From: Syntrophales bacterium
Lineage (GTDB): Bacteria; Desulfobacterota; Syntrophia; Syntrophales; UBA4778
Assembly (NCBI GenBank): GCA_028712885.1
Contig: JAQTPK010000005.1
Location: forward strand, 1 to 64,000
DNA length: 64,000 bases
Direction of reading: 5' to 3'
Shown here one piece after another: positions 1 to 64,000 of the stretch. Numbering within the stretch: position 1 is the first letter of the stretch; every line of letters starts with the position of its first letter. The notes beneath the pieces are model-generated. The model saw only the letters and a list, made by a program, of their open reading frames with translations. It did not search any database and was not told the DNA's origin. The position numbers and the translations under genes were made by a program.

Positions 1-1
1 C

Positions 2-43
2 ACTGCGGAAAAGCTCAGGGAATTAGGGCTGGATCAAAAATAG
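2..43 (+). CDS. C-terminal end of an upstream gene (partial)
   Basis: Reading frame 2 gives TAEKLRELGLDQK followed by TAG. This looks like a real amphipathic C-terminus rather than chance sequence. The gene begins outside the window, so its product cannot be named. It ends 8 bp before the TTGACA of the next promoter, which suits a transcription-unit boundary. The call rests only on peptide appearance and spacing. Confidence 0.35.
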   Translation, partial: TAEKLRELGLDQK

Positions 44-50
44 ATCCTGT

Positions 51-79
51 TTGACAAGCTTCGTCCATTCTTCTAATCT
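51..79 (+). promoter_or_regulatory. Sigma-70-type promoter candidate for the DUF2284 gene
   Basis: TTGACA at 51-56 is followed by TCTAAT (72-77, 15-bp spacer) or TAATCT (74-79, 17-bp spacer). It lies about 100 bp upstream of the ATG at 179 and just after the end of the preceding frame. The -35 is a perfect match; the -10 register is uncertain. Confidence 0.45.
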
Positions 80-178
80 TCGCTCACAGTACCGATGTTC
101 AAGACGCCGGAAAACCCGGATGCAGAAACGCAGGCGGGGAGCCGGGACCGGGCGCGTCTGTGCTGAAGGAGGAAAAAC

Positions 179-718
179 ATGCATAATTCGGATCTGGAAG
201 TATATTGCCGAAAGGCGGTCGAAGCCGGCGTGAGCAGCGCCCGCGTAATCAATCCTGCAAATGTAGTCACTGCGGCGTGGGTACGGCTCAAGTGCCAATG
301 GGGCTGCAAGTATAAACTGACGCACTGCTGCCCGCCGGAGACGCCGACGCCGAAAGAAACGCGGGAAATTCTGGATTGTTATAAAAGGGCCATCCTGTGC
401 CACACCGAAGCGCCCGCGAGCCCCGAGCGGGGAAAAAAAATGATGGAGACCCTGAAGAAGATGGTGGACCTGGAGGGGGAGATGTTCAAGAACGGCTACT
501 ACAAGTCTTTTGTCCTGCTTGCGGGGCCTTGCGTGCTGTGCAGGGAATGCAGCAGGAAAAAGGATGAGTCCTGCACCATTCCCGACCGGGCAAGACCTTC
601 CATGGAATCGTTCGGGATAGACGTCTTCCAGACGGCGCGTGACCACGGGCTGCCCATTCAGACTTTGCGCGAAAAAACAGAAACACAGAATCTGTTCTTT
701 CTTTTCCTGGTTGATTGA
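179..718 (+). CDS. DUF2284 cysteine-rich, probable metal-binding protein
   Basis: This 179-residue protein has two cysteine groups: C39, C43, C50 and C51 (KCQWGCKY then THCCPP), and C118, C121, C124 and C132 (GPCVLCREC then SC). That is the pattern of the DUF2284 family of predicted metal-binding, probably Fe-S, proteins found mainly in anaerobes. The biochemical role is unknown. The start is well supported: AAGGAGG lies 6 bases upstream of the ATG, with a promoter candidate at 51-79. The last residues (TQNLFFLFLVD) read into low-complexity sequence, so the natural C-terminus may have been altered by the repeat that begins after the stop. No operon partner is evident. Confidence 0.8.
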   Translation: MHNSDLEVYCRKAVEAGVSSARVINPANVVTAAWVRLKCQWGCKYKLTHCCPPETPTPKETREILDCYKRAILCHTEAPASPERGKKMMETLKKMVDLEGEMFKNGYYKSFVLLAGPCVLCRECSRKKDESCTIPDRARPSMESFGIDVFQTARDHGLPIQTLREKTETQNLFFLFLVD

Positions 719-721
719 TTC

Positions 722-893
722 TCTGGAGTTCCCGGTTCAGAATTCAGGGTTAAGAGCTCCGAGTCCAGAGTTCCGAGTTGCGTCACTCAGCCCCAAGTCT
801 AACAATCAGAAGCACAGATTATCAGGAAATTATTTGAGCTTTTTTTTATACTTCTGAACCCTTGATTCTGAACTGAACTTTGAACTCGGAACC
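722..893. repeat. Word-repeat intergenic hairpin (GAGTTCC/CAGAATTCAGG words)
   Basis: The gap between two plus-strand genes is made of variants of GAGTTCCGAGTCC and GTTCAGAATTCAGGG. GTTCAGAATTCAGGGTT (735-751) pairs with AACCCTTGATTCTGAAC (857-873) at 15 of 17 positions, so the ends can fold together. The right arm runs directly into the ATG at 894. Confidence 0.7.
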
Positions 894-1421
894 ATGAACT
901 ACAAAATCCGGAAATGTACCCCCGATGATTGCCGGCTTTTGTCGGATTTGATCAGGAGATCTTTCCGGGACGTGGCCGAGCGCTTCGGTCTGACTGAGGA
1001 AAACTGTCCCCGCCACGCTTCCAACTGCACGGAGGAGTGGATCGTAGAGGATATGGGCCGTGACATCGGATATTTCATTCTGGAATGCGAAGGCCGCCCG
1101 GCCGGTTGCGCCGGGCTCGAAACGGCGGAAGCCGGGGTCTGCCACCTCGAACGCCTTGCCGTGATCCCGGGAAGCCGCCGGAGGGGGTTCGGAGGCGCCT
1201 TGATCGAACACGCGTTTTCCGAGGCGAAACGCCTCGGCGCCCGGTCTGTGGGCATCGGCGTTATTGCGGATCACCTGGAGCTGAAGCGCTGGTACGTAAA
1301 ATACGGCTTCGTTGAGACCGAGAACAGAAAATTCGCCCACCTCCCTTTCCGGGTGAGCTTCATGGCATGCGATCTGCACCGGGATATGCATCCGGGAGAG
1401 GGGATCAACGGGGGCGATTGA
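894..1421 (+). CDS. GNAT-family N-acetyltransferase
   Basis: The 175-residue protein has the GNAT order: an N-terminal RKCTPDDCRLLSDLI helix, the central ERLAVIPGSRRRGFGGALI segment (beta-4 plus the acetyl-CoA pyrophosphate loop, R/Q-x-x-G-x-G type), and a C-terminal KRWYVKYGFVE motif. These proteins move an acetyl group from acetyl-CoA to an amine; the acceptor cannot be predicted. The start abuts the right arm of the preceding repeat hairpin (GGAACC-ATG) with no Shine-Dalgarno sequence. Its 3' end overlaps the convergent phosphoesterase gene by 17 bp. Confidence 0.85.
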   Translation: MNYKIRKCTPDDCRLLSDLIRRSFRDVAERFGLTEENCPRHASNCTEEWIVEDMGRDIGYFILECEGRPAGCAGLETAEAGVCHLERLAVIPGSRRRGFGGALIEHAFSEAKRLGARSVGIGVIADHLELKRWYVKYGFVETENRKFAHLPFRVSFMACDLHRDMHPGEGINGGD

Positions 1422-1971
1422 TCCGGGAGGCGCCGCGGCCGGTCATCTCCAATATCTTCCTCCACCCCGATGCATGCCTCGCCTTGATCTGGATGGCGAG
1501 GTGATTCTTAGTCCACTCCAGGAGCGCGAATGTAGGCGTACCGGCGGGTCCCGGGTACTGATCGCCGGGATTAAGTAGAATGACGCCTTCGATCGTCTCC
1601 AGTACGGGGCGGTGGGCATGCCCGAAGAGAAGCATGTCGGCCCCCCTCTCTTTAGCCCAGACCGCCATTTCCCGGAGATTGCGCCGCCAGACGTCCTCCG
1701 GGTAGTAGGCGTTCAGGTCCATTTCCTGTCCGTGGGTCAGCAGAATATTCCACCCTTTTATTTCCAGCCGCGACCTTCCGGGAAACGCCGTTCCGAAATC
1801 GCCGTTGCCGGCTACGCCTTGGAACTCAATTCCTGATTGAACAGCCGCTTCATAACCGTCGAGGACCCCGTCGCCGAGGTGGAGGACCATATTGACCGGG
1901 CAATGCGCGTCCAGCGCATCCCGGAGGTCGCGGCGGTTCCCGTGTGTGTCCGAGAATACTGCGATCCGCAT
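1405..1971 (-). CDS. YfcE/MJ0936-type metallophosphoesterase
   Basis: The 188-residue protein carries the calcineurin-like phosphoesterase motifs in order: SDTHGN (D8, H10), LHLGDG, GNGDFG, LTHGQ and FGHAHRP. These ligate a two-metal centre. Members are small cytoplasmic phosphodiesterases with broad in-vitro activity, and the physiological substrate is unknown. The start is supported by GGATAAGGAA upstream of the ATG. About 20 basic residues past the core fold (KARHASGWRKILEMTGRGASRINRPR) include the stretch that overlaps the GNAT gene. It appears monocistronic. Confidence 0.88.
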   Translation of the reverse strand: MRIAVFSDTHGNRRDLRDALDAHCPVNMVLHLGDGVLDGYEAAVQSGIEFQGVAGNGDFGTAFPGRSRLEIKGWNILLTHGQEMDLNAYYPEDVWRRNLREMAVWAKERGADMLLFGHAHRPVLETIEGVILLNPGDQYPGPAGTPTFALLEWTKNHLAIQIKARHASGWRKILEMTGRGASRINRPR

Positions 1972-2199
1972 TTCCTTATCCGTCCTGACATGGGTTTTGA
2001 AAACAAACTATAGCGATCGATGCCGCAAGTCAACTCCAACCGTTTCAAAATAAGAAAAACGCCGCATTCCCATGCGCGTTCAACTCTGTAAACTGACTTG
2101 AAGGCATCCTGTTTCTCCGCTCGAAAAGGCATTTTGCTCCCTTTTCTATCAAAATGGCGGGGCACGTGATCGGCGAAGCAGGGAACAGGGAGAAGTCTC

Positions 2200-3219
2200 A
2201 TGGGAAAACTTTTTTCAGCCTCGCTGATCCTGATCTTGTTTTTTATTCCCGCTCAACCCGCCGGAGCAGGTTCTCCTGCAGATAGAATTTTCATGAAAAA
2301 CGGCGACCGGCTGACCGGAATAATCGAGCGGATGGAGAGGGAGGTTCTTACTGTAAAAACGGAATACAGCACGGAAAAAATAATTCTGGAATGGAAGGAC
2401 GTGGAATGCATCGAATCGGAGCGGGAATTGCCCGTTCTGTTCAAGAATAACGAAATCCTGGTCGGGAGAATACTGTGTCCTGCCGCAGGGAAAGTGCGGG
2501 TTGCAAGCGGGTTGGGGCTCTCGCGCGAGATTCCCATTGAGGAGATAGAGTCCGTAAACCCCGCCACGTATCGCGGATATTTCAATGCGGGCGGGAGCCT
2601 GGCGACGGGAAATACCGATACTGCCGCCGCCAACCTTTCCACCCGTTTCGAAGTAAGGACTGCCCGGCATCGCTTCACAGTGGAAGGAAAAATCAATTAT
2701 GCGGAAACCGAAGGCGTCGAAAGCGCCCGCAACTCCCTCGGCAGCCTGAAATACGACTTCTTCTCCACCAGGCAACGCTACAACTACGCCCAGATCCTTA
2801 CGGAAAGGGACAAATTCGCCAATCTGAATCTGCGGCTTACGCAGGGTCTGGGCATGGGCTTCCAGTTCTTCGATACCAGAAAGCTGCGCTTATTCGCTGA
2901 GGCCGGAATCTCTTACTATAACGAAGACCTGGAAGTCGGAGAAGACAAGACCGGCGCTTCGGGCCGCTGGGCGGTAGGACTGGAGTACGAGCCGTTCCCA
3001 AACCGCCTGCAGATCTATCACCGCCATGAAGGATATTACACGCCCGAGAGCAGCTCGTTGTACGTCCGGGCGGAGCAGGGATTCAGGATCCCGCTGAAAA
3101 ACGGATTCGGAATATATATCGAAACGGATTACCGTTACAACAGCCGGCCTGAAGCCGGAAAGAAAAGCTCTGACGCGCTGTTTGTAGGGGGGATCAGTTA
3201 CGAGTACGCCTACTGGTGA
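2200..3219 (+). CDS. DUF481 family outer-membrane-type protein
   Basis: The 339 residues start with a signal peptide (GKLFSASLILILFFIPAQPAGAG, cut near residue 24). Next comes a small beta domain of about 90 residues (MKNGDRLTGIIERME, EWKDVECIESE), then a DUF481 domain (about 120-339) rich in alternating beta strands and ending in SYEYAYW, an aromatic C-terminus typical of outer-membrane beta-barrels. Export to the outer membrane is likely; the function is unknown. GGGAGAAG lies before the ATG. The gene stands alone between a divergent phosphoesterase and a lipoprotein gene. Confidence 0.82.
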   Translation: MGKLFSASLILILFFIPAQPAGAGSPADRIFMKNGDRLTGIIERMEREVLTVKTEYSTEKIILEWKDVECIESERELPVLFKNNEILVGRILCPAAGKVRVASGLGLSREIPIEEIESVNPATYRGYFNAGGSLATGNTDTAAANLSTRFEVRTARHRFTVEGKINYAETEGVESARNSLGSLKYDFFSTRQRYNYAQILTERDKFANLNLRLTQGLGMGFQFFDTRKLRLFAEAGISYYNEDLEVGEDKTGASGRWAVGLEYEPFPNRLQIYHRHEGYYTPESSSLYVRAEQGFRIPLKNGFGIYIETDYRYNSRPEAGKKSSDALFVGGISYEYAYW

Positions 3220-3359
3220 ATTATCCGAACTGAACAGGGCGGTCCGGATAAGCTTGCCGAAGCGGAATGACGCCCCGGGGTGCGCCCGATTCTTCCGAAT
3301 TGGCGAATGGATTCCGGCGGGCTGTTCTGTTATAAAAAAGACAACCTGGAGTCTTTTTG

Positions 3360-3764
3360 ATGACGCTTTTGAGATATATAATTTTCACTGTGTTTGCGCT
3401 GACCGTTATCGGCGCCTGTGCGTCCCCGGGTATTTTGCCCGAGGAGCCCTCGTCCCCGGCCGTAACTACGCCCCCGGCATCGCCGCCCCCGGCTTCTCTG
3501 TCGGCTCCTTACCGCGCATCTCCCTATGGCCGTCCCTCTCTGCCTCAACCGGGTCCCGTATACCCCGAGTACAGGCCGCTGCCTCCCCCCCTTACGATCC
3601 CGCCCCGGGCGGACCGGAACCGCGGGGCCTTCAATCCCTTTACGGGCGAGTTCTACCCTCCGTCAGGACGGGGCGTCATCAATCCCTGGACAGGCGAATA
3701 TTATCCCCCCGCCGGACACGGCTATTTCAATCCGAGAACAGGCCAATTATATCCGTCGAGGTAA
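3360..3764 (+). CDS. Small proline-rich lipoprotein with three C-terminal NPxTGxxYPP repeats
   Basis: A 134-residue secreted lipoprotein is predicted: the hydrophobic leader ends in a lipobox-like IGAC, then comes a Pro-rich linker (SPAVTTPPASPPPASLS) suited to spanning periplasm or peptidoglycan. The C-terminus holds three copies of one unit: FNPFTGEFYPPSG, INPWTGEYYPPAG and FNPRTGQLYPSR. I do not recognise a named family, and the function is unknown. ATG 3360 is preferred over the in-frame TTG at 3357; CTGGAG upstream is a plausible ribosome site. The Pro-rich middle is coded by C-rich runs, so slippage is possible. Confidence 0.65.
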   Translation: MTLLRYIIFTVFALTVIGACASPGILPEEPSSPAVTTPPASPPPASLSAPYRASPYGRPSLPQPGPVYPEYRPLPPPLTIPPRADRNRGAFNPFTGEFYPPSGRGVINPWTGEYYPPAGHGYFNPRTGQLYPSR

Positions 3765-3816
3765 ATCCCTCGGCTTCCAGTAGTTCAGAGTCACCCTCAA
3801 AGTCTGTCTAGAGTTG

Positions 3817-4060
3817 GGAGCGGACCGGGAAACGGCGCTGCGGGATGTGGAAGGCGCCGCCGGGCCCCGGCGTTCTGACCTGCTCCCATATAGGCTTTTT
3901 CGGGCGGGATATTTTCTTCGTCAATGCCTTTGCCGCAAACGATCCCGATTCTTCGGAGCAGCTCTGGAACATGGCGCTGAAGCGATTCTCAGGGATCGAA
4001 AAACGCATTGTGATCTTCAATTGCAGGACAGACAGGGCGCGCTCCGGCCAGCTGGGGCGG
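3817..4060 (+). pseudogene. Remnant of a PgsB/CapB-type poly-gamma-glutamate synthase ligase
   Basis: Two frames must be joined to read this. The 3814 frame gives GADRETALRDVEGA; the 3845 frame then gives APPGPGVL, DIFFVNAFAANDPDSSEQLW and RIVIFNCRTDRARSGQLGRAV. These align with the C-terminal part of PgsB/CapB (known pattern: AxxxPPDPG, FVNxFAANDxxST, xIxxNCRADRxxRxxQ). The switch near 3855 is a frameshift, and both the N-terminal ATP-binding region and the last about 80 residues are missing. It is therefore a decayed fragment. No pgsC or pgsA partner is present. Confidence 0.75.
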
Positions 4061-4355
4061 GCCGTCAGATTATCGGCTCAACGGTCATCGTCTTCGGAAG
4101 ACGCCGGACGATTCTGATGAAGCACAAAAAGGAGGAACAGAGATATCTTAATGCGGGCCGCCCGGATTTTCCATGGATATGGAGCCGGCAAGCCTTTGTT
4201 GAGGTAATACTTCATCTTTCTTCTGCTTCTCAGGATGGGACGGGGGAAGAATACATGCGTACGGGGAAAAAACAAGAGGGCCCGCTCATTTTCCCCGGTG
4301 GATTTCTGCCCTGCATCGTGATAGCAAATAGGGGATAAATCATCGGAGGAATTAA
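4061..4355. other. Gap after the pgsB remnant, no supported gene
   Basis: The track shows a frame open to 4338, but its peptide has no recognisable family or start signal and looks like decayed sequence continuing from the pgsB remnant. The only functional signal seen is CGGAGGAATTAA at the end, the ribosome-binding site of the next gene. Confidence 0.5.
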
Positions 4356-5420
4356 ATGGTTTACGAACGGCTGAGAAAGCATCTGGATTCACTGCCCACC
4401 GGCTTTCCCAAGACGGAAAGCGGCGTGGAACTGAAAATCCTGAAAAGGATATTTTCCGAAGAAGAGGCCGAAATGGCGTGCCAGGTGAGCCTTTTCCCGG
4501 AAACCGCCGCCGGAATGGCGGCCCGCCTCAAGAAGGACCCGGAGGCCACGGCAGGCCTTCTGTACCGTATGTCCAGAAAAGGGCAGATCCTCCGGTTCAA
4601 GGTAAACGGCGAGTACCACTACATGTCCGCGATGTTCATAGTGGGCATTTTCGAGTACCAGGTGAATAATCTCGATCCCGGCCTGGTAGAGCTTTTTAAG
4701 CAGTACGCGAACGAAGCCATGTACCGGCAGATGATCCTTCCTGAGACGCCCCAGCTCCGCGTCGTGCCGGTTGAGGAGAGCCTGACCCCCGCGCTCGAAA
4801 TCGCCCCCTACGATGAAATAAGGAAAATCGTGGAATCGCAGAAGGTTATCGCCCTTGCCGATTGCATCTGCCGCAAGATGAACGGGATGAAGGGAAAGCC
4901 GTGCCATGCGGCCCTGGAAACGTGCCTTATTTTCGGCGCAGTCGGCGAATTTTATATCGAGAACGGCATGGGAAGGAAAATTTCCGTGGAAGACGCCCTC
5001 GGCATCCTGCGGAAGAACGAAGACGCCGGGCTGGTGCCGAGTCCCTTCAATACCCAGAGAGCCGGGGGCGGGGTATGCAGCTGCTGCTCCTGCTGCTGCG
5101 AGATGCTCAAGGCGATCAAGCTGGATGCCAGGCCCGGCCGTGTCGTTAAATCCAATTACTGCGCCTCGGTGCAGAAGGACCTCTGTACCGGCTGCGAAAT
5201 ATGCCTCGACAGGTGCCAGATGGAGGCGATCTCCATTGTGGATGAATCAGCCGCTGTAAACCTTGACCGCTGCGTCGGCTGCGGCCTTTGCGTAACGACC
5301 TGCCCGGTCGAAGCTCTCCAGCTCCGCATGAAGTCTCCGGGGGAGCTGTATGTCCCGCCGATGAGGCCGGTAGAGACGTACATGAGGATCGGGATGGAGC
5401 TGGCGAAACTGAAGGAATAA
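4356..5420 (+). CDS. Ferredoxin-like 4Fe-4S protein with Cys-rich central region
   Basis: The 354-residue cytoplasmic protein has an N-terminal winged-helix-like region (GVELKILKRIFSEEEAEMA), a middle part with scattered cysteines, an unusual VCSCCSCCCEML run near residue 245, and a C-terminal two-cluster ferredoxin domain (CTGCEICLDRCQ and CVGCGLCVTTCP, about 272-315). The second motif has the usual CP end; the first ends in CQ. Proteins of this build are common in anaerobic deltaproteobacteria and probably pass electrons to an unidentified partner. The start is clear (GGAGGAATTAA-ATG). It stands alone. The Cys run may bind an additional metal site. Confidence 0.75.
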   Translation: MVYERLRKHLDSLPTGFPKTESGVELKILKRIFSEEEAEMACQVSLFPETAAGMAARLKKDPEATAGLLYRMSRKGQILRFKVNGEYHYMSAMFIVGIFEYQVNNLDPGLVELFKQYANEAMYRQMILPETPQLRVVPVEESLTPALEIAPYDEIRKIVESQKVIALADCICRKMNGMKGKPCHAALETCLIFGAVGEFYIENGMGRKISVEDALGILRKNEDAGLVPSPFNTQRAGGGVCSCCSCCCEMLKAIKLDARPGRVVKSNYCASVQKDLCTGCEICLDRCQMEAISIVDESAAVNLDRCVGCGLCVTTCPVEALQLRMKSPGELYVPPMRPVETYMRIGMELAKLKE

Positions 5421-5454
5421 TACCCTGCGGTCCGCTGTCCGGACGGAAGCTCGA

Positions 5455-5513
5455 ATGAAGGGTTCAAGGGGTCAAGTGGCTCGTAAGAGTCCTTGAACCC
5501 TTGGACCCTTCAT
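5455..5513. repeat. Word-repeat hairpin (GGGTTCAAGGGGTCAAG)
   Basis: ATGAAGGGTTCAAGGGGTCAAG (5455-5476) and CTTGAACCCTTGGACCCTTCAT (5492-5513) pair at 20 of 22 positions around a 15-nt loop. It lies between the ferredoxin-like gene and the transporter gene, where it could act as a terminator-like structure although it has no T-run. Confidence 0.75.
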
Positions 5514-5543
5514 CATACTTTGACTTTGCTGAAGGAGTGATGC

Positions 5544-6791
5544 GTGCTGAGCGTTCAATCCATTTTTGGCTTGGTCGTTTTGGTCGGTTTTACCTGGATC
5601 ATCAGCGAAAAGCGGAAATTGGTGAGTTGGCGCGACATCCTGGCCGGGATGGGGATCCAATTCGCCCTTGTTCTCATCCTGCTTAAAATACCTTTCTTCC
5701 GTTTTTTTTTCGAAATCCTCAACCGGGCGGTGATCATGATCGAGGAATCCACCCGCGCCGGGACTACTTTTGTGTTCGGGTATCTCGGAGGGGGGCCGCT
5801 GCCCTTCGACGAGAAATCGCCGGGGATGAGTTTCGTTTTCGGTCTCCAGGCGCTTCCCATCGTGCTGGTCGTGAGCGCGCTGTCCTCGCTGCTCTTTTAC
5901 TGGAAGATACTCCCTCTTCTGGTGCGGACGTTTTCCCGTCTGCTGGAAAGGACGATGAAAATCGGCGGCGCGGTAGGGCTTGGCGCGGCGGCGAACGTTT
6001 TCCTCGGGATGGTGGAGTCCCCGCTTTTCGTACGTCCCTATCTGCGGAAGATGACCCGGAGCGAGCTCTTTACCACCATGAGCTGCGGCATGGCCGGGGT
6101 AGCCGGCACCGTCATGGTCCTCTACGCCGCAATTCTTAAACCGATCATCCCGGACGCGCTCGGCCACATCCTTACCGTGTCCATCATCACCGTGCCGGGG
6201 GCCATCATGATCTCGAGAATAATGATCCCGGAAACGGGCGAAGTCACATCAGGCAGGATAACCCCGCCCGCCGAGGCTTCCGGTCCGCTCGATGCAGTGG
6301 CCAGGGGCACGGTGGAGGGAGTCAATCTCCTGGTCCAGATCGTCGCCATGCTCATCGTTTTCGTCTCCCTGACGCACCTTATCAACCTGCTCTTGTCTTT
6401 TCTGCCCGCCGTCTCAGGAAAAGCGCTTACTTTCCAGGGGATACTCGGGTACGCCATGGCGCCGCTGGTTTGGCTGATCGGGATTCCAGTGGACGAAACG
6501 CTCGCCGCCGGCTCGCTGATGGGGACGAAAACGGTGTTGAATGAAATGATCGCCTACATGGACATGGCGAAACTCCCGCCCGAAGCCCTGAGCCCGCACA
6601 GCAGGCTTATCATGACTTACGCCTTGTGCGGATTCGCAAATTTCGGCAGTCTCGGGATCATGATCGGCGGGATGGGGGCCATGGTCCCGGAAAGGAGAGG
6701 CGAAATCGTCTCCCTCGGACTGAAATCGATCATTTCGGGTACGCTCGCCACCCTTATCGCCGGAGCCGTCGTGGGGATCGTGGCCGGATAG
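5544..6791 (+). CDS. NupC-type concentrative nucleoside transporter family protein
   Basis: The 415-residue integral membrane protein has many hydrophobic helices and the CNT-family landmarks: AGTTFVFGYLGGGPLPF, the ESPLFVRPYL segment, the MSCGMAGVAGTVM motif and GFANFGSLGIMIGGMG near the C-terminus. CNT proteins bring nucleosides into the cell using a sodium or proton gradient, and several residues around FVFG and ESPL line the substrate site. The start is GTG at 5544, set by GAAGGAG 6 bases upstream; the hydrophobic first helix begins at once. Specificity cannot be read from sequence. No nucleoside-catabolic gene is adjacent. Confidence 0.85.
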   Translation: MLSVQSIFGLVVLVGFTWIISEKRKLVSWRDILAGMGIQFALVLILLKIPFFRFFFEILNRAVIMIEESTRAGTTFVFGYLGGGPLPFDEKSPGMSFVFGLQALPIVLVVSALSSLLFYWKILPLLVRTFSRLLERTMKIGGAVGLGAAANVFLGMVESPLFVRPYLRKMTRSELFTTMSCGMAGVAGTVMVLYAAILKPIIPDALGHILTVSIITVPGAIMISRIMIPETGEVTSGRITPPAEASGPLDAVARGTVEGVNLLVQIVAMLIVFVSLTHLINLLLSFLPAVSGKALTFQGILGYAMAPLVWLIGIPVDETLAAGSLMGTKTVLNEMIAYMDMAKLPPEALSPHSRLIMTYALCGFANFGSLGIMIGGMGAMVPERRGEIVSLGLKSIISGTLATLIAGAVVGIVAG

Positions 6792-6895
6792 AGCACTCGA
6801 CCCCCTTTCCGGAAAATTGATTGTATTCGCGCCGGAGTCAAGGTATATACCTCACAGGCGGCGAGTCGTTCGGTTCCCTGAAACCCGGCATTGAA

Positions 6896-6986
6896 GATTC
6901 TCCGGGGCAAGCTCCGGAGAATCTCCGATCCTTAAGGAAAATGCTTAAACATGATTCGCTCGCTTACCCCGCAGCACGCTGCGGGG
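6896..6986. repeat. Two adjacent REP-like palindromes
   Basis: GATTCTCCGG (6896-6905) pairs perfectly with CCGGAGAATC (6914-6923) around GGCAAGCT. About 40 bp on, CCCCGCAGCACGCTGCGGGG (6967-6986) is a near-continuous palindrome. Both have the look of extragenic palindromes dispersed in deltaproteobacterial genomes. They sit just upstream of, or inside, the 5' end of the diguanylate cyclase frame and so bear on its start. Confidence 0.7.
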
Positions 6987-7025
6987 AATGCGCTCGCTAC
7001 CGGATTCAAAGCGAAATCTACGGCA

Positions 7026-7958
7026 ATGGCGGATTTCAAAAGAAAGACTCTCGTGGAAGATCTCAAGGACGGATCTTCCGTCCCGGAGAGCTCCGTATCG
7101 TTTGCGCGTTTTCTCGAGCAGAGCAGCATTCTTTCCGCATGGCTTCGATCAGGGAAAGAAAAGCCCGCCGAGATGTTCCTGATGATGGTGGAAGACCTTT
7201 CCCCGGTCGAGCGGCAGTCATTAGGGAAGCTTACGGACCGGACCGTGGAGATTCCGGACCTCCTGCTGAAGCGGCTCGCCGAAATGGAAAAGGAGAACCG
7301 CCATCTCAAATCCCTCCTGCTGACCGACGACCTCACGGGACTTTACAACAGGCGTTTCTTCTATATGCAGCTGGAGATAGAAGTTTCGCGCGCCCGGCGC
7401 ACCGGCCGGCCCTGCTGCCTCATGATGATCGACTGCGATCATTTCAAGCGGGTCAACGACCGGTGCGGCCACGACGAGGGAGACAGGTATCTCAAGAAGG
7501 TCGCCCGGACCATCCGCCGGGATCTGCGTACGACGGACTTCGTGTGCCGATACGGCGGAGATGAATTCGGGGTGATAATGCCGGATACGCACCTGGTCGA
7601 GGGAGTCCTGATCGCGGAGAGACTCCTGGAAGCGGTTTCGGAGATCCGGGCCGGCAGGCACTTCTCTTCCACCGCGAGTATCGGGATCGCTATCTTCGAT
7701 CCGGTCTCGGACGACAGCATGGAATCTTTTTTCAAGCGCGCCGACCGGGAACTGTACCGCGCGAAGGAATTAGGGAGGAACAGGATTTCCCATTCGGGGA
7801 AGCCGGTCAGGTCGCAGAGCAAGCTGACGGAAGTGACGCCGGAGGAAAAGCGGGCGCTATACCGGCCGGAGCGCGGCAAGTCGGCGAAAGCGGCGCCCGT
7901 CCGGAAGGGCGGAATGAGAGCCCCCCGGCGGAAGCAAATCGAGAGAAAGCCGACATGA
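7026..7958 (+). CDS. GGDEF diguanylate cyclase
   Basis: From ATG 7026 the protein is 310 residues: an N-terminal helical region of about 95 residues, a coiled coil (LLKRLAEMEKENRHLKSLL), and a GGDEF domain (DDLTGLYNRRFF, DCDHFKRVND, RYGGDEFGVIMP, TASIGIAIF). GGDEF enzymes make cyclic di-GMP from two GTP. The inhibitory RxxD site is present five residues before GGDEF (RTTD). The track starts at ATG 6951, but that adds residues coded by a REP-like palindrome, so 7026 is preferred; neither start has a clear Shine-Dalgarno. A basic tail follows. Its stop overlaps the next ATG (ATGA), so it is probably translationally coupled to the MinD-like gene. Confidence 0.85.
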   Translation: MADFKRKTLVEDLKDGSSVPESSVSFARFLEQSSILSAWLRSGKEKPAEMFLMMVEDLSPVERQSLGKLTDRTVEIPDLLLKRLAEMEKENRHLKSLLLTDDLTGLYNRRFFYMQLEIEVSRARRTGRPCCLMMIDCDHFKRVNDRCGHDEGDRYLKKVARTIRRDLRTTDFVCRYGGDEFGVIMPDTHLVEGVLIAERLLEAVSEIRAGRHFSSTASIGIAIFDPVSDDSMESFFKRADRELYRAKELGRNRISHSGKPVRSQSKLTEVTPEEKRALYRPERGKSAKAAPVRKGGMRAPRRKQIERKPT

Positions 7959-8704
7959 CCAGGTCCGGCAAATCACCTGTCATATCCATCACCAGCGGCA
8001 AGGGCGGCGTCGGTAAAACGCTTATTGCGTGCAATCTGGCGACGATTCTTGCCGGGCAGGGCAGAAAGATACTTGTGGCCGACTGCGATCTCGGGCTGGC
8101 CAACATCGATATCATGCTCGGATTGCGGCCCCGGCGCAATCTCAAGGACGTAATTTACGGCGATGCGGACATACGCGATATCGTCATCCCCACCAAAGGC
8201 GGTTTCGATCTGATCCCCGCCAGTTCCGGGGTGCGCGAGATGGCTCAGCTCATCCTGGAGAGGATAGACGTTATCAAGGCCAAAATCCGCTCGCTGCGTA
8301 ATTACGATCTGATCCTGCTCGATACGGGCGCGGGCATTTCGGAAGTGGTGCTGCAGTTCAATCTCCTGGCGGACCGGAATATCGTTGTCATCAACCGGGA
8401 ATTGACCAGCCTCACGGACGCATATGCCATGATCAAAACGATGTATCAGGTATTCGACCGGGACTCCCTGGATATCATCGTAAATTCGGCGGCGGGGGAA
8501 GAGGAAGGAAGGGAGATATTCGGCCGCATCAGCTCGATATGTAAAAAATTTCTGAACGTCAGGCTGACGTATCTCGGGCACGTGCTCCAGGACCCCGTCA
8601 TCCCCAAGTCCATCCTGAAGCAGGAGATTGCGGTCCTCGCGTCACCCCGGTCGAAGATCGCCGCGAATTTCGCTCAGATCGCCCGGGCACTTCCCCTCAA
8701 ATAA
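7955..8704 (+). CDS. MinD/ParA-family ATPase, FlhG-like
   Basis: The 249-residue protein starts with the deviant Walker A loop SGKGGVGKT, followed by DCDLGLANID (switch I) and LILLDTGAGIS (Walker B; FlhG and MinD usually read DTGAG or DTAAG). The family forms ATP dimers on membranes or polar complexes. FlhG sets flagellar number and place, MinD sets division sites. The first part of the C-terminal half (TSLTDAYAMIKTMYQ) resembles the FlhG branch. No flagellar or min gene is nearby, so the cargo is unknown. The ATGA overlap with the diguanylate cyclase suggests linked c-di-GMP signalling and positioning. Confidence 0.83.
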   Translation: MTRSGKSPVISITSGKGGVGKTLIACNLATILAGQGRKILVADCDLGLANIDIMLGLRPRRNLKDVIYGDADIRDIVIPTKGGFDLIPASSGVREMAQLILERIDVIKAKIRSLRNYDLILLDTGAGISEVVLQFNLLADRNIVVINRELTSLTDAYAMIKTMYQVFDRDSLDIIVNSAAGEEEGREIFGRISSICKKFLNVRLTYLGHVLQDPVIPKSILKQEIAVLASPRSKIAANFAQIARALPLK

Positions 8705-8705
8705 G

Positions 8706-8826
8706 TTTCATGTCTCAGGTCTTAAGTAATCGGGTCTGTTGGGTCCATGGCGTCTGTTGCGTCCATTGAGTCCGGTTATAGGAATCATAGACCCGTGACA
8801 TGGAACTTGAGACTTGAGACTCGGGA
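8706..8826. repeat. Word-repeat intergenic hairpin (TGTCTCAGGTCT / GTCTGTTGCGTCCATTG)
   Basis: The left end GTTTCATGTCTCAGGTCTT is partly complementary to the right end GACATGGAACTTGAGACTTGAGAC. Between them are GCGTCTGTTGCGTCCATTGAG words that recur near 45640, 45720, 51870 and 27755. It separates convergent genes and may work as a bidirectional terminator. Confidence 0.6.
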
Positions 8827-9273
8827 CTAACGATATCTTAAAGTGACCGATCCCTCTTCGGGATCGGGCTGCACCGCCATGGTCCTCTTCCCGTCCGAGA
8901 GGAAGAGCGTCCCCCCCTGGATGTCGCCCCAGGGATGGAACGTGTAGCGGTAATTACCGCTTCTGATTTCACCCCGCGCCGGATCTCTGATCCAGATATT
9001 GATCCGGTACGGGATCTGACCGTTTCTACGGCTCTCCAGGTCGTATCCTCCGTCGTCCAGGTTTACAAAAAGGTGTTTTTCGGCGCGTTCACGCATCGCC
9101 CAGAGCCGGCCCTGCCGCAACGCGGTGGAAATATCCGCGGCAAATGCCTCCAGGTCGGCCCTTGGCGATCTCCCCAGGACAAAAATTGACGACAGCCCCA
9201 GAAAAACGGCGATCAGAACCATGCCGGCAAGAAATTCGAGAAATATGGAGTCTCTGTTGGTTATCGTGGGCAT
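8827..9273 (-). CDS. GspH/FimT-like pseudopilin (orphan)
   Basis: The 148-residue protein has an N-terminal hydrophobic helix that follows a short polar leader (FLEFLAGMVLIAVFLGLSSIF), with the Glu typical of position 5 in type IV pilin-like proteins. It then continues as a GspH-like body (ADISTALRQGRLWAMRERAEKH, GTLFLSDGKR). The leader lacks the usual Gly-Phe cleavage pair, so prepilin-peptidase processing is uncertain. GspH proteins are minor pseudopilins of type II secretion or type IV pili, but no other pilus gene is near. The ATG lies within the left arm of a repeat hairpin and has no Shine-Dalgarno. Confidence 0.6.
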   Translation of the reverse strand: MPTITNRDSIFLEFLAGMVLIAVFLGLSSIFVLGRSPRADLEAFAADISTALRQGRLWAMRERAEKHLFVNLDDGGYDLESRRNGQIPYRINIWIRDPARGEIRSGNYRYTFHPWGDIQGGTLFLSDGKRTMAVQPDPEEGSVTLRYR

Positions 9274-9381
9274 AAGGCTAAAGGCAAAGGGCTAAAGGCA
9301 AAGGGCTAAGGGCAAAGGGCTAAGGGCAAAGGGCAACCTGACACTTGAGACCTTTTGCCCCGTGCCTTTTGCCTTATGCCC
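9268..9381. repeat. Word-repeat hairpin (GGGCTAAAGGCAAAG family)
   Basis: GGGCATAAGGCTAAAGGCAAAGGGC-type sequence at 9268-9292 pairs with the segment at 9357-9381 at 22 of 25 positions. Between the arms are four or five further copies of the 14-mer GGGCTAAGGGCAAA. The left arm includes the start codon of the minus-strand pseudopilin gene. Confidence 0.75.
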
Positions 9382-9384
9382 GTT

Positions 9385-9585
9385 TCACTTGTAAAGATCG
9401 GCATCTTTAACCTGCACGCCGAGGACGCGGTCCGACTCCGGGTCGATGAGGCAATGGAGATACGTGCAGGAATAGAACACGAACAGGAACCAGATAATGA
9501 CCAGGGCGGCCCGGATTATTCCGGTTCCGATGAATCCGGCAAGTGCATGCAGCTCGTATTTATTTATGTAAACAGGATCGGACAT
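9385..9585 (-). CDS. Small single-span membrane protein of unknown function
   Basis: The 66-residue protein has one strong membrane span (GTGIIRAALVIIWFLFVFYS) after a short polar N-terminus and a polar tail (DPESDRVLGVQVKDADLYK). GGGGGAG lies 5 bases before the ATG, which argues that it is translated. I do not recognise a family. It is upstream of the pseudopilin-like gene on the same strand, but the intervening repeat hairpin may separate the two transcripts. Confidence 0.55.
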   Translation of the reverse strand: MSDPVYINKYELHALAGFIGTGIIRAALVIIWFLFVFYSCTYLHCLIDPESDRVLGVQVKDADLYK

Positions 9586-9728
9586 GCCACTCCCCCGGGC
9601 AACTGATGAAATAGAGCATGAACTTGCCTTTGATTTGTATCGGGGGTTATTCTGATTTTTCTTATCCGGAATGCCTGAAATGTATTCAGGAAAAAGAACG
9701 GATGGATAATGCCGGCGGGTGAATTAAA

Positions 9729-9809
9729 ATAATGACGGGTAATGGGTAATAGGTAATGGCAATGGGCGGAAAAAGGTCAGTCCCGTTCTTTTATCACCCA
9801 TTACCCGTT
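9729..9809. repeat. Word-repeat hairpin (GGGTAATGGGTAATAGG)
   Basis: GACGGGTAATGGGTAATAGG pairs with CACCCATTACCCGTTTT at the far end, just beyond the ABC-transporter stop codon. Similar GGGTAATGGGTAATGGG sequence recurs near 45588 and 63617. It may serve as the terminator of the minus-strand transporter gene. Confidence 0.6.
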
Positions 9810-11624
9810 TTAATTGAAGGTGACGGGTTTTCCCGTTCCGTCGACAAGGGGCAGGTTGAAGGCGCCCTGCGCGGAAGGGAACATCCCTTTCGCCTGCTGA
9901 AATACCATGGAGGCGTAGAATCCTTTCCGCGACATCAGCTTCTCATGACGCCCTTCTTCGATGATCCGGCCGTCCTTGAGGACGAGAATCCGGTCCGCGG
10001 AAACGACCGTGCTCAGGCGGTGGGCGATCACGAAAGTGGTCCGGCCGTGGAAGAGCTTTTCGAGCGCCTCCTGTACGAGCGCTTCCGTTCTGGTGTCGAG
10101 AGCGGATGTCGCTTCGTCCAGGATCAGGATGGGGGGATTTTTAAGGAGAGCCCGGGCTATTGCGATTCTCTGCTTCTCGCCCGCGGAGAGCCTGTTTCCG
10201 CGTTCGCCGAGCACCGTCTCGTATCCTTGGGGCATCCTGAGGATGAACTCATGGGCATTGGCGATTTTGGCGACACTGATGATCTCGTCCATATCGGCGT
10301 TGGGCTTGCCGTAGGCGATATTGTTCCTGGCGGTATCGTTGAAAAGGAGCGCTTCCTGCAGGACAATACCGATCTGCTTCCGGAGCGACTGCTGGGTGAC
10401 GTCACGGACGTCCGTTCCGTCCACGCGGATGCAGCCGTCCGTCGGATCGTACAGGCGCTGGATAAGAGCCATCATGGTCGACTTTCCCGCCCCGCTCGGT
10501 CCCACCAAGGCGATCATCTCCCCCGGACGGACCGTGAGATCGATCCGGTCGAGAACCGGTTTCTGCAGGGGATCGTAAGAGAACCGGACTTTTTCGAATT
10601 TCACATCGCCGCGCAGGGAGCCGATCGGCTTCGCATTCGGCCGATCTTCCACCATGTCAGGGGCATCAAGAATGGACAGCACCGCCTCAAGCGAAACGGA
10701 TGCGGTTCGAACGGTCCGGAGGATATTGCTGATTCCCTGAACCGGGCCGAAAAGGCCTCCGAGATATCCGAGGAATGCGATCAGCGTTCCCAGGGTGATC
10801 TGTCCCCTCATCATGAGAACGGCCCCTGCCGCAATCGCGGTGACACGGGCGAGAGCTGTGATCAGGTTCTGAGATGCGCCGATCCCGGTATCGATTCCCA
10901 CGCCCCGGACGACGATCCTGTTGGCGTCGCTTACGCCGTCCAGAAACCGCTTTTTCTCCTCGTCCTCCATGGCGAAGCTCTTGACGGTGACAATTCCGGA
11001 AAGGACTTCGTTGAAGCGCGAATATATCCTTATCCAGCGGTCCATCAGTGTGCGTTCCCGGCGTATGTGCTCGGAGGAGGCCAGTGCCGTGATGACCACC
11101 GGAAGCGGAGTGAAGACCAGCACGACCGCGGTCAGAAACATATCCAGGCTGCTCATGATGTAAATGGAAATAGCGAGAAAAAGAAGAGCCGGAAGCGCAT
11201 TGAAAGCAATTTCCGTTACCGCGCCGAGAAAACCCTGTATGCCGCGATCGAGCTTGGTCGTGATTGCTCCCACCGTTTCGTTGCGGTGAAAACTGACCGG
11301 CAGTTTCTGCAGTTTCCCGACGGCGGCCTCCAGGAGGAGATAATGAATCCCGAGCCGCGTCTTCCACGTCATGTAATTCGAGAGGGAGCTCGCCCCTTCC
11401 CGCGCGGCAATAAGTCCGAGGAGAAGGGCGAGACCCGTCATCAGCGGAACAGCCGAAAGCCGTCCTCCCAGTTCGTCAAACAGGTATTTCAGGATCAGCG
11501 GTTCCAGGGCGTTCAAACCGGCGACGGCAAAGGCCAGAACAAGGATAGCGAAAATAGCGGAGCGATATGCGCGCACAAAAGAGAATCCGCGCCGCATCCT
11601 CTGAAAAAGAAGTTTTAAAGACAT
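9810..11624 (-). CDS. ABC exporter, fused permease-ATPase (MsbA/LmrA type)
   Basis: The 604-residue half-transporter has six membrane helices (about 1-300) and an ATPase domain with GPSGAGKST (Walker A), LSAGEKQR (signature), ILILDEATSALD (Walker B with catalytic Glu) and IAHRLST (H-loop). A homodimer would export lipids, drugs or peptides, and the substrate is not evident. The start was moved from the track's 11786 to ATG 11624 (MSLKLLFQRM), because the upstream 54 residues are unlike any permease and CGGATAATTACGG spacing favours the inner start. The 620-residue plus-strand ORF across it is a shadow. Confidence 0.88.
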   Translation of the reverse strand: MSLKLLFQRMRRGFSFVRAYRSAIFAILVLAFAVAGLNALEPLILKYLFDELGGRLSAVPLMTGLALLLGLIAAREGASSLSNYMTWKTRLGIHYLLLEAAVGKLQKLPVSFHRNETVGAITTKLDRGIQGFLGAVTEIAFNALPALLFLAISIYIMSSLDMFLTAVVLVFTPLPVVITALASSEHIRRERTLMDRWIRIYSRFNEVLSGIVTVKSFAMEDEEKKRFLDGVSDANRIVVRGVGIDTGIGASQNLITALARVTAIAAGAVLMMRGQITLGTLIAFLGYLGGLFGPVQGISNILRTVRTASVSLEAVLSILDAPDMVEDRPNAKPIGSLRGDVKFEKVRFSYDPLQKPVLDRIDLTVRPGEMIALVGPSGAGKSTMMALIQRLYDPTDGCIRVDGTDVRDVTQQSLRKQIGIVLQEALLFNDTARNNIAYGKPNADMDEIISVAKIANAHEFILRMPQGYETVLGERGNRLSAGEKQRIAIARALLKNPPILILDEATSALDTRTEALVQEALEKLFHGRTTFVIAHRLSTVVSADRILVLKDGRIIEEGRHEKLMSRKGFYASMVFQQAKGMFPSAQGAFNLPLVDGTGKPVTFN

Positions 11625-11915
11625 CAAGCCACCAAGCGGATAATTACGGTTTGGATGAGGAGGCCCGGGACCGTGCAGCTCAAGCAGAGAGGAACAGAAT
11701 GAGTTTCCGGAAATGTCACAGCACCGCCTGTCCGATGTGTCGCGGCAGGCTGCAAGCTCATATCCCGGCAGCGGGCATGATGTCAACTGAAAAAGAGCTA
11801 CAAACCCTTGTGTTTATTGAGTTGCAGACGTTTGTACCTTGTAAATCAGCGTCCTGATTTGAATAAACCAAGACTGCCGGGAAAAAATTTTTTGCGGCGT
11901 CGAAAGGAGTAGTCG

Positions 11916-12422
11916 ATGAGCAGAATAGCGGTTTTAATCGGAGATATGTTTGAAGATGTGGAGTATGTCAAACCCGCCGAGGCGTTCAGGAAAGCCGGTC
12001 ATGAACTGGTTCATATCGGCGTGGAAGAGGGTAAAACCGTAAAGGGCAAAAAGCAGAAAGCACAGGTCAAGACGGACATTTCCGCCGGAAAAGCCTCAGT
12101 AGAAGACTTCGATGCGGCTTTTATCCCGGGAGGTTATTCGCCCGACCAGATCCGGGTCGATCCGGCCATGGTAAAACTGGCGGCGGATTTCGTGGACAGC
12201 GGGAAACCCGTTCTGGCGATCTGTCATGCCCCGCAGCTGTTGATCACGGCGAAGGCCGTCAAGGGTAGAAGAATAACGGGGTGGAAGTCCATCACTCAGG
12301 ACATCGTAAACGCGGGCGCCGAATTCGTGGATGCCCCGGTTGTCGTCGACGGGAATCTCGTCTCCAGCCGCAACCCCGACGATATCCCGGCGTTTGTGGA
12401 AGAATCTCTGAAAAAACTTTAG
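11916..12422 (+). CDS. DJ-1/PfpI family protein
   Basis: At 168 residues this is full length for the PfpI group. The nucleophile elbow ILAICHAPQLL holds the conserved Cys-His pair, and IGDMFEDVEYVKPAEAF near the N-terminus supplies the conserved acidic residue. The family includes proteases, deglycases or glyoxalases and chaperones, so the exact activity stays open. CGAAAGGAG precedes the ATG. It is single, next to the divergent ABC exporter. Confidence 0.87.
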   Translation: MSRIAVLIGDMFEDVEYVKPAEAFRKAGHELVHIGVEEGKTVKGKKQKAQVKTDISAGKASVEDFDAAFIPGGYSPDQIRVDPAMVKLAADFVDSGKPVLAICHAPQLLITAKAVKGRRITGWKSITQDIVNAGAEFVDAPVVVDGNLVSSRNPDDIPAFVEESLKKL

Positions 12423-12502
12423 GGACTCGGGACTTCATCCTCGGCCCTTGAATTTCCCCGGGTATATCTGATAAGCAAGTAAGAAAAAGCCCGGAGGTAG
12501 AC

Positions 12503-13594
12503 ATGGGTTTCAGGTGCGGCATCATCGGGCTCCCGAATGTAGGGAAGTCGACAATCTTCAATGCCCTGACCGCCGCCGGCGCCCAAGTCGCGAATTATCC
12601 GTTCTGCACCATCGATCCGAACGTCGGCATCGTGCGCGTGCCGGATGCCCGGCTGGACCGGATCGCCGCCGTCGTCAATCCCCCCAAGAAGACCTGCACC
12701 ACCATGGAGTTCTTCGACATTGCCGGGCTGGTAAAGGGCGCCAGCCGCGGCGAAGGGCTCGGCAACAAGTTCCTGGGCCATATCAGGGATGTGGAGGCGC
12801 TGGTGCACATAGTGCGCTGTTTTGAAAATCCCGACGTAGTGCATGTCAGCGGGGAAGTGGACCCGGCAGGGGATATCGAAATCGTCAACACGGAGTTGCT
12901 CCTGGCCGACCTGGAAACCGTGGAGAGGAGGCTGGAAAAATCCGAAAAGCTCCTCCGGCAGGGGGACAAGTCGGCTGTAAAGGAGGTGCAGGTGCTCCAA
13001 CAGATCAAAGATCAGCTCGGAAGGGGCGTTCCGGCGCGGATCGGCGGATGGGATAATGCGCTGGAGAGCCTGAAGGATCTGAACCTTCTTACGGCGAAAC
13101 GAGTTCTATACGTGGCCAATGTGAGCGAGAATGTCCTGAAGTCCGGAAATGGATATATACGGAAGGTGGAAGAGTATGCGTCGCGCGAGCAAGCCCGCAG
13201 CATTGTAATCTGCGGGGATCTCGAAGCGGAAATAGCCGAGCTGCCGGAAGAGGAAAGGAAGGCCTTTCTCGAGGGCCTCGGGCTCAAAGAGTCGGGGCTC
13301 GAGAAACTTATCCGGACGGGATACGAACTGCTGGGACTGATTACTTTCTACACTACGGTAGGCCCGGAGCTCAGGGCATGGACGGTACGGCAGGGAACGA
13401 GGGCGCCCGTCGCAGCGGGGAAAATTCACTCCGACATGGAAAGGGGATTCATCCGCGCCGAGGTCCTTCATTATACGGATTTCATCCGGACCGGAAGCCT
13501 GGCCGCCGCGCGGGACGAAGGATTGATCCGTTCGGAAGGGAAGGAATATATAATACAGGATGGTGATATCGTTCTGTTCAGGTTTAATGTTTGA
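12503..13594 (+). CDS. ychF: Redox-regulated ribosome-associated ATPase YchF
   Basis: The 363-residue length is standard for YchF. The Obg-family G1 loop GLPNVGKST starts at residue 9. FDIAGLVKGASRGEGLGNKFL (G3 region) and the C-terminal TGS domain (ITFYTTVGPELRAWTVRQGT) with FIRAEV and GKEYIIQDGDIVLFRFNV follow. YchF binds ATP rather than GTP and associates with ribosomes and stress responses. CCGGAGGTAGAC precedes the ATG. It is followed by a repeat hairpin, so it is probably monocistronic. Confidence 0.95.
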   Translation: MGFRCGIIGLPNVGKSTIFNALTAAGAQVANYPFCTIDPNVGIVRVPDARLDRIAAVVNPPKKTCTTMEFFDIAGLVKGASRGEGLGNKFLGHIRDVEALVHIVRCFENPDVVHVSGEVDPAGDIEIVNTELLLADLETVERRLEKSEKLLRQGDKSAVKEVQVLQQIKDQLGRGVPARIGGWDNALESLKDLNLLTAKRVLYVANVSENVLKSGNGYIRKVEEYASREQARSIVICGDLEAEIAELPEEERKAFLEGLGLKESGLEKLIRTGYELLGLITFYTTVGPELRAWTVRQGTRAPVAAGKIHSDMERGFIRAEVLHYTDFIRTGSLAAARDEGLIRSEGKEYIIQDGDIVLFRFNV

Positions 13595-13601
13595 AGGTGA
13601 C

Positions 13602-13683
13602 GGGCTAAAGGCAAAGGGCGCGGGGCTAAAGGCGAAAAAACAGGAAAGGGCTTTTATCTCCTATTGCCCTTAGCCTTTTGCCC
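13602..13683. repeat. Word-repeat hairpin after ychF (GGGCTAAAGGCAAAGGGC)
   Basis: GGGCTAAAGGCAAAGGGC (13602-13619) pairs with GCCCTTAGCCTTTTGCCC (13666-13683) at 16 of 18 positions, with another GGGGCTAAAGGCG copy in the loop. It uses the same words as the elements at 9268, 16776 and 19002. Confidence 0.75.
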
Positions 13684-13732
13684 GGGATTATAGAGCACCA
13701 GGCAAACTGTTTTGGGAAGCCGAGGTCGGATT

Positions 13733-14191
13733 ATGGCGAAGACAACATATTCCAGCAAGGGGGGTAAGGTCAGGGCAACCCGGGGCAGGGAGGGCGCCGG
13801 TTCGGGCAAATCACTCGAAGAGATAGTTCGGGAAATGAAGGCCAGACTCCCCCACGCCGAGGAATATAGAGAGAAATCTCTAAAAATTCATGGTCTTATC
13901 TGCGCACGATGCACGCGGGAATTCGATGAATCCACCCGGCACCTCCTGACCGTGCACCACAAGGACGGGAATCACGAAAACAATCCGCCGGACGGCAGCA
14001 ACTGGGAGAACCTGTGCGTTTTTTGCCACGAGGACGCTCACAGCCGGAGCCTCCTCGGGGAATACCTCAACGGCGGCGGGAGCCGGGAAAACGAAAAGAA
14101 GGGCGCCGTGGTCGCCGGAGCCGTCAGAAAGGAGGGTTTCGGCAGCCTCGGGGATAAGCTCCGGGAGGCGATGGAAAGAAAAAAGCGTTAA
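13733..14191 (+). CDS. YajD-like HNH nuclease family protein
   Basis: The 152-residue protein has a basic N-terminus and one HNH/zinc-finger module: CARCTREFDE, the VHHKDGNHENNPPDG core and NLCVFCHEDAH, the spacing seen in E. coli YajD. A polar tail (about 95-152) follows, which makes it longer than YajD. A DNA nuclease role is inferred from the fold, but YajD itself is poorly characterised. ATG 13733 is chosen over TTG 13712, because AGGTCGGATT sits before it and homologues start near MAKTT. No methyltransferase adjoins it, so it is unlikely to be part of a restriction system. Confidence 0.75.
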   Translation: MAKTTYSSKGGKVRATRGREGAGSGKSLEEIVREMKARLPHAEEYREKSLKIHGLICARCTREFDESTRHLLTVHHKDGNHENNPPDGSNWENLCVFCHEDAHSRSLLGEYLNGGGSRENEKKGAVVAGAVRKEGFGSLGDKLREAMERKKR

Positions 14192-14390
14192 ATCCGGCTT
14201 CGAACAATTCCGGAGCCTGCCCTGAAAAGTGTTAAAATACTTGACATTTGTATTGATCTGGATACCGAATGATGCTATAGGAAAGCCTTGTTTGAACCTG
14301 TTAAGCCCGTCTGAATTTTCAGTATAAAATCATAAAGCTTGATGGGTCGATTGATATCTCAAGAAAGGAAAACGGAAGGAGGTAAGATCA

Positions 14391-15383
14391 GTGAATGTGA
14401 TCGATCAGGGAGTCGGTAAGATCTTCACAGATCCGGATGCGGATAAGGTGAGAGAATTCTTTCGAAAGAAAAGCCGCAAGCTGGAAAGCAAAGTGATGAG
14501 CGTCAAGGAAGCGGTTACGAAATTTGTAAAAGACGGCGACTACCTGTGCATCGGCGGTTTCGGTGCAAACAGGATCCCTGCTTCAGTATGCCATGAAATT
14601 GTCAGGCAGGGCAGGAAGAACATGGGATTTGCGGGGCATACGTCGACGCACGATTTCCAGATTCTTTGCGCGGGCGAAGTATTCAACAGGCTGGATATCG
14701 CTTATATCGTAGGTCTCGAGGCCCGAGGATTATCGCCAAATGCCAGAAGGTACATGGAAAGCGGGAAGGTGGAAGTTTCGGAGTGGACGAATTACAGCCT
14801 GTCCGTAAGATTTAAAGCTGCTGCCGCGGGCGTGTCCTTCTATCCCTCCAGAAATATCATGGGAACCGATACATTCAAAATGAGCGGGGCAAAAATCATT
14901 GAGTGCCCCTTCACGGGGACGAAATACGCGGCCATGCCGGCGATCTATCCGGACGTGTCCGCAATCCATGTCCACGAAGCGGATATTTACGGCAATTGCC
15001 GCGCCCGGGGCATCACCGTTTCCGATTTCGACGTAGCCAGGGCATCCAAGCGCCTGATCATTACCTGTGAAAGACTGATCTCGAACGAAGAAATCCGCAG
15101 GGATCCGAGCTACACGGTTATCCCCTACTGGTGTGTCGATGCGGTATGCGAGGTCCCGTTCGGAAGCTATCCCGGAAACATGTACGGGGAGTATTTCTCG
15201 GACGAGGAACATCTGAGGGAGTGGCTGAAAGTGGAAGAAAGTCCCGAAGAATTGAAGAAATTTTTGCAGAAGAACATATTCAGCTGCAAGGATCATTTTG
15301 AATATATCGAGAAAAACGGCGGTATGCACAAAATGCAGATGCTCCGGCAGAAAGAACACATGTTCATCGGCGCAAGGGCATAG
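14391..15383 (+). CDS. CoA-transferase family I, subunit A (glutaconate CoA-transferase-like)
   Basis: The 330-residue protein shows the family I alpha-subunit pattern: MSVKEAVTKFVKDGDYLCIGGFGANRIPASVCHEI near the N-terminus and FKMSGAKIIECPFTG in the middle. It resembles glutaconate CoA-transferase subunit A. With the next gene it should move CoA between carboxylic acids; the acid pair is not fixed by sequence. Start GTG 14391 follows a strong AAGGAGGTAAG. The gap to subunit B is 16 bp. A perfect TTGACA lies at 14241 but the -10 is poor. Confidence 0.85.
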   Translation: MNVIDQGVGKIFTDPDADKVREFFRKKSRKLESKVMSVKEAVTKFVKDGDYLCIGGFGANRIPASVCHEIVRQGRKNMGFAGHTSTHDFQILCAGEVFNRLDIAYIVGLEARGLSPNARRYMESGKVEVSEWTNYSLSVRFKAAAAGVSFYPSRNIMGTDTFKMSGAKIIECPFTGTKYAAMPAIYPDVSAIHVHEADIYGNCRARGITVSDFDVARASKRLIITCERLISNEEIRRDPSYTVIPYWCVDAVCEVPFGSYPGNMYGEYFSDEEHLREWLKVEESPEELKKFLQKNIFSCKDHFEYIEKNGGMHKMQMLRQKEHMFIGARA

Positions 15384-15399
15384 GGAGGAGGCATAAAAC

Positions 15400-16170
15400 A
15401 TGGCTGATTACAATGTAATGGAATTAATGATATGCACTGCTGCAAGGGAACTGGAAGACGGGGCATCGATCGTGGTTGGAACCGGAGCCCCGAATGCGGC
15501 GGCGATGCTCGCCCAGAAGACATCGGCCCCCAATCTCGTGATCATGTTCGAGGCGGGCGGGGCCGTCCCGCTTATTCCTGAAATGCCCATCTCGGTCGGC
15601 GATTCCAGGACGACCTGGAAAGCGCTGATGGCGAGCGGTATGTGCGAGATCATGGAAACTGCCTGCAGGGGTATGGTGGATTACACCTTCCTGGGCGGTG
15701 CGCAGATCGACATGTACGGAAATCTGAATTCGACGCGCATCGGGCCGGACCACCAGAAGCCCAAGGTACGCTTCCCCGGAAGCGGAGGCGCAAACGATCT
15801 GGCTTCCTTCTGCTGGAGGATGTTGGTCATGACCCCTCAGGATACAAAAAGATTCGCTGAGAAGGTCAATTTCATCACGTCTCCCGGATGGCTCCAGGGC
15901 GGCAATTCCCGCGCGAAGTCGGGTCTTCCCCTCGGCGCGGGCCCCTATAAGATCATCACGAATATGGCGGTCATGGATTTCGAGCCCGAATCGAAGCGGA
16001 TGAGAATCATCGCTGTCAACCCCGGCTATTCCGAAAAGGACGTGCAGGCCAATTGCGGATTCGAGCTGCTCAAGGCGAAAAAGATTGTGGAAAACAAGCC
16101 GCCTACCAAGCATGAGCTTCAGATTCTCAGGGAGCAGATCGATCCCTACCGATATGTCATCGGAAGATAA
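15400..16170 (+). CDS. CoA-transferase family I, subunit B (glutaconate CoA-transferase-like)
   Basis: The 256-residue beta subunit carries the motif IMFEAGGAVPLIP, whose Glu matches the catalytic residue that forms the glutamyl-CoA thioester in family I. The body contains GGAQIDMYGNLNSTRIG and FPGSGGANDLASF, both typical. Together with subunit A it forms a cytoplasmic heteromer. GGGAGGAGGC precedes the ATG. A strong terminator follows at 16179. In this anaerobe the enzyme could activate fermentation acids; a link to the acyl-CoA cluster at 34-39.6 kb is possible but unproven. Confidence 0.87.
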   Translation: MADYNVMELMICTAARELEDGASIVVGTGAPNAAAMLAQKTSAPNLVIMFEAGGAVPLIPEMPISVGDSRTTWKALMASGMCEIMETACRGMVDYTFLGGAQIDMYGNLNSTRIGPDHQKPKVRFPGSGGANDLASFCWRMLVMTPQDTKRFAEKVNFITSPGWLQGGNSRAKSGLPLGAGPYKIITNMAVMDFEPESKRMRIIAVNPGYSEKDVQANCGFELLKAKKIVENKPPTKHELQILREQIDPYRYVIGR

Positions 16171-16178
16171 TTTAATTT

Positions 16179-16228
16179 GAGCGCAAGAAAAAGGCCGTGG
16201 CCGCAAGGCCATGGCCTTTTTTGCGCTC
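16179..16228. terminator. Terminator after the CoA-transferase operon
   Basis: AAAAAGGCCGTGGCC, a GCAA loop and GGCCATGGCCTTTTTT form a strong stem ending in a T-run, extended outward by GAGCGCAAG/TTGCGCTC pairing. The structure is symmetrical enough to stop transcription from both sides. Confidence 0.85.
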
Positions 16229-16292
16229 AAGGCAAGTGCTGAGGGCAACCTCATGCTTGAGACCTTTTGCCTTGTACCCTTGGCCTTGAGCC
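16229..16292. repeat. Short word-repeat segment (CTCAAGGCAAGTGC / CCTTGGCCTTGAG)
   Basis: CTCAAGGCAAG and CTTGGCCTTGAG at the two ends are imperfectly complementary, and the phrase GGCAACCTCATGCTTGAGACCTTTTGCC is nearly repeated at 9335-9358. It lies between the terminator and the end of the next minus-strand gene. Confidence 0.5.
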
Positions 16293-16295
16293 CCA

Positions 16296-16580
16296 TTACT
16301 CCATCTTTTCTCTTCTCTTTTGCCCCGCTCTCGGTTTTTCTTCACCGGGATAAAGCCAGAACTGCTGGCAGATGTTCTCTCCGATCTTCTCCTCCCAGCT
16401 GATCTTTACCACGCCTTCGGCGTTTATATCGATCTGGGGAACGCCCGTGAACGCGCCATGCGGACGGTAGCGGTAGTAATGAATCCTGATTCCGTTAAAC
16501 TCCTGCACGTCCTCGACATGCCAGAACGCGACAAAGGCAAGCATGGCCAATGAGAATATTAAAGCCAAGAAACGGATCAT
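16296..16580 (-). CDS. Small protein with N-terminal membrane anchor, unknown function
   Basis: The 94-residue protein begins with one hydrophobic span (FLALIFSLAMLAFVAFW), followed by a periplasm-facing polar part (GIRIHYYRYRPHG, GVPQIDINAEGVVKISWEEK) and a basic tail. No family is recognised. It begins 6 bp after the stop of the zinc-ribbon gene, so the two are probably co-transcribed. The Shine-Dalgarno is weak (ACAAAAG). Confidence 0.5.
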   Translation of the reverse strand: MIRFLALIFSLAMLAFVAFWHVEDVQEFNGIRIHYYRYRPHGAFTGVPQIDINAEGVVKISWEEKIGENICQQFWLYPGEEKPRAGQKRREKME

Positions 16581-16586
16581 CTTTTG

Positions 16587-16772
16587 TTAAAACAGTTTTT
16601 TGCCGGCGACAAGCTTATCGCCCACAGATGTGCCGCAATAGACGCAGGAATAGTCGTATTTTTCTCCGCTCGGGAGAATGAGGAGGAGTCGCTTTCGAAC
16701 CGGCGCGGCGCGCCTGCACTTGGGGCAATAAAGTTCGGTTGCTTCTAAATCTTTGTAAGTTTCTCTTCGCAT
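16587..16772 (-). CDS. Small zinc-ribbon protein
   Basis: The 61-residue protein has two CxxC knuckles, LYCPKCRR and SCVYCGTS, 24 residues apart, as in a zinc ribbon or rubredoxin-like fold. The rest is basic. It is probably cytoplasmic and of unknown role. The ATG has no Shine-Dalgarno and is followed upstream by word-repeat DNA, which may have replaced the native leader. Confidence 0.55.
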   Translation of the reverse strand: MRRETYKDLEATELYCPKCRRAAPVRKRLLLILPSGEKYDYSCVYCGTSVGDKLVAGKKLF

Positions 16773-16775
16773 ATT

Positions 16776-16884
16776 ACATTCGGCTAAGGGCTAAAGGCAA
16801 AAAGGCTAAAGGGGCAAAGGGCAAACATATTATACCAGATCCTTTCAGGCGCCGGCCATTTGCCCTTAGCCTTTTGCCTTCAGC
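16776..16884. repeat. Word-repeat hairpin (GGGCTAAAGGCAAA family)
   Basis: CGGCTAAGGGCTAAAGGCAAAAAGGC at the left is largely complementary to GCCCTTAGCCTTTTGCCTTCAGCC at the right (16860-16884). The stop codon of nadE follows at once, so the element fills the whole gap between two minus-strand genes. Confidence 0.7.
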
Positions 16885-18936
16885 CTACTCACTCTCCGGG
16901 ATCAGTTTGGCATTTTCCAGCCAGGCATCGGGCTCGCTGTCCGACGGCGCGCGGTAGTCGCCCCGGGGTGAGAGCGACCCCCCGGATCCTATCTTGGGGC
17001 CGTTCGGGACAGCCGAACGCTTGAACTGGCTCGTCTTGAAGAACCGGTACAGAAAGACTTCCAGCCAGCGCCTGATCTCTCCTATAGTGTACTGTCTTCT
17101 CCGGTTTTCCGGGACATCCGGCCAAGTCCCTGTATTGCGGTCCCGCCAGGCGCAGTACGCAAGGAAAGCCGTTTTCACCGGCAGGTATCCGTAGCGCGTC
17201 GTATAGAATGTATTGAAATCCTGAAGCTCGTACGGACCCACTGCGGATTCCGTGCTCTGGAGGCAGCCGTCGCTTCCGGGGACCAGTTCCGGGCTGATCT
17301 CGGTATCGAGAATGTCCAGCAGGATTTCAGATGTCCTTTTATCGAAAATTCCGGAAGCGGCAACCCAGCGGATCAGGTACTGGATCAGCGTCTTGGGAAC
17401 GCTTGCATTGACATTGTAATGGGACATCTGGTCCCCGACGCCGTATGTGCTCCAGCCCAGCGCGAGTTCGCTCAGGTCTCCCGTACCCACGACGAGACCG
17501 TTTCTCATGTTCGCGGCCCGGAAGAGGTGCGACGTTCTTTCCCCCGCCTGCACGTTTTCGAATGTCACATCGTAAACTTCTTTCCCTTCCGCAAAAGGAT
17601 GCCCGATGTCCCGGAACATCTGCATGCAGGCCGGCCGTATGTCGATCTCATTCGCCTCGACCCCGAGCGATTTCATCAGCGCCCAGGCGTTCTCGTACGT
17701 TTTTTTGCCGGTCGCAAAACCCGGCATAGTATAGGCCTTTACATTTGTCCTCGAGTACCCGAGGACTTCCATGGTCCTGGCCGCCACGATCAAAGCTTGC
17801 GTGGAATCGAGACCTCCGGATACGCCGATCACGGCGTTTCTGATCCCGGTGGCCTGCAGCCGCTTGGCGAGACCGGCAACCTGGATATTGTAAGCCTCGT
17901 AACAGCGCCGGTTCCGCTTTTCCCGGTCCGCGGGGATATAGGGGAAACGCGCGTATTCCCGTTCAAGGAGGAGGCGTCCCCGGGGTATTTCCACCGTCAG
18001 CGGAATGCGCCGGAACGAAAGCACCCTGCCGCGGTGAGTCCTCGCGTTCTGTCCGAAGCTCGTCATCCGCATGCGGTCCTGCGCCAGCCGGTCAAGATCG
18101 ATATCGGCATAGATGATCTGCGGTTTGTCGAGAAATCTCCTGGAGCGGGCGAGCAGATTTCCGTTCTCGTAAATCATCGCCTGCCCGTCCCAGGCGAGGT
18201 CGGTCGTCGACTCCCCCGGTCCGGCCGCAACGTAGAGGTAGGCGGAGAGGCACCGTGCGGACTGGTTCGACGCCAGGTTGTGACGGTACTCCGACTTGCC
18301 GATTGTGACGTTGGAAGCCGAGAGATTTCCGATCACCGTCGCCCCGGCCATCGCGGCGAAACAGGAGGGAGGGGCCGGCACCCAGACGTCTTCGCATATC
18401 TCGAAATACAGACTGAGATGGTCTATGTTCCCGACCTCGAATAACAGGTCGGGTCCGAACGGGATTCTCTCCTGCCCGCAAAGGTCCGTATACTGCGACA
18501 GGGCTTCCTCGGCCCCCCGGAATTGGCGCCCCTCATAGTATTCGCGGTAACAGGGCGGATAAGTCTTTACGGCGATGCCGAGGATCCGCCCGCGGCGGAT
18601 AACAATTCCGCAGTTGAACAGGAGGGAATCCACCTGCAGCGGAGCGCCGACTGCGAGCACAAGGTTCAGATTTGCGGTCTCATCCAGGATCCGGCGGATC
18701 CCGTCTTTGACGGAAGAGAGGAGGGCGTCCTGATGAAACAGGTCTTCGTTGCTGTATGCGGAAATGCCCAGCTCGGGAAAGATCGCGAGGATGGCGTGAT
18801 TCCTTTCCGCCTCGACCGCCAGCCGGATGGTTTCGGCGGAATTGAAGGCGGGATCGGAGACCCGCACCTCCGGAACGCAGACAGCCGTCCTGATGAAGCC
18901 GTGCCCGTAGAGATTGAAGAATTCTTCCCGCTGCAT
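16885..18936 (-). CDS. nadE: Glutamine-dependent NAD+ synthetase
   Basis: The 683-residue enzyme makes NAD+ from deamido-NAD+, glutamine and ATP. The N-terminal nitrilase-type amidase domain (about 1-290) shows the Glu of FPELGIS and the catalytic Cys in [11 protein letters not shown]. The C-terminal synthetase domain begins with the PP-loop GVSGGLDST. This two-domain length matches the bacterial/mycobacterial long form that channels ammonia between sites. GGACGGGAAG precedes the ATG. It is flanked by repeat hairpins on both sides. The plus-strand 341-residue ORF across it is a shadow. Confidence 0.95.
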
Positions 18937-19001
18937 CTTCCCGTCCCGAAATAATCAGAAACACTGACTTTTTAATCTATATGAACCGGTTTGTCAACTC
19001 A

Positions 19002-19146
19002 AAGGCAAAGGGCAAAGGGCAAAGGGCAAAGGGCGAAGGGCGAAGGGCGAAGGGCGAAGGGCGAAGGGCGAAGGGCGAAGGGCTAAAGATCTTTTAGCCT
19101 GTAACCTTTTGCTTAATCTATGCCTTTAGCCTTTAGCCCTTTGCCA
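19002..19146. repeat. Tandem 7-bp repeat array plus complementary arm
   Basis: Eleven uninterrupted heptamers run from 19004 to 19080: four GGCAAAG then seven GGCGAAG, followed by GGCTAAAG. The segment 19090-19146 (CTTTTAGCC, CCTTTTGC, CCTTTAGCCTTTAGCCCTTTGCC) is complementary to the same word, so the array can pair with the far end. Uniform units suggest recent slippage expansion. It separates nadE from the methyltransferase gene. Confidence 0.85.
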
Positions 19147-19917
19147 TTAGCCCTTTTTGAATACATGATACTCATGGCAGTCCGGATCGTCCGGGTCGCG
19201 CTCATTGAACAGCGGCTCGAGTCCTGCCTTCCGGATCATGCTCTCGAACTCGCCGTTTCGGAATGATGTCATAGTAATGAAATTCCTCGTGTAGTCGCCC
19301 CGCTTGGGGCGAAACTTTTCCGAACCGTCGTCATACCTGACCTGTACGAGCCCGAAACCGCCGTCACGGAGCAGATCCCTCATTGTCCGAAGCACTTCGA
19401 GGGAGTACTCCGGGGAGGGAAAATGCTGGAACACCGCAAATGAGACTGAAAAGTCCACACTCGCAGCGGGAATGCCGGACAGGGCGGTATTGGGTCGATC
19501 CGATTCGATATGGACTTTCCTGAAATGTCCTATGCCGCGGCCGGCGATCCGCCGCTCGCATTCTTCCAGCGTGGCAGGGGAGATGTCGATTCCGTACACA
19601 AGAGAAAAGTGTCCGCACAGGGGCGGAATGTTGGCGCCGCCGCCGCACCCCCACTCGAGCGCCGTTTTCCCGCGCAGTCCCTCAATGCATTCCGCGCCGC
19701 ACGCTGCCGACAGGCAGGCGAATGCGCGCTTCAGGTTGTCCGCCCCGTACTGCTCCCACCTCGATTCACTCCATCTTCCCGCACCGCACCAGTGGGCGTA
19801 ATCACGGAAACGCTCGTCGTAGCGGCTGAGATCCCACAGCGATTCCATCCCGCCGCCGTTTTCTCTCTTCCCCTGCTTTTTCGCGCCCGGGAGCTTCAGC
19901 CATTTTTTCAGAGACAT
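19147..19917 (-). CDS. Class I SAM-dependent methyltransferase
   Basis: The 256-residue protein has the Rossmann motif I ALEWGCGGGANIPPL, an acidic post-motif (VYGIDISPATLEECE), and motif IV-like VDFSVSFAVFQHFPSPE. The substrate is unknown. The first about 30 residues are basic and unstructured. The ATG lies in the short gap opposite a truncated SDR gene that starts divergently about 70 bp away. Confidence 0.8.
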   Translation of the reverse strand: MSLKKWLKLPGAKKQGKRENGGGMESLWDLSRYDERFRDYAHWCGAGRWSESRWEQYGADNLKRAFACLSAACGAECIEGLRGKTALEWGCGGGANIPPLCGHFSLVYGIDISPATLEECERRIAGRGIGHFRKVHIESDRPNTALSGIPAASVDFSVSFAVFQHFPSPEYSLEVLRTMRDLLRDGGFGLVQVRYDDGSEKFRPKRGDYTRNFITMTSFRNGEFESMIRKAGLEPLFNERDPDDPDCHEYHVFKKG

Positions 19918-19987
19918 GCATTATGCCGATCGGTTAAATGATGGTACCTTATACTATAGAAAGAGAACGAAAAAAAGGAGGCGGGAG

Positions 19988-20146
19988 ATGCGCAGCCGCG
20001 GAAAAATCGCAGTCGTGACCGGGTCAAGTTCGGGGATAGGAAAGGAAACTGACTTGCTGCTTGCAGGACGCGGTTACGGGCTCGTTCTGACTTATCACAA
20101 GGGACAGAAGGAGGGAGATGACGTGGACGTATGGGAGTATCTGTAA
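19988..20146 (+). pseudogene. 5' remnant of a short-chain dehydrogenase/reductase gene
   Basis: A perfect AAGGAGG and ATG start a peptide, MRSRGKIAVVTGSSSGIGKE, with the SDR cofactor motif TGxxxGIG and the next beta-alpha unit (GRGYGLVLTYHKGQ). After about 45 residues it ends in unrelated EGDDVDVWEYL and a stop. A functional SDR needs about 240 residues with a YxxxK catalytic pair, which are absent. The gene therefore looks internally deleted and the remaining start signals intact; it may still be translated. Confidence 0.7.
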
Positions 20147-20164
20147 TTCAGAGCAGACAACCTC

Positions 20165-21418
20165 TCAGTAAAAGACCTTTTCCGCCTCTTTCATGACTTC
20201 CGTCAGCTTGCTGCACGTTTTTTCGATCTGCGGCATGTTGATGCCCAGCAGCCTTGCCGATTCGAGGTTCGACAGGTCCGCATCATTTTCAAAAAAGCCG
20301 CAATCGATCCTGTTGGCGATATTCTCCGCGAGGTTGACGATCAGCACTTCTTTTTTGGTGTCCTTTTCGAAACTGGCCCATTTGTGGCGCTTCACGACTT
20401 CGGAGAAATCCCCGCCAAAACCCCACTGATCGAGGAGGGCCGCCCCGAAACTGACATGGACCTCGTGCAGGCTTTCCATCAGCTCGTCACGGCTGAACGC
20501 CGTTGACGCGGGCACGATATCCCCGATGCTTTTCAGGAGGAGCGCGCACCCCAGCTCATGCGTCAATCCCATCAGAAAGACCCTGCCGTCGCGGTCTCCC
20601 ATGCCGGTGGAAATCTCCCGGCAGGCGTAGGCCGAAGCCAGGGAGTGCATCCAGAGTCTTTTGAGGAGCTCATTGAATTCCATGCTCTTGCTTTCATACA
20701 GACCGCGGGTGGCGATCGTGGAGACAATATCCTGGATCTCCTTTGTGCCGATCCTGAGGACGGCGGTTTTCAGGTCCCTTATTTTTTCGCCGCCCCGGAA
20801 GTAGAGAGGCGAATTGGCGGTGGTGATGATTTTGATCGATATGACGGCGTCCCTTTCCAGGATGTCCGCCAGGTCGTCCGCGCACATGGACGGGCTGGCC
20901 ATCGCATCTTCAATCTCCTTGATGATCTGGGGCAGGACCGGCAGGCTGACCTTACCCTGTTTGAATTTGCGGATGGTTTCCATGACCATCTTGCGGATCG
21001 TCTGTCCCTCAGTGTAGGTCTTGGGAATGCTGACTCCCAGTTCCTCCAGCTTGCTGGCGATGATGTTCCGGTCGAAGGGCTTGACGATATAGCTGTCGCA
21101 GCCGGCCTGAATGCAGGTGACCACGGTATCCCTGTCCGATTGGGCGGTCACGATTATGATAATCGGCATGTGTTCTATCGGGATGTTTTTTTCCTGCTGC
21201 AGAACCTTCAGCCGGTAGAGCACTTCGGTGCCGTCCATTTCGGGCATGGAAATATCCAGGGCGATGAGATTGAAGGGTTCTCCTGCGTCTATGGCCGCTT
21301 CGAATTCCCGGAGCGCCGCCGGTCCGCTGTCGACCGCCGCGCATTCTCCGAACGAAGACATGATTTTTTCCATTTTTTTCCTGCTGACGATTTCATCGTC
21401 TACGACCAGAATCTTCAT
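20165..21418 (-). CDS. Response regulator with HDOD output domain
   Basis: The 417-residue protein has an N-terminal receiver domain (VVDDE acidic pocket, phospho-acceptor D55 in IALDISMPEMDG, Lys in VKPFD) and an HDOD domain (about 150-370: LPVLPQIIKEIEDAM, SIKIITTANSPLYF, LWMHSLASAYACREI). HDOD proteins are HD-related signalling modules without assured phosphodiesterase activity. GAGGGGAAA precedes the ATG. It lies 15 bp downstream of the hybrid kinase gene and is the likely partner of that kinase's phosphotransfer domain. Confidence 0.88.
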   Translation of the reverse strand: MKILVVDDEIVSRKKMEKIMSSFGECAAVDSGPAALREFEAAIDAGEPFNLIALDISMPEMDGTEVLYRLKVLQQEKNIPIEHMPIIIIVTAQSDRDTVVTCIQAGCDSYIVKPFDRNIIASKLEELGVSIPKTYTEGQTIRKMVMETIRKFKQGKVSLPVLPQIIKEIEDAMASPSMCADDLADILERDAVISIKIITTANSPLYFRGGEKIRDLKTAVLRIGTKEIQDIVSTIATRGLYESKSMEFNELLKRLWMHSLASAYACREISTGMGDRDGRVFLMGLTHELGCALLLKSIGDIVPASTAFSRDELMESLHEVHVSFGAALLDQWGFGGDFSEVVKRHKWASFEKDTKKEVLIVNLAENIANRIDCGFFENDADLSNLESARLLGINMPQIEKTCSKLTEVMKEAEKVFY

Positions 21419-21433
21419 TTTCCCCTCTATTAA

Positions 21434-24400
21434 TCAATTGCATGCCGCAGGGAGATTCTCCCGGACATAGGACATGAGGACCTCCAGTTCCTCTTCCAGA
21501 TCGTCGACGATACGATCCGCGCTGCAAAGCGTTCGGTTTTTCGCATTCGTCTCGAGCTCGAGAGCGAGACCGGACAGTTTTTCCGCCGTGAGATTCGCTG
21601 CGCCGCCCTTTATGGCATGGGCTTCTCTCCTTACCGATTCGGCATCCCCGCCCGCCAGCGCCCGGCGGATAGTCCTGATCTGCCGCTCCACCTTTTCGCA
21701 GAACCCGTCAATGACGTCCGTGAGGAGGCCGCGATCATCTTCAAACTCCGCCTGCGCCTTCTGCAGGTCGATTGTCCTGCAGATCCTTTCAGATGAAGAA
21801 GCGCCTCCTGCGCCCCGGTCCGAAAGCGCCGATCCGGGGCCTTTCTGCCGTCCTGCTTCCGGCGGAAGCCATTTTTCGACGATGGACAGAAGCCCCTTTC
21901 TGGTGATCGGTTTCGGGAGAAAATCATCCATTCCGGACCTGAAGCAGAGTTCCCTGTACTCGTTGAGAGCGTAGCCGGTCATCGCAATAATGGGGACGCG
22001 GGGTTTTCTTCCGTCGGCGGAAGCTCCCGTCCCGGACTCCATCTTCCTGATTTCTTCGGCGGCCTGAAACCCGTCCATCACGGGCATTTCTATATCCATG
22101 AGTATCAGGTCATAGCTTTCCGACGTGAAGGCCTCCAGGGCCTGACGGCCGTCTTCAACCAGATCCACCTTGTAGCCTGCGCGGACAAGGCATCTTTTGA
22201 CGATTTCCTGGTTGGTGGGATAGTCTTCCGCCAGAAGCAGCCGGAAATTATTCTGTACCGATTCCGCCTGTTCCGCAGTGTGGAAAGCCTCCGCTGATTT
22301 CCCGTCCGCCGGCATTTCCCGGATGCCGTTTGCCCGGACAGGAGAATCGGCCCGGTCCTGGCGGGAGAACACGGCGGTAAACCAGAAGACGGACCCTATC
22401 CCTTCCTCGCTTTCCACCCCCATCGTTCCTCCCATCAGCTCCGTGAGCTGCCTGGAGATTGTGACCCCGAGTCCCGTTCCCCCGTACTTTCTTCTTGTCG
22501 AGCCGTCCGCCTGGGTGAAGCTGTCGAAAATCAGAACCTGCTTGTCCCGGGGAATCCCTATGCCGGTATCTTTCACCGTAAATCGTATTTTGATTCTGTC
22601 TCCATGGTCTTCCGCGAGTTCCGCCTGAACCTTTATCTCGCCTGTCTCGGTAAACTTGACGGCGTTGTCTACAAGATTCCGCAGCACCTGCTGCAAATGC
22701 GCGGAATCACCTTCCAGCATAACAGGCACGCCGGGCAGAACGCGGCAGGTAAACAGGACCCCCTTCTGGGCGGTCCGGAACAGATAGCTGTCCGCCAGAT
22801 CCGAAAAAATCCTGGTCAGATCGAAGGGGGCCTTTTCCAGTTCCACTTTTCCCGCTTCAATCTTCGCGAAATCGAGAATATCGTTCACAATGCCGAGGAG
22901 CGTGCGCGCTTCCTTGCCTATTATGCCTACAAGCCTCTCCTGCTCCTTGTCGAGATTCGTCTCCAGGCACAGCTCCGTCATCCCCATGATGCCGTTGAGG
23001 GGCGTCCTTATCTCGTGGCTCATATTGGCGAGAAAGCGGCTTTTGGCCTTGTTCGCCGTCTCGGCCTTCAGGATCGCCTGTTCCATCGCCTCTTCCATCC
23101 TCTTTTCCTCGGTGACGTCCCGGTAAATTCCGGTTGTGCCCGCGACGCCCCCCTTTTCATCCCGCAGCAGGGAGATGGAAAGGTTCAGCACGACGGGCCT
23201 GCCGTCTTTCCGCGTCGTTCTGAGTTCGCGATTCTTTATCTCCCCTTTCTTCATCACTTCTTCCATGATGCGTTCCGGCTCCCGAAAATCGCTCAGCAGG
23301 CGGGAGACTTTTTTACCCATTACCTCATCCTGCTTATAGCCGAGGATTTCCTCGATCCTGGGACTTGTATGCAGGATGGTCCCCTCCGTATCGGTCGTAA
23401 TGATGCCTTCCACGGAGCTGTTTATTATATTGGCGAGGAAATTGGTTGTGCGCGTCAGTTCAACCGTGCGCTCCTGGATCATTTCCTCCAGATGGTCTCT
23501 GTATTTGTTCAGCTCGAGCTCTATCAGCTTCCTTTCGGACACATCGCGGGCGATTCCGCGGAAGCCCCTGGCCTGGCCGTTCAGGTCCTTTATGAGCGAT
23601 ACCGAAACCTCAAGATGCCTTGTAGCGCCGTCTTTCTTGATGACTTCCCATTCAAATCCCTTGCTGGGAATCCCCGTCTCGAAGATGTTGATGAATGCGG
23701 AACGGACTCTTTCGATCGTCCTTTCGTCCATGTATTTATCATAAGGCATTCCCGGCATTTCCTCCGCGGGATAGCCGATGATGGTGCACATGGACTGATT
23801 GAAGAATGTGAACCGGCCCGCGAGGTCGACCTCGAAATAACCGTCTTCTATGCTCTCCAGGATATTGCGGTACTTTTCTTCGCTGTCCCGAAGGGCCCTC
23901 TCCGCCCTCCGGCGCTCGGTCGCATCCCGGGTTATGCCCCGAAAGCCGATCTTTTCCCCCTCCGCATTTTTAATAAGGGAGAACGACGTCTCAACCGGCA
24001 CCCTGGATCCGTCCTTTCTCGTCACTTCGTAGCTCGTGATTACCGCCGGCAAATCCTCCCTATAAGCCTTTTTGAACGTCTCCTCTACGGTCCGTGCGCT
24101 TTCCCGGTCCATGTAAGATCGGTAATTTATCCCGGAGATTTCGTCCGGGGCGTACCCGAGAAATTTCGGGAGGAGCGGATTGCAGAAGATCAGGTTTCCC
24201 TGCAGATCGACTTCAAAATAGCTGTCGTTGACGCTTTCCAGGATGTTCCGGTATTTCTGCTCGCTCTCCTGAAGGGATTTCTGCGATTCCTCCTTCGCCC
24301 GCAGCAGTTCGTCCAGATCGAGTTTGATAAGGGCCAGCGCGTCGAAGACGGGCTTAAGGGGATGTTCCTCGCTTATGCCGTCCACAGAGAGTCCCGCCTG

Positions 24401-25453
24401 CTGCCAGCTCAGCTCTCCCATCACCCCAAGCATTTCGTCGGCGAAGCCCCTGACCTGCTGTTCAGTGTAGGTTCTTCCTCTGTTGATCTTTTCCTCTTTA
24501 TGCTCGCTCCGCGCCTCCCTGTCCTTTCCGATTATCTCCAGGGCATGCGCCAGGTCGTTTGCCGTGGCGACGGGGGCCGGGATAAACGGCCTGGAAATTT
24601 CCAGCAGTGTTTTCATGAAAGAATTGAGGCCGAAGACGATGGAGAGGTTGCTCCTGATCTCCTTGCGGAGCTCCTTCAGCCCCGAAAGATAGAGCCGCCT
24701 TACCTGCCAGGTGCTCCTCTCGTATTTCTCCCAGTTGACGATGCGGTAGAAATGTCCCTTCGCCATCAGACCGGATTCGTGCAGCACCTTTCGGTGCAGT
24801 GCAAAGAACTTGTCCACGTCGGGCTCTTCCAGGGTGCCGTGCGCCACGCTGTACAGGATATCGTCCCCGATGAGCTCGAACGATATTCCGTAGCCGGGAA
24901 GCTCGAGGCGCCAGTCTTCCTTTGCAGACCTCGGCATTGCGCCGGGGTCCGCCCCTTTTTGCCTCAGAAATTTCAGCGCGCCCCGGACCGCTTCTTCGTA
25001 CGTCCTGTTTATGTTGACGTGCACCGGCGATTTGTAGATCTTCTCCCCCGCCTGGAACGCAAGCCGGATGAAGAGGGGCGCGCCGAAAACCCACAGGCCC
25101 TGGAGATGACCCTTCGAGCTCTCATTGAGCATGTACTCGGCCCACGCCACCCGGCTCATTCTGGACGGGATGCCCGTTACTCCCGTGTAGTCCCTCAGTT
25201 CGACGTGACATCTCCCGGAGAGACCCGTCTCTTCAACGATCTCTGATCTTCTCTTCAGTATGAGTTCTATTCCCCTGTCACTCGGATTCCCTCTCGTGGC
25301 GGTCCAGAGGATCGAGGTTCCGATAATGCGGAAGGTCACATAGTACACCCCGTCGATGGAGATATCCGTCCATTGAGGCTTGCTTAATATCGAGAGACCT
25401 GTGACAGGGCAGATGGCGGAATGGATGGAAGGGTAAAGACGGGCGGTCGCCAT
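21434..25453 (-). CDS. Hybrid sensor histidine kinase with three PAS, receiver and HPt domains
   Basis: The 1339-residue protein has, in rough order: a duplicated unnamed sensory module (about 25-310); PAS domains near 400, 525 and 665; a HisKA domain with the phospho-acceptor in FLANMSHEIRTPLNG (about 805); an HATPase domain (N box NAVKFTE, G box DTGIGIP); a receiver (Asp in LILMDIEMPVMDG, about 1116); and an HPt domain (His in EAHAIKGGAANL, about 1277). No membrane helix is apparent, so it senses a cytoplasmic signal. The layout supports a His-Asp-His relay ending on a separate receiver, most simply the REC-HDOD protein encoded 15 bp downstream. GGAAAC precedes the ATG. The 880-residue plus-strand ORF is a shadow. 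Confidence 0.92.
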   Translation of the reverse strand: MATARLYPSIHSAICPVTGLSILSKPQWTDISIDGVYYVTFRIIGTSILWTATRGNPSDRGIELILKRRSEIVEETGLSGRCHVELRDYTGVTGIPSRMSRVAWAEYMLNESSKGHLQGLWVFGAPLFIRLAFQAGEKIYKSPVHVNINRTYEEAVRGALKFLRQKGADPGAMPRSAKEDWRLELPGYGISFELIGDDILYSVAHGTLEEPDVDKFFALHRKVLHESGLMAKGHFYRIVNWEKYERSTWQVRRLYLSGLKELRKEIRSNLSIVFGLNSFMKTLLEISRPFIPAPVATANDLAHALEIIGKDREARSEHKEEKINRGRTYTEQQVRGFADEMLGVMGELSWQQAGLSVDGISEEHPLKPVFDALALIKLDLDELLRAKEESQKSLQESEQKYRNILESVNDSYFEVDLQGNLIFCNPLLPKFLGYAPDEISGINYRSYMDRESARTVEETFKKAYREDLPAVITSYEVTRKDGSRVPVETSFSLIKNAEGEKIGFRGITRDATERRRAERALRDSEEKYRNILESIEDGYFEVDLAGRFTFFNQSMCTIIGYPAEEMPGMPYDKYMDERTIERVRSAFINIFETGIPSKGFEWEVIKKDGATRHLEVSVSLIKDLNGQARGFRGIARDVSERKLIELELNKYRDHLEEMIQERTVELTRTTNFLANIINSSVEGIITTDTEGTILHTSPRIEEILGYKQDEVMGKKVSRLLSDFREPERIMEEVMKKGEIKNRELRTTRKDGRPVVLNLSISLLRDEKGGVAGTTGIYRDVTEEKRMEEAMEQAILKAETANKAKSRFLANMSHEIRTPLNGIMGMTELCLETNLDKEQERLVGIIGKEARTLLGIVNDILDFAKIEAGKVELEKAPFDLTRIFSDLADSYLFRTAQKGVLFTCRVLPGVPVMLEGDSAHLQQVLRNLVDNAVKFTETGEIKVQAELAEDHGDRIKIRFTVKDTGIGIPRDKQVLIFDSFTQADGSTRRKYGGTGLGVTISRQLTELMGGTMGVESEEGIGSVFWFTAVFSRQDRADSPVRANGIREMPADGKSAEAFHTAEQAESVQNNFRLLLAEDYPTNQEIVKRCLVRAGYKVDLVEDGRQALEAFTSESYDLILMDIEMPVMDGFQAAEEIRKMESGTGASADGRKPRVPIIAMTGYALNEYRELCFRSGMDDFLPKPITRKGLLSIVEKWLPPEAGRQKGPGSALSDRGAGGASSSERICRTIDLQKAQAEFEDDRGLLTDVIDGFCEKVERQIRTIRRALAGGDAESVRREAHAIKGGAANLTAEKLSGLALELETNAKNRTLCSADRIVDDLEEELEVLMSYVRENLPAACN

Positions 25454-25794
25454 AAAGTTTCCTTTTTTTGCAACAGAATTGTAAGCAATAAGCGAGCCAG
25501 AACATAAGGCAATGGAATAATGACGGTTTTCAGCATTCGGGAAACAGGAACAAACATTGGAAATGCTCCCGGAGCATAGAAAAAATATTGTTATTACAGC
25601 AATTTTTATGAATCAGCCTGACAACAGGCAAATTGCCCGGCTTTGCCTATGCCGCGAAGCCGGGGCGGGATCCTCTCTTTCGAAAGGCGGAGTGACGGAT
25701 ATTTGGCGTTTCCCGGCGTATTGCCGCCCGGCAGGGGCGTTGTCTTTTCCCGTCCGGCTTGACATCACGGGAAATATATACCTATATTCGCCTC
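25454..25794. other. Divergent intergenic region, no gene seen
   Basis: This 340-bp gap lies between the start of the hybrid kinase (minus) and the BrkB-cNMP gene (plus). The frame from 25557 has no ribosome site or family resemblance. It holds the plus-strand promoter at 25759-25788. A minus-strand promoter for the kinase operon could not be assigned with confidence. Confidence 0.6.
25759..25788 (+). promoter_or_regulatory. Promoter candidate; transcript may be leaderless
   Basis: TTGACA (25759-25764), an 18-bp spacer and TATATT (25783-25788) form a good sigma-70-type promoter. The expected start of transcription, about 7 bases beyond the -10, falls on or beside the ATG at 25795. There is no Shine-Dalgarno upstream of that ATG. 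Confidence 0.55.
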
Positions 25795-27369
25795 ATGACG
25801 GCGGACCGGAAACTCCGAATAAAGCTGGACGGAAAAAGCCTCCTGTACCGCTCAGCTGCTCTCCGGGACATCCTCTCCGATTCATTCGAAAAATTTCAGA
25901 GCAACGGGGATTTCAACCAGGCGGCCGCGATCGCTCTCTATGCTATTCTTTCCGCCATTCCTTTTTTTATCCTGACGCTGTGGATTGCAGGTCTCGTGTT
26001 CGGGCCCGATTCGGGAATGGCCGGCGGCCTTTCCGACACAATCCGCAAATTCCTTCCCTATTTCACCCAGGAGATCGTCGACCAGCTTGGGGAAATTGAA
26101 AAGAAAAAGCAGGTGCTGGGATGGGTGGGCGTCATCACCCTGCTCTGGTCGTCCTCGCTGATCTTCAGCGCCGTGGAGACGTCTTTCGAGATGATCTTCA
26201 GGTCAAAATCCAGAAGAAACATACTCTTCTCGAAAATGATGGCGGTCGCCTTGATTCCGGTGGGATGGCTGATCGGGGCAATCAGCGTGGCGCTTACATA
26301 CATGGCTTCGCTGATCAGGGAATACCCGCTGCTTGCGCAGAGCGGATGGCTGGCCGTCGCCGCGGCGCAGGGGGTGATCATTTCGCACGTCATCCCCTAC
26401 CTGATTACAGTCCTGTTTTTCACTCTGATTTATAAAATCATCCCGGCATCCAGAATATCCTGGGGCAACGCTCTGGCGGCGGGGGCGATATTCTCGCTGC
26501 TGATGGAAATAGCCAAACACGTCTTCACCTGGTACGTGGCCGGCAATACGCAGTATAACGTCATCTATGGATCGCTCCAGGCCGTTGTCATCCTCGTGCT
26601 CTGGGTTTTCTACGTTGCGCTTATCCTGCTTTTCTGCGCCGAAATCATTTCTTCGTACCAGAGGCGGGGCCTGATCCTGATCGAGAAGGCATTCGTCGGG
26701 ACGGACCGGGCGCGCAGGAGCGTGCATGAGAGGATATTCCGGAAATTCGGCCGGGTTTACCGGAAAGACGAATACATTTTCAGGGAGGGAGATACGAGCC
26801 GGGAGATCTATTACATTCTCCTGGGAGAAGTCGCCGTGGAAAAGGGAATGGGGAGATTCAGAAAAGTCCTGACGGAAATGGGGCCGGGCCAGCACTTCGG
26901 TGAAATGGCCGCGCTTGCCCGTGAACCGCGGACCGCCTCCATCCGTGCGGTTCAGGACAGCGAGATAGCCGTTATCGACCCCGATGTGTTTCTCATGCTG
27001 CTGAGCCGCAGCGAAGCGGTTTCAACACTCGTCTTGCGGGAATTTTCCCGGCGCATGAAAAACACGAGCAACAGACTTGAGGAGCTGACCGGATACCTTG
27101 TCGCCGCGGGCGCGATAATTTATTTTTTCCGCCACTGGCCGCTTCCTGCCGGCGCCGAGCCGATTCAGGAGCTGATGCGGATCACCGGGAGGGAAGAGGA
27201 AGAGATCAGAAAAGTTCTGGGCGCTCTTGCCCGGGCGGGAGTCGTCCGGTACGAAAATGGAACAGTTCTGGAATTCGACCGGGAAGCGGCCTGGAGCGTG
27301 GCGAGAAAGGGGCTTTTCCCCGAGGGTGATCGCGGACTGAGCGAGGAGGCGGACGCAGCCTCAATTTAA
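25795..27369 (+). CDS. YihY/BrkB-family membrane protein fused to a cyclic-nucleotide-binding domain
   Basis: The 524-residue protein has an N-terminal YihY/BrkB domain of about six helices (AAAIALYAILSAIPFFILTLW, WVGVITLLWSSSLIFSAVE, VIYGSLQAVVILVLWVFYVALILLFCAEI). A cNMP/CRP-like domain follows (about 320-440), with GDTSREIYYILLGEV, GPGQHFGEMAAL and the phosphate-binding-cassette-like EPRTASIRA. A C-terminal winged-helix-like tail (ITGREEEEIRKVLGALARAGVV) completes it. YihY proteins are not RNase BN and their role is unsettled. The fusion suggests gating by a nucleotide or other ligand. TTG 25759 in the track is the -35 box, so ATG 25795 is preferred. Confidence 0.83.
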   Translation: MTADRKLRIKLDGKSLLYRSAALRDILSDSFEKFQSNGDFNQAAAIALYAILSAIPFFILTLWIAGLVFGPDSGMAGGLSDTIRKFLPYFTQEIVDQLGEIEKKKQVLGWVGVITLLWSSSLIFSAVETSFEMIFRSKSRRNILFSKMMAVALIPVGWLIGAISVALTYMASLIREYPLLAQSGWLAVAAAQGVIISHVIPYLITVLFFTLIYKIIPASRISWGNALAAGAIFSLLMEIAKHVFTWYVAGNTQYNVIYGSLQAVVILVLWVFYVALILLFCAEIISSYQRRGLILIEKAFVGTDRARRSVHERIFRKFGRVYRKDEYIFREGDTSREIYYILLGEVAVEKGMGRFRKVLTEMGPGQHFGEMAALAREPRTASIRAVQDSEIAVIDPDVFLMLLSRSEAVSTLVLREFSRRMKNTSNRLEELTGYLVAAGAIIYFFRHWPLPAGAEPIQELMRITGREEEEIRKVLGALARAGVVRYENGTVLEFDREAAWSVARKGLFPEGDRGLSEEADAASI

Positions 27370-27738
27370 AATCATAAATCCCAAATCGCAAATCCCAAAG
27401 AAATTCAAAATCCAAATTAACGCGTAAAGTGTAAGGAGTAAGGTGTAAGGCGTTAAATCCCAAATCCCAAGTACCATCCTTCGACTGGCTCAGGATACCC
27501 AAATAAATCCAAAATTCAAAAACCGTGAGGCGTAAAGCGTCAGGCGTAAGGTGCGTCTAAGATAAAAGACCCGATACCCAATACCGATACCCTGACGCCC
27601 AACGCCCAGTGCCTGACGCGAAAGACGCAATGTTGCCTTAACAGCAAAGGAAGATTTCTCGCTGCGCTCGAAATGACAGAAGAGATTTTCCCGCCTTTCG
27701 CGCGTTTCCCGCATTTCCCGCCCCCCAAAGGAAGCTGA
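27370..27738. repeat. Composite word-repeat region, about 370 bp
   Basis: Several word families follow one another: AAATCCCAAATCCCAAG, GTAAGGAGTAAGGTGTAAGGCG, GGCGTAAAGCGTCAGGCG, CCCAATACCGATACCC and GACGCCCAACGCCC. The inner part pairs (GGCGTAAAGCGTCAGGCG with CCTGACGCCCAACGCC). CTTCGACTGGCTCAGGAT also occurs. No gene is supported here. Confidence 0.65.
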
Positions 27739-27803
27739 GATGACTCAAGAGACGCAATGGACGCCTTTCCGCCAGACGTCTAACGTCTTCAGCCTGTATA
27801 AGT

Positions 27804-27818
27804 TGGCACAATTATTGT
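27804..27818 (+). promoter_or_regulatory. Sigma-54 (-24/-12) promoter candidate
   Basis: TGGCAC-AATTA-TTGT matches the consensus TGGCAC-N5-TTGC at all but the last core base. It lies 36 bp upstream of the preferred start of the transglycosylase gene. A sigma-54 activator gene occurs in the window at 40591-42786, though the two are not adjacent. Confidence 0.45.
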
Positions 27819-27853
27819 TTATATACTCTCGAAGTCTACTCCGTGGTGTATTC

Positions 27854-28582
27854 GTGAAAATTTTAAATACAAAAACGCTCGGCATCGATCCGGCAGGGAC
27901 GGGGAAGGGCAGGGCGGGGTCGGCCCGTGACCTCTTCATCGAGATCATGGAGCAGGTTTCCGCCGGAGCACTCGAGTCTTCCCCGCCGCTTGAGAAAGAA
28001 AAGTTATCTCAACTGCTTTCTCTTCTCCGGCTCCAGATGGAGACCCGTCGGATCGGCGCATCCATGGATGAAAAAGAGGAAGACAGCTCTCTGGAGCTGT
28101 TCCTCCGCAGCAATCTGCGCCGGATAGGAAAGCCGGCCCCCAATCCTGCACCGCCGGCGTCAACGTCAAATCCTGTCATGCCGGAACAAAAACTTGACAG
28201 AGGGGCGGTCGGCGTCGATGCGCTGATTGACCGCGCCGCCAAAAAATTCGGAGTAAGCGCGGACCTGGTCCGGGCGGTGGTGAGCACCGAAAGCGCCTTC
28301 AATCCGAACGCTGTTTCATCAAAAGGCGCCATGGGTCTCATGCAGCTCATGCCGGCCACTGCCAGGGATCTCGGTGTCAAGGACCCCCATGACCCCGAAC
28401 AGAATGTAATGGCGGGGACCCGGTATCTGAGAGGTCTCCTGGATCGCTACGGCGGCGAGGTCGATCTGGCGCTTGCGGCATATAATTGGGGCATGGGAAA
28501 CCTGGAGAGGAGCACGGGGCGCTGGCCCCGGGAAACGCTGAACTACGTCGCAAAAATAAAGAAAATGCTCGCCAAAGCATGA
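27854..28582 (+). CDS. Lytic transglycosylase, SLT/GEWL-like
   Basis: From GTG 27854 the protein has 242 residues. The first about 120 form a polar helical region without a clear signal peptide. The C-terminal SLT domain contains the catalytic Glu in VVSTESAFNPNAVS, GLMQLMP and AYNWGMGNLER. Such enzymes cleave peptidoglycan between MurNAc and GlcNAc with 1,6-anhydro product. The track's start at 27740 would translate GACGCAATGGACGCC repeat DNA and is rejected. Absence of a signal peptide suggests export by another route, as with flagellar or secretion-linked transglycosylases. A sigma-54 promoter candidate is upstream. Confidence 0.82.
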   Translation: MKILNTKTLGIDPAGTGKGRAGSARDLFIEIMEQVSAGALESSPPLEKEKLSQLLSLLRLQMETRRIGASMDEKEEDSSLELFLRSNLRRIGKPAPNPAPPASTSNPVMPEQKLDRGAVGVDALIDRAAKKFGVSADLVRAVVSTESAFNPNAVSSKGAMGLMQLMPATARDLGVKDPHDPEQNVMAGTRYLRGLLDRYGGEVDLALAAYNWGMGNLERSTGRWPRETLNYVAKIKKMLAKA

Positions 28583-28586
28583 GGGA

Positions 28587-28690
28587 GTAAAAAGTTAAAA
28601 GTAGCGCGGAGGTGATATAGAAACCTGAAAAGAACTTTTCGCCTGTTGCTTTTCACTTTTTACCTTTCACTTTTCACTCCCCTCCCTTTC
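28587..28690. repeat. Word-repeat hairpin (AAAAAGTTAAAAGT / CTTTTTACCTTTCACTTTTCACT)
   Basis: AGTAAAAAGTTAAAAGTAG at the left is imperfectly complementary to CTTTTCACTTTTTACCTTTCACTTTTCACT at the right. The words belong to a separate A/T-rich variant of the same style of intergenic structure. Confidence 0.5.
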
Positions 28691-28718
28691 TGTTAGGATA
28701 TCCAAAATCAGTTCAGGT

Positions 28719-30239
28719 ATGAAAATGGAGCCGGCATTCACGGAAGGCGATGTCCGCATGATCAGGGAGCACGGATTGAGCCCCGAACAGGTCTCAAGGC
28801 AGCTGGAAATTTTTTCCCGGGGGAGTTTCTATCACCGGCTGGACCGGCCGGCAACTGCAGGCGACGGCATTCTTGTCCTGCCGGGCGACGCAGGGGAAAA
28901 ACTGTTCCCGCTCTATGCGGAGCAGTGCAGGGAAGGCAGGATCATGAAATTCGTGCCCGCCTCGGGCGCCGCCAGCCGCATGTTCAGGGATTGGTCCCGG
29001 CTCTGCCGGGCGCCCGCCGCCGCTTCGATCGAGGAATTCGGACGCAACCTGAAACGGTTTGCCTTCTTTCCTGATCTCGAAAAAACTATTCAGCGATCCG
29101 GGATGGAACTGCAGAAGCTCATCGAAAATGGCGATTATGCAACGATTCTGGAATTCATCCTGGACAGGAAGGGCCTGAATTATCTGAATCTGCCCAAGGC
29201 CCTGCTGAAGTTCCACTGGTATCCGGACGGGAACAGAACATCGATGGAGGAGCACCTGGTCGAGGCTGCCATGTATGTAAGGGACGGCAAGGGGGCGTGC
29301 AGGATCCATTTCACAGTTTCAGCCGAGCACAGGCTTCTTTTTGAGAAATGCCTGGAGGAGGCTGAAAAAAAATACGCCGAATTCTTTCGCGTGCGCTACG
29401 AATCAGGTGTTTCGATCCAGGATCCCGCGACGGATACCGTCGCTCTCGACGGCAAAAACAGACTGCTCCGGGAAGACTCGGGAGCACTGGTCTTCCGGCC
29501 GGGCGGGCATGGTTCCCTTCTCAAGAACCTGAACGAGTTGCGGGGGGATATCGTCTTGATAAAGAATATTGATAATATCCCTCCGGACAGGCTGAAGGAA
29601 AGGACCGTAGTTTACAAAAAACTCCTGGGTGGATATCTGATCCTGCTGCAGGACAGGATCAGGGATTATCTGAACCGGCTGTCCGGAAGAGGAGCGGGCG
29701 AAGGCGGTCTCGTGGAAATGGAAACGTTCTGCACGCGGGATCTCAATATCGTGTTTCCAGAAGGTTTCCGGAAGTCGGGAACGGGCAAACGGAAGCAAGT
29801 ACTCTACGAAAAGCTGAACAGGCCGCTGAGGGTATGCGGCATGGTAAGGAATGAGGGCGAGCCGGGCGGAGGCCCGTTCTGGGTGGAGGAAGAAGACGGG
29901 ACGCGCTCCCTTCAGATCGTCGAGGAAGCGCAGGTCGATCCGTCATCCGACCGGCAGAAACGCATCTGGGAGAGGTCGAGTTATTTCAATCCCGTCGACC
30001 TCGCCTGCGGATTGAAAGATTTCCGGGGCGAACCCTTCGACCTGGAGAAGTATATTGACCCCCGGACGTATTTCATTTCCGCAAAGTCCCAGGACGGCCT
30101 TGAAATAAAAGCCCTGGAGCATCCGGGATTATGGAATGGAGGAATGGCGCGATGGAACACGGTTTTCATCGAAGTGCCGATTGAGACCTTCAATCCCGTA
30201 AAGACGGTTGATGATCTGCTCCGCCCCCAACACCTTTAA
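28719..30239 (+). CDS. DUF4301 family protein
   Basis: The 506-residue cytoplasmic protein has the conserved features of DUF4301: FVPASGAASRMF near residue 90, LPKALLKFHWYPDGNRTSMEEHLVEA, an FRPGGHGSLLKNLNEL motif and VFIEVPIETFNPVKTVDDLL at the C-terminus. The PASGAASRM and PGGHGSLL elements recall nucleotidyltransferase folds, suggesting a sugar-nucleotide-like activity, but the family is uncharacterised. It looks single. A repeat element starts 7 bp after the stop. Confidence 0.8.
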   Translation: MKMEPAFTEGDVRMIREHGLSPEQVSRQLEIFSRGSFYHRLDRPATAGDGILVLPGDAGEKLFPLYAEQCREGRIMKFVPASGAASRMFRDWSRLCRAPAAASIEEFGRNLKRFAFFPDLEKTIQRSGMELQKLIENGDYATILEFILDRKGLNYLNLPKALLKFHWYPDGNRTSMEEHLVEAAMYVRDGKGACRIHFTVSAEHRLLFEKCLEEAEKKYAEFFRVRYESGVSIQDPATDTVALDGKNRLLREDSGALVFRPGGHGSLLKNLNELRGDIVLIKNIDNIPPDRLKERTVVYKKLLGGYLILLQDRIRDYLNRLSGRGAGEGGLVEMETFCTRDLNIVFPEGFRKSGTGKRKQVLYEKLNRPLRVCGMVRNEGEPGGGPFWVEEEDGTRSLQIVEEAQVDPSSDRQKRIWERSSYFNPVDLACGLKDFRGEPFDLEKYIDPRTYFISAKSQDGLEIKALEHPGLWNGGMARWNTVFIEVPIETFNPVKTVDDLLRPQHL

Positions 30240-30245
30240 GCCGGA

Positions 30246-30361
30246 CTGCCCAAAATCACCCGTCTGCTGCGTTTCCCTTGGCCCTCGGATGCTCACGTAC
30301 GCTTTAGTACGCTCCGCTCCTCGGGCCTGCGGGGGCCTTGCATCCGGGCAATTTTGGACAG
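30246..30361. repeat. MITE-like palindromic element, copy 1
   Basis: CTGCCCAAAAT (30246-30256) and ATTTTGGACAG (30351-30361) are terminal inverted arms with one mismatch. The core contains CCTCGGATGCTCACGTACG, GTACGCT and GCTCCTCGGG, shared with the element at 50688. It encodes no protein, although the minus-strand track shows shadow peptides that are similar in both copies. Confidence 0.75.
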
Positions 30362-30460
30362 CCTGTGCATAGAGGCGCTGGCGGTATCTCGATATTTGAA
30401 AGGTCTGATTCAATGCATTTTTCTGATTTAGTTCCCTTCCTTGATGTCCTCCCTTTTTCC

Positions 30461-30488
30461 TTGAAACTTACATGAATTCTATTATACG
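30461..30488 (+). promoter_or_regulatory. Promoter candidate for the restriction-modification operon
   Basis: TTGAAA (30461-30466) and TATACG (30483-30488) are 16 bp apart and about 30 bp upstream of the GTG start of the methyltransferase gene. Three GAATTC hexamers fall in this short leader (30474, 30488, 30511). Confidence 0.4.
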
Positions 30489-30517
30489 AATTCGAAACTA
30501 AATAAGGGCGGAATTCT

Positions 30518-31723
30518 GTGGAAAATTATTCTCTGAAGAAAATGAAAAATTCTCTTTTTCGTGAAGAGATAAGAATTTATGAGGCACGTACCGGAGGCGT
30601 AACGCGTAAAAAAAGGTATAAAATTATAGATGTCTTTTCAGGAGCAGGAGGAATGACGCTTGGTTTTTCCAAGCGTTTTGGCCATGTTTTTGAGCCAATT
30701 TGGGCAAACGATTTTGATGAGGATTGTGTGCGGACATACAATGCAAACTTTGGAAATCATTGTATACATGGAGATATACAAGATATTCTTACTGATTCAC
30801 GTGCGGAAATTCCGGAAGCCGACGTGGTCATAGGCGGTCCGCCATGTCAAGGTTTCAGTCTATTAAATAAGAAGCGTTATTGTGACCAAAGGAAAGAACT
30901 GTGGCGTCCTTATCTCGAAGTCGTGAAAAGGTCAAATGCAAGAATTTTTGTGATGGAGAATGTGCCGCAAATTATCGGGTCTTTTGAGCATGGCGAAATC
31001 TTAGGAATGGCGAATTCGATGGGATTTAAAGTTTGTGGGGGCATCCTCAGTGCCGCGGATTACGGTGTTCCCCAAACGAGGAAACGCGCGTTTATAATAG
31101 GGTGCAAATTCTTTAATCCGGTACTTGTTTTCCCGCCCCGCCGCACCCATTACGATCCTTCCAAAAAACCCCCAAAAGAATTGGAACTGTACGACGGCAG
31201 TAATGAGTTTTTGCCGTCAGTGGGTAAGTGGAAAACAGTGCGTGACGCAATTGGCGATTTACCGCCGCCGGTCGGCACTGGAATAAGGGATGAACCACCT
31301 CCGCTGGATTTACATTTCGGCAGGTCTCCAACTCCGGACAGTTTTTCCCGGTACAAGGCTATCCCGGGGGAGGGCATGAATCGTTTTGACCTCCAAAGAC
31401 GTGCTCCTGAACTTACTCCCCCATGCTGGATAAGGAAGAAAACGGGGGGTACGGATCTTTTTGGTAGACTATGGTGGGATCGGCCGTCGTTTACTATTCG
31501 GACTGAATTCTTCAAGCCTGAAAAGGGTAGATATTTACATCCTAAGCAACATCGCCCTATAACCCACAGGGAGGCCGCGCGCCTCCAATCATTTCCGGAT
31601 GATTTTGTCTTTAAAGGTTCAAAAATAGAGGTGGCCAGGCAAATTGGCAATGCCGTTCCGCCTCTGCTTGCTGCCCGTGTTGCGGATATTGTATTCCAAC
31701 TTTTTTCACGTGAGAATAAATGA
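30518..31723 (+). CDS. DNA (cytosine-5-)-methyltransferase
   Basis: The 401-residue enzyme carries the m5C methyltransferase motifs in order: IDVFSGAGGMTLGF (I, SAM binding), GGPPCQGFS (IV, catalytic Cys), MENVPQ (VI), and QIGNAVPP (X). Its target-recognition region lies between about 260 and 340; the recognition sequence cannot be read from it. GTG 30518 follows AAGGGCGG. The stop overlaps the Vsr start (ATGA). DNA here is visibly more AT-rich than the flanks, consistent with acquisition by transfer. It would protect host DNA from the HNH nuclease encoded two genes on. Confidence 0.95.
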   Translation: MENYSLKKMKNSLFREEIRIYEARTGGVTRKKRYKIIDVFSGAGGMTLGFSKRFGHVFEPIWANDFDEDCVRTYNANFGNHCIHGDIQDILTDSRAEIPEADVVIGGPPCQGFSLLNKKRYCDQRKELWRPYLEVVKRSNARIFVMENVPQIIGSFEHGEILGMANSMGFKVCGGILSAADYGVPQTRKRAFIIGCKFFNPVLVFPPRRTHYDPSKKPPKELELYDGSNEFLPSVGKWKTVRDAIGDLPPPVGTGIRDEPPPLDLHFGRSPTPDSFSRYKAIPGEGMNRFDLQRRAPELTPPCWIRKKTGGTDLFGRLWWDRPSFTIRTEFFKPEKGRYLHPKQHRPITHREAARLQSFPDDFVFKGSKIEVARQIGNAVPPLLAARVADIVFQLFSRENK

Positions 31724-32142
31724 CTGACGTTTTCACGAAAGAAAAGCGAAAATGGATAATGAGCCGTGTTGGAGGAGTCAATACGAAGCCGGAAAAGATT
31801 GTGAGGTCATTTCTTCATGCAATGGGGCATCGATTTCGTCTTCATAGGGCGGACCTGCCAGGTAAACCGGACATAATTTTACCTAAGCACAGAAAAATTA
31901 TATTTGTGCACGGATGCTTTTGGCACGGCCATGCCAAATGCCATAGATCAAAAAGACCGTCTACTAATGAAATATTTTGGAATAGTAAAATAGATAGGAC
32001 CATTAGAAGAGATAAAAGGGTTCTTAGTGATTTAAAGAAGATCGGATGGAAAGTTCTGATAATCTGGGAATGCGAAACTAAGAAAACAGAATTGATGGTC
32101 AGAAAACTGGAGAATTTTATAGATGAAAAAAAAGTCCGCTGA
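31720..32142 (+). CDS. vsr: Very short patch repair endonuclease (Vsr)
   Basis: The 140-residue protein has the Vsr landmarks: RSFLHAMGHRFRLHRADLPGKPDIILP (catalytic Asp in PDIIL), FVHGCFWHGHAKC (zinc/His region) and WKVLIIWECE. Vsr nicks beside T:G mismatches that arise when 5-methylcytosine deaminates, thereby limiting mutation caused by the partner methyltransferase. It overlaps the methyltransferase by 4 bp and the nuclease gene by 20 bp, so the three are one transcription and translation unit. Confidence 0.93.
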   Translation: MTDVFTKEKRKWIMSRVGGVNTKPEKIVRSFLHAMGHRFRLHRADLPGKPDIILPKHRKIIFVHGCFWHGHAKCHRSKRPSTNEIFWNSKIDRTIRRDKRVLSDLKKIGWKVLIIWECETKKTELMVRKLENFIDEKKVR

Positions 32143-33043
32143 GCAGGTAAGGGATAGTATTGAGGTTCTGATTAAAAACTTCGAGATCGAGCTAAGATCA
32201 GAGGAATTACGTCAGAAGGTGAAGGCGTTAATACCTGTGTTCAAGAATCTGAGGGAACTTGGAATGTCGTTAATTCCGGAAGAATATACTTCATCTGCTA
32301 GAACACGCATCCTTTTCTATTTTCAAAAATTTCCTATGTCGATAATAGATGGAGATGAAATACTGGTCATTTCGGGTATTCAGGAATACGCCCGTAGAAT
32401 ACGTGAATTAAGAGTTCAGTTTGGCTGGTCGATAGCAAGCGGGATAACGATGAAAGAAATGAGAAAAGAGAATGAATCGGATATACCAGACGGAATGGCT
32501 GAAATGAAACCGGACCAATATGTGCTCCTATCTCTTGCGCAAGATCGTGATGCTGCGCACCGTTGGAACAGCGCTAATTCGATTCAAAAAGAGAGTATTT
32601 CCGTCAGAGATAAGATTTTGAAGTACTTCCGCGCGAATGTCGGGAAACCAATTACAGGCGAAGAACTGCGATATGTGGCGGGGAATAAAACTGAATGGGC
32701 AAGGCGCACTAGGGAACTAAGAACAGAATATGGCTGGCCGGTTGCATCAAAGGCGACCGGTCAACCTGATTTGCCTATCGGTACATATATTTTGCAGGCT
32801 GATCGCCAAAGCCCTGAACACGACAGGAAGATACCTGATGATGTGAGAAGAGAGGTGTTGAGAAAAGACGGCTACAGTTGCCGCTCCTGTAAATGGTCGT
32901 ACACCGAATGGAATCCTTCAGATCCTCGAAATTTGGAACTGCATCATATAAAGCATCATGTCCAAGGAGGAGATAACCGAGAAGAAAATTTGGCTACTCT
33001 CTGTTCCGTATGTCATGATAAAGAGCATCGCAGAAAAAATTGA
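32123..33043 (+). CDS. HNH restriction endonuclease with duplicated N-terminal DNA-binding-like domain
   Basis: The 306-residue protein ends in a complete HNH module: VLRKDGYSCRSCKW, ELHHIKHHVQGGDNREENLATLC and CHDKEH, with two CxxC zinc pairs. The first about 200 residues contain two related units, ARTRILFYFQKF with ARRIRELRVQFGWSIAS and VRDKILKYFRAN with ARRTRELRTEYGWPVAS, resembling paired winged helices. Position behind an m5C methyltransferase and Vsr makes it the likely cutting enzyme of a type II system. Its ATG lies inside vsr; the Shine-Dalgarno is GGAGAA. Confidence 0.8.
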   Translation: MKKKSAEQVRDSIEVLIKNFEIELRSEELRQKVKALIPVFKNLRELGMSLIPEEYTSSARTRILFYFQKFPMSIIDGDEILVISGIQEYARRIRELRVQFGWSIASGITMKEMRKENESDIPDGMAEMKPDQYVLLSLAQDRDAAHRWNSANSIQKESISVRDKILKYFRANVGKPITGEELRYVAGNKTEWARRTRELRTEYGWPVASKATGQPDLPIGTYILQADRQSPEHDRKIPDDVRREVLRKDGYSCRSCKWSYTEWNPSDPRNLELHHIKHHVQGGDNREENLATLCSVCHDKEHRRKN

Positions 33044-33115
33044 ATGTTCAGAACTGTGAACTTGGGTTTGGGATTTGGTGCTTGGGATTTGTGATTTATC
33101 CCCCCTACGCCAAGC
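33044..33115. repeat. Word-repeat segment (TTTGGGATTTGGTGCTTGGGATTTGTG)
   Basis: GGGTTTGGGATTTGGTGCTTGGGATTTGTGATTT fills the gap between convergent genes. The same phrase recurs near 47565, 55265 and 60628. Here only one arm of the usual pair is present. Confidence 0.55.
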
Positions 33116-34099
33116 TCATATCATCATCTCGTCAATTAAGCTCCTCGGAGCGGCCGTCGCCCTGAGAATTCCCGTTTCTTTTCCTTTCCGGAACCTGACT
33201 TCCACTTCCGCATCTTTCGGCGCGTCGCTGTAATGGGCGCAGATTCCGGCGGCCATGAGCAGGCATTCTTCCGCGCACCCATGGGGTATCAGGGCGCAGG
33301 GACCCGGGTATTCCGTGACCTTGAGCAGGACGTCTTCATCCCGGGCCAAATCCGCAATCATGGCGTTGTCCCGCCTGTTCTTCCCGACAATGACCTTGAC
33401 GCCGTTCTCGATTCGGAAGTGCCGGCCGGTTTTGAGCAGTTCGATTTCCCGCGGATGCGGGTCCGGGTTATGGTTAAGGAGCTCCCGCAGCCTTCTCGAG
33501 AACATCAGGTCGGTAAGGAGGCATCCCCCGGCGGGGCTGGTATATGATGTAATTCCGTACCGGGCCGCCATTTCCATCTGGCGCTTGCGTCCGCGACCGC
33601 GCAGATCGAGGAGTTTTTCCCGATCTATCAGACCTTCGCTTTCCGGCGCCGTTTCCGGCAGGAGCCTTGCGCTGAGCGGGCGGACGACGCGGCCGTTGAA
33701 TCCGGAATTCTTTGCGACTATATGCAGCGACTGTTTGTTCTGCGACATCGGCCGCTGTCCGAGGACCTCTCCCGTGATGATGAAATCCGCCCCGTAGTGA
33801 TCCAGCAACTCCCCTGCTTTTCTGATCATCATGGTATGACAATCGATGCACGGATTCATGTTGCGGCCGTATCCGTAGCGGGGGTCTTTCACCATCGCGA
33901 AGTGCTCTTCCGTGATATCCAGTTTCAAAAGAGGAAGGCCGATTGTTTCCGCGGCTTCTTCGGCTTTTTTGGCTCCGAAGAAGGGAGTCGTAAACGTGAG
34001 GCCGAGCACCTCGATCCCCTGTTCCTGAACGACTTTAACGGCGAGTATGCTGTCCAGCCCTCCGGAAAAAAGGGCGAGGCACTTTACTCTGCGGGGCAT
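33116..34099 (-). CDS. PP-loop tRNA thiolation enzyme-like protein (ThiI/MnmA-related) with NFACT-R-like C-terminus
   Basis: The 327-residue protein has an N-type ATP-pyrophosphatase loop (LFSGGLDSILA), a CIDCH pair and GEVLGQRPMSQNKQSL, as in ThiI and MnmA, then a C-terminal region (GRHFRIENGVKVIVGKNRRDN) like the RNA-binding NFACT-R/DUF814 domain. Automated pipelines often label such proteins ThiI, but THUMP and rhodanese domains are missing, so the exact tRNA modification is open. ATG 34099 is chosen, because the upstream 10 codons are repeat-word DNA. No Shine-Dalgarno precedes this ATG. Confidence 0.72.
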   Translation of the reverse strand: MPRRVKCLALFSGGLDSILAVKVVQEQGIEVLGLTFTTPFFGAKKAEEAAETIGLPLLKLDITEEHFAMVKDPRYGYGRNMNPCIDCHTMMIRKAGELLDHYGADFIITGEVLGQRPMSQNKQSLHIVAKNSGFNGRVVRPLSARLLPETAPESEGLIDREKLLDLRGRGRKRQMEMAARYGITSYTSPAGGCLLTDLMFSRRLRELLNHNPDPHPREIELLKTGRHFRIENGVKVIVGKNRRDNAMIADLARDEDVLLKVTEYPGPCALIPHGCAEECLLMAAGICAHYSDAPKDAEVEVRFRKGKETGILRATAAPRSLIDEMMI

Positions 34100-34296
34100 T
34101 GGGTATTGGGTGTCAGGCGTCGGGCACATACTTACACCGAAACTTTCCAGATATTTTGCACGCCCGAAACTGTACAGAAATAAAACGCAATTGTCAAAAA
34201 TTAGTCAGAACCTGAAAGTGAGATACCGTAAGAAGAACCTGAGAATGTGGCCGATCTGTTTGGATCCTGATGCCCAACACCTGAAGCCCAAAGCCG
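34100..34296. repeat. Word-repeat region (GGGTATTGGGTGTCAGGCGTCGGGC)
   Basis: GCATTGGGTATTGGGTGTCAGGCGTCGGGC at the left is complementary in part to CCTGATGCCCAACACCTGAAGCCC at 34266-34290. Between them is about 130 bp of AT-rich DNA without a gene. The left arm touches the start codon of the ThiI-like gene. Confidence 0.6.
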
Positions 34297-34334
34297 AAAA
34301 AAAAGGCCGGTCAAACCGACCGGCCTTTTTTTTT
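34297..34334. terminator. Bidirectional terminator after the acyl-CoA gene cluster
   Basis: AAAAAAAAGGCCGGTC, an AAAC loop and GACCGGCCTTTTTTTTT form a perfect GC stem with A-run and T-run. It lies 9 bp beyond the acyl-CoA dehydrogenase stop on the minus strand and can also end plus-strand transcripts. Confidence 0.9.
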
Positions 34335-34343
34335 AAAATTATA

Positions 34344-35528
34344 TTACTTGCCGCTCCTGAAATCGTCTCTCATGAGCTCACGGGCGATGATCATTCTGCG
34401 GATTTCCGACGTACCGGCGCCGATTTCCCACAGTTTCTGGTCCAGGAAGTGGCGGGTAACCGCGTATTCCTGGCAGTAGCCGTAGCCGCCGTGAATCTGG
34501 ATCGCATCGAGACCGATCTTGGTACCCATCTCGCCGCAGTACAGCAGCGCCGCCGCCGCCATGCGGTCGAGGTCGGTCCCCTTACCGCCCGACTTGTTCT
34601 CCAGCGTGTCGCAGTAAGCCGCCGCGCTGTAAGCCATCCACTTGGAGGCGAGATAGCCGGTATACATGTTGGCGATCTTTTCCTGAATCGACTGGAAGGA
34701 GATGATCGGCTTGCCGAACTGGACTCTTTCCTTCGCGTACTTCAGGGAGAGCTCGAGGCAGGACCTCTGGGAACCCAGGGTGCAGCCGCTGAGGGTGATT
34801 CTCTCGGTGCAGAGACCGCTCGTCAGAACGGCGACGCCCTTATTGAGTCCGCCTACGAGGTTTTCCTCGGGCAGTTCCATGTCGTCGAACGTGATGAGGC
34901 CGGTGGGGGAAGTCCTCATGCCCCATTTCTTGATCTTCTCGACGGAGAAGCCCTTCTGTTTCTTGGGATAGAAGAAGAAGGTGGAAATTCCGTGGGGTCC
35001 CTTGTCGGGATCGGTCTTGGCGTAGAACAGCATGAAATCGGCAACCGGGCCGTTCGTGATGAAAATCTTGCTGCCGTTGATGATGTACTTGTCGCCCTTC
35101 TTTACGGCGCGGGTAGCCATGCTCATGGCGTCCGATCCGGCGTTCGGCTCCGTGATCCCGAGGCAGCCGATGTACTCGCCGGTGCAGGATTTCGGAAGAA
35201 TTTCCATTTTGAACTTCTCGGGTGCGTTTCTCCGGAAGTTGTCGAAAGCAAGCGTCTGGCTCGCGCCGACCGTCATTGACAGGGCGTTGCTGACGCGGGC
35301 GATCGTCTCGTACACGAGCAGCGTCTCGATGTAGCCGAGCGCGGCGCCGCCATACTTCTCCTCAAATACGATGCCGTTCACGCCGAGATTGCCGAGCTCC
35401 TTGAACAGGGTAGGCGGCATTTCGTCCACTTCGTAGGCGTGTTCCATCTGGGGCTCCAGCCAGGCCGTCGCCCACTTATATACGCTGTCCTCCAACATTC
35501 TTTGTTCTTCACTGAATTCAAAATTCAT
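34344..35528 (-). CDS. Acyl-CoA dehydrogenase, isovaleryl-CoA dehydrogenase-like
   Basis: The 394-residue flavoenzyme has the family motifs CLGITEPNAGSD, INGSKIFITNG and YGYCQEYAVTRHFLD. The Glu usually found near the C-terminus in YEGT is replaced (WEIGAGTSEIRR), and a Glu stands in TERITLSGCTLG. In isovaleryl-CoA dehydrogenase the catalytic base is in that second place, so branched-chain acyl-CoA is the likely substrate (inference). Electrons would pass to ETF, which is not encoded here. GGGAGGGAAAA precedes the ATG. It is the last gene of a five-gene cluster. Confidence 0.88.
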   Translation of the reverse strand: MNFEFSEEQRMLEDSVYKWATAWLEPQMEHAYEVDEMPPTLFKELGNLGVNGIVFEEKYGGAALGYIETLLVYETIARVSNALSMTVGASQTLAFDNFRRNAPEKFKMEILPKSCTGEYIGCLGITEPNAGSDAMSMATRAVKKGDKYIINGSKIFITNGPVADFMLFYAKTDPDKGPHGISTFFFYPKKQKGFSVEKIKKWGMRTSPTGLITFDDMELPEENLVGGLNKGVAVLTSGLCTERITLSGCTLGSQRSCLELSLKYAKERVQFGKPIISFQSIQEKIANMYTGYLASKWMAYSAAAYCDTLENKSGGKGTDLDRMAAAALLYCGEMGTKIGLDAIQIHGGYGYCQEYAVTRHFLDQKLWEIGAGTSEIRRMIIARELMRDDFRSGK

Positions 35529-35573
35529 TTTTCCCTCCCGTTCTTTGTATGAATGTGTGTGATGTTAAGATGC

Positions 35574-35789
35574 CTACTCGAGGACGATCAATACCTGGTT
35601 GGTATCGACTTTCTGCTCCTCGGAAACCTTTATCTCCGCAACCTTGCCGCCGGAGGGGGCGCAGATCGGGTTTTCCATCTTCATGGCCTCGAGGATGATC
35701 ATCTCCTCGTCGGCTTTCACCTGATCTCCGACCTGTACGAGAATCTCCGTGATCGTTCCCGGCATGGGCGCTACGACATTGACGCTCAT
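35574..35789 (-). CDS. Stand-alone biotin carboxyl carrier protein
   Basis: The 71-residue protein is a single biotinyl/lipoyl domain: APMPGTITEILVQVGDQV, the biotinylated Lys in EAMKMEN, and GGKVAEIKVSE. It would carry carboxyl-biotin to or from the carboxyltransferase at the head of the cluster. In common methylcrotonyl-CoA carboxylases this domain is fused to the biotin carboxylase subunit, here it is free and no carboxylase gene is near. CAAAGGAGGTAG precedes the ATG. Confidence 0.92.
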   Translation of the reverse strand: MSVNVVAPMPGTITEILVQVGDQVKADEEMIILEAMKMENPICAPSGGKVAEIKVSEEQKVDTNQVLIVLE

Positions 35790-35830
35790 TCGACTACCTC
35801 CTTTGCTTAATTAACTTCGGTATCTATAAG

Positions 35831-35856
35831 TCCGGGAGAGGCCGTGCCTCTCCCGG
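35831..35856. other. Intercistronic hairpin in the acyl-CoA cluster
   Basis: CCGGGAGAGGC, CGT and GCCTCTCCCGG form an 11-bp perfect stem without a T-run on either strand. Its place between the lyase-like and carrier genes suggests an mRNA processing or stability element that sets gene dosage, rather than a full terminator. Confidence 0.6.
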
Positions 35857-35872
35857 AGGTATTGACTGAAAT

Positions 35873-37054
35873 TTATTTATTCCAGGCTGCAGGTCCCCAC
35901 GGATCCGGCAGAATCGCCTTCGGCGACCATTCGGTCGGAGCCTTCTGCCCCGGCTTCTCCCCGAGCTTCTGTATCAGCTTGCTCAGGCCGGGACGTCCGA
36001 ATTCCGGATGCCCTTCCTTCAGGGTGCGGCCGTTGTAAACCGCTTCGGAGCGGAGCCGGCGGCCGATGGTTTTCTCCATCTTCTCCCCAAGCCACAGGAC
36101 GCGGTCCACGTCGTATCCGTGCTCGATTCCCAGCTCGTCGATCTGGACAAGCAGGTCCTCGAACGTGATCAGGCCGACGTACCGCGGATCCTTGTAATAG
36201 TATTCGCCCGTCCCCCGGACCGGACAATCGTCGAGGAAGTTGGCCGGCTGTCCGCCGAGGCCGCCCAGCGTTCCTTCGAAGCGGGTGATTCCCGCCTGCA
36301 GGGCCGCCAGGACCGAGGCCGACGCCACGCGCTTCGTCTCGTGCAGGTGGCAGAGGTGCGCCTCCGGATTCGGCATGGCGTCGAGGACCATGGAGAAGTA
36401 CCGGTAAACCTGGGCCGCGGAAGCAGACCCGTCGTGGTCCGCGTGTTCTATATCATGCGCTCCGATCTGGAACCAGCGCTTTGTGAATTCCACGGCGTCT
36501 TCCAATTTGGTCGCGCCGGTGATCGGGCTTCCCCAGATCGTGCTGACCGTTCCGCACATCTTCATCCCGACGTCCCGGGCTTTCTGGATGCACCGCTCGG
36601 CTTCCTTCCAGTAGACCGACAGCGTCGTTCCGGAATTGGCGAAATGATGCTCGGGATCGGTGGATACCATCATGAGAATGCGGTCGGGGCCGATCCCCTT
36701 TTTCCTCAACTCGATAGCCCGGTCCACCGCCGGCTCCCTGATAGAGACCGCCGTCATGCAGATTTCGTCATATTTGATCCCCGCGCGCTCGCAACGCTTC
36801 TTGAAAGAGTCGCTGCGCAGGGCCGCCAGCACTTCTTCGGCATCCCTGAACTGCGGAATTCCCGCCGGGTTCCCAAGGTTTGTAACCTCGATTTCCATGG
36901 CGCCCGCCAGTATCATTTCCTGGGCGTAGAATATCTTCGCCGCCGTGGAAATAAATTTTTCCTCGTGCTGAAACCCGTCGCGGACGGTTATGTCGCCGAG
37001 GGTTACTTTCTTCGGCATCCGTGGAAATATTTTCCAGAGATCGTATTCCGTCAT
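35873..37054 (-). CDS. HMG-CoA lyase-like (HMGL/pyruvate carboxyltransferase superfamily) protein lacking the catalytic Cys
   Basis: The 393-residue TIM-barrel protein keeps the N-terminal LGDITVRDGFQHEEKF (Arg-Asp metal/substrate pair) and a CHLHETKR metal site equivalent to HxH of the family. In HMG-CoA lyase the G-loop reads GLGGCPY and is followed by GNxATED. Here it is TLGGLGGQPANF, so the Cys is Gln and the Asn motif is replaced by a longer insertion (VRGTGEYYYKDPRYVGLITFED). The activity may differ from HMG-CoA cleavage. GGAGGATAATTT precedes the ATG. It sits third in the cluster. Confidence 0.8.
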   Translation of the reverse strand: MTEYDLWKIFPRMPKKVTLGDITVRDGFQHEEKFISTAAKIFYAQEMILAGAMEIEVTNLGNPAGIPQFRDAEEVLAALRSDSFKKRCERAGIKYDEICMTAVSIREPAVDRAIELRKKGIGPDRILMMVSTDPEHHFANSGTTLSVYWKEAERCIQKARDVGMKMCGTVSTIWGSPITGATKLEDAVEFTKRWFQIGAHDIEHADHDGSASAAQVYRYFSMVLDAMPNPEAHLCHLHETKRVASASVLAALQAGITRFEGTLGGLGGQPANFLDDCPVRGTGEYYYKDPRYVGLITFEDLLVQIDELGIEHGYDVDRVLWLGEKMEKTIGRRLRSEAVYNGRTLKEGHPEFGRPGLSKLIQKLGEKPGQKAPTEWSPKAILPDPWGPAAWNK

Positions 37055-37094
37055 AAATTATCCTCCAGGTTGTTTTTAAACTAGTGGTCAGACT

Positions 37095-37895
37095 CTACTC
37101 ACCCTTGAACACCGGTTTGCGTTTTTCGGCAAACGCCGCGAGCGCTTCCAGCCGGTCTTTCGTCGGGATGGTTACTTCATACGCTTTGGACTCGAGCGGC
37201 AGGGCTACGCCGAGGCTCGCTTCGCTTCCGTAATTGATGGCGAACTTGGCCTGCGCGACTCCGATTGGGCCGTTCTTCGCGATTTCCCTGGCCAGTTCGA
37301 GCGCCGCGTCCATCAGCTTGTCGGGTTCGACGACCTTGCTGACGAGCCCGATGTCGAGCGCGGTCTGCGCATTGAATCTACGCGCCGTGAAGATCAGCTC
37401 CTTCGCCTTCGCGACTCCGACTACGCGGACCAGGCGCTGCGTGCCGCCCGCGCCCGGGATAATCGCCAGGCTCGTTTCCGTGAGGCCCATCAGGACGTTG
37501 CTGGACGCAACCCGGAGGTCGCAGGCGAGAGCGAGCTCCGTGCCGCCGCCGAAGGCGAAGCCGTTGATGGCGGCGATAACGGGAACACGCACCTGCTCGA
37601 CGGCCGTGAAGGTGTTCCGGATCGTGAAGATGAACCGGCGCACCTGATCGGGCGTAAGCGTCCTGCGCTCCTTCAGGTCCGCTCCGGTGGAGAAGGACCA
37701 TTTCTTGGGATCGTCACCCGCCTTGGAGCCGGTGATGACGATGCAGCGCAGGTCCATGTCGAAATTGGCTTCCCGGATCACGTCCGCGAGCTTGGCCAGC
37801 AGGTCGAAATTGAAGCAGTTCATGGCATCCGGCCTGTTCAGCGTCAGGATGAGGATGCCGTCATCCGTTCTTTCCTGCAAAAGGATATCTGCCAT
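37095..37895 (-). CDS. Enoyl-CoA hydratase/isomerase family protein (crotonase)
   Basis: The 266-residue crotonase retains both catalytic Glu residues of true hydratases: one in FGGGTELALACDL and one in MGLTETSLAIIPGAGGTQRL. The oxyanion-hole segment is SFSTGADLKE. In the context of an isovaleryl-CoA dehydrogenase-like enzyme and a methylcrotonyl-CoA carboxylase-like subunit, hydration of 3-methylglutaconyl-CoA is a reasonable inference. AAGGAGGAAATC precedes the ATG. It lies 25 bp after the carboxyltransferase gene. Confidence 0.88.
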   Translation of the reverse strand: MADILLQERTDDGILILTLNRPDAMNCFNFDLLAKLADVIREANFDMDLRCIVITGSKAGDDPKKWSFSTGADLKERRTLTPDQVRRFIFTIRNTFTAVEQVRVPVIAAINGFAFGGGTELALACDLRVASSNVLMGLTETSLAIIPGAGGTQRLVRVVGVAKAKELIFTARRFNAQTALDIGLVSKVVEPDKLMDAALELAREIAKNGPIGVAQAKFAINYGSEASLGVALPLESKAYEVTIPTKDRLEALAAFAEKRKPVFKGE

Positions 37896-37920
37896 AAGAT
37901 TTCCTCCTTCGATTCGATAG

Positions 37921-39597
37921 TTATACTTTCAGATCGCCCCAATCCGTCCTGGCGATCGGAGTCCGGTAGCAGAGCTCGAGGGATCTCGCCAGTTTATTGC
38001 GAGCTTCGCTGAACGCGATTACGCCGTCATGGAACAGGAGCGCGCCGGTGAGGAACGGATGGCCTTCGGCGTCGTAGCGGTCCCTCATCATCTGCCGGAA
38101 TTTGGCCATTTCCTCTTCATTGACCTGCTGTCCCTTGTCGATGATGTTCTTTCTTCGGACGGTCTCCACGATGAATCCCGCGGTTTCGCCGGACATGACC
38201 GTGGTGCGCCCCCTCATGTTGGTGAAGCAGAATACCGGGCGGAAAGCCCTGCCGCACATGCCGTAGTTGGCCGCGCCGTGGTCGGGGCCGATGACGTACT
38301 GAATCTTCGGGACGTTCAGGACGGAGCATGTCCGGACCATGTCGGAGCCGTACTTGCCGATGCCGCCCCATTCCTCGGATTTGCCGACCATGTAGCCGGG
38401 TGAACCCTGGAGGAACATGACCGGAAGGTTGGAGTTCCCGCAGCGGATCATCCACTCCGTCGCCTTGCGGGCGGCCTCGATGTAGATAACGCCGTTTCCG
38501 CTCGAAGCGATCACGCCGATCGGCATGCCTTTCATCCACATCTTCCCCGCCACGATCGTCTCGCCGCGGTTCAGGCCGTACGTCGGTTTGTATTCATGGA
38601 AATAGCTGTCGTCGGCGAGGCACTTCAGGGTTTCCTTGATGTTGATGGCGTTATACGTGTTGGCGGGCGACATCCGCATCATTTCCTTGTAGTCGAATTT
38701 GGGCTCCGCGGGCTTTTTCAGCTCGCAGTAAAGGCTCTGGGAGGGCTCGAATTCGATGATGTCGCGCAGCTTCTTGATCCCTTCATCCTGGCTCTTTACG
38801 ATGTGATCGCAGCCGCCGGAATGCTGGGTGTGGACATAGGCGCCGCCGAGGTCCTCGGGGGAAACCGTCTCGCCGATTGCCGATTTGACCATGGGGGGGC
38901 CGGCCAGGAATGCGAAGGCGAGCTTCTCGATCATGATCGACTCGGAGGCCAGATAGACGATGTACGCGCCGCCCGCGGTGTTTCCGCCGGTTGAAAGCGT
39001 GTACTGCTTGATGCCCATGGCTGACATGCGGCACATGTTATAGAACATGCTGCCGAAATGGCCGTCGTCAGCGAAGCAGCCGAGCTGGAGCGGAAGGTTG
39101 ATTCCGCCGGAGTCGGCGATATAGACGCAGGGGAGGCGAAGGCGCTCGGCGACCGCTTGGGCCCGCATGTGCTTCTTCAGGGTGATCGGGAAATAGGTGC
39201 CGGCAGCGTAGCGGTTTTCGTTCGCGAAGATCATGCAGTCCTTGCCGTGGATCTTGCCCACGCCCGTTACCATGCCGCCGCCGGGAATATGCCCGCGTTT
39301 TTCGGATTCATAAATCTCGCCGCCGTAGAGTTTGACTTTGCCGATGTTGTACCCGGCATCGAGACCTAATTCGAAGAACTCGGAGCCCGGATCGATCAGG
39401 GCGCTGATCATGTCTCTCATCGGTTTTTTGCCCTGCTTCGCGAGGCGCTTGATCTGATCTTCGCCGCCGATATTGTAGGCCTCTTCCCGGTGCTTCAGCA
39501 GGAGTGTGTCCTCTGCTTCCCAGTGCTTCAGGTTTTTCTCCTTTTCCTTGGCGAGCCGCTCGGCCCGGGTCAATCTCTCTTTCTTTTCCTCTGACAT
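37921..39597 (-). CDS. Biotin-dependent acyl-CoA carboxyltransferase (beta) subunit
   Basis: From ATG 39597 the protein is 558 residues, with the crotonase-like double domain of carboxyltransferases: a first oxyanion region STGGNTAGGAYIVYLASE, AFLAGPPMVKSAIGETVSPEDLGGA, and a second DHGAANYGMCGRAFRPVF with RTTVMSGETAGFIVETV. These resemble the methylcrotonyl/geranyl-CoA carboxylase beta subunit more than the propionyl one, though the glutaconyl-CoA decarboxylase alpha subunit is an alternative. The track's 39798 start adds unlikely residues; GGAGGAAGGAGGAG before 39597 settles it. It heads the cluster and has no biotin carboxylase beside it. Confidence 0.85.
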   Translation of the reverse strand: MSEEKKERLTRAERLAKEKEKNLKHWEAEDTLLLKHREEAYNIGGEDQIKRLAKQGKKPMRDMISALIDPGSEFFELGLDAGYNIGKVKLYGGEIYESEKRGHIPGGGMVTGVGKIHGKDCMIFANENRYAAGTYFPITLKKHMRAQAVAERLRLPCVYIADSGGINLPLQLGCFADDGHFGSMFYNMCRMSAMGIKQYTLSTGGNTAGGAYIVYLASESIMIEKLAFAFLAGPPMVKSAIGETVSPEDLGGAYVHTQHSGGCDHIVKSQDEGIKKLRDIIEFEPSQSLYCELKKPAEPKFDYKEMMRMSPANTYNAINIKETLKCLADDSYFHEYKPTYGLNRGETIVAGKMWMKGMPIGVIASSGNGVIYIEAARKATEWMIRCGNSNLPVMFLQGSPGYMVGKSEEWGGIGKYGSDMVRTCSVLNVPKIQYVIGPDHGAANYGMCGRAFRPVFCFTNMRGRTTVMSGETAGFIVETVRRKNIIDKGQQVNEEEMAKFRQMMRDRYDAEGHPFLTGALLFHDGVIAFSEARNKLARSLELCYRTPIARTDWGDLKV

Positions 39598-39881
39598 TTC
39601 TCTCCTCCTTCCTCCTTTTATCTGAAGTGGTTGGCGTTTGATTTCCGAAATCGCTTGGAACGCGGACACTACGGAGAAGGCTCTTCCGGAAAGGAAGGCC
39701 GTGCGCAACAAACGAACGAAATCCGATTTCTCCCGTGCGAAACGGCTGCATCGAAACGATTCTCCCCGGACGTTCCGGGGGATCGACTCACGCCGCAACC
39801 CCTATCGGAAGATTGTAATAGCATATTTGGGCTTGGATGTGGATTAAAAATGGCAGCTTTTTTGACCAGTTCATGAGAATG

Positions 39882-39913
39882 GATGCCGGGGTAGCCATTC
39901 CCCGGCATCCATC
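39882..39913. other. Strong hairpin upstream of the acyl-CoA cluster (1)
   Basis: GGATGCCGGGG, loop TAGCCATT, CCCCGGCATCC form an 11-bp perfect stem. No T-run follows. It is about 290 bp upstream of the carboxyltransferase start and could be a leader structure or the end of an upstream transcript. Confidence 0.65.
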
Positions 39914-39966
39914 CACGTATATGAACCGAGAGGGCTTTCATCCCCTCAGATTAGCTTAAAGAGGGT

Positions 39967-40002
39967 CGGTGGATGGAAAGGAGGGACAAAAACCATCCAC
40001 CG
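39967..40002. other. Strong hairpin upstream of the acyl-CoA cluster (2)
   Basis: CGGTGGATGG (39967-39976) and CCATCCACCG (39993-40002) form a perfect 10-bp stem. The 16-nt loop contains AGGAGGGA on the plus strand. On the minus strand the first half of the loop is TTTTTG. Confidence 0.65.
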
Positions 40003-40029
40003 ATATCACGTTGAGAGGTAATCTGTTTT

Positions 40030-40242
40030 TCAGGTTTCAGTTCCGGAAACGAAGAAGGATTCACTTTTACTCTCCTTTTCTCCATCCCCTTTTCCGTCCT
40101 GCTTTTCCGCATTACCCGTTTCCGTCGAACCTGGCGTCTGTCCGGCTACGAAGAAATCCGTCTCGGGCCTTGATTTGTTTTTGTTACTTTTGGAAGTTTC
40201 CTCAACTACGCCTTCCGTATCGACTTTACCCTCTTTATTCAC
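40030..40242 (-). CDS. Short Ser/Thr/Glu-rich ORF, possible gene remnant
   Basis: The 70-residue frame is hydrophilic and holds a repeated motif, ETDFFVAGQTPGSTET and ESFFVSGTET. The GTG start lacks a ribosome site, and the frame is open for seven more codons upstream (NEFAIR then V), so it may be the tail of a once larger gene. The hairpin at 39967 follows its stop on the same strand. No family is recognised. Confidence 0.25.
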   Translation of the reverse strand: MNKEGKVDTEGVVEETSKSNKNKSRPETDFFVAGQTPGSTETGNAEKQDGKGDGEKESKSESFFVSGTET

Positions 40243-40244
40243 GC

Positions 40245-40590
40245 GAATTGCGAACTCATTTCAATATTGAGATCTTTGAACAGCAACCCTCCCCACATCT
40301 ACATGAATATCTGTCTTTAAGGCATATATCCATTCAAAGATCTCGGTCTTTATCCAGAGCAATATGCATACCATTTGGGGTGCTCGCGTGATTTCAGATG
40401 AGGATAATAATTACATATGCTTAGCTGATTTGGAGGGCGCGCGCACAATGAATCCTGAGCCCTTTCCATTCTGTTCCGGCCGAATTAGCGTGCGGCTGGC
40501 GCACGTCGAGACGGTCTTTTTCGATGTTTGGGGGGTCAGATGGCTGGAAGCGTGCGGATTATGAACGCAATGTGCGATAAGCGCCCAGTT
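40245..40590. other. AT-rich gap with a 12-bp inverted repeat
   Basis: GAGATCTTTGAA (40269-40280) and TTCAAAGATCTC (40333-40344) are perfect inverted copies 52 bp apart. No coding frame is convincing in this gap. The base composition is lower in GC than neighbouring genes, which suggests remnant or acquired DNA or a regulatory zone between the activator gene and the acyl-CoA cluster. Confidence 0.5.
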
Positions 40591-42786
40591 TTACGAATTG
40601 CGGTTTTCGAGCTTCTTCAGCTCTCGAAGAAATGCGTATCTCGAAATTCCCAAAAACCGGGCGGCGGCCGCTTTTTTCCCTCCGCCCTTGGTCAGGGCGC
40701 GGGTCAGTATTTTCTCTTTGATCTCGCGGGTAAGGAGGTCGACGGTAATCCTGTAATCCAGCCCGTCCTGGATGTTGATGGGCATCGTTGCCGCGTCCAG
40801 CTTGACGCCATAAGAGTCTTTCTCTTTTATCTCCGCGGGCAGGTCCTTGTGCGTAATGCTCCTTCCCAGATTCTGCAGGATCATAATGCGCTCGATAATG
40901 TTCCTCAGCTCCCGGACGTTTCCCGGCCAGCCGTACCGGACCAGCATCTTCTCCGCGTCTTTGGTAAATCCCATGACGCGCTTGTTGAGCTTTTTGTTGA
41001 ACTCCTTAATATAGTGTTTCGCGAGGGGGATGATATCCTCCGTCCGGTCCCGCAGAGGCGGAATCATGATCGGCACGATGCGTATCCTGTACAGGAGGTC
41101 TTCGCGAAATGACCCCTCCGCAGACATCCGGTGCAGGTCCTTGTTTGTGGAGAAAATGAAACGGACATCGATGGGTATGTTGTCCGTTCCGCCGAGCCTG
41201 CGGATATGGCCGCTTTCGAGCATGCGCAGGAATTTCGCCTGGAGGGGAAGGCTCATATCGCCGATCTCGTCCAGCAGAAGCGTCCCGCCGCTGGCGTACT
41301 CGAGCAGGCCGGTTTTCCTCTTTCGAGCGTCCGTAAACGCCCCGGCTTCATACCCGAAGAGCTCGCTCTCCAGCAGCGTTCCCGGGATAGCCGCGCAGTT
41401 CACCTCGACGAACCTCTTTGCGTTGCGCCTGCTCTGCCGGTGGATCGCCCGGGCGATCAGCTCTTTTCCCGTCCCGCTTTCCCCCTGGACGAGAACATGG
41501 GTGTCGTGTTTTGCGACTTCCTGAATGACGTGGAATATCTTCTGCATAGGTGCGGATTTGCCGATGATGTCGTGGAAACCCAACAGGATGTTTTCCCGTT
41601 CCTTCAGTTTTTCTACCTCGGATTTCAGGGATTTCGCTTCAAGCGTCAGCTTCGAATTCATGATGGCGTTATCATAGGAAGTCGCGGCGTTCTTGCACAG
41701 GATATCGAGCATGTTTATCTGGTCCTGTGTATACGTCCCCTCCTTTTTGCAGAGGTAGAGCGCGCACCGGAATTTCTGGCTTATCCGGAAGGGGACCACG
41801 ATGTCGGACGGGAAATCGGGAAAGAGATAATCTTTCCTCTCCGCCGAGGCGACCTGACGGAGCAGGATGGCTTCACTCTCCATTGACTTGCGGATGATGG
41901 AGTTTTCGATCCGGTCGGAGAATTCATTATTCTCGTCCACGGCGACTTTTTCTTCATCACAGACCAGCCGCCGGTTGTTATCCACATCCAGGAAATAGAT
42001 TATTCCCTTCCCGGCATGTCCCAGCTTGACGGCGTATTTAAGCAGGATATCATGAATATGGTCCAGGCTGGAGCTCGAATTGAGCTCGGAGACCGCCTTC
42101 TGCAGCATCAGCAGCTGCTGGATTCTCTCCCAGTTGTTCTCGAAAAGCCTTGCAAGGTGGATGATGATGCTGACGTGGTTGGCGAAGGTCAGGAGAATCT
42201 CTATTTCCTCCGGGGAGAAAGTGGTCTTGTTCTTCGTCCAGACCGCAATAATGCCGATGACCTCGTTCTCTATGCTCAGAGGCGCATAGAAGGTTGAGCC
42301 CCTCTTGTAAAATTTGGTGATCTTCCGGTCGGTATCCGTAAGGCGCGGGTCCGTCTCGGAGTCCTCCAGCGCTATGTACTGTCCCGTTTTCGCCACGCGG
42401 GTTTCGAAGCTGTCGTGCTTATTCAGGTTCAGCGCCACGGAAAAGGCCCTGTCCGCTTCTTCCTGGTTGTAATTCTTGGCGACCCTGGTGAGGAGATTCT
42501 CTTTCGACTGGTCCAGGAGACAGATAATGCCGCGGTCGAAACCAAGGGAATCCACAGTCTCATCGAGGATTTTTTTCATGATCTCATCCACCGAGAAAGG
42601 CGCGTTCAATGATACGCTCTCGAAGTGGAAATCATCGAAGAAGAGATTATGGGTCAGGCCGTCCATGTGCGGGGCGGCCATAAAGGTGCTGATGCGGAAC
42701 ATGCTCTTGATGAGCTTGTCCTTGTCTATCCGGAAAGGCAGCCTGTCCCTGACGGTTCCTTTCTTTTCCTGTCTCGTTTCCGGCAT
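40591..42786 (-). CDS. Sigma-54-dependent transcriptional activator with GAF sensor domains
   Basis: The 731-residue regulator has two GAF-like regions (about 60-200 and 215-365), a linker helix, and an AAA+ domain with Walker A GESGTGKE, the sigma-54 contact loop GAFTDA, Walker B LLLDEIGD and the FREDLLYRIRIVPI arginine-finger region. A Fis-type HTH (AAAARFLGISRYAFLRELKKL) ends it. The contact loop is GAFTDA rather than GAFTGA, a variant known in natural activators. A ligand sensed by the GAF domains probably controls nearby targets; the acyl-CoA cluster downstream is the obvious candidate, but no clear -24/-12 site was found before it. AGAGGAAAAAG precedes the ATG. Confidence 0.92.
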   Translation of the reverse strand: MPETRQEKKGTVRDRLPFRIDKDKLIKSMFRISTFMAAPHMDGLTHNLFFDDFHFESVSLNAPFSVDEIMKKILDETVDSLGFDRGIICLLDQSKENLLTRVAKNYNQEEADRAFSVALNLNKHDSFETRVAKTGQYIALEDSETDPRLTDTDRKITKFYKRGSTFYAPLSIENEVIGIIAVWTKNKTTFSPEEIEILLTFANHVSIIIHLARLFENNWERIQQLLMLQKAVSELNSSSSLDHIHDILLKYAVKLGHAGKGIIYFLDVDNNRRLVCDEEKVAVDENNEFSDRIENSIIRKSMESEAILLRQVASAERKDYLFPDFPSDIVVPFRISQKFRCALYLCKKEGTYTQDQINMLDILCKNAATSYDNAIMNSKLTLEAKSLKSEVEKLKERENILLGFHDIIGKSAPMQKIFHVIQEVAKHDTHVLVQGESGTGKELIARAIHRQSRRNAKRFVEVNCAAIPGTLLESELFGYEAGAFTDARKRKTGLLEYASGGTLLLDEIGDMSLPLQAKFLRMLESGHIRRLGGTDNIPIDVRFIFSTNKDLHRMSAEGSFREDLLYRIRIVPIMIPPLRDRTEDIIPLAKHYIKEFNKKLNKRVMGFTKDAEKMLVRYGWPGNVRELRNIIERIMILQNLGRSITHKDLPAEIKEKDSYGVKLDAATMPINIQDGLDYRITVDLLTREIKEKILTRALTKGGGKKAAAARFLGISRYAFLRELKKLENRNS

Positions 42787-42843
42787 CTTTTTCCTCTGTT
42801 TCGCTTATATCAGGGGAAATATGGAATTTCAATCTTACGAATT

Positions 42844-44877
42844 CTAAGTCTTATCAAACTCCAGGAACTGCATGGAAAAAGTGGCGCGGCCCTGGGTTGC
42901 CGATCTCAGGTCGGTGGAATAGCCGAACATCCTCTGCAGCGGCACCTTGGCGCTTATCTCGCTTGTATGGCCTTTGGGGTTTATCGCCAGGATGACCCCG
43001 TGCCGCGAGTTTATATCTCCGATCACCTCGCCCATGAATTCGCTCGGAGTGATGACGTTGATTTTCATGACAGGCTCAAGGAGCACGGGGTCGGCAATGG
43101 CAAGCCCGTCCCGGAATGCGGTCGCCGCTGCTATCCTGTATCCCAGCTCGCTGGACTCGCCTTCACGTATCTCGGCCCCCGTGATCGCGATTTTTACATC
43201 GGTGACGGGAAAGCCGGAAAGGGGGCCGCTCGGCGCCGATTCGAGCAGCGCCTGCCGGATTGCATCCCTGTATTCCTGAGAGAGTGCCTCGGGAGCTATT
43301 TCATCCTTTACTTCGATTCCCTCTCCGCGCTTCTTCGGCTCCAGGCGGAGCCTGACATGTCCGAAGTGCTTCTTTTCGCCCAGTTCCTTGTCGAACCGCC
43401 TCTCGATTTCCACCTTTTTCTCGACCGTTTCGCGGAATACGACCTTGGGCCTTCCTATATTTACCCGGACGTTGAATTCTCTCATCAGGCGGTCAATCAG
43501 GATCTCGAGATGGAGTTCCCCCATGCCGGAGATGACCGTCTGTGCGGTCTCCTCGTCATACCTCGATTTAATCGTGGGATCCTCTTCCATCAGCTTCTGC
43601 AGGGCGTCGGCGAGCTTCTCCTGGTCGGCCGGCGTTTTGGCCTCGATCGCCTGCGTGATTACCGGCTCGTAAAACTCGATCGGCTCCAGCACGATCGGGT
43701 GGCCCTCGTCGCAGATGGTATCGCCCGTCGTCGTTTCCTTGAGTCCCATGACGGCGATGATCTTTCCCGCTCCCGCCTCTTCGATCCGCTCCCTTTTGTT
43801 TGCGTGCATTTTCAGCAGGCGGGCGATTTTCTCTTTCCTGCGCTTGCTCGAATTATAAACCTCGCCGCCCGCCAGCAGCTTTCCCGAATAGACGCGCAGG
43901 TAAGTCATCTTGCGGCCCTCGTCCATTATTACCTTGAACGCCAATGCCGCGAGCGGGACTTTTTCGGAGCTTTCCCTCTGTTCTTCTTTCCCGGAGAGCG
44001 GGTTCAGACCCCGGATGGCAGGCAGCTCGTCGGGGGAGGGCAGATATGAAACGACCGCGTCCAGGATAGGCTGGACGCCCCTGTTGCGGAGCGCCGCCCC
44101 GCAGAGGACGGGCACGCCTTTGAGCGAGATGGTGGAACGGCGGAGCGCCGTGACGATCAGGTCTTCGGGGACATCCCGGCCGGCGAGATAGAGATCGGCG
44201 ATGCCGTCTTCCATATCCGCGAGATACTCGATAAGCTTCTCCCGGTGCTCTTCCGCTTCGGCGGAGGCATCCTCCGGAACGGGGGAAACCTGGAAAGTAA
44301 GTCCCAGACCCCCCTCATCCCAGGTAATCAGTTTTCTGCGGATAAGGTCAATACACCCCCGGAAGTTTTCTTCCCTTCCGTACGGGAGCTGCACCGGCAG
44401 GGGAATGGAATCGAAACGGGCCTTCATCATCCGGACCGCCTCGAAAAAATCCGCTCCGGGCCGGTCCATCTTGTTGATGAAGGCGACTTTCGGCACGCCG
44501 TACTTGTCGGCCTGGTGCCATACCGTTTCGGACTGCGGCTCAACTCCCTCGACCGCGCTGAAGACGACGACCGCCCCGTCGAGGACCCGGAGGCTCCTTT
44601 CAACCTCTATCGTGAAATCGACGTGGCCGGGGGTATCGATGATGTTTATCTCGTGGTTTTTCCATGAGCAGGTCGTCACAGCCGAGGTGATGGTTATTCC
44701 CCTTTCCTGTTCCTGGGGCATCCAGTCCATCACGGCCTCTCCATCGTGCACCTCGCCCATTTTATGAGTTTTGCCTGTATAGAAAAGGATCCTTTCCGTC
44801 ACGGTCGTCTTTCCCGCGTCGATGTGGGCGACGATGCCGATATTTCTTGTCCTCGACAGCTTTGATCTGGATGCCAT
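42844..44877 (-). CDS. Elongation factor G (second-type EF-G paralogue)
   Basis: The 677-residue GTPase has [10 protein letters not shown] (P loop), ERGITITSA (switch I), DTPGHVDF (G3), [10 protein letters not shown] (G4), and full domains II to V ending in [21 protein letters not shown]. This is a complete EF-G but slightly shorter than the usual about 692 residues. It is not next to rpsL, rpsG or tuf, so it is likely a paralogue for translocation or ribosome recycling. It is 57 bp upstream of the sigma-54 activator gene, which may be co-transcribed. Confidence 0.92.
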
Positions 44878-44901
44878 GATCCCGCTTTTCGGTATAATAA
44901 T

Positions 44902-45519
44902 TTACTCTGAAGACGGAGTCCGGGCGACTATCTCCCGGTTAAAGGCGAAGGGCGTCCTTATATCTATATGACCCTTCAGGGTTTCCGCCTCGCCCTCGAC
45001 GAGAATGCGCACTCTTTTTATTTCGGGGATGTTGGAGACGAGGGAATTTGTGAGCGAGAAAACGGTTGCCGCTTCGCTGGCGCTTCCTCCCGGATGCTGC
45101 TCGACCAGACTGCCGTCGAAACGGACGGAAGCCGTGCCGTTCTCAATCGACACGCTCTCCAGGCGGGTTTCTTCGGGCAGAGTTCCGACCAGGTCCGTTT
45201 TGGGTCCTTCGATCAGGGCCTTTATGACTTCTTCAGCCTGGGCCTCCGGTCCCGCCCCCTTGGGAATAAGCCTTTTTTCGGTAACGAGGAATCTTTCATT
45301 GGCGTCTGAAAAATAGAGCACGACCTGCCGGCGCTCCTTCTTCTTCGGCGTGCCCGCTTTGCCGGGGATCAGATCGATGTAGTCCGACAGCGTGAAAAAA
45401 AGGACGGCCAGAAAACCGATTCCGGCTAGGACTATTATCGAGAGAAAGAAAAAGCGGGTCTTCTTTTTTCTCCTCTTGGCGCGGATATCTTCCGTCTTCC
45501 TCTTTTTTTTGGATGTCAT
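44902..45519 (-). CDS. GerMN-domain protein, membrane anchored
   Basis: The 205-residue protein has a highly basic N-terminus (SKKKRKTEDIRAKRRKKKTR), one membrane span (FFFLSIIVLAGIGFLAVLFF) and a GerMN domain (about 75-195: VVLYFSDANERFLVTEKRLI, IKALIEGPK, LVEGEAETLKGHID). GerMN is known from spore germination and peptidoglycan-linked proteins; no sporulation is implied here. GAGGAGCGGC precedes the ATG and a promoter lies at 45546-45574. Confidence 0.82.
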   Translation of the reverse strand: MTSKKKRKTEDIRAKRRKKKTRFFFLSIIVLAGIGFLAVLFFTLSDYIDLIPGKAGTPKKKERRQVVLYFSDANERFLVTEKRLIPKGAGPEAQAEEVIKALIEGPKTDLVGTLPEETRLESVSIENGTASVRFDGSLVEQHPGGSASEAATVFSLTNSLVSNIPEIKRVRILVEGEAETLKGHIDIRTPFAFNREIVARTPSSE

Positions 45520-45545
45520 GCGCCGCTCCTCAATAAAACTTTGAC

Positions 45546-45574
45546 AATTTATGGCATTTTTCCCGGGCTGTCAA
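45546..45574 (-). promoter_or_regulatory. Promoter for the GerMN gene
   Basis: On the minus strand TTGACA (45574-45569), a 17-bp spacer and TAAATT (45551-45546) form a good sigma-70-type promoter about 27 bp upstream of the GerMN start codon. Confidence 0.6.
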
Positions 45575-45584
45575 GAAAAGGCGG

Positions 45585-45888
45585 AGGTAATGGGTAATGG
45601 GACTGGAAGGGCGGGAAAGGCGAAAAGGGGTCTGTAGCGTCCGTTGCGTCTATTGAGTCATCTCAGCCTCTGAGCTTCTCAGCTTCTTTTTTGGAGGGTG
45701 GGCAATGCGGGAAAGAGGTCCGTTGCGTCCATTGCGTCCGGAATGGGCGTCAGGTGTTGGGACCGGAGAAGCGGGAAACTTCTTTGAGTCAGGTTTATTT
45801 CGTCACAGGTTTTTATCTCACCATCTCAACTTCTCACCCTCTCAGCTTCCTGTCTTCGCATCTCGCAACTTCGCATCTTCGCTCTTTA
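45585..45888. repeat. Composite word-repeat region
   Basis: GGTAATGGGTAATGGG, GTCCGTTGCGTCTATTGAGTC, CATCTCAGCCTCTGAGCTTCTCAGC, GTCCGTTGCGTCCATTGCGTCC and CTCAACTTCTCACCCTCTCAGC follow one another. The open frames here translate these words and are not genes. It separates the GerMN promoter from the TPR gene. Confidence 0.6.
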
Positions 45889-46671
45889 TCATCGCCGGTG
45901 GCCCGGGAGCTTTTCCAGTTCCTCTTTAGCGCGGATGCCGAATTCGGATTCCGGAGCCGCCTTGACTACCTCCTGGAACTCCCTGATGGCGGCGCCTCTC
46001 TTCTTCGTCGCCGCGTACACTTTCCCGAGCCAGTAATGGGCTTCCGTGAATTCAGGAGCCATGTCGAGCGACCTGGAGAGGTGCGCGGACGCCTGGCTCA
46101 TGTCCCCTTTGGTGAAATAGACCATGCCGATGTTCTTTTCGAGCATCGCGCGGCTGAACAGGTTGTTCTCCTGTCCCACGGCCTCCTTGAAGCGGGCCAG
46201 GGCGGATTCGTAGTCCCCTTTTTTGAAATAGCTCCACGCCATGTTGTTCAGCGCATACGAGGGCGTTTCATAGAGGATATTCGAAACCGCTTTCTGAAAT
46301 GAGCGGATCGCATCGTCGTAGCGCCCTATTCCGTCATAAACGAGACCGAGATAATTGTATGCTTCGGAATAATCCGGTTTGAGTTCAACCGCCCTGGTCA
46401 GGTATTTTACTGCTTCGTCCGGAAGGTTTTTCAGATGATATGACATGCCGAGATAGTATTTGATCGCCGGGTCTCCCGGGTTTTCCTTTTCCGCGGCCAG
46501 GAGCTCTTTTATTGCCGCGGCGTACTGCCGCGCCTCGATGTAGGCCATTCCCGACTTGAGGTGCAGGTTGGCGGCCATTTCATTGGCGCATGCGGACGCG
46601 AACAGAGGAAGGACGAAGATCAGGAAAAAAACAGACATCCGGCGAAGACGTGTTCTATTTGTTGCTTCCAT
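45889..46671 (-). CDS. TPR-repeat lipoprotein (PilF-like)
   Basis: The 260-residue protein has a signal peptide ending at a lipobox-like ASAC, then about six tetratricopeptide repeats (for example AIKYYLGMSYHLKNLPDEAVKYLTRAVELKPD and EAYNYLGLVYDGIGRYDDAIRSFQKAV). PilF-type lipoproteins guide secretin assembly for type IV pili; without pilus neighbours that role is only a guess. Its ATG overlaps the last codons of the HD-domain gene (17 bp), which points to coupled translation. Confidence 0.83.
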   Translation of the reverse strand: MEATNRTRLRRMSVFFLIFVLPLFASACANEMAANLHLKSGMAYIEARQYAAAIKELLAAEKENPGDPAIKYYLGMSYHLKNLPDEAVKYLTRAVELKPDYSEAYNYLGLVYDGIGRYDDAIRSFQKAVSNILYETPSYALNNMAWSYFKKGDYESALARFKEAVGQENNLFSRAMLEKNIGMVYFTKGDMSQASAHLSRSLDMAPEFTEAHYWLGKVYAATKKRGAAIREFQEVVKAAPESEFGIRAKEELEKLPGHRR

Positions 46672-47239
46672 TTATCCACCAATCACTTTTGTCCTTGAAC
46701 CACCAATCGGACGAGTCGGTTGACATAATCTGTTCTGAAATGCTCCGGGCCGTTTCCGTGTATAGACGCTGTTTGGCGAAACCGATCCATTCCCTGCTGT
46801 ACTTGTTTCCGAGGTCCCCGTATTCCTTGAGCTGGAAAATCAGCGCAAGCTGATCCGCATCGTGCGCGAGCAGGGATTCCCTGGTCTCTCTCGCATTGAA
46901 TTCGTCGATGGTCTCCTCTATCTCGCTTCCGAAGAAAAGCGTTTCGGCAAGGTCCGTGACGGCTTTTTTTTCGTCCACCCTCACGTATTTCTTGTTCACA
47001 TAATTCATGTCGCCGGTTCTCGCCTCCGGAAGGTCGTGCACCAGGCACATTTTGAGGATCTTGAGCTCGTCCACGTCCGGTTCCAGCTTGCAGAGGGCGT
47101 AGCCGATGAACATTGTCCGCAGGATATGCTCCGCCACCGATTCACAACCCGACCCGAGGAACTGGAACCCGGTACGGGGCGTTTTCTTGAGCATTCCCAC
47201 TTCAAAAATGAAATTCACGATGTTTTTCAGCATCAGCAT
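46655..47239 (-). CDS. HD-domain hydrolase, YfbR-like
   Basis: The 194-residue protein has the HD motif set: ESVAEHILRTMFIGYAL (H), LVHDLPEARTGD (HD) and LAHDADQLALIFQ (D). YfbR-type enzymes are 5'-deoxynucleotidases; substrate identity is inferred from family only. The C-terminal tail ends in a doubled Trp motif (SSDWWFKDKSDWWINGSNK), an odd feature that coincides with the region overlapping the next gene. AAAAAGGATG precedes the ATG. Confidence 0.82.
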   Translation of the reverse strand: MLMLKNIVNFIFEVGMLKKTPRTGFQFLGSGCESVAEHILRTMFIGYALCKLEPDVDELKILKMCLVHDLPEARTGDMNYVNKKYVRVDEKKAVTDLAETLFFGSEIEETIDEFNARETRESLLAHDADQLALIFQLKEYGDLGNKYSREWIGFAKQRLYTETARSISEQIMSTDSSDWWFKDKSDWWINGSNK

Positions 47240-47240
47240 T

Positions 47241-47447
47241 TCATCCTTTTTTCAGCGCCTGGATTCTGTTGGTCATCATATCAGAAACTTTCTTCAATTC
47301 AAGCTGGAGGGAAGCGATCCCTTCGGGCCGCATCTGTATGACTTTGTCGAGGCGCTCTTTCCAATGCTCAATGACGGCGATTTCGTGCTCCCTGAGCTTC
47401 TGCTCGAATCTTTTCTGGTACTCCTTTATAAAGGTATCATCGACCAT
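47241..47447 (-). CDS. Small coiled-coil protein, unknown function
   Basis: The 68-residue protein is almost wholly helical and charged (YQKRFEQKLREHEIAVIEHWKERLDKVI), with no signal or membrane segment. GGGAGGGAGCCG before the ATG is a strong ribosome site, and the gene lies one base from the HD-domain start, so it is the first gene of a three-gene unit. No family was recognised. Confidence 0.65.
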   Translation of the reverse strand: MVDDTFIKEYQKRFEQKLREHEIAVIEHWKERLDKVIQMRPEGIASLQLELKKVSDMMTNRIQALKKG

Positions 47448-47477
47448 CGGCTCCCTCCCATTGTTCCAACCTTAACA

Positions 47478-47600
47478 GTTAAATCCCAAATACCAAACAA
47501 TATCAAAATTCAAAATCACAAAATCCATTGAACGGATATTTTGGTTATTGGAATTTGGAATTTGCTTGGGATTTGGTACTTGGGATTTGGGATTTCCCTC
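47478..47600. repeat. Word-repeat hairpin (AAATCCCAAATACCAAAC / TTGGTACTTGGGATTTGGG)
   Basis: TTAAATCCCAAATACCAAACAATATCAAAATTCAAAATC at the left is complementary to GGAATTTGGAATTTGCTTGGGATTTGGTACTTGGGATTTGGG at the right. It occupies nearly all of the gap between two minus-strand genes. Confidence 0.7.
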
Positions 47601-47616
47601 CTTTGAGGCCAATGCC

Positions 47617-48504
47617 TTACGCCTGACGTGCATATTTTCCGTTTTCAAAACGGATTTTTCCGTTCCGGACGAGGCGTTCGAGATGCTTGCCGGTCAGAGC
47701 GCGTTCGCCGAACAGGAAAAAATGGCGGGGCTCTCTCGGTTTCCGGTATATGAACCACTGCTCCACGATTTCATCAAGGCCGCGGGGCTCCGCCAGGTAA
47801 TCGAGTATTTTCCCTTCCCGCTTCTCTATAATGTCCAGATATGCCTCGGCTTGGGGAAAAATGTCCTCTTTTTCAATTATTTCCGATTCATGGCCGGAAA
47901 GGAATATCTCCGCCGGAACCTCCAGGATTTTGCGGACGGAGTCGATTGTCTGGTCGATATCGGAGACGCGGTCGCCGTACCAGGGCCCGAAAGGAGTCAT
48001 GTCCAGATCCCCGAGAAACATGACCTTCTCGCCGGGGAACCAGAAGCTCGAGTGCCCGGGGCTGTGACCGGGGGTATGGATCACCTCCATCCTTGTGCCG
48101 CCCACGATAAATACATCTCCGTCCAGGAATTCCCCGTCGGGTGTCCTTTCGCGGTAGTGGAAGCGCTCGATCAGGATGTCCCGCCACAAGCCCTCGAATT
48201 CGCTCCCGAGCAATCCATAATAGTCCAGAACGTTCCGGATAGATCTGTAGCAGCATGATTCTTCCCGATGCACGTACAACAGCGCTTCGGGGAAGAGATG
48301 ATTGAAAGCGGTATGATCCTCGTGATAATGAGAATTGAAAAGAAACCGGGCCTTGTCGCGTATTTTCAGCAGAAAGCGCTCGCTCGATCCGGGATCGATG
48401 ACGGCGCCCTCCCCGTCGTCGATGAAAATCGAATTGCAGCCGGGATACCGGCCCCGGTCCGGACCGTGAATAAACGTGATCTTTCCGAATTTTGACGTCT
48501 TCAT
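47617..48504 (-). CDS. Metallo-beta-lactamase fold hydrolase
   Basis: The 295-residue protein has the MBL zinc motif FNSHYHEDHTAF (HxHxDH), an N-terminal IDDGEGAVIDPGSS strand, HTPGHSPGHSSFWF and GDLDMTPFG. The C-terminal helical region (about 200-295) includes REPRHFFLFGERALTGKHLERLVRNGKI, similar to the winged-helix tail of some MBL proteins. Function is not determinable. It is divergent from the HMG-CoA lyase gene. Confidence 0.85.
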   Translation of the reverse strand: MKTSKFGKITFIHGPDRGRYPGCNSIFIDDGEGAVIDPGSSERFLLKIRDKARFLFNSHYHEDHTAFNHLFPEALLYVHREESCCYRSIRNVLDYYGLLGSEFEGLWRDILIERFHYRERTPDGEFLDGDVFIVGGTRMEVIHTPGHSPGHSSFWFPGEKVMFLGDLDMTPFGPWYGDRVSDIDQTIDSVRKILEVPAEIFLSGHESEIIEKEDIFPQAEAYLDIIEKREGKILDYLAEPRGLDEIVEQWFIYRKPREPRHFFLFGERALTGKHLERLVRNGKIRFENGKYARQA

Positions 48505-48691
48505 TTCTTCCTGGACTGAAAAAGATTCGGAATCATACCAGAATCAGCCGGCCGTAGCAACGGCCTCGCGGCGCTGCCGGAGCTTGACAGGAGCCGCTCT
48601 TGCGGGTAGATCAAAACATACGGTTTTCCGGTTTTCAGTTTTTGTTGCCGGCCCCTGAAAAGCGGCTTAAACAGACAATAGAGATTACATC

Positions 48692-49609
48692 ATGAAAATA
48701 AAGTTGCCCGGACAGGTGGAGATCCAGGAGGTGGTCCTGAGGGATGGAATCCAGAACGAGAAGAAGATAATTCCCACGCAGGCAAAGATCGATCTCATCG
48801 GGAAGCTTGTCTCGTGCGGGGTACGCAGAATAGAGGTGTCTTCGTTCGTCAATCCCCGTCTCGTGCCCCAGATGGCCGACGCAGAGGACCTCTGGTCGGG
48901 TCTTGTCCGATACAAGGACGTCATTCTCTCGGCGCTGATACTGAGCAGGGGGGGAATGGAAAGGGCCGTGAAGTGCGGGGTCGGACGGGTGGGGATCTTT
49001 GTCTCCGCAAGCGAAACCCATTCGATGAGGAACAGCCGCCGCACGGTCGGGGAAGCTCTCTCCGAGGCGCTTATGCTGATATCCGAGGCGAAATCGCAGG
49101 GCGTCTCCGTTCGGGCGGGAGTAATGAATGCCTTCGGATGCGCTTACGAAGGAGTTGTTCCGGCCGATAAAGTGATCGAACTCTGCCGCCGGCTCTGCGG
49201 CGCCGGTCCCGACGAACTTTGCCTTGCCGATACTTCCGGGCTGGGCGATCCCCGTCTGATCAGGGATACAATATCGAGACTGAGAAAAGTAAGGATGAAA
49301 ACCGCCTTGCCCGGGCTTTCCCTCCATTTGCATAATACGAGGGACCGGGGACTTGCCAACCTCTATGCCGCACTGGAGGAAGGGGTTTGTATATTCGACG
49401 CGTCGCTGGGAGGGCTGGGCGGCTGTCCTTTTATAGAAGGCGCGCGGGGAAATATCGCGACGGAAGACGCTGTTTCCGTGCTTCACGACATGGGGATCGC
49501 GACGGGAATAGATCTCGAACGGCTTGTTCAGACCAGCCTGGAATTCGAGAAGATACTGGGGAAACCTTTTCCTGCCATGGTGCCGCACCTGGGGCCGTGC
49601 CGCTCTTGA
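48692..49609 (+). CDS. Hydroxymethylglutaryl-CoA lyase
   Basis: The 305-residue enzyme shows all HMG-CoA lyase signatures: EVVLRDGIQNEKK (Arg-Asp), SLHLHNTRDRG (HxH metal ligands), and the G-loop SLGGLGGCPFIEGARGNIATED, with the catalytic Cys and the following Asn motif. It splits HMG-CoA to acetyl-CoA and acetoacetate. It is a true family member, unlike the variant at 35873. It is single and 9 kb away from the acyl-CoA cluster, but could supply the last step of leucine or isovalerate breakdown. Confidence 0.9.
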   Translation: MKIKLPGQVEIQEVVLRDGIQNEKKIIPTQAKIDLIGKLVSCGVRRIEVSSFVNPRLVPQMADAEDLWSGLVRYKDVILSALILSRGGMERAVKCGVGRVGIFVSASETHSMRNSRRTVGEALSEALMLISEAKSQGVSVRAGVMNAFGCAYEGVVPADKVIELCRRLCGAGPDELCLADTSGLGDPRLIRDTISRLRKVRMKTALPGLSLHLHNTRDRGLANLYAALEEGVCIFDASLGGLGGCPFIEGARGNIATEDAVSVLHDMGIATGIDLERLVQTSLEFEKILGKPFPAMVPHLGPCRS

Positions 49610-49690
49610 GTCCGGAGTTCCGAGTCCCGAGTCCGAAGCCCAGAGTTACCTGAAGAGCCAACTCTGGACCCGGGTCTCGAAACCTGGAAC
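49609..49690. repeat. Word-repeat hairpin (GAGTCCGGAGTTCCGAGTCCCGAG)
   Basis: GAGTTCCGAGTCCCGAGTC and CCCAGAGTT at the left pair imperfectly with AACTCTGGACCCGGGTCTCG at the right. The words match those at 722-893. It lies between convergent genes. Confidence 0.6.
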
Positions 49691-49692
49691 TT

Positions 49693-50088
49693 TTATTTGA
49701 TCGGCCACTCGCCCCGTTCCTTCAGTACTTCCTTATAAATCTCAAGCGCTTCGTTGACGGCGGGCATTCCGGCGTACGTGGCTACCTGGAAGAATATCTC
49801 CGCGAGCTTTTTGGGATCGCAACCCACGTTCAGGGCGGCGTTGACATGCAGTCTTAATTCCCCTCCCGCCCTGAGCGCGGCCAGCATGGCGCAGGCGACC
49901 ATCTGGCGTTCGGGCAGAGTCAGAACCGTTCTTGAATACAGATTGCCGGTGATGAATCTGGAGAAATCATTGGCCAGGTCCTTATTGAACTCTCTCCACA
50001 TAAGATAGGGCGGATCCATCTTGATCCCTTTCCCGAAGAGTTTATTGGCCGTCTCCTGTGTCCGTTTCTTTATCGCTTCGTCGCTCAT
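49693..50088 (-). CDS. Carboxymuconolactone decarboxylase family protein
   Basis: The 131-residue helical protein matches the gamma-carboxymuconolactone decarboxylase fold (LPERQMVACAMLAALRAGGELRLHVNAAL, IFFQVATYAGMPAVNEAL). The CxxC pair of the AhpD-type peroxidase group is absent, so a redox role is unlikely; the actual reaction is unknown. AGGGGAATTCGG precedes the ATG. Confidence 0.85.
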   Translation of the reverse strand: MSDEAIKKRTQETANKLFGKGIKMDPPYLMWREFNKDLANDFSRFITGNLYSRTVLTLPERQMVACAMLAALRAGGELRLHVNAALNVGCDPKKLAEIFFQVATYAGMPAVNEALEIYKEVLKERGEWPIK

Positions 50089-50393
50089 CCGAATTCCCCT
50101 TTCTGGCGCTCATGAGTGATATTCGGCCCTGAAAAATGGCCTTGGGGCCGCCAGACCCGGAGGGCAATCTAACCGAGAGAAAGGGAAGTGTCAAGCCGGG
50201 GTTGAGGGGGGCGCGCGCGAGCGTTCCGGACCGGATTTCTTTTTGTGTTGTCACATACCTTTTTATCTGATATTAAACCTTTGCAAAGCATTGCGCCTGG
50301 AATCGGAATAAAAATATTTCTTGACAAGAAGGGTTTTTTATTTTAGCTTCCGGGCAATTTAAATTGAAGCTTTCGTAAAGGAGGTGAAAGATT
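50089..50393. other. Intergenic region with promoter, no gene seen
   Basis: This gap holds the leader of the CMD gene (minus) and the promoter of the small lipoprotein (plus, 50321). No coding frame or repeat family of the kind seen elsewhere was recognised between 50110 and 50310. Confidence 0.5.
50321..50349 (+). promoter_or_regulatory. Promoter candidate for the small lipoprotein
   Basis: TTGACA (50321-50326) with TAGCTT (50344-50349) after a 17-bp spacer. The -35 is perfect and the -10 is weak. It lies 45 bp upstream of the GTG start. Confidence 0.4.
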
Positions 50394-50618
50394 GTGAAGA
50401 AGGCATTGGCATTGATTTGCTCTTTGATGCTCGTCGTGGTTCTGGGATTCACGTTTGGCTGCAAGAAGGCTGAAGAGCCCAAAAAGCCCGAAGCTCCGGC
50501 TCCGGCTCCCGCGCCTGCTCCGGCTCCGGCACCTGCGGCTCCTGACAAGGCCCCGGCAGCGCCTGACAAGGCAGCGCCTGCGGCACCTGCAAAGCCGGCG
50601 GAAGCTCCAAAGAAGTAA
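50394..50618 (+). CDS. Small Ala/Pro-rich lipoprotein
   Basis: The 74-residue precursor has a Lys-rich start, a hydrophobic core (LALICSLMLVVVLGFTFG) and a lipobox cysteine at TFGC. The mature part is a PAPAPAPAPAPAPA run followed by APDKAPAAPDKAAPAAP, likely an extended spacer anchored in a membrane. The strong AAAGGAGGTGAAAG, its own promoter and a perfect terminator suggest a highly expressed gene of its own. No family function is known. Confidence 0.75.
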   Translation: MKKALALICSLMLVVVLGFTFGCKKAEEPKKPEAPAPAPAPAPAPAPAAPDKAPAAPDKAAPAAPAKPAEAPKK

Positions 50619-50644
50619 TACAGTACAAAACATGAAGGGTATAA

Positions 50645-50688
50645 ACGACCGAGCATCCAGACCCTGGATGCTCGGTCGTTTTTTTTGC
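50645..50688 (+). terminator. Terminator of the small lipoprotein gene
   Basis: ACGACCGAGCATCCAG, ACC and CTGGATGCTCGGTCGT form a 16-bp perfect stem followed by eight or more T. Its 3' end touches the palindromic element that begins at 50688. Confidence 0.93.
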
Positions 50689-50811
50689 TGACGGATTGAT
50701 AACGCCCATCGGTGGCGTTGCGCTTCGCCCCTCGGATGCTCACGTACGTTTTGGTACGCTGTGCTCCTCGGGGCTTGCGCGCCTTGCATCTGGACATTCT
50801 GAATCCGTCAG
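50688..50811. repeat. MITE-like palindromic element, copy 2
   Basis: CTGACGGATT (50688-50697) and AATCCGTCAG (50802-50811) are perfect terminal inverted arms. The core contains CCTCGGATGCTCACGTACG, GTACGCTGTGCTCCTCGGG and CCTTGCATC, shared with copy 1 at 30246, whereas the terminal arms differ from copy 1. No protein is encoded. Confidence 0.78.
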
Positions 50812-50833
50812 CCGGAAGAGATAGGATTCAGAA

Positions 50834-51721
50834 TTGATTTTATTCCGAAAAAGCTTACACAGGTCCTCAGTAATCCTCCTTTTGTTTTTCCTGTGTTTTT
50901 CGTGTGTGCCGCTGAAGGAGGTGCCGCCGGCGCCGAAGCCGGCGAAGGTTGCAGTGGTCCTTGGGGCTGGAGCTTCCAAAGGTTTTTCCCATATCGGTGT
51001 CCTGAAGGTACTGGAGGCTAACCGCGTTCCGGTCCACATGATAGTCGGGACGAGCGCCGGGAGTTTTGTCGGAAGCCTTTACGCGTACGGGTTCAGTGCG
51101 TATCAGCTCCAGAAAATGTCAATGTCGATGGAAAAAGGAGATATTGTCGATCTCAAGATGCCCGACAACGGCTTTATCCGCGGAGAAAAAATTGAGTCCT
51201 ATATCAACAATCTGATCCAGAATACCCCCATTGAAAAGCTGAGGGTTCCTTTCTACGCCGTAACCGCCGATCTGGCAAGCGGGCGGGAGGTAGTCTTCGG
51301 AACAGGCAATACCGGAACCGCGGTCCGGGCAAGCTGCTCGATCCCGGGCATTTTCCAGCCTGTGCGGATCGGGAACAGGATCTATGTGGACGGAGGCGTC
51401 GTCAGCCCCGTCGCGGTGAGGACGGCAAGGCGTTATGGCGCGGATGTCGTCATAGCTGTTGATATATCAGCGTTTGTCGAGAGTATTCCCCAGGGTACGA
51501 TCGAGACGCTGCTCCAGGCGGTCGATATAATGTATGCCCGAATCGGGTCCAATGAAACGGACGGAGCGGATGTAGTTATTCGCCCGAAAACCCGCCAGAT
51601 CGGGTCCGCTGATTTCAGCAAGCGGCATGAGGCCATTCTCGAAGGGGAGATGGCTGCTGCCGAGGCCATGCCGAAAATTCAGGCGATTATTTCAAAATTG
51701 CGCGCCGAAGGACGATTGTAA
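50834..51721 (+). CDS. Patatin-like phospholipase, lipoprotein
   Basis: The 295-residue protein has a signal peptide ending at a lipobox-like CFSC. It then has the patatin motifs: glycine-rich oxyanion loop LGAGASKGFSHIGVL, nucleophile elbow IVGTSAGSFVG (GxSxG) and the dyad Asp in YVDGGVVSPV. This supports lipid acyl hydrolase activity in the envelope, with a RssA-like fold. TTG 50834 gives the full signal peptide; the ribosome site is weak (AGGA). It is downstream of the palindromic element. Confidence 0.87.
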   Translation: MILFRKSLHRSSVILLLFFLCFSCVPLKEVPPAPKPAKVAVVLGAGASKGFSHIGVLKVLEANRVPVHMIVGTSAGSFVGSLYAYGFSAYQLQKMSMSMEKGDIVDLKMPDNGFIRGEKIESYINNLIQNTPIEKLRVPFYAVTADLASGREVVFGTGNTGTAVRASCSIPGIFQPVRIGNRIYVDGGVVSPVAVRTARRYGADVVIAVDISAFVESIPQGTIETLLQAVDIMYARIGSNETDGADVVIRPKTRQIGSADFSKRHEAILEGEMAAAEAMPKIQAIISKLRAEGRL

Positions 51722-51960
51722 ATATAGGTATTGGGCGTTGGGCATTGGGTATTGGGTATTAGGTATTTGTATTGGTATTGGGTAGGGTATTATAATTTTG
51801 TTAGCTAGTAATCATGTACATACCTTAAAGACTGGAAAAATTTTCCGCGGTCGCGCCTTTCCCGCAGTCCGGACGCAATAGACGCAACAGACGCAACAGA
51901 CTCGAGGTTTTTTCCCGCGTTCCGGAACCAAATGCCTGAAGCCCAATGCCTGATGCCTTG
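51722..51960. repeat. Composite word-repeat region
   Basis: GGTATTGGGCGTTGGGCATTGGGTATTGGG is followed by GACGCAATAGACGCAACAGACGCAACAGAC and ATGCCTGAAGCCCAATGCCTGATGCC. The first and last of these are imperfectly complementary, so the whole block could fold. No gene is supported between 51722 and 52067. Confidence 0.65.
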
Positions 51961-51972
51961 ATTTAAACTTCC

Positions 51973-52000
51973 TTGACAAAACGGCCGATATTCCTATTAT
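51973..52000 (+). promoter_or_regulatory. Promoter for the YtxH-domain gene
   Basis: TTGACA (51973-51978), a 16-bp spacer and TATTAT (51995-52000) make a near-consensus promoter 68 bp upstream of the ATG. Confidence 0.65.
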
Positions 52001-52067
52001 TATGTTCGATATCGCACGATCTGAATTCAGGGCGGCCATTACAAAGCGGCCCGTATAAGGAGGGGTT

Positions 52068-52448
52068 ATGGGAAGGGAAGCGGATTTTCTGAAAGGGGTT
52101 CTGGTGGGGGGCTTGATCGGGGCCGCTTTGGGCATTCTTTTCGCGCCGAAGAGCGGGAAAGAGACCAGGGAGGATATAGCCAGAAAAACGGAAGAACTGG
52201 TTACGAAGGCAAAGGAAGAATACGAGCGGAACCTCGAGAAAAGCAAAAAAGCTTACGATAACATGATGGTGCATTTTAAGAGCATCCAGTCGGAAGTTAA
52301 GAGGAAAGCGGAAGAAGTCCATGAGAAGCTCGATCACCTGGCTGATACGGGAAAGGAAGCCCTGGATGACAGCCGGAGCCGTCTGAAAAAAGCAGTTGAC
52401 GCCGGGATAGAGGCGTACAAGGAAGAAAAGGAACGCCAGAAGGCGTAA
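52068..52448 (+). CDS. YtxH-domain protein
   Basis: The 126-residue protein has an N-terminal glycine-rich membrane segment (LKGVLVGGLIGAALGILFAPKSGKETRE), the hallmark of YtxH, then a long charged coiled coil. Such proteins are general-stress-associated in Bacillus; in Gram-negatives the role is unknown. AAGGAGGGGTT precedes the ATG. A DUF948 protein gene follows, a common pairing. Confidence 0.85.
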   Translation: MGREADFLKGVLVGGLIGAALGILFAPKSGKETREDIARKTEELVTKAKEEYERNLEKSKKAYDNMMVHFKSIQSEVKRKAEEVHEKLDHLADTGKEALDDSRSRLKKAVDAGIEAYKEEKERQKA

Positions 52449-52449
52449 A

Positions 52450-52560
52450 GGAACGGCGTTAGTCGGTAGGCTTTAGGCATTGGGCATACAGAAGCCAAGT
52501 CGATCTCGTAAGTATCCCAACGCCAAACGCCTGACGCCCAACGCCTGAATTCTCAAGAGG
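52450..52560. repeat. Word-repeat segment (GGCTTTAGGCATTGGGCAT / CCCAACGCCAAACGCCTGACGCCC)
   Basis: GGCGTTAGTCGGTAGGCTTTAGGCATTGGGC is partly complementary to CCCAACGCCAAACGCCTGACGCCCAACGCC. It sits between two genes that probably form one operon. Confidence 0.6.
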
Positions 52561-52566
52561 AGATTT

Positions 52567-52944
52567 ATGGACTGGGAGATAAGCCTTACCATCATCAGCC
52601 TGTCGTTTTTTCTGCTGACGCTGTTTGTCGCATTTTTTATACTGCAGGTACTTAAGACAGCCAGGAATATCGAAGCCATTCTGGAAATGATCAACGGGAA
52701 GCTCCCGGGCATTCTCTCCGATATCAAGGAGGTAACGGGAAATCTGACGGCCTCCTCCGTCATGTTGAAAGCCGGGATCGAAGGATTGACAACGGCGCTC
52801 GGCCGGGTCAGGCAGATTACCAGTATGGTCGATACCGCTATCCGCCCCGGGATTGAAACGCCTGTTTTGAGCCTGCTCAAGAACGCCGGCGCGATCCGTA
52901 AAGGCATTCAAATATTTCTCAAGACTCTGGGCAAAAAAGGCTGA
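52567..52944 (+). CDS. DUF948-like membrane-anchored coiled-coil protein
   Basis: The 125-residue protein has an N-terminal membrane span (ISLTIISLSFFLLTLFVAFFIL) and a helical body (NIEAILEMINGKLPGILSDIKEVTGNL, ASSVMLKAGIEGLTTAL), which fits DUF948. Its function is unknown. AAGAGGAGATTT precedes the ATG. A terminator follows at 52968. Confidence 0.75.
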   Translation: MDWEISLTIISLSFFLLTLFVAFFILQVLKTARNIEAILEMINGKLPGILSDIKEVTGNLTASSVMLKAGIEGLTTALGRVRQITSMVDTAIRPGIETPVLSLLKNAGAIRKGIQIFLKTLGKKG

Positions 52945-52967
52945 GCTGCCTCAATCCGCTGTTCATA

Positions 52968-52988
52968 CCCCGTCACCGGGGTTTTTTT
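52968..52988 (+). terminator. Terminator after the DUF948 gene
   Basis: CCCCG, TCAC and CGGGG followed by seven T. The stem is short but the T-run is strong. Confidence 0.7.
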
Positions 52989-53016
52989 ATTTTTCGAATC
53001 GGACATCCTTCGGATA

Positions 53017-53832
53017 ATGATGGACCGCAACAGCTTCGGGAAAAAAAGCGCAGCCGATGCGCTGGTCGAGCTCCTCGACGTCATCCGGATTTTGAGATCT
53101 CCGGATAAGGGGTGCCCATGGGATATCCGCCAGCGGAAAGAGGACGCAGCAAAATACCTCCTCGAAGAGGCGCATGAGGTTCTTGACGCCGTTTACGGCG
53201 GAACGGCCGCCGACCTGCGGGAAGAACTGGGAGACCTCCTGTTTCAGATCCTATTTCTGTCGAGGATGGCTGAGGAATCAGGGGAATTCGACGCTTCGGA
53301 CGTAATTTCGGAAGTTACCCGAAAAATGATCCGGAGGCACGAGCACGTATTCGGAGATGCAAAAGTCCGCGACGTCGGCGAGATCAAGCGCAACTGGGAA
53401 AAGATCAAGCGGGAGGTGGAGAAGAAAGACAGGGGCGGAAAACTGTCCCGGATTTCCCCCTCTCTGCCTTCCCTCTTGCGCGCCCAGAAGATTACCGAGG
53501 AAGCATCCCGGGTCGGGTTCGACTGGACGGACGTGAATGACGTGCTGGCGAAAATTGAAGAAGAAACGCGCGAGCTCAGGGAAGCACTGGAAACAGGCGA
53601 AAAGCGGCATGTGGAGGGAGAAATCGGGGATATCCTCCTTTCCGTGGTAAACCTCAGCCGTTTCGCCGGCGTGGACGCCGAAGGCGCTCTGAGGTCCTCT
53701 CTGCTTAAATTCATATCCCGTTTCGGTTATATCGAAGAACGGCTGAAGGAGCGGGGACTGACTCCCGAACAGGCGGGGCTGGAGGAAATGGACCGGCTCT
53801 GGGAGGAGTCGAAATCAGGTGACGGCGAATGA
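53017..53832 (+). CDS. mazG: Nucleoside triphosphate pyrophosphohydrolase MazG
   Basis: The 271-residue length is standard for the two-domain MazG. The first domain carries CPWDIRQ, LLEEAHEVLDAV and LREELGDLLFQILF; the second has KIEEETRELREAL and EIGDILLSVVN. The enzyme hydrolyses NTPs to NMP and pyrophosphate, clearing aberrant nucleotides. Its stop overlaps the DUF2065 start (ATGA). Confidence 0.95.
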   Translation: MMDRNSFGKKSAADALVELLDVIRILRSPDKGCPWDIRQRKEDAAKYLLEEAHEVLDAVYGGTAADLREELGDLLFQILFLSRMAEESGEFDASDVISEVTRKMIRRHEHVFGDAKVRDVGEIKRNWEKIKREVEKKDRGGKLSRISPSLPSLLRAQKITEEASRVGFDWTDVNDVLAKIEEETRELREALETGEKRHVEGEIGDILLSVVNLSRFAGVDAEGALRSSLLKFISRFGYIEERLKERGLTPEQAGLEEMDRLWEESKSGDGE

Positions 53833-54014
53833 GGATCTTTATCTGCGCACTCGGACTTTATCTGATATTGGAAGGCCTGCCGTACTTCGCTTTTCCCGGC
53901 CGGATCAAGTCGGTCCTGGCGCAGATAGGCGAGATGCCGGAAGGTACGCTCCGCCTGTTCGGATTTTTCGCCATGATCGCGGGGCTGGCTATGGTTTATT
54001 TCGGCACGCGATAA
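53829..54014 (+). CDS. DUF2065 small membrane protein
   Basis: The 61-residue protein has two hydrophobic helices (FICALGLYLILEGLPYFAF and LFGFFAMIAGLAMVYFG), typical of DUF2065 (YjeT-like). Function is unknown. It is translationally coupled to mazG through a 4-bp overlap. Confidence 0.85.
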   Translation: MRIFICALGLYLILEGLPYFAFPGRIKSVLAQIGEMPEGTLRLFGFFAMIAGLAMVYFGTR

Positions 54015-54082
54015 CAGCCTGCAACATCTTTTACTTTGGATCGGGTATTACTTGATATTCGGACTGACCCCATGTGTTTGAT

Positions 54083-55114
54083 ATGAAAACTGAGGAGTTT
54101 GATTACAAATTTGATCCGGACCTGATTGCGCAGGAGCCTGCAGAGCAGAGGGACAAGTCCAGAATGATGGTCCTGGACAGGTCCCTCGATCCGGTTGCAC
54201 ACGATTGTTTTTATAATCTCCCCCGGTATCTGGAATGCGGGGATGTCCTTGTCCTCAATGATTCGAAAGTCGTGCCTGCGCTTCTGTCGGGGCGGAAGGG
54301 AGCGGGGGCCGCAGCGGGGGCAAAGATCGAAATGCTGCTCCTCTCGAAAAAGGGACCCCTGGTCTGGGAAGTTCTTCTCAAGCCCGCAAAGCGCGCGGCC
54401 CCGGGAACAGCCGTTTGGTTCGACGACGGATCGCGGGCGGAAATCATCAGCCGTGTTACGGATAAGAAATGGCTGGTGGAATTCCAGGTCGGCGATTTCG
54501 ATTCCTTTCTGCGCAGGTGCGGTCTGGCCCCGCTCCCTCCTTATATCCGGCGGGGGGGCAGGCGGAGCGCGCCGCGGGACATCGAGCGGTACCAGACGGT
54601 TTATGCGGCGAAGCCGGGTTCCATCGCCGCTCCGACGGCGGGGCTGCACTTCACGGAGAAGACGATTCGCGACCTGAGGGGTCGCGGGGTAAGCGTGACG
54701 GCCGTGACGCTCCATGTCGGTTTAGGGACCTTTATCCCGATAGAGGAGGAAATAGTCGAAGACCATCGGATGGAAGAGGAGAATTATGAGATCTCCGCTG
54801 AAGCTGCGGGGGAAATCAACGCCGCGAAGAGAATTGTTGCGGTCGGGACGACATCGGCGAGAGTTCTTGAATCCGCCGTGGACGGCGCGGGCCGGGTCCG
54901 CGCCGGAAGCGGGGCTACGGACCTTTTCATCTATCCGGGATACAGATTCAGGAAAACGGATGCGCTCCTGACAAATTTTCACCTTCCGAAATCTTCGCTG
55001 TTTCTCCTGGCGTGCGCCTTCACCGGCACGGAACGGATAAAAGCGGCGTATCGGGAGGCGATTGAGCGAAGATACAGGTTCTACAGCTATGGGGATTGTA
55101 TGCTGATTCTGTAG
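54083..55114 (+). CDS. queA: S-adenosylmethionine:tRNA ribosyltransferase-isomerase
   Basis: The 343-residue enzyme converts 7-aminomethyl-7-deazaguanine in tRNA to epoxyqueuosine using SAM. It starts KTEEFDYKFDPDLIAQEPAEQRDKSRMM and has RYQTVYA, GSIAAPTAGLHFT, LHVGLGTFIPI and TNFHLPKSSLFLL, all diagnostic. ATG 54083 is preferred over GTG 54074 by comparison with family starts. It precedes tgt, the base-exchange step of the same pathway. Confidence 0.95.
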   Translation: MKTEEFDYKFDPDLIAQEPAEQRDKSRMMVLDRSLDPVAHDCFYNLPRYLECGDVLVLNDSKVVPALLSGRKGAGAAAGAKIEMLLLSKKGPLVWEVLLKPAKRAAPGTAVWFDDGSRAEIISRVTDKKWLVEFQVGDFDSFLRRCGLAPLPPYIRRGGRRSAPRDIERYQTVYAAKPGSIAAPTAGLHFTEKTIRDLRGRGVSVTAVTLHVGLGTFIPIEEEIVEDHRMEEENYEISAEAAGEINAAKRIVAVGTTSARVLESAVDGAGRVRAGSGATDLFIYPGYRFRKTDALLTNFHLPKSSLFLLACAFTGTERIKAAYREAIERRYRFYSYGDCMLIL

Positions 55115-55309
55115 GCGTCAGGTGTCAGGCGTCGGGCATTGGGAAAAATCCCAAACCCAAGCACCAAATCCCAAACAAATCCAAAACTCAAAATTCAAAT
55201 AAACAAAAACAAGCAGCAGTTCCAATGAATCTTTCGAATTTTGAATTTCGATATTGTACATTGTTTGGGATTTGGCGCTTGGAGCTTGGGATTTAAACAA
55301 AAAAAATCG
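55113..55309. repeat. Word-repeat hairpin between queA and tgt
   Basis: GGCGTCAGGTGTCAGGCGTCGGGCATTGGG is followed by AAATCCCAAACCCAAGCACCAAATCCCAAAC. The latter pairs with GTTTGGGATTTGGCGCTTGGAGCTTGGGATTT near the right end, making a stem of about 30 bp with a few mismatches. Confidence 0.75.
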
Positions 55310-55332
55310 ATCGATATTTGATCATTAACTGA

Positions 55333-56496
<1,164 letters not shown>

Positions 56497-56500
56497 TTCA

Positions 56501-56821
56501 ATGGTGGAGATGGCGTATGCGATGGGCGGAGCGCCGGGGAGCGGGGGAGCGGAATCGGGATTCATGCAGATCCTGATGTTTCTGGCTATTTTCGTGATCT
56601 TCTATTTTCTCCTGATCAGGCCGCAGCAGAAGAAGCAGAAAGAGTTGAAGAATATGCTCGGCAATCTGAAGCACGGAGACACGGTGATCACGACGGGAGG
56701 CCTGTACGGAAAGGTTACCGGTCTTACGGAAGCCGTCGTCACGCTGGAGATAGCTGATAAGGTCAAAGTCAAAGTCTCACGAGGCCATATTGCAGCAGTG
56801 GCCCAGAAGACGGAAGAATAA
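56501..56821 (+). CDS. yajC: Preprotein translocase accessory subunit YajC
   Basis: The 106-residue protein has one membrane helix (FMQILMFLAIFVIFYFLLI), RPQQKKQKE and MLGNLKHGDTVITTGGLYGKV, the YajC signature. YajC associates with SecDF in the Sec translocon. AAGGAGGTAATTC precedes the ATG. It is followed by secD and secF. Confidence 0.95.
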   Translation: MVEMAYAMGGAPGSGGAESGFMQILMFLAIFVIFYFLLIRPQQKKQKELKNMLGNLKHGDTVITTGGLYGKVTGLTEAVVTLEIADKVKVKVSRGHIAAVAQKTEE

Positions 56822-56865
56822 AAGCTGGCCGGAATTTCCGGGCAGCCGTCGTGAAAGGGATGCCG

Positions 56866-58467
56866 ATGTTTAAAGGTCTCGGAATAAGGACCCTGATTAC
56901 GGTCATTGTCGTGGGGGTCGCGGCCGTTTTCTTTCTTCCGACCGTTATCCCCGAAATTCCTTCCGGGCTCCAATCATTCCTGCCGAAAGAAAAGATTCAC
57001 CTCGGGCTCGATCTCCAGGGGGGAATGCATCTTACCCTGGAAGTGGATACCGCCAAGGCGGTGGAGAGCGAGATCGAGAGGATAACCAATGAGCTTCGGG
57101 ATACGTTAATGGACAAGCGGGTCCGCTTCCGCGGACTCGAAAAGGCGCAGGGGGACTCGATTTCCCTGGAACTGCCGGGCAAGGAGGCGAGCGATGCGCT
57201 GACGCGAGTCCTACGGGACAGCTATCCTGACCTGGAGATAAAGTCTTCGAGCTTCGTGGAAGGAAGGGAGCGCATCCTGCTGAAGCTGAAGGAGGCCAGG
57301 GCGGAGCAGATCCGCAAAGCGGCGGTAGATCAGAGCCTCGAAACCATCCGGAACCGCATCGACCAGTTCGGCGTAACCGAGCCGGAGATAGTGCCGCAGG
57401 CGGACAACCGCATTATGATCCAGCTGCCCGGGATAAAAGATCCCCGGCGCGCAGTAAACCTGATCGGCAAAACGGCTCTCCTTGAATTCAAGCTTGTCGA
57501 CGAAGAGGGGAATGTCGAGGAAGCGCTGCGCGGCAATATCCCTCCCGGGGACATCATTCTGTACGGCTCCGTGGACGAGAAGGGAACGGGCAGGAGGGCC
57601 CGTGTTCCATACCTGCTCAAGGGGAGAACGCTTCTGACGGGGTCGTCCATCGAAAAGGCGGAAGTGAAGATCAGCGACCGTTTCGGTGAGCCTTATGTCG
57701 CGATCAAGTTCAATTCGCAGGGGGCGAGGGATTTCGACCGGATCACGGCGGAAAACGTGAAAAGAAGGCTGGCCATTGTTCTTGACGATTCCGTATATTC
57801 GGCGCCGGTGATCCAGGAGAGGATTTCGGGAGGGGAAGCGCAGATCACCGGGCGCTTCACGACGGAGGAAGCTGCCGATTTGGCCATAGTCCTCCGGGCG
57901 GGCGCCCTTCCTGCTCCGGTCAAAATCCTGGAACAGATTACCGTCGGTCCCTCGCTGGGACAGGATTCCATCGACCAGGGGATCCTTTCAACGATCCTGG
58001 GCGGGCTGCTTGTGGTTATCTTCATGATCTGGTATTACCGTTTGTCCGGCGCCGTCGCCAATCTGGCGCTCGTGCTGAACCTCGTGATCATTCTCGGCGT
58101 TCTTGCCATGTTCAGGGCGACGCTGACGCTGCCCGGCATAGCGGGGATGGTCCTCACGATCGGTATGGCGGTGGACGCAAACGTGCTCATTTTCGAGCGG
58201 ACGCGGGAGGAACTGCGCACGGGGAAAACCCCCCGGGCGGCGATAGAGGCGGGGTACACGAAAGCCTTTCTGGCGATTTTCGATTCCAATGTGACGACTC
58301 TGATCGCCGCCGCCTTTCTTTTCCAGTTCGGCACCGGGCCTATCAAGGGGTTTGCGGTCACGCTCTTCATCGGCCTGATTGCGAGCATGTTCACCGCAAT
58401 TTTCGTGACGCGAATCATCTTCGACTATTTCCTCTGGAAGAAGAAAATCAAGACCCTCAGCATCTGA
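56866..58467 (+). CDS. secD: Protein translocase subunit SecD
   Basis: The 533-residue membrane protein has the SecD order: first helix, the LGLDLQGGMHL motif, the large periplasmic P1 head (about 60-330, with RNRIDQFGVTEPEI), then five helices with GMAVDANVLIFERTREEL and DSNVTTLIAA. It uses the proton-motive force to help export. ATG 56866 is favoured by AAAGGG at the right distance, rather than GTG 56851. Confidence 0.96.
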   Translation: MFKGLGIRTLITVIVVGVAAVFFLPTVIPEIPSGLQSFLPKEKIHLGLDLQGGMHLTLEVDTAKAVESEIERITNELRDTLMDKRVRFRGLEKAQGDSISLELPGKEASDALTRVLRDSYPDLEIKSSSFVEGRERILLKLKEARAEQIRKAAVDQSLETIRNRIDQFGVTEPEIVPQADNRIMIQLPGIKDPRRAVNLIGKTALLEFKLVDEEGNVEEALRGNIPPGDIILYGSVDEKGTGRRARVPYLLKGRTLLTGSSIEKAEVKISDRFGEPYVAIKFNSQGARDFDRITAENVKRRLAIVLDDSVYSAPVIQERISGGEAQITGRFTTEEAADLAIVLRAGALPAPVKILEQITVGPSLGQDSIDQGILSTILGGLLVVIFMIWYYRLSGAVANLALVLNLVIILGVLAMFRATLTLPGIAGMVLTIGMAVDANVLIFERTREELRTGKTPRAAIEAGYTKAFLAIFDSNVTTLIAAAFLFQFGTGPIKGFAVTLFIGLIASMFTAIFVTRIIFDYFLWKKKIKTLSI

Positions 58468-58500
58468 ACGGGTCGGCAAAAGACGCGGAGAAGAAAATAA

Positions 58501-59418
58501 ATGCAGATACTGAAGAGAGAGACCCAGATCGATTTTGCGGCCAAGATGAAGTTTGCCGCAATTCTGTCTCTGGCAGTGATTATTACGGGGATTATTTCGC
58601 TGATTTACCATGGCGGTCCGCGTCTCGGAATAGAATTTTCCGGCGGAACCGTGGCCCAGATCCGTTTCCAGGAGGCGGCCGCAACGGACCAGGTGAGAAG
58701 CGCGCTGGACAAGGGGGGATTCGAAAACAGCGACGTCCAGCAGATAGGCGCGACGACGAGCAATGAATTCCTGGTCCGGATCGATGTCGCGCCTTCGGAC
58801 CTGCGTGGCATGCAGGACAGGATCGAGGGAGCAATGGAAGCGGCGTTCGGCGCGGGGAAATACGAAATCCGGAGAATGGAAGCGATCGGTCCGAAAGTGG
58901 GCCGGGATATGACCCGGAAGGGCATATGGGCTCTGACGCTTTCCCTGATCGCCATCCTCGTGTATGTCTCGATCCGGTTCGAATTCAGCTACGCCCTGGG
59001 CGGAATCGTCGCCCTTTTTCATGACGTGCTGATCACGGTCGGGGTCTTCTCCCTTCTCGGCAAGGAATTCACTCTCCAGATCGTCGCCGCTCTCCTGACG
59101 ATCATCGGTTATTCCATCAATGATACGATCGTCATCTTCGACCGGGTAAGGGAAAATCTCAAGAAGGGGTCAAAGCGGAATCTGCGGGACATCATAAACC
59201 TGAGCGTCAACCAGACACTCAGCCGCACTATCCTCACCTCTCTGACCGTATTTTTCGTGCTTTTGGCCCTTTACGCGCTCGGGGGTCCCGTCATCCATGA
59301 TTTTGCCTTCGCGCTGCTGATCGGCACGGTTGCGGGCGTGTATTCGACGGTCTTCATTGCGAGCCCCCTCGTGCTCGCATGGGAATCCCTGGTCTCCCGC
59401 AGAAGGAGGCGGAAATAG
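58501..59418 (+). CDS. secF: Protein translocase subunit SecF
   Basis: The 305-residue partner of SecD shows GIEFSGGTVAQI, a periplasmic region of about 100 residues, IRFEFSYALGGIVALFHDVLITVG, and YSINDTIVIFDRVREN, the SecF signature. GCGGAGAAGAAAAT precedes the ATG. It ends with a basic RRRRK tail. Confidence 0.96.
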   Translation: MQILKRETQIDFAAKMKFAAILSLAVIITGIISLIYHGGPRLGIEFSGGTVAQIRFQEAAATDQVRSALDKGGFENSDVQQIGATTSNEFLVRIDVAPSDLRGMQDRIEGAMEAAFGAGKYEIRRMEAIGPKVGRDMTRKGIWALTLSLIAILVYVSIRFEFSYALGGIVALFHDVLITVGVFSLLGKEFTLQIVAALLTIIGYSINDTIVIFDRVRENLKKGSKRNLRDIINLSVNQTLSRTILTSLTVFFVLLALYALGGPVIHDFAFALLIGTVAGVYSTVFIASPLVLAWESLVSRRRRRK

Positions 59419-59419
59419 A

Positions 59420-59932
59420 TTGTCTCCTCTTGAAGCCACGGGATTTACGGCTTTCATTCTCATTGTGCTGCTCGGGCTTTTTTCCACCCTGTTCGGATTT
59501 CCGGGAACGGTGCTCATTCTGGGCGCATCGATCGTCTTTGCCCTGGCAACCGGGTTTCAGGCGATCGGTCTGAAGATTATCTTCATCCTGATCCTCATCT
59601 CCGTAGCCGCTGAATCCCTGGAGTTCCTGATGGGAGTAACGGGTGCGGGGAGAATAGGTTCTTCCCGCGGCGGGACGACCGCTTCCCTGACCGGGGCTGT
59701 TATCGGGGCCGTCCTGCTGACGCCGTTCTTTTTCGGGCTGGGGACTCTGACGGGGGGGCTGCTCGGCGGGATATCCGGCCTGCTGATGGTGGAAATAAAT
59801 TCGCAGCTGAAACTCAAGCCCGCCGCGAGGGACAGCTACAAGACGCTCCTCGGAAGGGTTATGGGACTCTTCGCAAAAAGCTTTTTTGCCCTGATCATGG
59901 CCGTAATCGTGCTGACGGCCATATATTCCTGA
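59420..59932 (+). CDS. DUF456 membrane protein
   Basis: The 170-residue protein has five or so hydrophobic helices, several glycine-rich (TGAVIGAVLLTPFFFGLGTLTGGLLGGISG), typical of DUF456. The start is TTG 59420, 1 bp after the secF stop, with AGGAGGCGGA upstream; the track's 59330 start overlaps secF and is not used. Function is unknown. Confidence 0.83.
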   Translation: MSPLEATGFTAFILIVLLGLFSTLFGFPGTVLILGASIVFALATGFQAIGLKIIFILILISVAAESLEFLMGVTGAGRIGSSRGGTTASLTGAVIGAVLLTPFFFGLGTLTGGLLGGISGLLMVEINSQLKLKPAARDSYKTLLGRVMGLFAKSFFALIMAVIVLTAIYS

Positions 59933-59972
59933 AAGGGACTCTCCCTCTACAGGGAGCAACAGGTTTATTAAC

Positions 59973-60575
59973 ATGAAATCGAAAGTAAGAGAGTACGCAG
60001 AGGCGATCATCATCGCGATCCTGATCGCCCTGTTCATCAGGACATTTATCATTCAGGCATTCAAGATACCGTCGGGCTCCATGAAACCGACGCTTCAAAT
60101 CGGGGACCACATCCTGGTGAACAAATTCAGTTACGGCGTGAAAGTTCCCCTCATGCGCAAAACTCTCATTCCGGTGGGCGACCCCGAACGGGGAGATATC
60201 GTTGTCTTCATTTACCCCGTGGACCGCTCGAAGGATTTCATCAAGAGAGTCATAGCCGTGGCGGGCGATACCGTGGAACTGAGAAACAAGGAGATTTTCC
60301 TCAACGGAAAGCCGTTCAAGGACTCCCACGGAGTCTATGTTGATGAGCGGATCTATCCCGCATCCATGCAGCCCCGGGACAACTTCGGGCCCGTGCGCGT
60401 CCCCGAAGGATCCATTTTTGTCATGGGAGACAACCGGGACCAGAGCCTTGACAGCCGGTTCTGGGGGTTTGTGGATCTGAAAGACGTGATGGGCAAGGCA
60501 TTCATAATTTACTGGTCCTGGAACGGGGAAGATAATTCCGTGAGATGGGATCGCCTCGGCCACCTCCTTAACTGA
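59973..60575 (+). CDS. lepB: Signal peptidase I
   Basis: The 200-residue enzyme removes signal peptides at the outer face of the inner membrane. It has one membrane helix, the catalytic Ser in PSGSMKPTLQIGD, the catalytic Lys in FIKRVIAVAGDTVE, and GDNRDQSLDSRFWG. Two-helix enterobacterial forms are longer; this compact type is usual in deltaproteobacteria. Its position after secDF makes a secretion gene block. Confidence 0.95.
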   Translation: MKSKVREYAEAIIIAILIALFIRTFIIQAFKIPSGSMKPTLQIGDHILVNKFSYGVKVPLMRKTLIPVGDPERGDIVVFIYPVDRSKDFIKRVIAVAGDTVELRNKEIFLNGKPFKDSHGVYVDERIYPASMQPRDNFGPVRVPEGSIFVMGDNRDQSLDSRFWGFVDLKDVMGKAFIIYWSWNGEDNSVRWDRLGHLLN

Positions 60576-60587
60576 ACTAAGTTGCGG

Positions 60588-60653
60588 TTTGGATCATTTG
60601 AATTTCGGTATTTGAATTTATTTGGGATTTGGTGCTTGGGATTTGGGATTTAG
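60588..60653. repeat. Word-repeat segment (TTTGGGATTTGGTGCTTGGGATTTGGG)
   Basis: A single arm of the AAATCCC family lies between lepB and the pyr promoter. It closely matches sequence near 33070, 47570 and 55270. Confidence 0.6.
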
Positions 60654-60709
60654 CTTATATTATCCCCTTTAGAAAAGTATTTGACTTCAGCAAAAGGGGA
60701 TAATATAAG
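60654..60709 (+). promoter_or_regulatory. pyr operon promoter embedded in a perfect 17-bp inverted repeat
   Basis: CTTATATTATCCCCTTT (60654-60670) and AAAGGGGATAATATAAG (60693-60709) are exact inverted copies with a 22-nt loop. TTGACT (60681-60686) in the loop and TATAAG (60704-60709) in the right arm are 17 bp apart, a good sigma-70-type promoter. The palindrome may be an operator. Confidence 0.75.
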
Positions 60710-60715
60710 TATAGC

Positions 60716-60812
60716 GACCCTTTAATTAAATCCGGAGAGATTGAAAGGGATGTCGCCCATCAGAATCAGAGAATTGCCGTAAGAACCTTCCCGCGGGGAA
60801 GGTTTTTTTTTG
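60716..60812 (+). promoter_or_regulatory. PyrR-responsive transcription attenuator
   Basis: The leader contains AATCCGGAGAGATT (60729-60742), a match to the PyrR-binding loop (known pattern ARUCCNGNGAGGYU). It is followed by a terminator AACCTTCCC, GCG and GGGAAGGTT (60784-60804) with a run of about nine T. When PyrR and UMP are present, the terminator should form and stop pyr transcription. Confidence 0.85.
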
Positions 60813-60828
60813 CGTAAACAGGATCTGA

Positions 60829-61416
<588 letters not shown>

Positions 61417-61420
61417 AAAC

Positions 61421-62344
61421 ATGCGATGGACCAAAAAAGATTTATTGGGAATGAAGGACCTTTCAGCGGATGAGATCCGCCTGATCCTGGATACCGCGGA
61501 TTCCTTCATGGAAGTATCCACCCGCGAGATCAAGAAGGTTCCGACCCTGAGAGGCAAGACCGTCGTCAATCTATTTTTCGAGGCGAGCACGCGCACCCGC
61601 ACTTCGTTCGAGATAGCGGCGAAGCGGCTGAGCGCGGACGCGGTGAATATTTCCGCATCCGCCAGCAGCGTCGTCAAGGGAGAGACCCTGATCGATACGG
61701 CGAGAAATTTGGAGGCCATGAATCCCGATATCATCGTAATCCGCCACAGCGCGGCGGGATCTCCCCACATCCTGGCCCGATGCGTAAAACAGTCGATCAT
61801 CAACGCAGGCGACGGCGCGCACGAGCACCCGACCCAGGCCCTGCTCGACATGATGACAATCAGGCAGAAAAAAGGGAAAATCGCGGGACTGAAAATAGCC
61901 ATTATCGGGGACATAGCGCACAGCCGGGTGGCGCGGTCCAACATTCACGGCCTGAACGCAATGGGAGCGAAAGTCGCGGTAGGCGGACCCGCAACCATGA
62001 TGCCCAGGGAGATCGAGCGGCTCGGCGTAACCGTGCACCATAATATTGCGGACACAATCCGCGGCGCAGATATAATCATGATGCTCCGGGTTCAGATAGA
62101 GAGGAAGGCGATCTGCCTGTTTCCTTCGCTGCGGGAATACGCCAAGTTTTTCTGCCTGGACCGCGACAGGATCCGGAATGCGAAGGAAGACGTAATCATT
62201 ATGCATCCGGGGCCGATAAACCGGGGAGTGGAGATATCGCCGGAGGTAGCCGACGGGCCTTATTCGGTCATCCTGGACCAGGTCGCAAACGGCGTGGCGG
62301 TCAGAATGGCCCTCTTGTACCTGCTTGCGGGAGGTAGTTCATGA
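61421..62344 (+). CDS. pyrB: Aspartate carbamoyltransferase catalytic subunit
   Basis: The 307-residue enzyme joins carbamoyl phosphate and aspartate in pyrimidine synthesis. The carbamoyl-phosphate loop [24 protein letters not shown] and LRVQIERK are present. The start is 4 bp after pyrR. Its last codons overlap the pyrC start (ATGA), suggesting a complex or coupled translation. No pyrI regulatory subunit is present. Confidence 0.96.
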
Positions 62345-63615
62345 AGCTCTTGTTGAAAGGGGGAAGGATAATAGATCCTCTCCGGAAAATAGATAAAATC
62401 GCAGACCTTCTGGTGGACGGAGGCAAGGTGGTCCGGATCGAAACGAATATCGAGGATCCGGGCGCCGATATTTACGATGCCGGAGGAATGTGGATCGTCC
62501 CCGGCCTGATCGACATGCATACGCACCTGCGGGAACCCGGCTACGAGTACAAGGAATCGATCCGCACGGGCTGCGAAGCCGCCGTCGCGGGCGGTTTCAC
62601 GGCCGTCGCCTGCATGCCGAACACGAATCCCGTAAACGATACCCGCTCCGTGACGGAATACATAATCAGGCAGGCCGCCCTCGCCGGCATCGCCCGCGTG
62701 TACCCGGTGGCCGCCGCCACCCGCGGCTCGGAAGGTCGCGTCCTTTCGGAATTCGGGGACTTGAAAGAGGCGGGGGCCGTGGCGTTCTCGGATGACGGAA
62801 AGCCGGTTGTGGACAGCGCCGTCATGCGCTACGCGATGGAGTATGCAGCCTCTTTCGGGGCGCTCGTGATCTCGCATTGCGAGGACGCCACCCTTTCGGC
62901 GGATGGATTGATGAACGAAGGGCGGATATCCACCGAACTGGGATTGAAGGGCATTCCCTCAATTGCGGAGGATATTCCTGTCGCCAGGGACATAGCCATA
63001 GCCGAGTACACGGGGACTTCAGTCCATATCGCGCACGTGAGCACCGCCGGGGCCGTCCGGATCATCCGGGAAGCGAAAAAAAGGGGAGTGAGGGTGACCG
63101 CGGAGACAGCCCCGCACTATTTCAGCCTGTCTGACGAGGCGCTGCGCGAATTCGACACCAACCTCAAAATGAACCCTCCGCTGAGATCGACCGAAGACGT
63201 GGCGGCGATGAAAGAGGCGCTTCGCGACGGGACCATCGACGTGATCGCCACGGATCACGCCCCCCATTCATCTATAGAAAAGGATGTAGAATTCGAATAC
63301 GCGGCGAACGGTATCATCGGCCTGGAAACGTCGCTTGCCCTCAGCCTGAACCTGGTAAGGGAAGGCGTACTCAGTCCCGCCGACCTGGTCCGCAAGATGA
63401 GCTCAAATCCCGCGGCCGTTCTCGGCGTCCGGGGAGGGACTCTCGGGATCGGAGCCGAAGCGGACATTACGGTGATCGATCCCAACCGGCCCTGGACGGT
63501 GGATGTCCGTATCTTCCGGTCCAAGAGCCGCAACAGTCCCTTCAACGGCTGGAAGATGGAAGGGAAAGCGGTTCTCACGATAGTCGGCGGGGCTATCAAG
63601 TATAAAGAAGGGTAA
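62341..63615 (+). CDS. pyrC: Dihydroorotase
   Basis: The 424-residue amidohydrolase has [15 protein letters not shown] (metal ligands HxH), [16 protein letters not shown], and ATDHAPHS (catalytic Asp). It is the class I, long-form dihydroorotase usually paired with PyrB in ATCase-DHOase assemblies. It cyclises carbamoyl aspartate. The 4-bp overlap with pyrB supports coupled synthesis. Confidence 0.96.
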
Positions 63616-63773
63616 TGGGTAATGGGTCCCGGGAATCAGGAGCGCAAGTCGGGTTGGAATACCGGAAAATAAAAAATGAAAAAACCTGAAGAGGTATAGA
63701 CAGACCGTTTGCCGGGATATAAAACCCGCTATGCATAGACCCATAACCTGTAACCCCATAACCTATTACCCAA
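63616..63773. repeat. Word-repeat hairpin (GGGTAATGGGTAATGGG / CATAACCTATTACCC)
   Basis: GGGTAATGGGTAATGGGTCCC at the left pairs with ACCCATAACCTGTAACCCCATAACCTATTACCC at the right. It fills the gap between pyrC and recO. Confidence 0.7.
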
Positions 63774-63788
63774 TTGGCTCATATTAAA

Positions 63789-64000
63789 TTGTCCCGAACA
63801 CAATACAAAACGAGCGCGATCATGATCCGGTCATTGGATTACGGCGAGTCCGACCGGATCGTAACTTTTTTCACGGAAGAATTCGGAAAAGTAAAGGGGA
63901 TCGCGAAGGGGGCGAAAAGAAGCCGCCGCCGGTTCGTAAATGCGCTGGAGCCTTTCTCCCGCTCGGAGCTGCTTTTCTCAAGAAGGAGCAGCGAGGGGCT
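63789..64000 (+). CDS. recO: DNA repair protein RecO (5' part, cut by window end)
   Basis: From TTG 63789 the frame reads LSRTQYKTSAIMIRSLDYGESDRIVTFFTEEFGKVKGIAKGAKRS and on to the window edge. This matches the RecO N-terminal OB-fold pattern (YKTxAIVLRxxDYGExDRI, F T xxxGKxxxxAKGAR). RecO helps load RecA at gapped DNA. An earlier TTG at 63774 is possible. The frame is absent from the track because no stop is inside the window. Confidence 0.85.
   Translation, partial: MSRTQYKTSAIMIRSLDYGESDRIVTFFTEEFGKVKGIAKGAKRSRRRFVNALEPFSRSELLFSRRSSEG

Follow-up and report, generated by a model that had tools for sequence, protein, structure and literature searches.

An HMG-CoA-lyase-like protein with glutamine in place of the catalytic cysteine in a leucine/isovalerate operon of a Syntrophales bacterium

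The window analyzed here is a stretch of 64,000 nucleotides from a Syntrophales bacterium (contig JAQTPK010000005.1), and its relevant features are listed in Table 1. On the reverse strand we found the gene of an HMG-CoA-lyase-like protein, here called HMGLQ, which is preceded on the same strand by the genes of a carboxyltransferase subunit (CT) and an enoyl-CoA hydratase and followed by those of a biotin carrier and a dehydrogenase. The initial annotation had mentioned a biotin carrier encoded next to the lyase-like gene and this gene was indeed present; it occupies the same place in many Syntrophales operons. The CT reading frame is open to 39798, with homology beginning near residue 64, and its product is closer to methylcrotonyl-CoA carboxylase than to geranyl-CoA carboxylase (372 vs 267 bits). 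In the dehydrogenase, the Ala in GAGT and the Glu in ERITLSG form what we take to be the catalytic layout of isovaleryl-CoA dehydrogenase. The window operon holds the full set of dehydrogenase, methylcrotonyl-type CT, hydratase, biotin carrier and lyase, and the neighborhood of HMGLQ is a leucine/isovalerate operon. A biotin carboxylase gene was not found in the operon; the genome has a single one, next to a PycB-like gene on a different contig. The order CT, hydratase, HMGLQ, biotin carrier recurs in many Syntrophales. In some of these relatives a canonical lyase gene follows directly; in the window the canonical paralogue is 12 kb apart from HMGLQ. Relatives of the CoA-transferase pair of the window directly adjoin the HMGLQ operon at two loci (L026 and L069), and activation of isovalerate or acetoacetate is a possible function of this pair. 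Elsewhere on the forward strand of the window, genes for a cytosine-5 DNA methyltransferase, a Vsr endonuclease and an HNH endonuclease lie in a row (30518-33043) and probably constitute a restriction-modification locus, and the gene at 25759-27369 encodes a BrkB-type membrane protein fused to a cyclic-nucleotide-binding domain.

Table 1. Features of the HMGLQ operon and of related genes in the window
Feature	Position	Strand	Basis
HMGLQ, HMG-CoA-lyase-like, 393 aa, Gln269 for catalytic Cys	35873..37054	-	ORF, homology
Gln269 codon (position of human Cys266)	36248..36250	-	fixed in 127/127 copies
G-loop insertion region, residues 271-289, ANFLDDCPVRGTGEYYYKD	36188..36244	-	alignment, model
Leu295 codon (position of metal ligand Asn275)	36170..36172	-	alignment; ligand identity PMC6941031
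Biotin carrier protein, 71 aa, MKM biotinylation motif	35574..35789	-	PF00364
Enoyl-CoA hydratase (ECH); solved relatives include human methylglutaconyl-CoA hydratase (AUH, 1hzd)	37095..37895	-	
Carboxyltransferase subunit (CT); nearest solved relatives methylcrotonyl-CoA carboxylase beta	37921..39609	-	
Isovaleryl-CoA dehydrogenase	34344..35528	-	five best solved relatives all isovaleryl-CoA dehydrogenases
Canonical HMG-CoA lyase paralogue; Cys, Asn, GNIATED intact	48692..49609	+	NF004283, 301.6 bits
CoA-transferase subunit pair (14391-15383 and 15400-16170)	14391..16170	+	

The HMGLQ reading frame is intact, starts with ATG and ends exactly at the coordinates given. Its product matched PF00682 (HMGL-like) with 78 bits, and a sequence search of solved structures retrieved HMG-CoA lyases only. 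For human HMG-CoA lyase, Arg41, Glu72, Tyr167 and Cys266 are critical residues, and Asp42, Asn275, His233 and His235 are the metal ligands (PMC6941031). Of these four catalytic residues and four metal ligands, two and one, respectively, are altered in HMGLQ. The loop reads GLGGQPANFLDDCPVRGTGEYYYKDPRYVGLITFED in HMGLQ and GLGGCPFIEGARGNIATED at the same site of the canonical lyase of the window; GLGGQP stands where canonical lyases have GLGGCP, and the initially annotated exchange of the catalytic Cys for Gln is correct. Trp174 occupies the site of the usual Tyr (human Tyr167), and an H-A-D-H-D motif is also present. Between QP and VGLITFED there is a Tyr-rich insertion of about 17 residues. 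This insertion had been described as replacing the GNxATED motif; the insertion is real, but the motif is not simply replaced, since VGLITFED, with Leu at the site of the Asn ligand, is still recognizable behind it. Also as annotated, the Arg-Asp pair (Arg25 and Asp26 in VRDG) and His-x-His (His236 and His238 in HLH) are retained. Glu56 is kept as well, and Arg25 and Glu56, both invariant, are the equivalents of human Arg41 and Glu72. With the curated HMG-CoA lyase model NF004283 (cut-off 246 bits), HMGLQ scored 124.3 bits and its relatives were also far below the cut-off, whereas the paralogue, which had been called an intact lyase, exceeded it and is canonical by this measure.

Gln was found at the Cys position in all 127 homologous copies, and because of this fixation the exchange is not a quirk of the window protein. 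A family tree had been proposed as a check of whether the exchange is fixed in cluster-associated homologues, and this turned out to be the case; none of the orthologues has the Cys intact, and the Cys-bearing operon neighbors are canonical paralogues. In the tree (four canonical lyases as outgroup) HMGLQ is split from the canonical enzymes with full support, and its relatives form one clade in the Desulfobacterota, the carriers of which include by name Syntrophaceae, Smithellaceae, Desulfobacteraceae, Desulfosarcina widdelii and D. alkanivorans. Arg25, Glu56, Asp206, His236 and His238 are invariant in all 127 copies, and Asp26 is kept in all but six, which have Glu. Asp26, His236 and His238 are all kept in the window protein and in 116 of 116 close copies. 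Leu at the Asn275 position and the YYY motif are present in 124 of 124 main-clade copies (at least 50% identity to HMGLQ). Simple gene decay is ruled out by the complete fixation. That HMGLQ is catalytically inactive and supports the pathway in a structural or regulatory role might be suggested by the loss of Cys, Asn and Tyr, but the invariant residues, the equally fixed new motifs and the 45 Desulfobacterales genomes in which no other candidate for an HMG-CoA lyase was found make this very improbable.

The copies with Glu for the metal-ligand Asp belong to a subgroup near 60% identity, in which six of eight copies carry it. In D. alkanivorans, this branch (L144:8106-12110, L145:7656-8735; REG) has its own set of CT, hydratase, HMGLQ and biotin carrier together with two AMP-dependent CoA ligases, and a near-identical second HMGLQ copy is located 19 kb off. 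Three distant relatives (31-32% identity; L042:7319-8314, L043:6318-7277, L149:7605-8591) have Gln and the loop insertion and retain the Asn ligand; their neighbors are a thiolase and CoA ligases (L043), two short-chain dehydrogenases (L042) and an enoyl-CoA hydratase (L149). The genome of the window contains a second HMGLQ (80% identical) on a short contig, where another hydratase and another biotin carrier accompany it. Other Syntrophales copies (L051, L052, L084-L086, L088, L091), which are 78-80% identical, have no CT, hydratase or biotin carrier nearby.

The AlphaFold2 model of HMGLQ had a mean pLDDT of 86.9, and residues 271-288 of the insertion (pLDDT below 50) are flexible in the model. 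In a Foldseek search with this model, HMG-CoA lyases ranked top (TM 0.89-0.93 by target length), and the transcarboxylase 5S subunit reached 0.48. The initial annotation had considered a metal-dependent Claisen-type or a transcarboxylase reaction, perhaps with a carboxyl group accepted from the neighboring biotin carrier. In its most explicit form, this idea makes HMGLQ an analogue of 5S, a biotin-linked transcarboxylase or decarboxylase subunit that would load or unload the carrier. The adjacent carrier and CT are reminiscent of the 12S/5S/1.3S transcarboxylase, and three genomes (G065, G077, G081) carry a methylcrotonyl-type CT despite the fact that no biotin carboxylase domain was found in them with two Pfam models. 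However, family models of 5S, OadA and PycB gave no HMGLQ match at E <= 0.001, and in an alignment which is weak and anchored on His-x-His, the carbamylated Lys205 of PycB falls on the invariant Ala205 of HMGLQ, i.e. there would be no carbamyl-lysine. Moreover, roughly half of the well-flanked loci have no CT and most have no biotin carrier, and true 5S-like proteins, as judged from long frames with both HMGL-like and biotin-carrier matches, are encoded elsewhere in such genomes. On the strength of family models, structure search and lysine alignment we reject the transcarboxylase reading for HMGLQ itself and consider a 5S-like function extremely improbable. Acceptance of a carboxyl group from the carrier is likewise unsupported (Ala205 for Lys, the low TM value, many loci without carrier or CT), and what stands of the earlier proposal is a metal-dependent enzyme of the Claisen type whose active site is altered. 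Carboxylation in the three CT-bearing genomes just named may draw on a 5S-type transcarboxylase.

As the best explanation, to which we give somewhat better than even chances, we suggest that HMGLQ is the C-C-cleaving lyase of an anaerobic isovalerate (leucine) pathway and represents a divergent clade of HMG-CoA lyases. Isovaleryl-CoA would be oxidized to 3-methylcrotonyl-CoA by the dehydrogenase, carboxylated to 3-methylglutaconyl-CoA by CT and the biotin carrier, hydrated to HMG-CoA by the hydratase and cleaved to acetyl-CoA and acetoacetate by HMGLQ. Arg25, Asp26, Glu56, His236 and His238 would still hold the metal and preserve the geometry for enolate formation. The usual Cys, short loop, Asn ligand and Tyr would have given way to Gln269, a long G-loop rich in Tyr, Leu295, Trp174 and the H-A-D-H-D motif. 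Since the change is fixed in more than 100 related copies, HMGLQ probably runs the standard reaction with an altered active site. Isovalerate degradation by carboxylation and a lyase has been inferred for Syntrophales before (PMC7382037). Against this explanation, it has to be considered that the residues most critical in the human enzyme (Cys266, Tyr167) and the ligand Asn275 are replaced, that HMGLQ scores far below the curated cut-off, and that a coexisting canonical lyase, sometimes in the same operon, looks redundant. The literature search yielded nothing usable on mutagenesis of the catalytic Cys.

Published expression data are available for the gene cluster of an orthologue. In Desulfococcus multivorans DSM 2059, HMGLQ (76% identity) is encoded at 3.210 Mb beside CT, and the locus also encodes a hydratase, a dehydrogenase, regulators and an acetoacetate-CoA ligase, the last of which clearly exceeds the curated cut-off for this enzyme; the canonical lyases of this genome are located at 0.12 and 1.31 Mb. 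According to the published study (PMC5109826), the isovalerate cluster of this bacterium lies at 3.20 Mbp, and AcsA6, EchA2, Mcc and HmgL were formed exclusively in 3-methylbutanoate-adapted cells. Going by location, HmgL is almost certainly HMGLQ, and AcsA6 would be the acetoacetate-CoA ligase.

The distribution of the genes was explored by direct matching in 171 Desulfobacterales genomes, for which a completeness of at least 95% had been requested; absence from a draft genome can reflect an assembly gap, and the D. widdelii genome is complete. HMGLQ was present in 116 of the 171 genomes (relatedness ignored). In 62 it was accompanied by CT, and a canonical lyase was found in 27 of these and was missing in 35. 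The other 54, with no detectable methylcrotonyl-type CT, speak against HMG-CoA as general substrate; 44 of them have a canonical lyase and 10 do not. HMGLQ is thus the only lyase candidate for HMG-CoA in the 35 CT-bearing genomes that lack the canonical enzyme, and where CT is present the context favors HMG-CoA as substrate. A role as mere isozyme of the canonical lyase is weakened by the many genomes without the latter. Among 63 well-flanked loci, an acetoacetate-CoA ligase gene was found at 11 of 31 CT-bearing and at 0 of 32 CT-free loci (p = 1.4e-4, relatedness ignored). The ligase is confined to CT-bearing loci, and therefore acetoacetate, which HMG-CoA lyase also yields, is the probable product there.

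A different reaction has to be weighed for the remaining loci. HMGLQ might be an unrecognized 3-hydroxyisovaleryl-CoA lyase, which splits the hydration product, without prior carboxylation, into acetone and acetyl-CoA or catalyzes the reverse condensation, so that isovalerate would be degraded without biotin-dependent carboxylation and CT would mark an alternative branch in some lineages. We regard this as unlikely, but worth taking seriously. It would account for the lost active-site residues and for the many Desulfobacteria that have a dehydrogenase-hydratase-HMGLQ set without CT, the natural substrate of which would then be 3-hydroxyisovaleryl-CoA; the missing ligase at the CT-free loci fits as well. 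Screening with two Pfam models detected no biotin carboxylase domain in G060, G065, G076, G077 and G081. In G060, which is the complete genome of D. widdelii, a methylcrotonyl-type CT is missing as well, and because neither is present, this bacterium seems unable to carboxylate its way from isovalerate to HMG-CoA. Related sulfate reducers metabolize acetone and induce an uncharacterized HMGL-like protein on it (PMC8084838); such acetone-induced proteins (DebiaDRAFT_00007, Ga0122881_105210) would fit this proposal if they belonged to the HMGLQ clade. In the tree, copies with and without a linked CT are intermingled (at least 13 forced changes), which rules out a CT-specific HMGLQ subclade. Both kinds of copies may therefore share one chemistry, and HMGLQ may handle both substrates. 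On the other hand, acetone formation would leave the 35 CT-bearing genomes without canonical lyase also without any HMG-CoA lyase, and our literature search found no acetone-forming 3-hydroxyisovaleryl-CoA lyase. The dehydrogenases at the Desulfobacteria loci, that of the D. multivorans cluster included, have the common Glu layout and not that of isovaleryl-CoA dehydrogenase, which makes it less certain what acyl substrate is used at CT-free loci. Genes for IcmF and a thiolase, an isobutyrate set, adjoin several of these loci.

Most Syntrophales genomes with HMGLQ also hold a canonical lyase, and at 13 of the 63 loci overall it is located in the same operon. A geranyl-CoA-carboxylase-type route uses analogous enzymes, and a division of labor is conceivable in which HMGLQ cleaves larger 3-hydroxy-3-alkylglutaryl-CoA esters, e.g. 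from isoprenoid acids, and the canonical lyase takes HMG-CoA. The presence of both genes in one operon in some Syntrophales would fit, but the dehydrogenase of the window is of the isovaleryl-CoA type, CT is nearer to the methylcrotonyl-CoA enzyme, and among the substrates tested the D. multivorans cluster was isovalerate-specific (PMC5109826). We therefore consider this division improbable.

If HMGLQ cleaves HMG-CoA, a widespread lineage does without a cysteine listed as critical, and the mechanism has to be reconsidered. Should 3-hydroxyisovaleryl-CoA be the substrate instead, HMGLQ would supply a missing anaerobic route from isovalerate to acetone. The curated HMG-CoA lyase model fails to reach this clade.

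Among known systems, the HmgL of the D. multivorans cluster bears a name that rests on annotation only, and the passages of PMC5109826 that were consulted do not address its lost Cys. With HMG-CoA lyase (EC 4.1.3.4; human 2cw6, Bacillus 1ydo, Acinetobacter 6nds) HMGLQ shares the TIM-barrel, Arg-Asp, Glu, His-x-His, the position of the G-loop and the place in leucine catabolism. In HMGLQ, however, Cys266, Asn275 and Tyr167 are exchanged for Gln, Leu and Trp, respectively, the G-loop is longer by about 17 residues, a C-terminal extension is present, and the identity is about 25%. Its likeness to transcarboxylase 5S, PycB and OadA consists in the superfamily and the link to a biotin carrier, whereas carbamyl-lysine and family-model match are lacking and the structural match is much poorer. 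In aerobic leucine degradation, the liu operon (LiuA-E) combines isovaleryl-CoA dehydrogenase, carboxyltransferase, hydratase and lyase. The same four kinds of enzymes are found together in the HMGLQ operon, which in contrast has no biotin carboxylase, encodes the biotin carrier as a protein of its own (71 aa) where the liu operon has a subunit that combines biotin carboxylase and carrier, and is further distinguished by its altered lyase.
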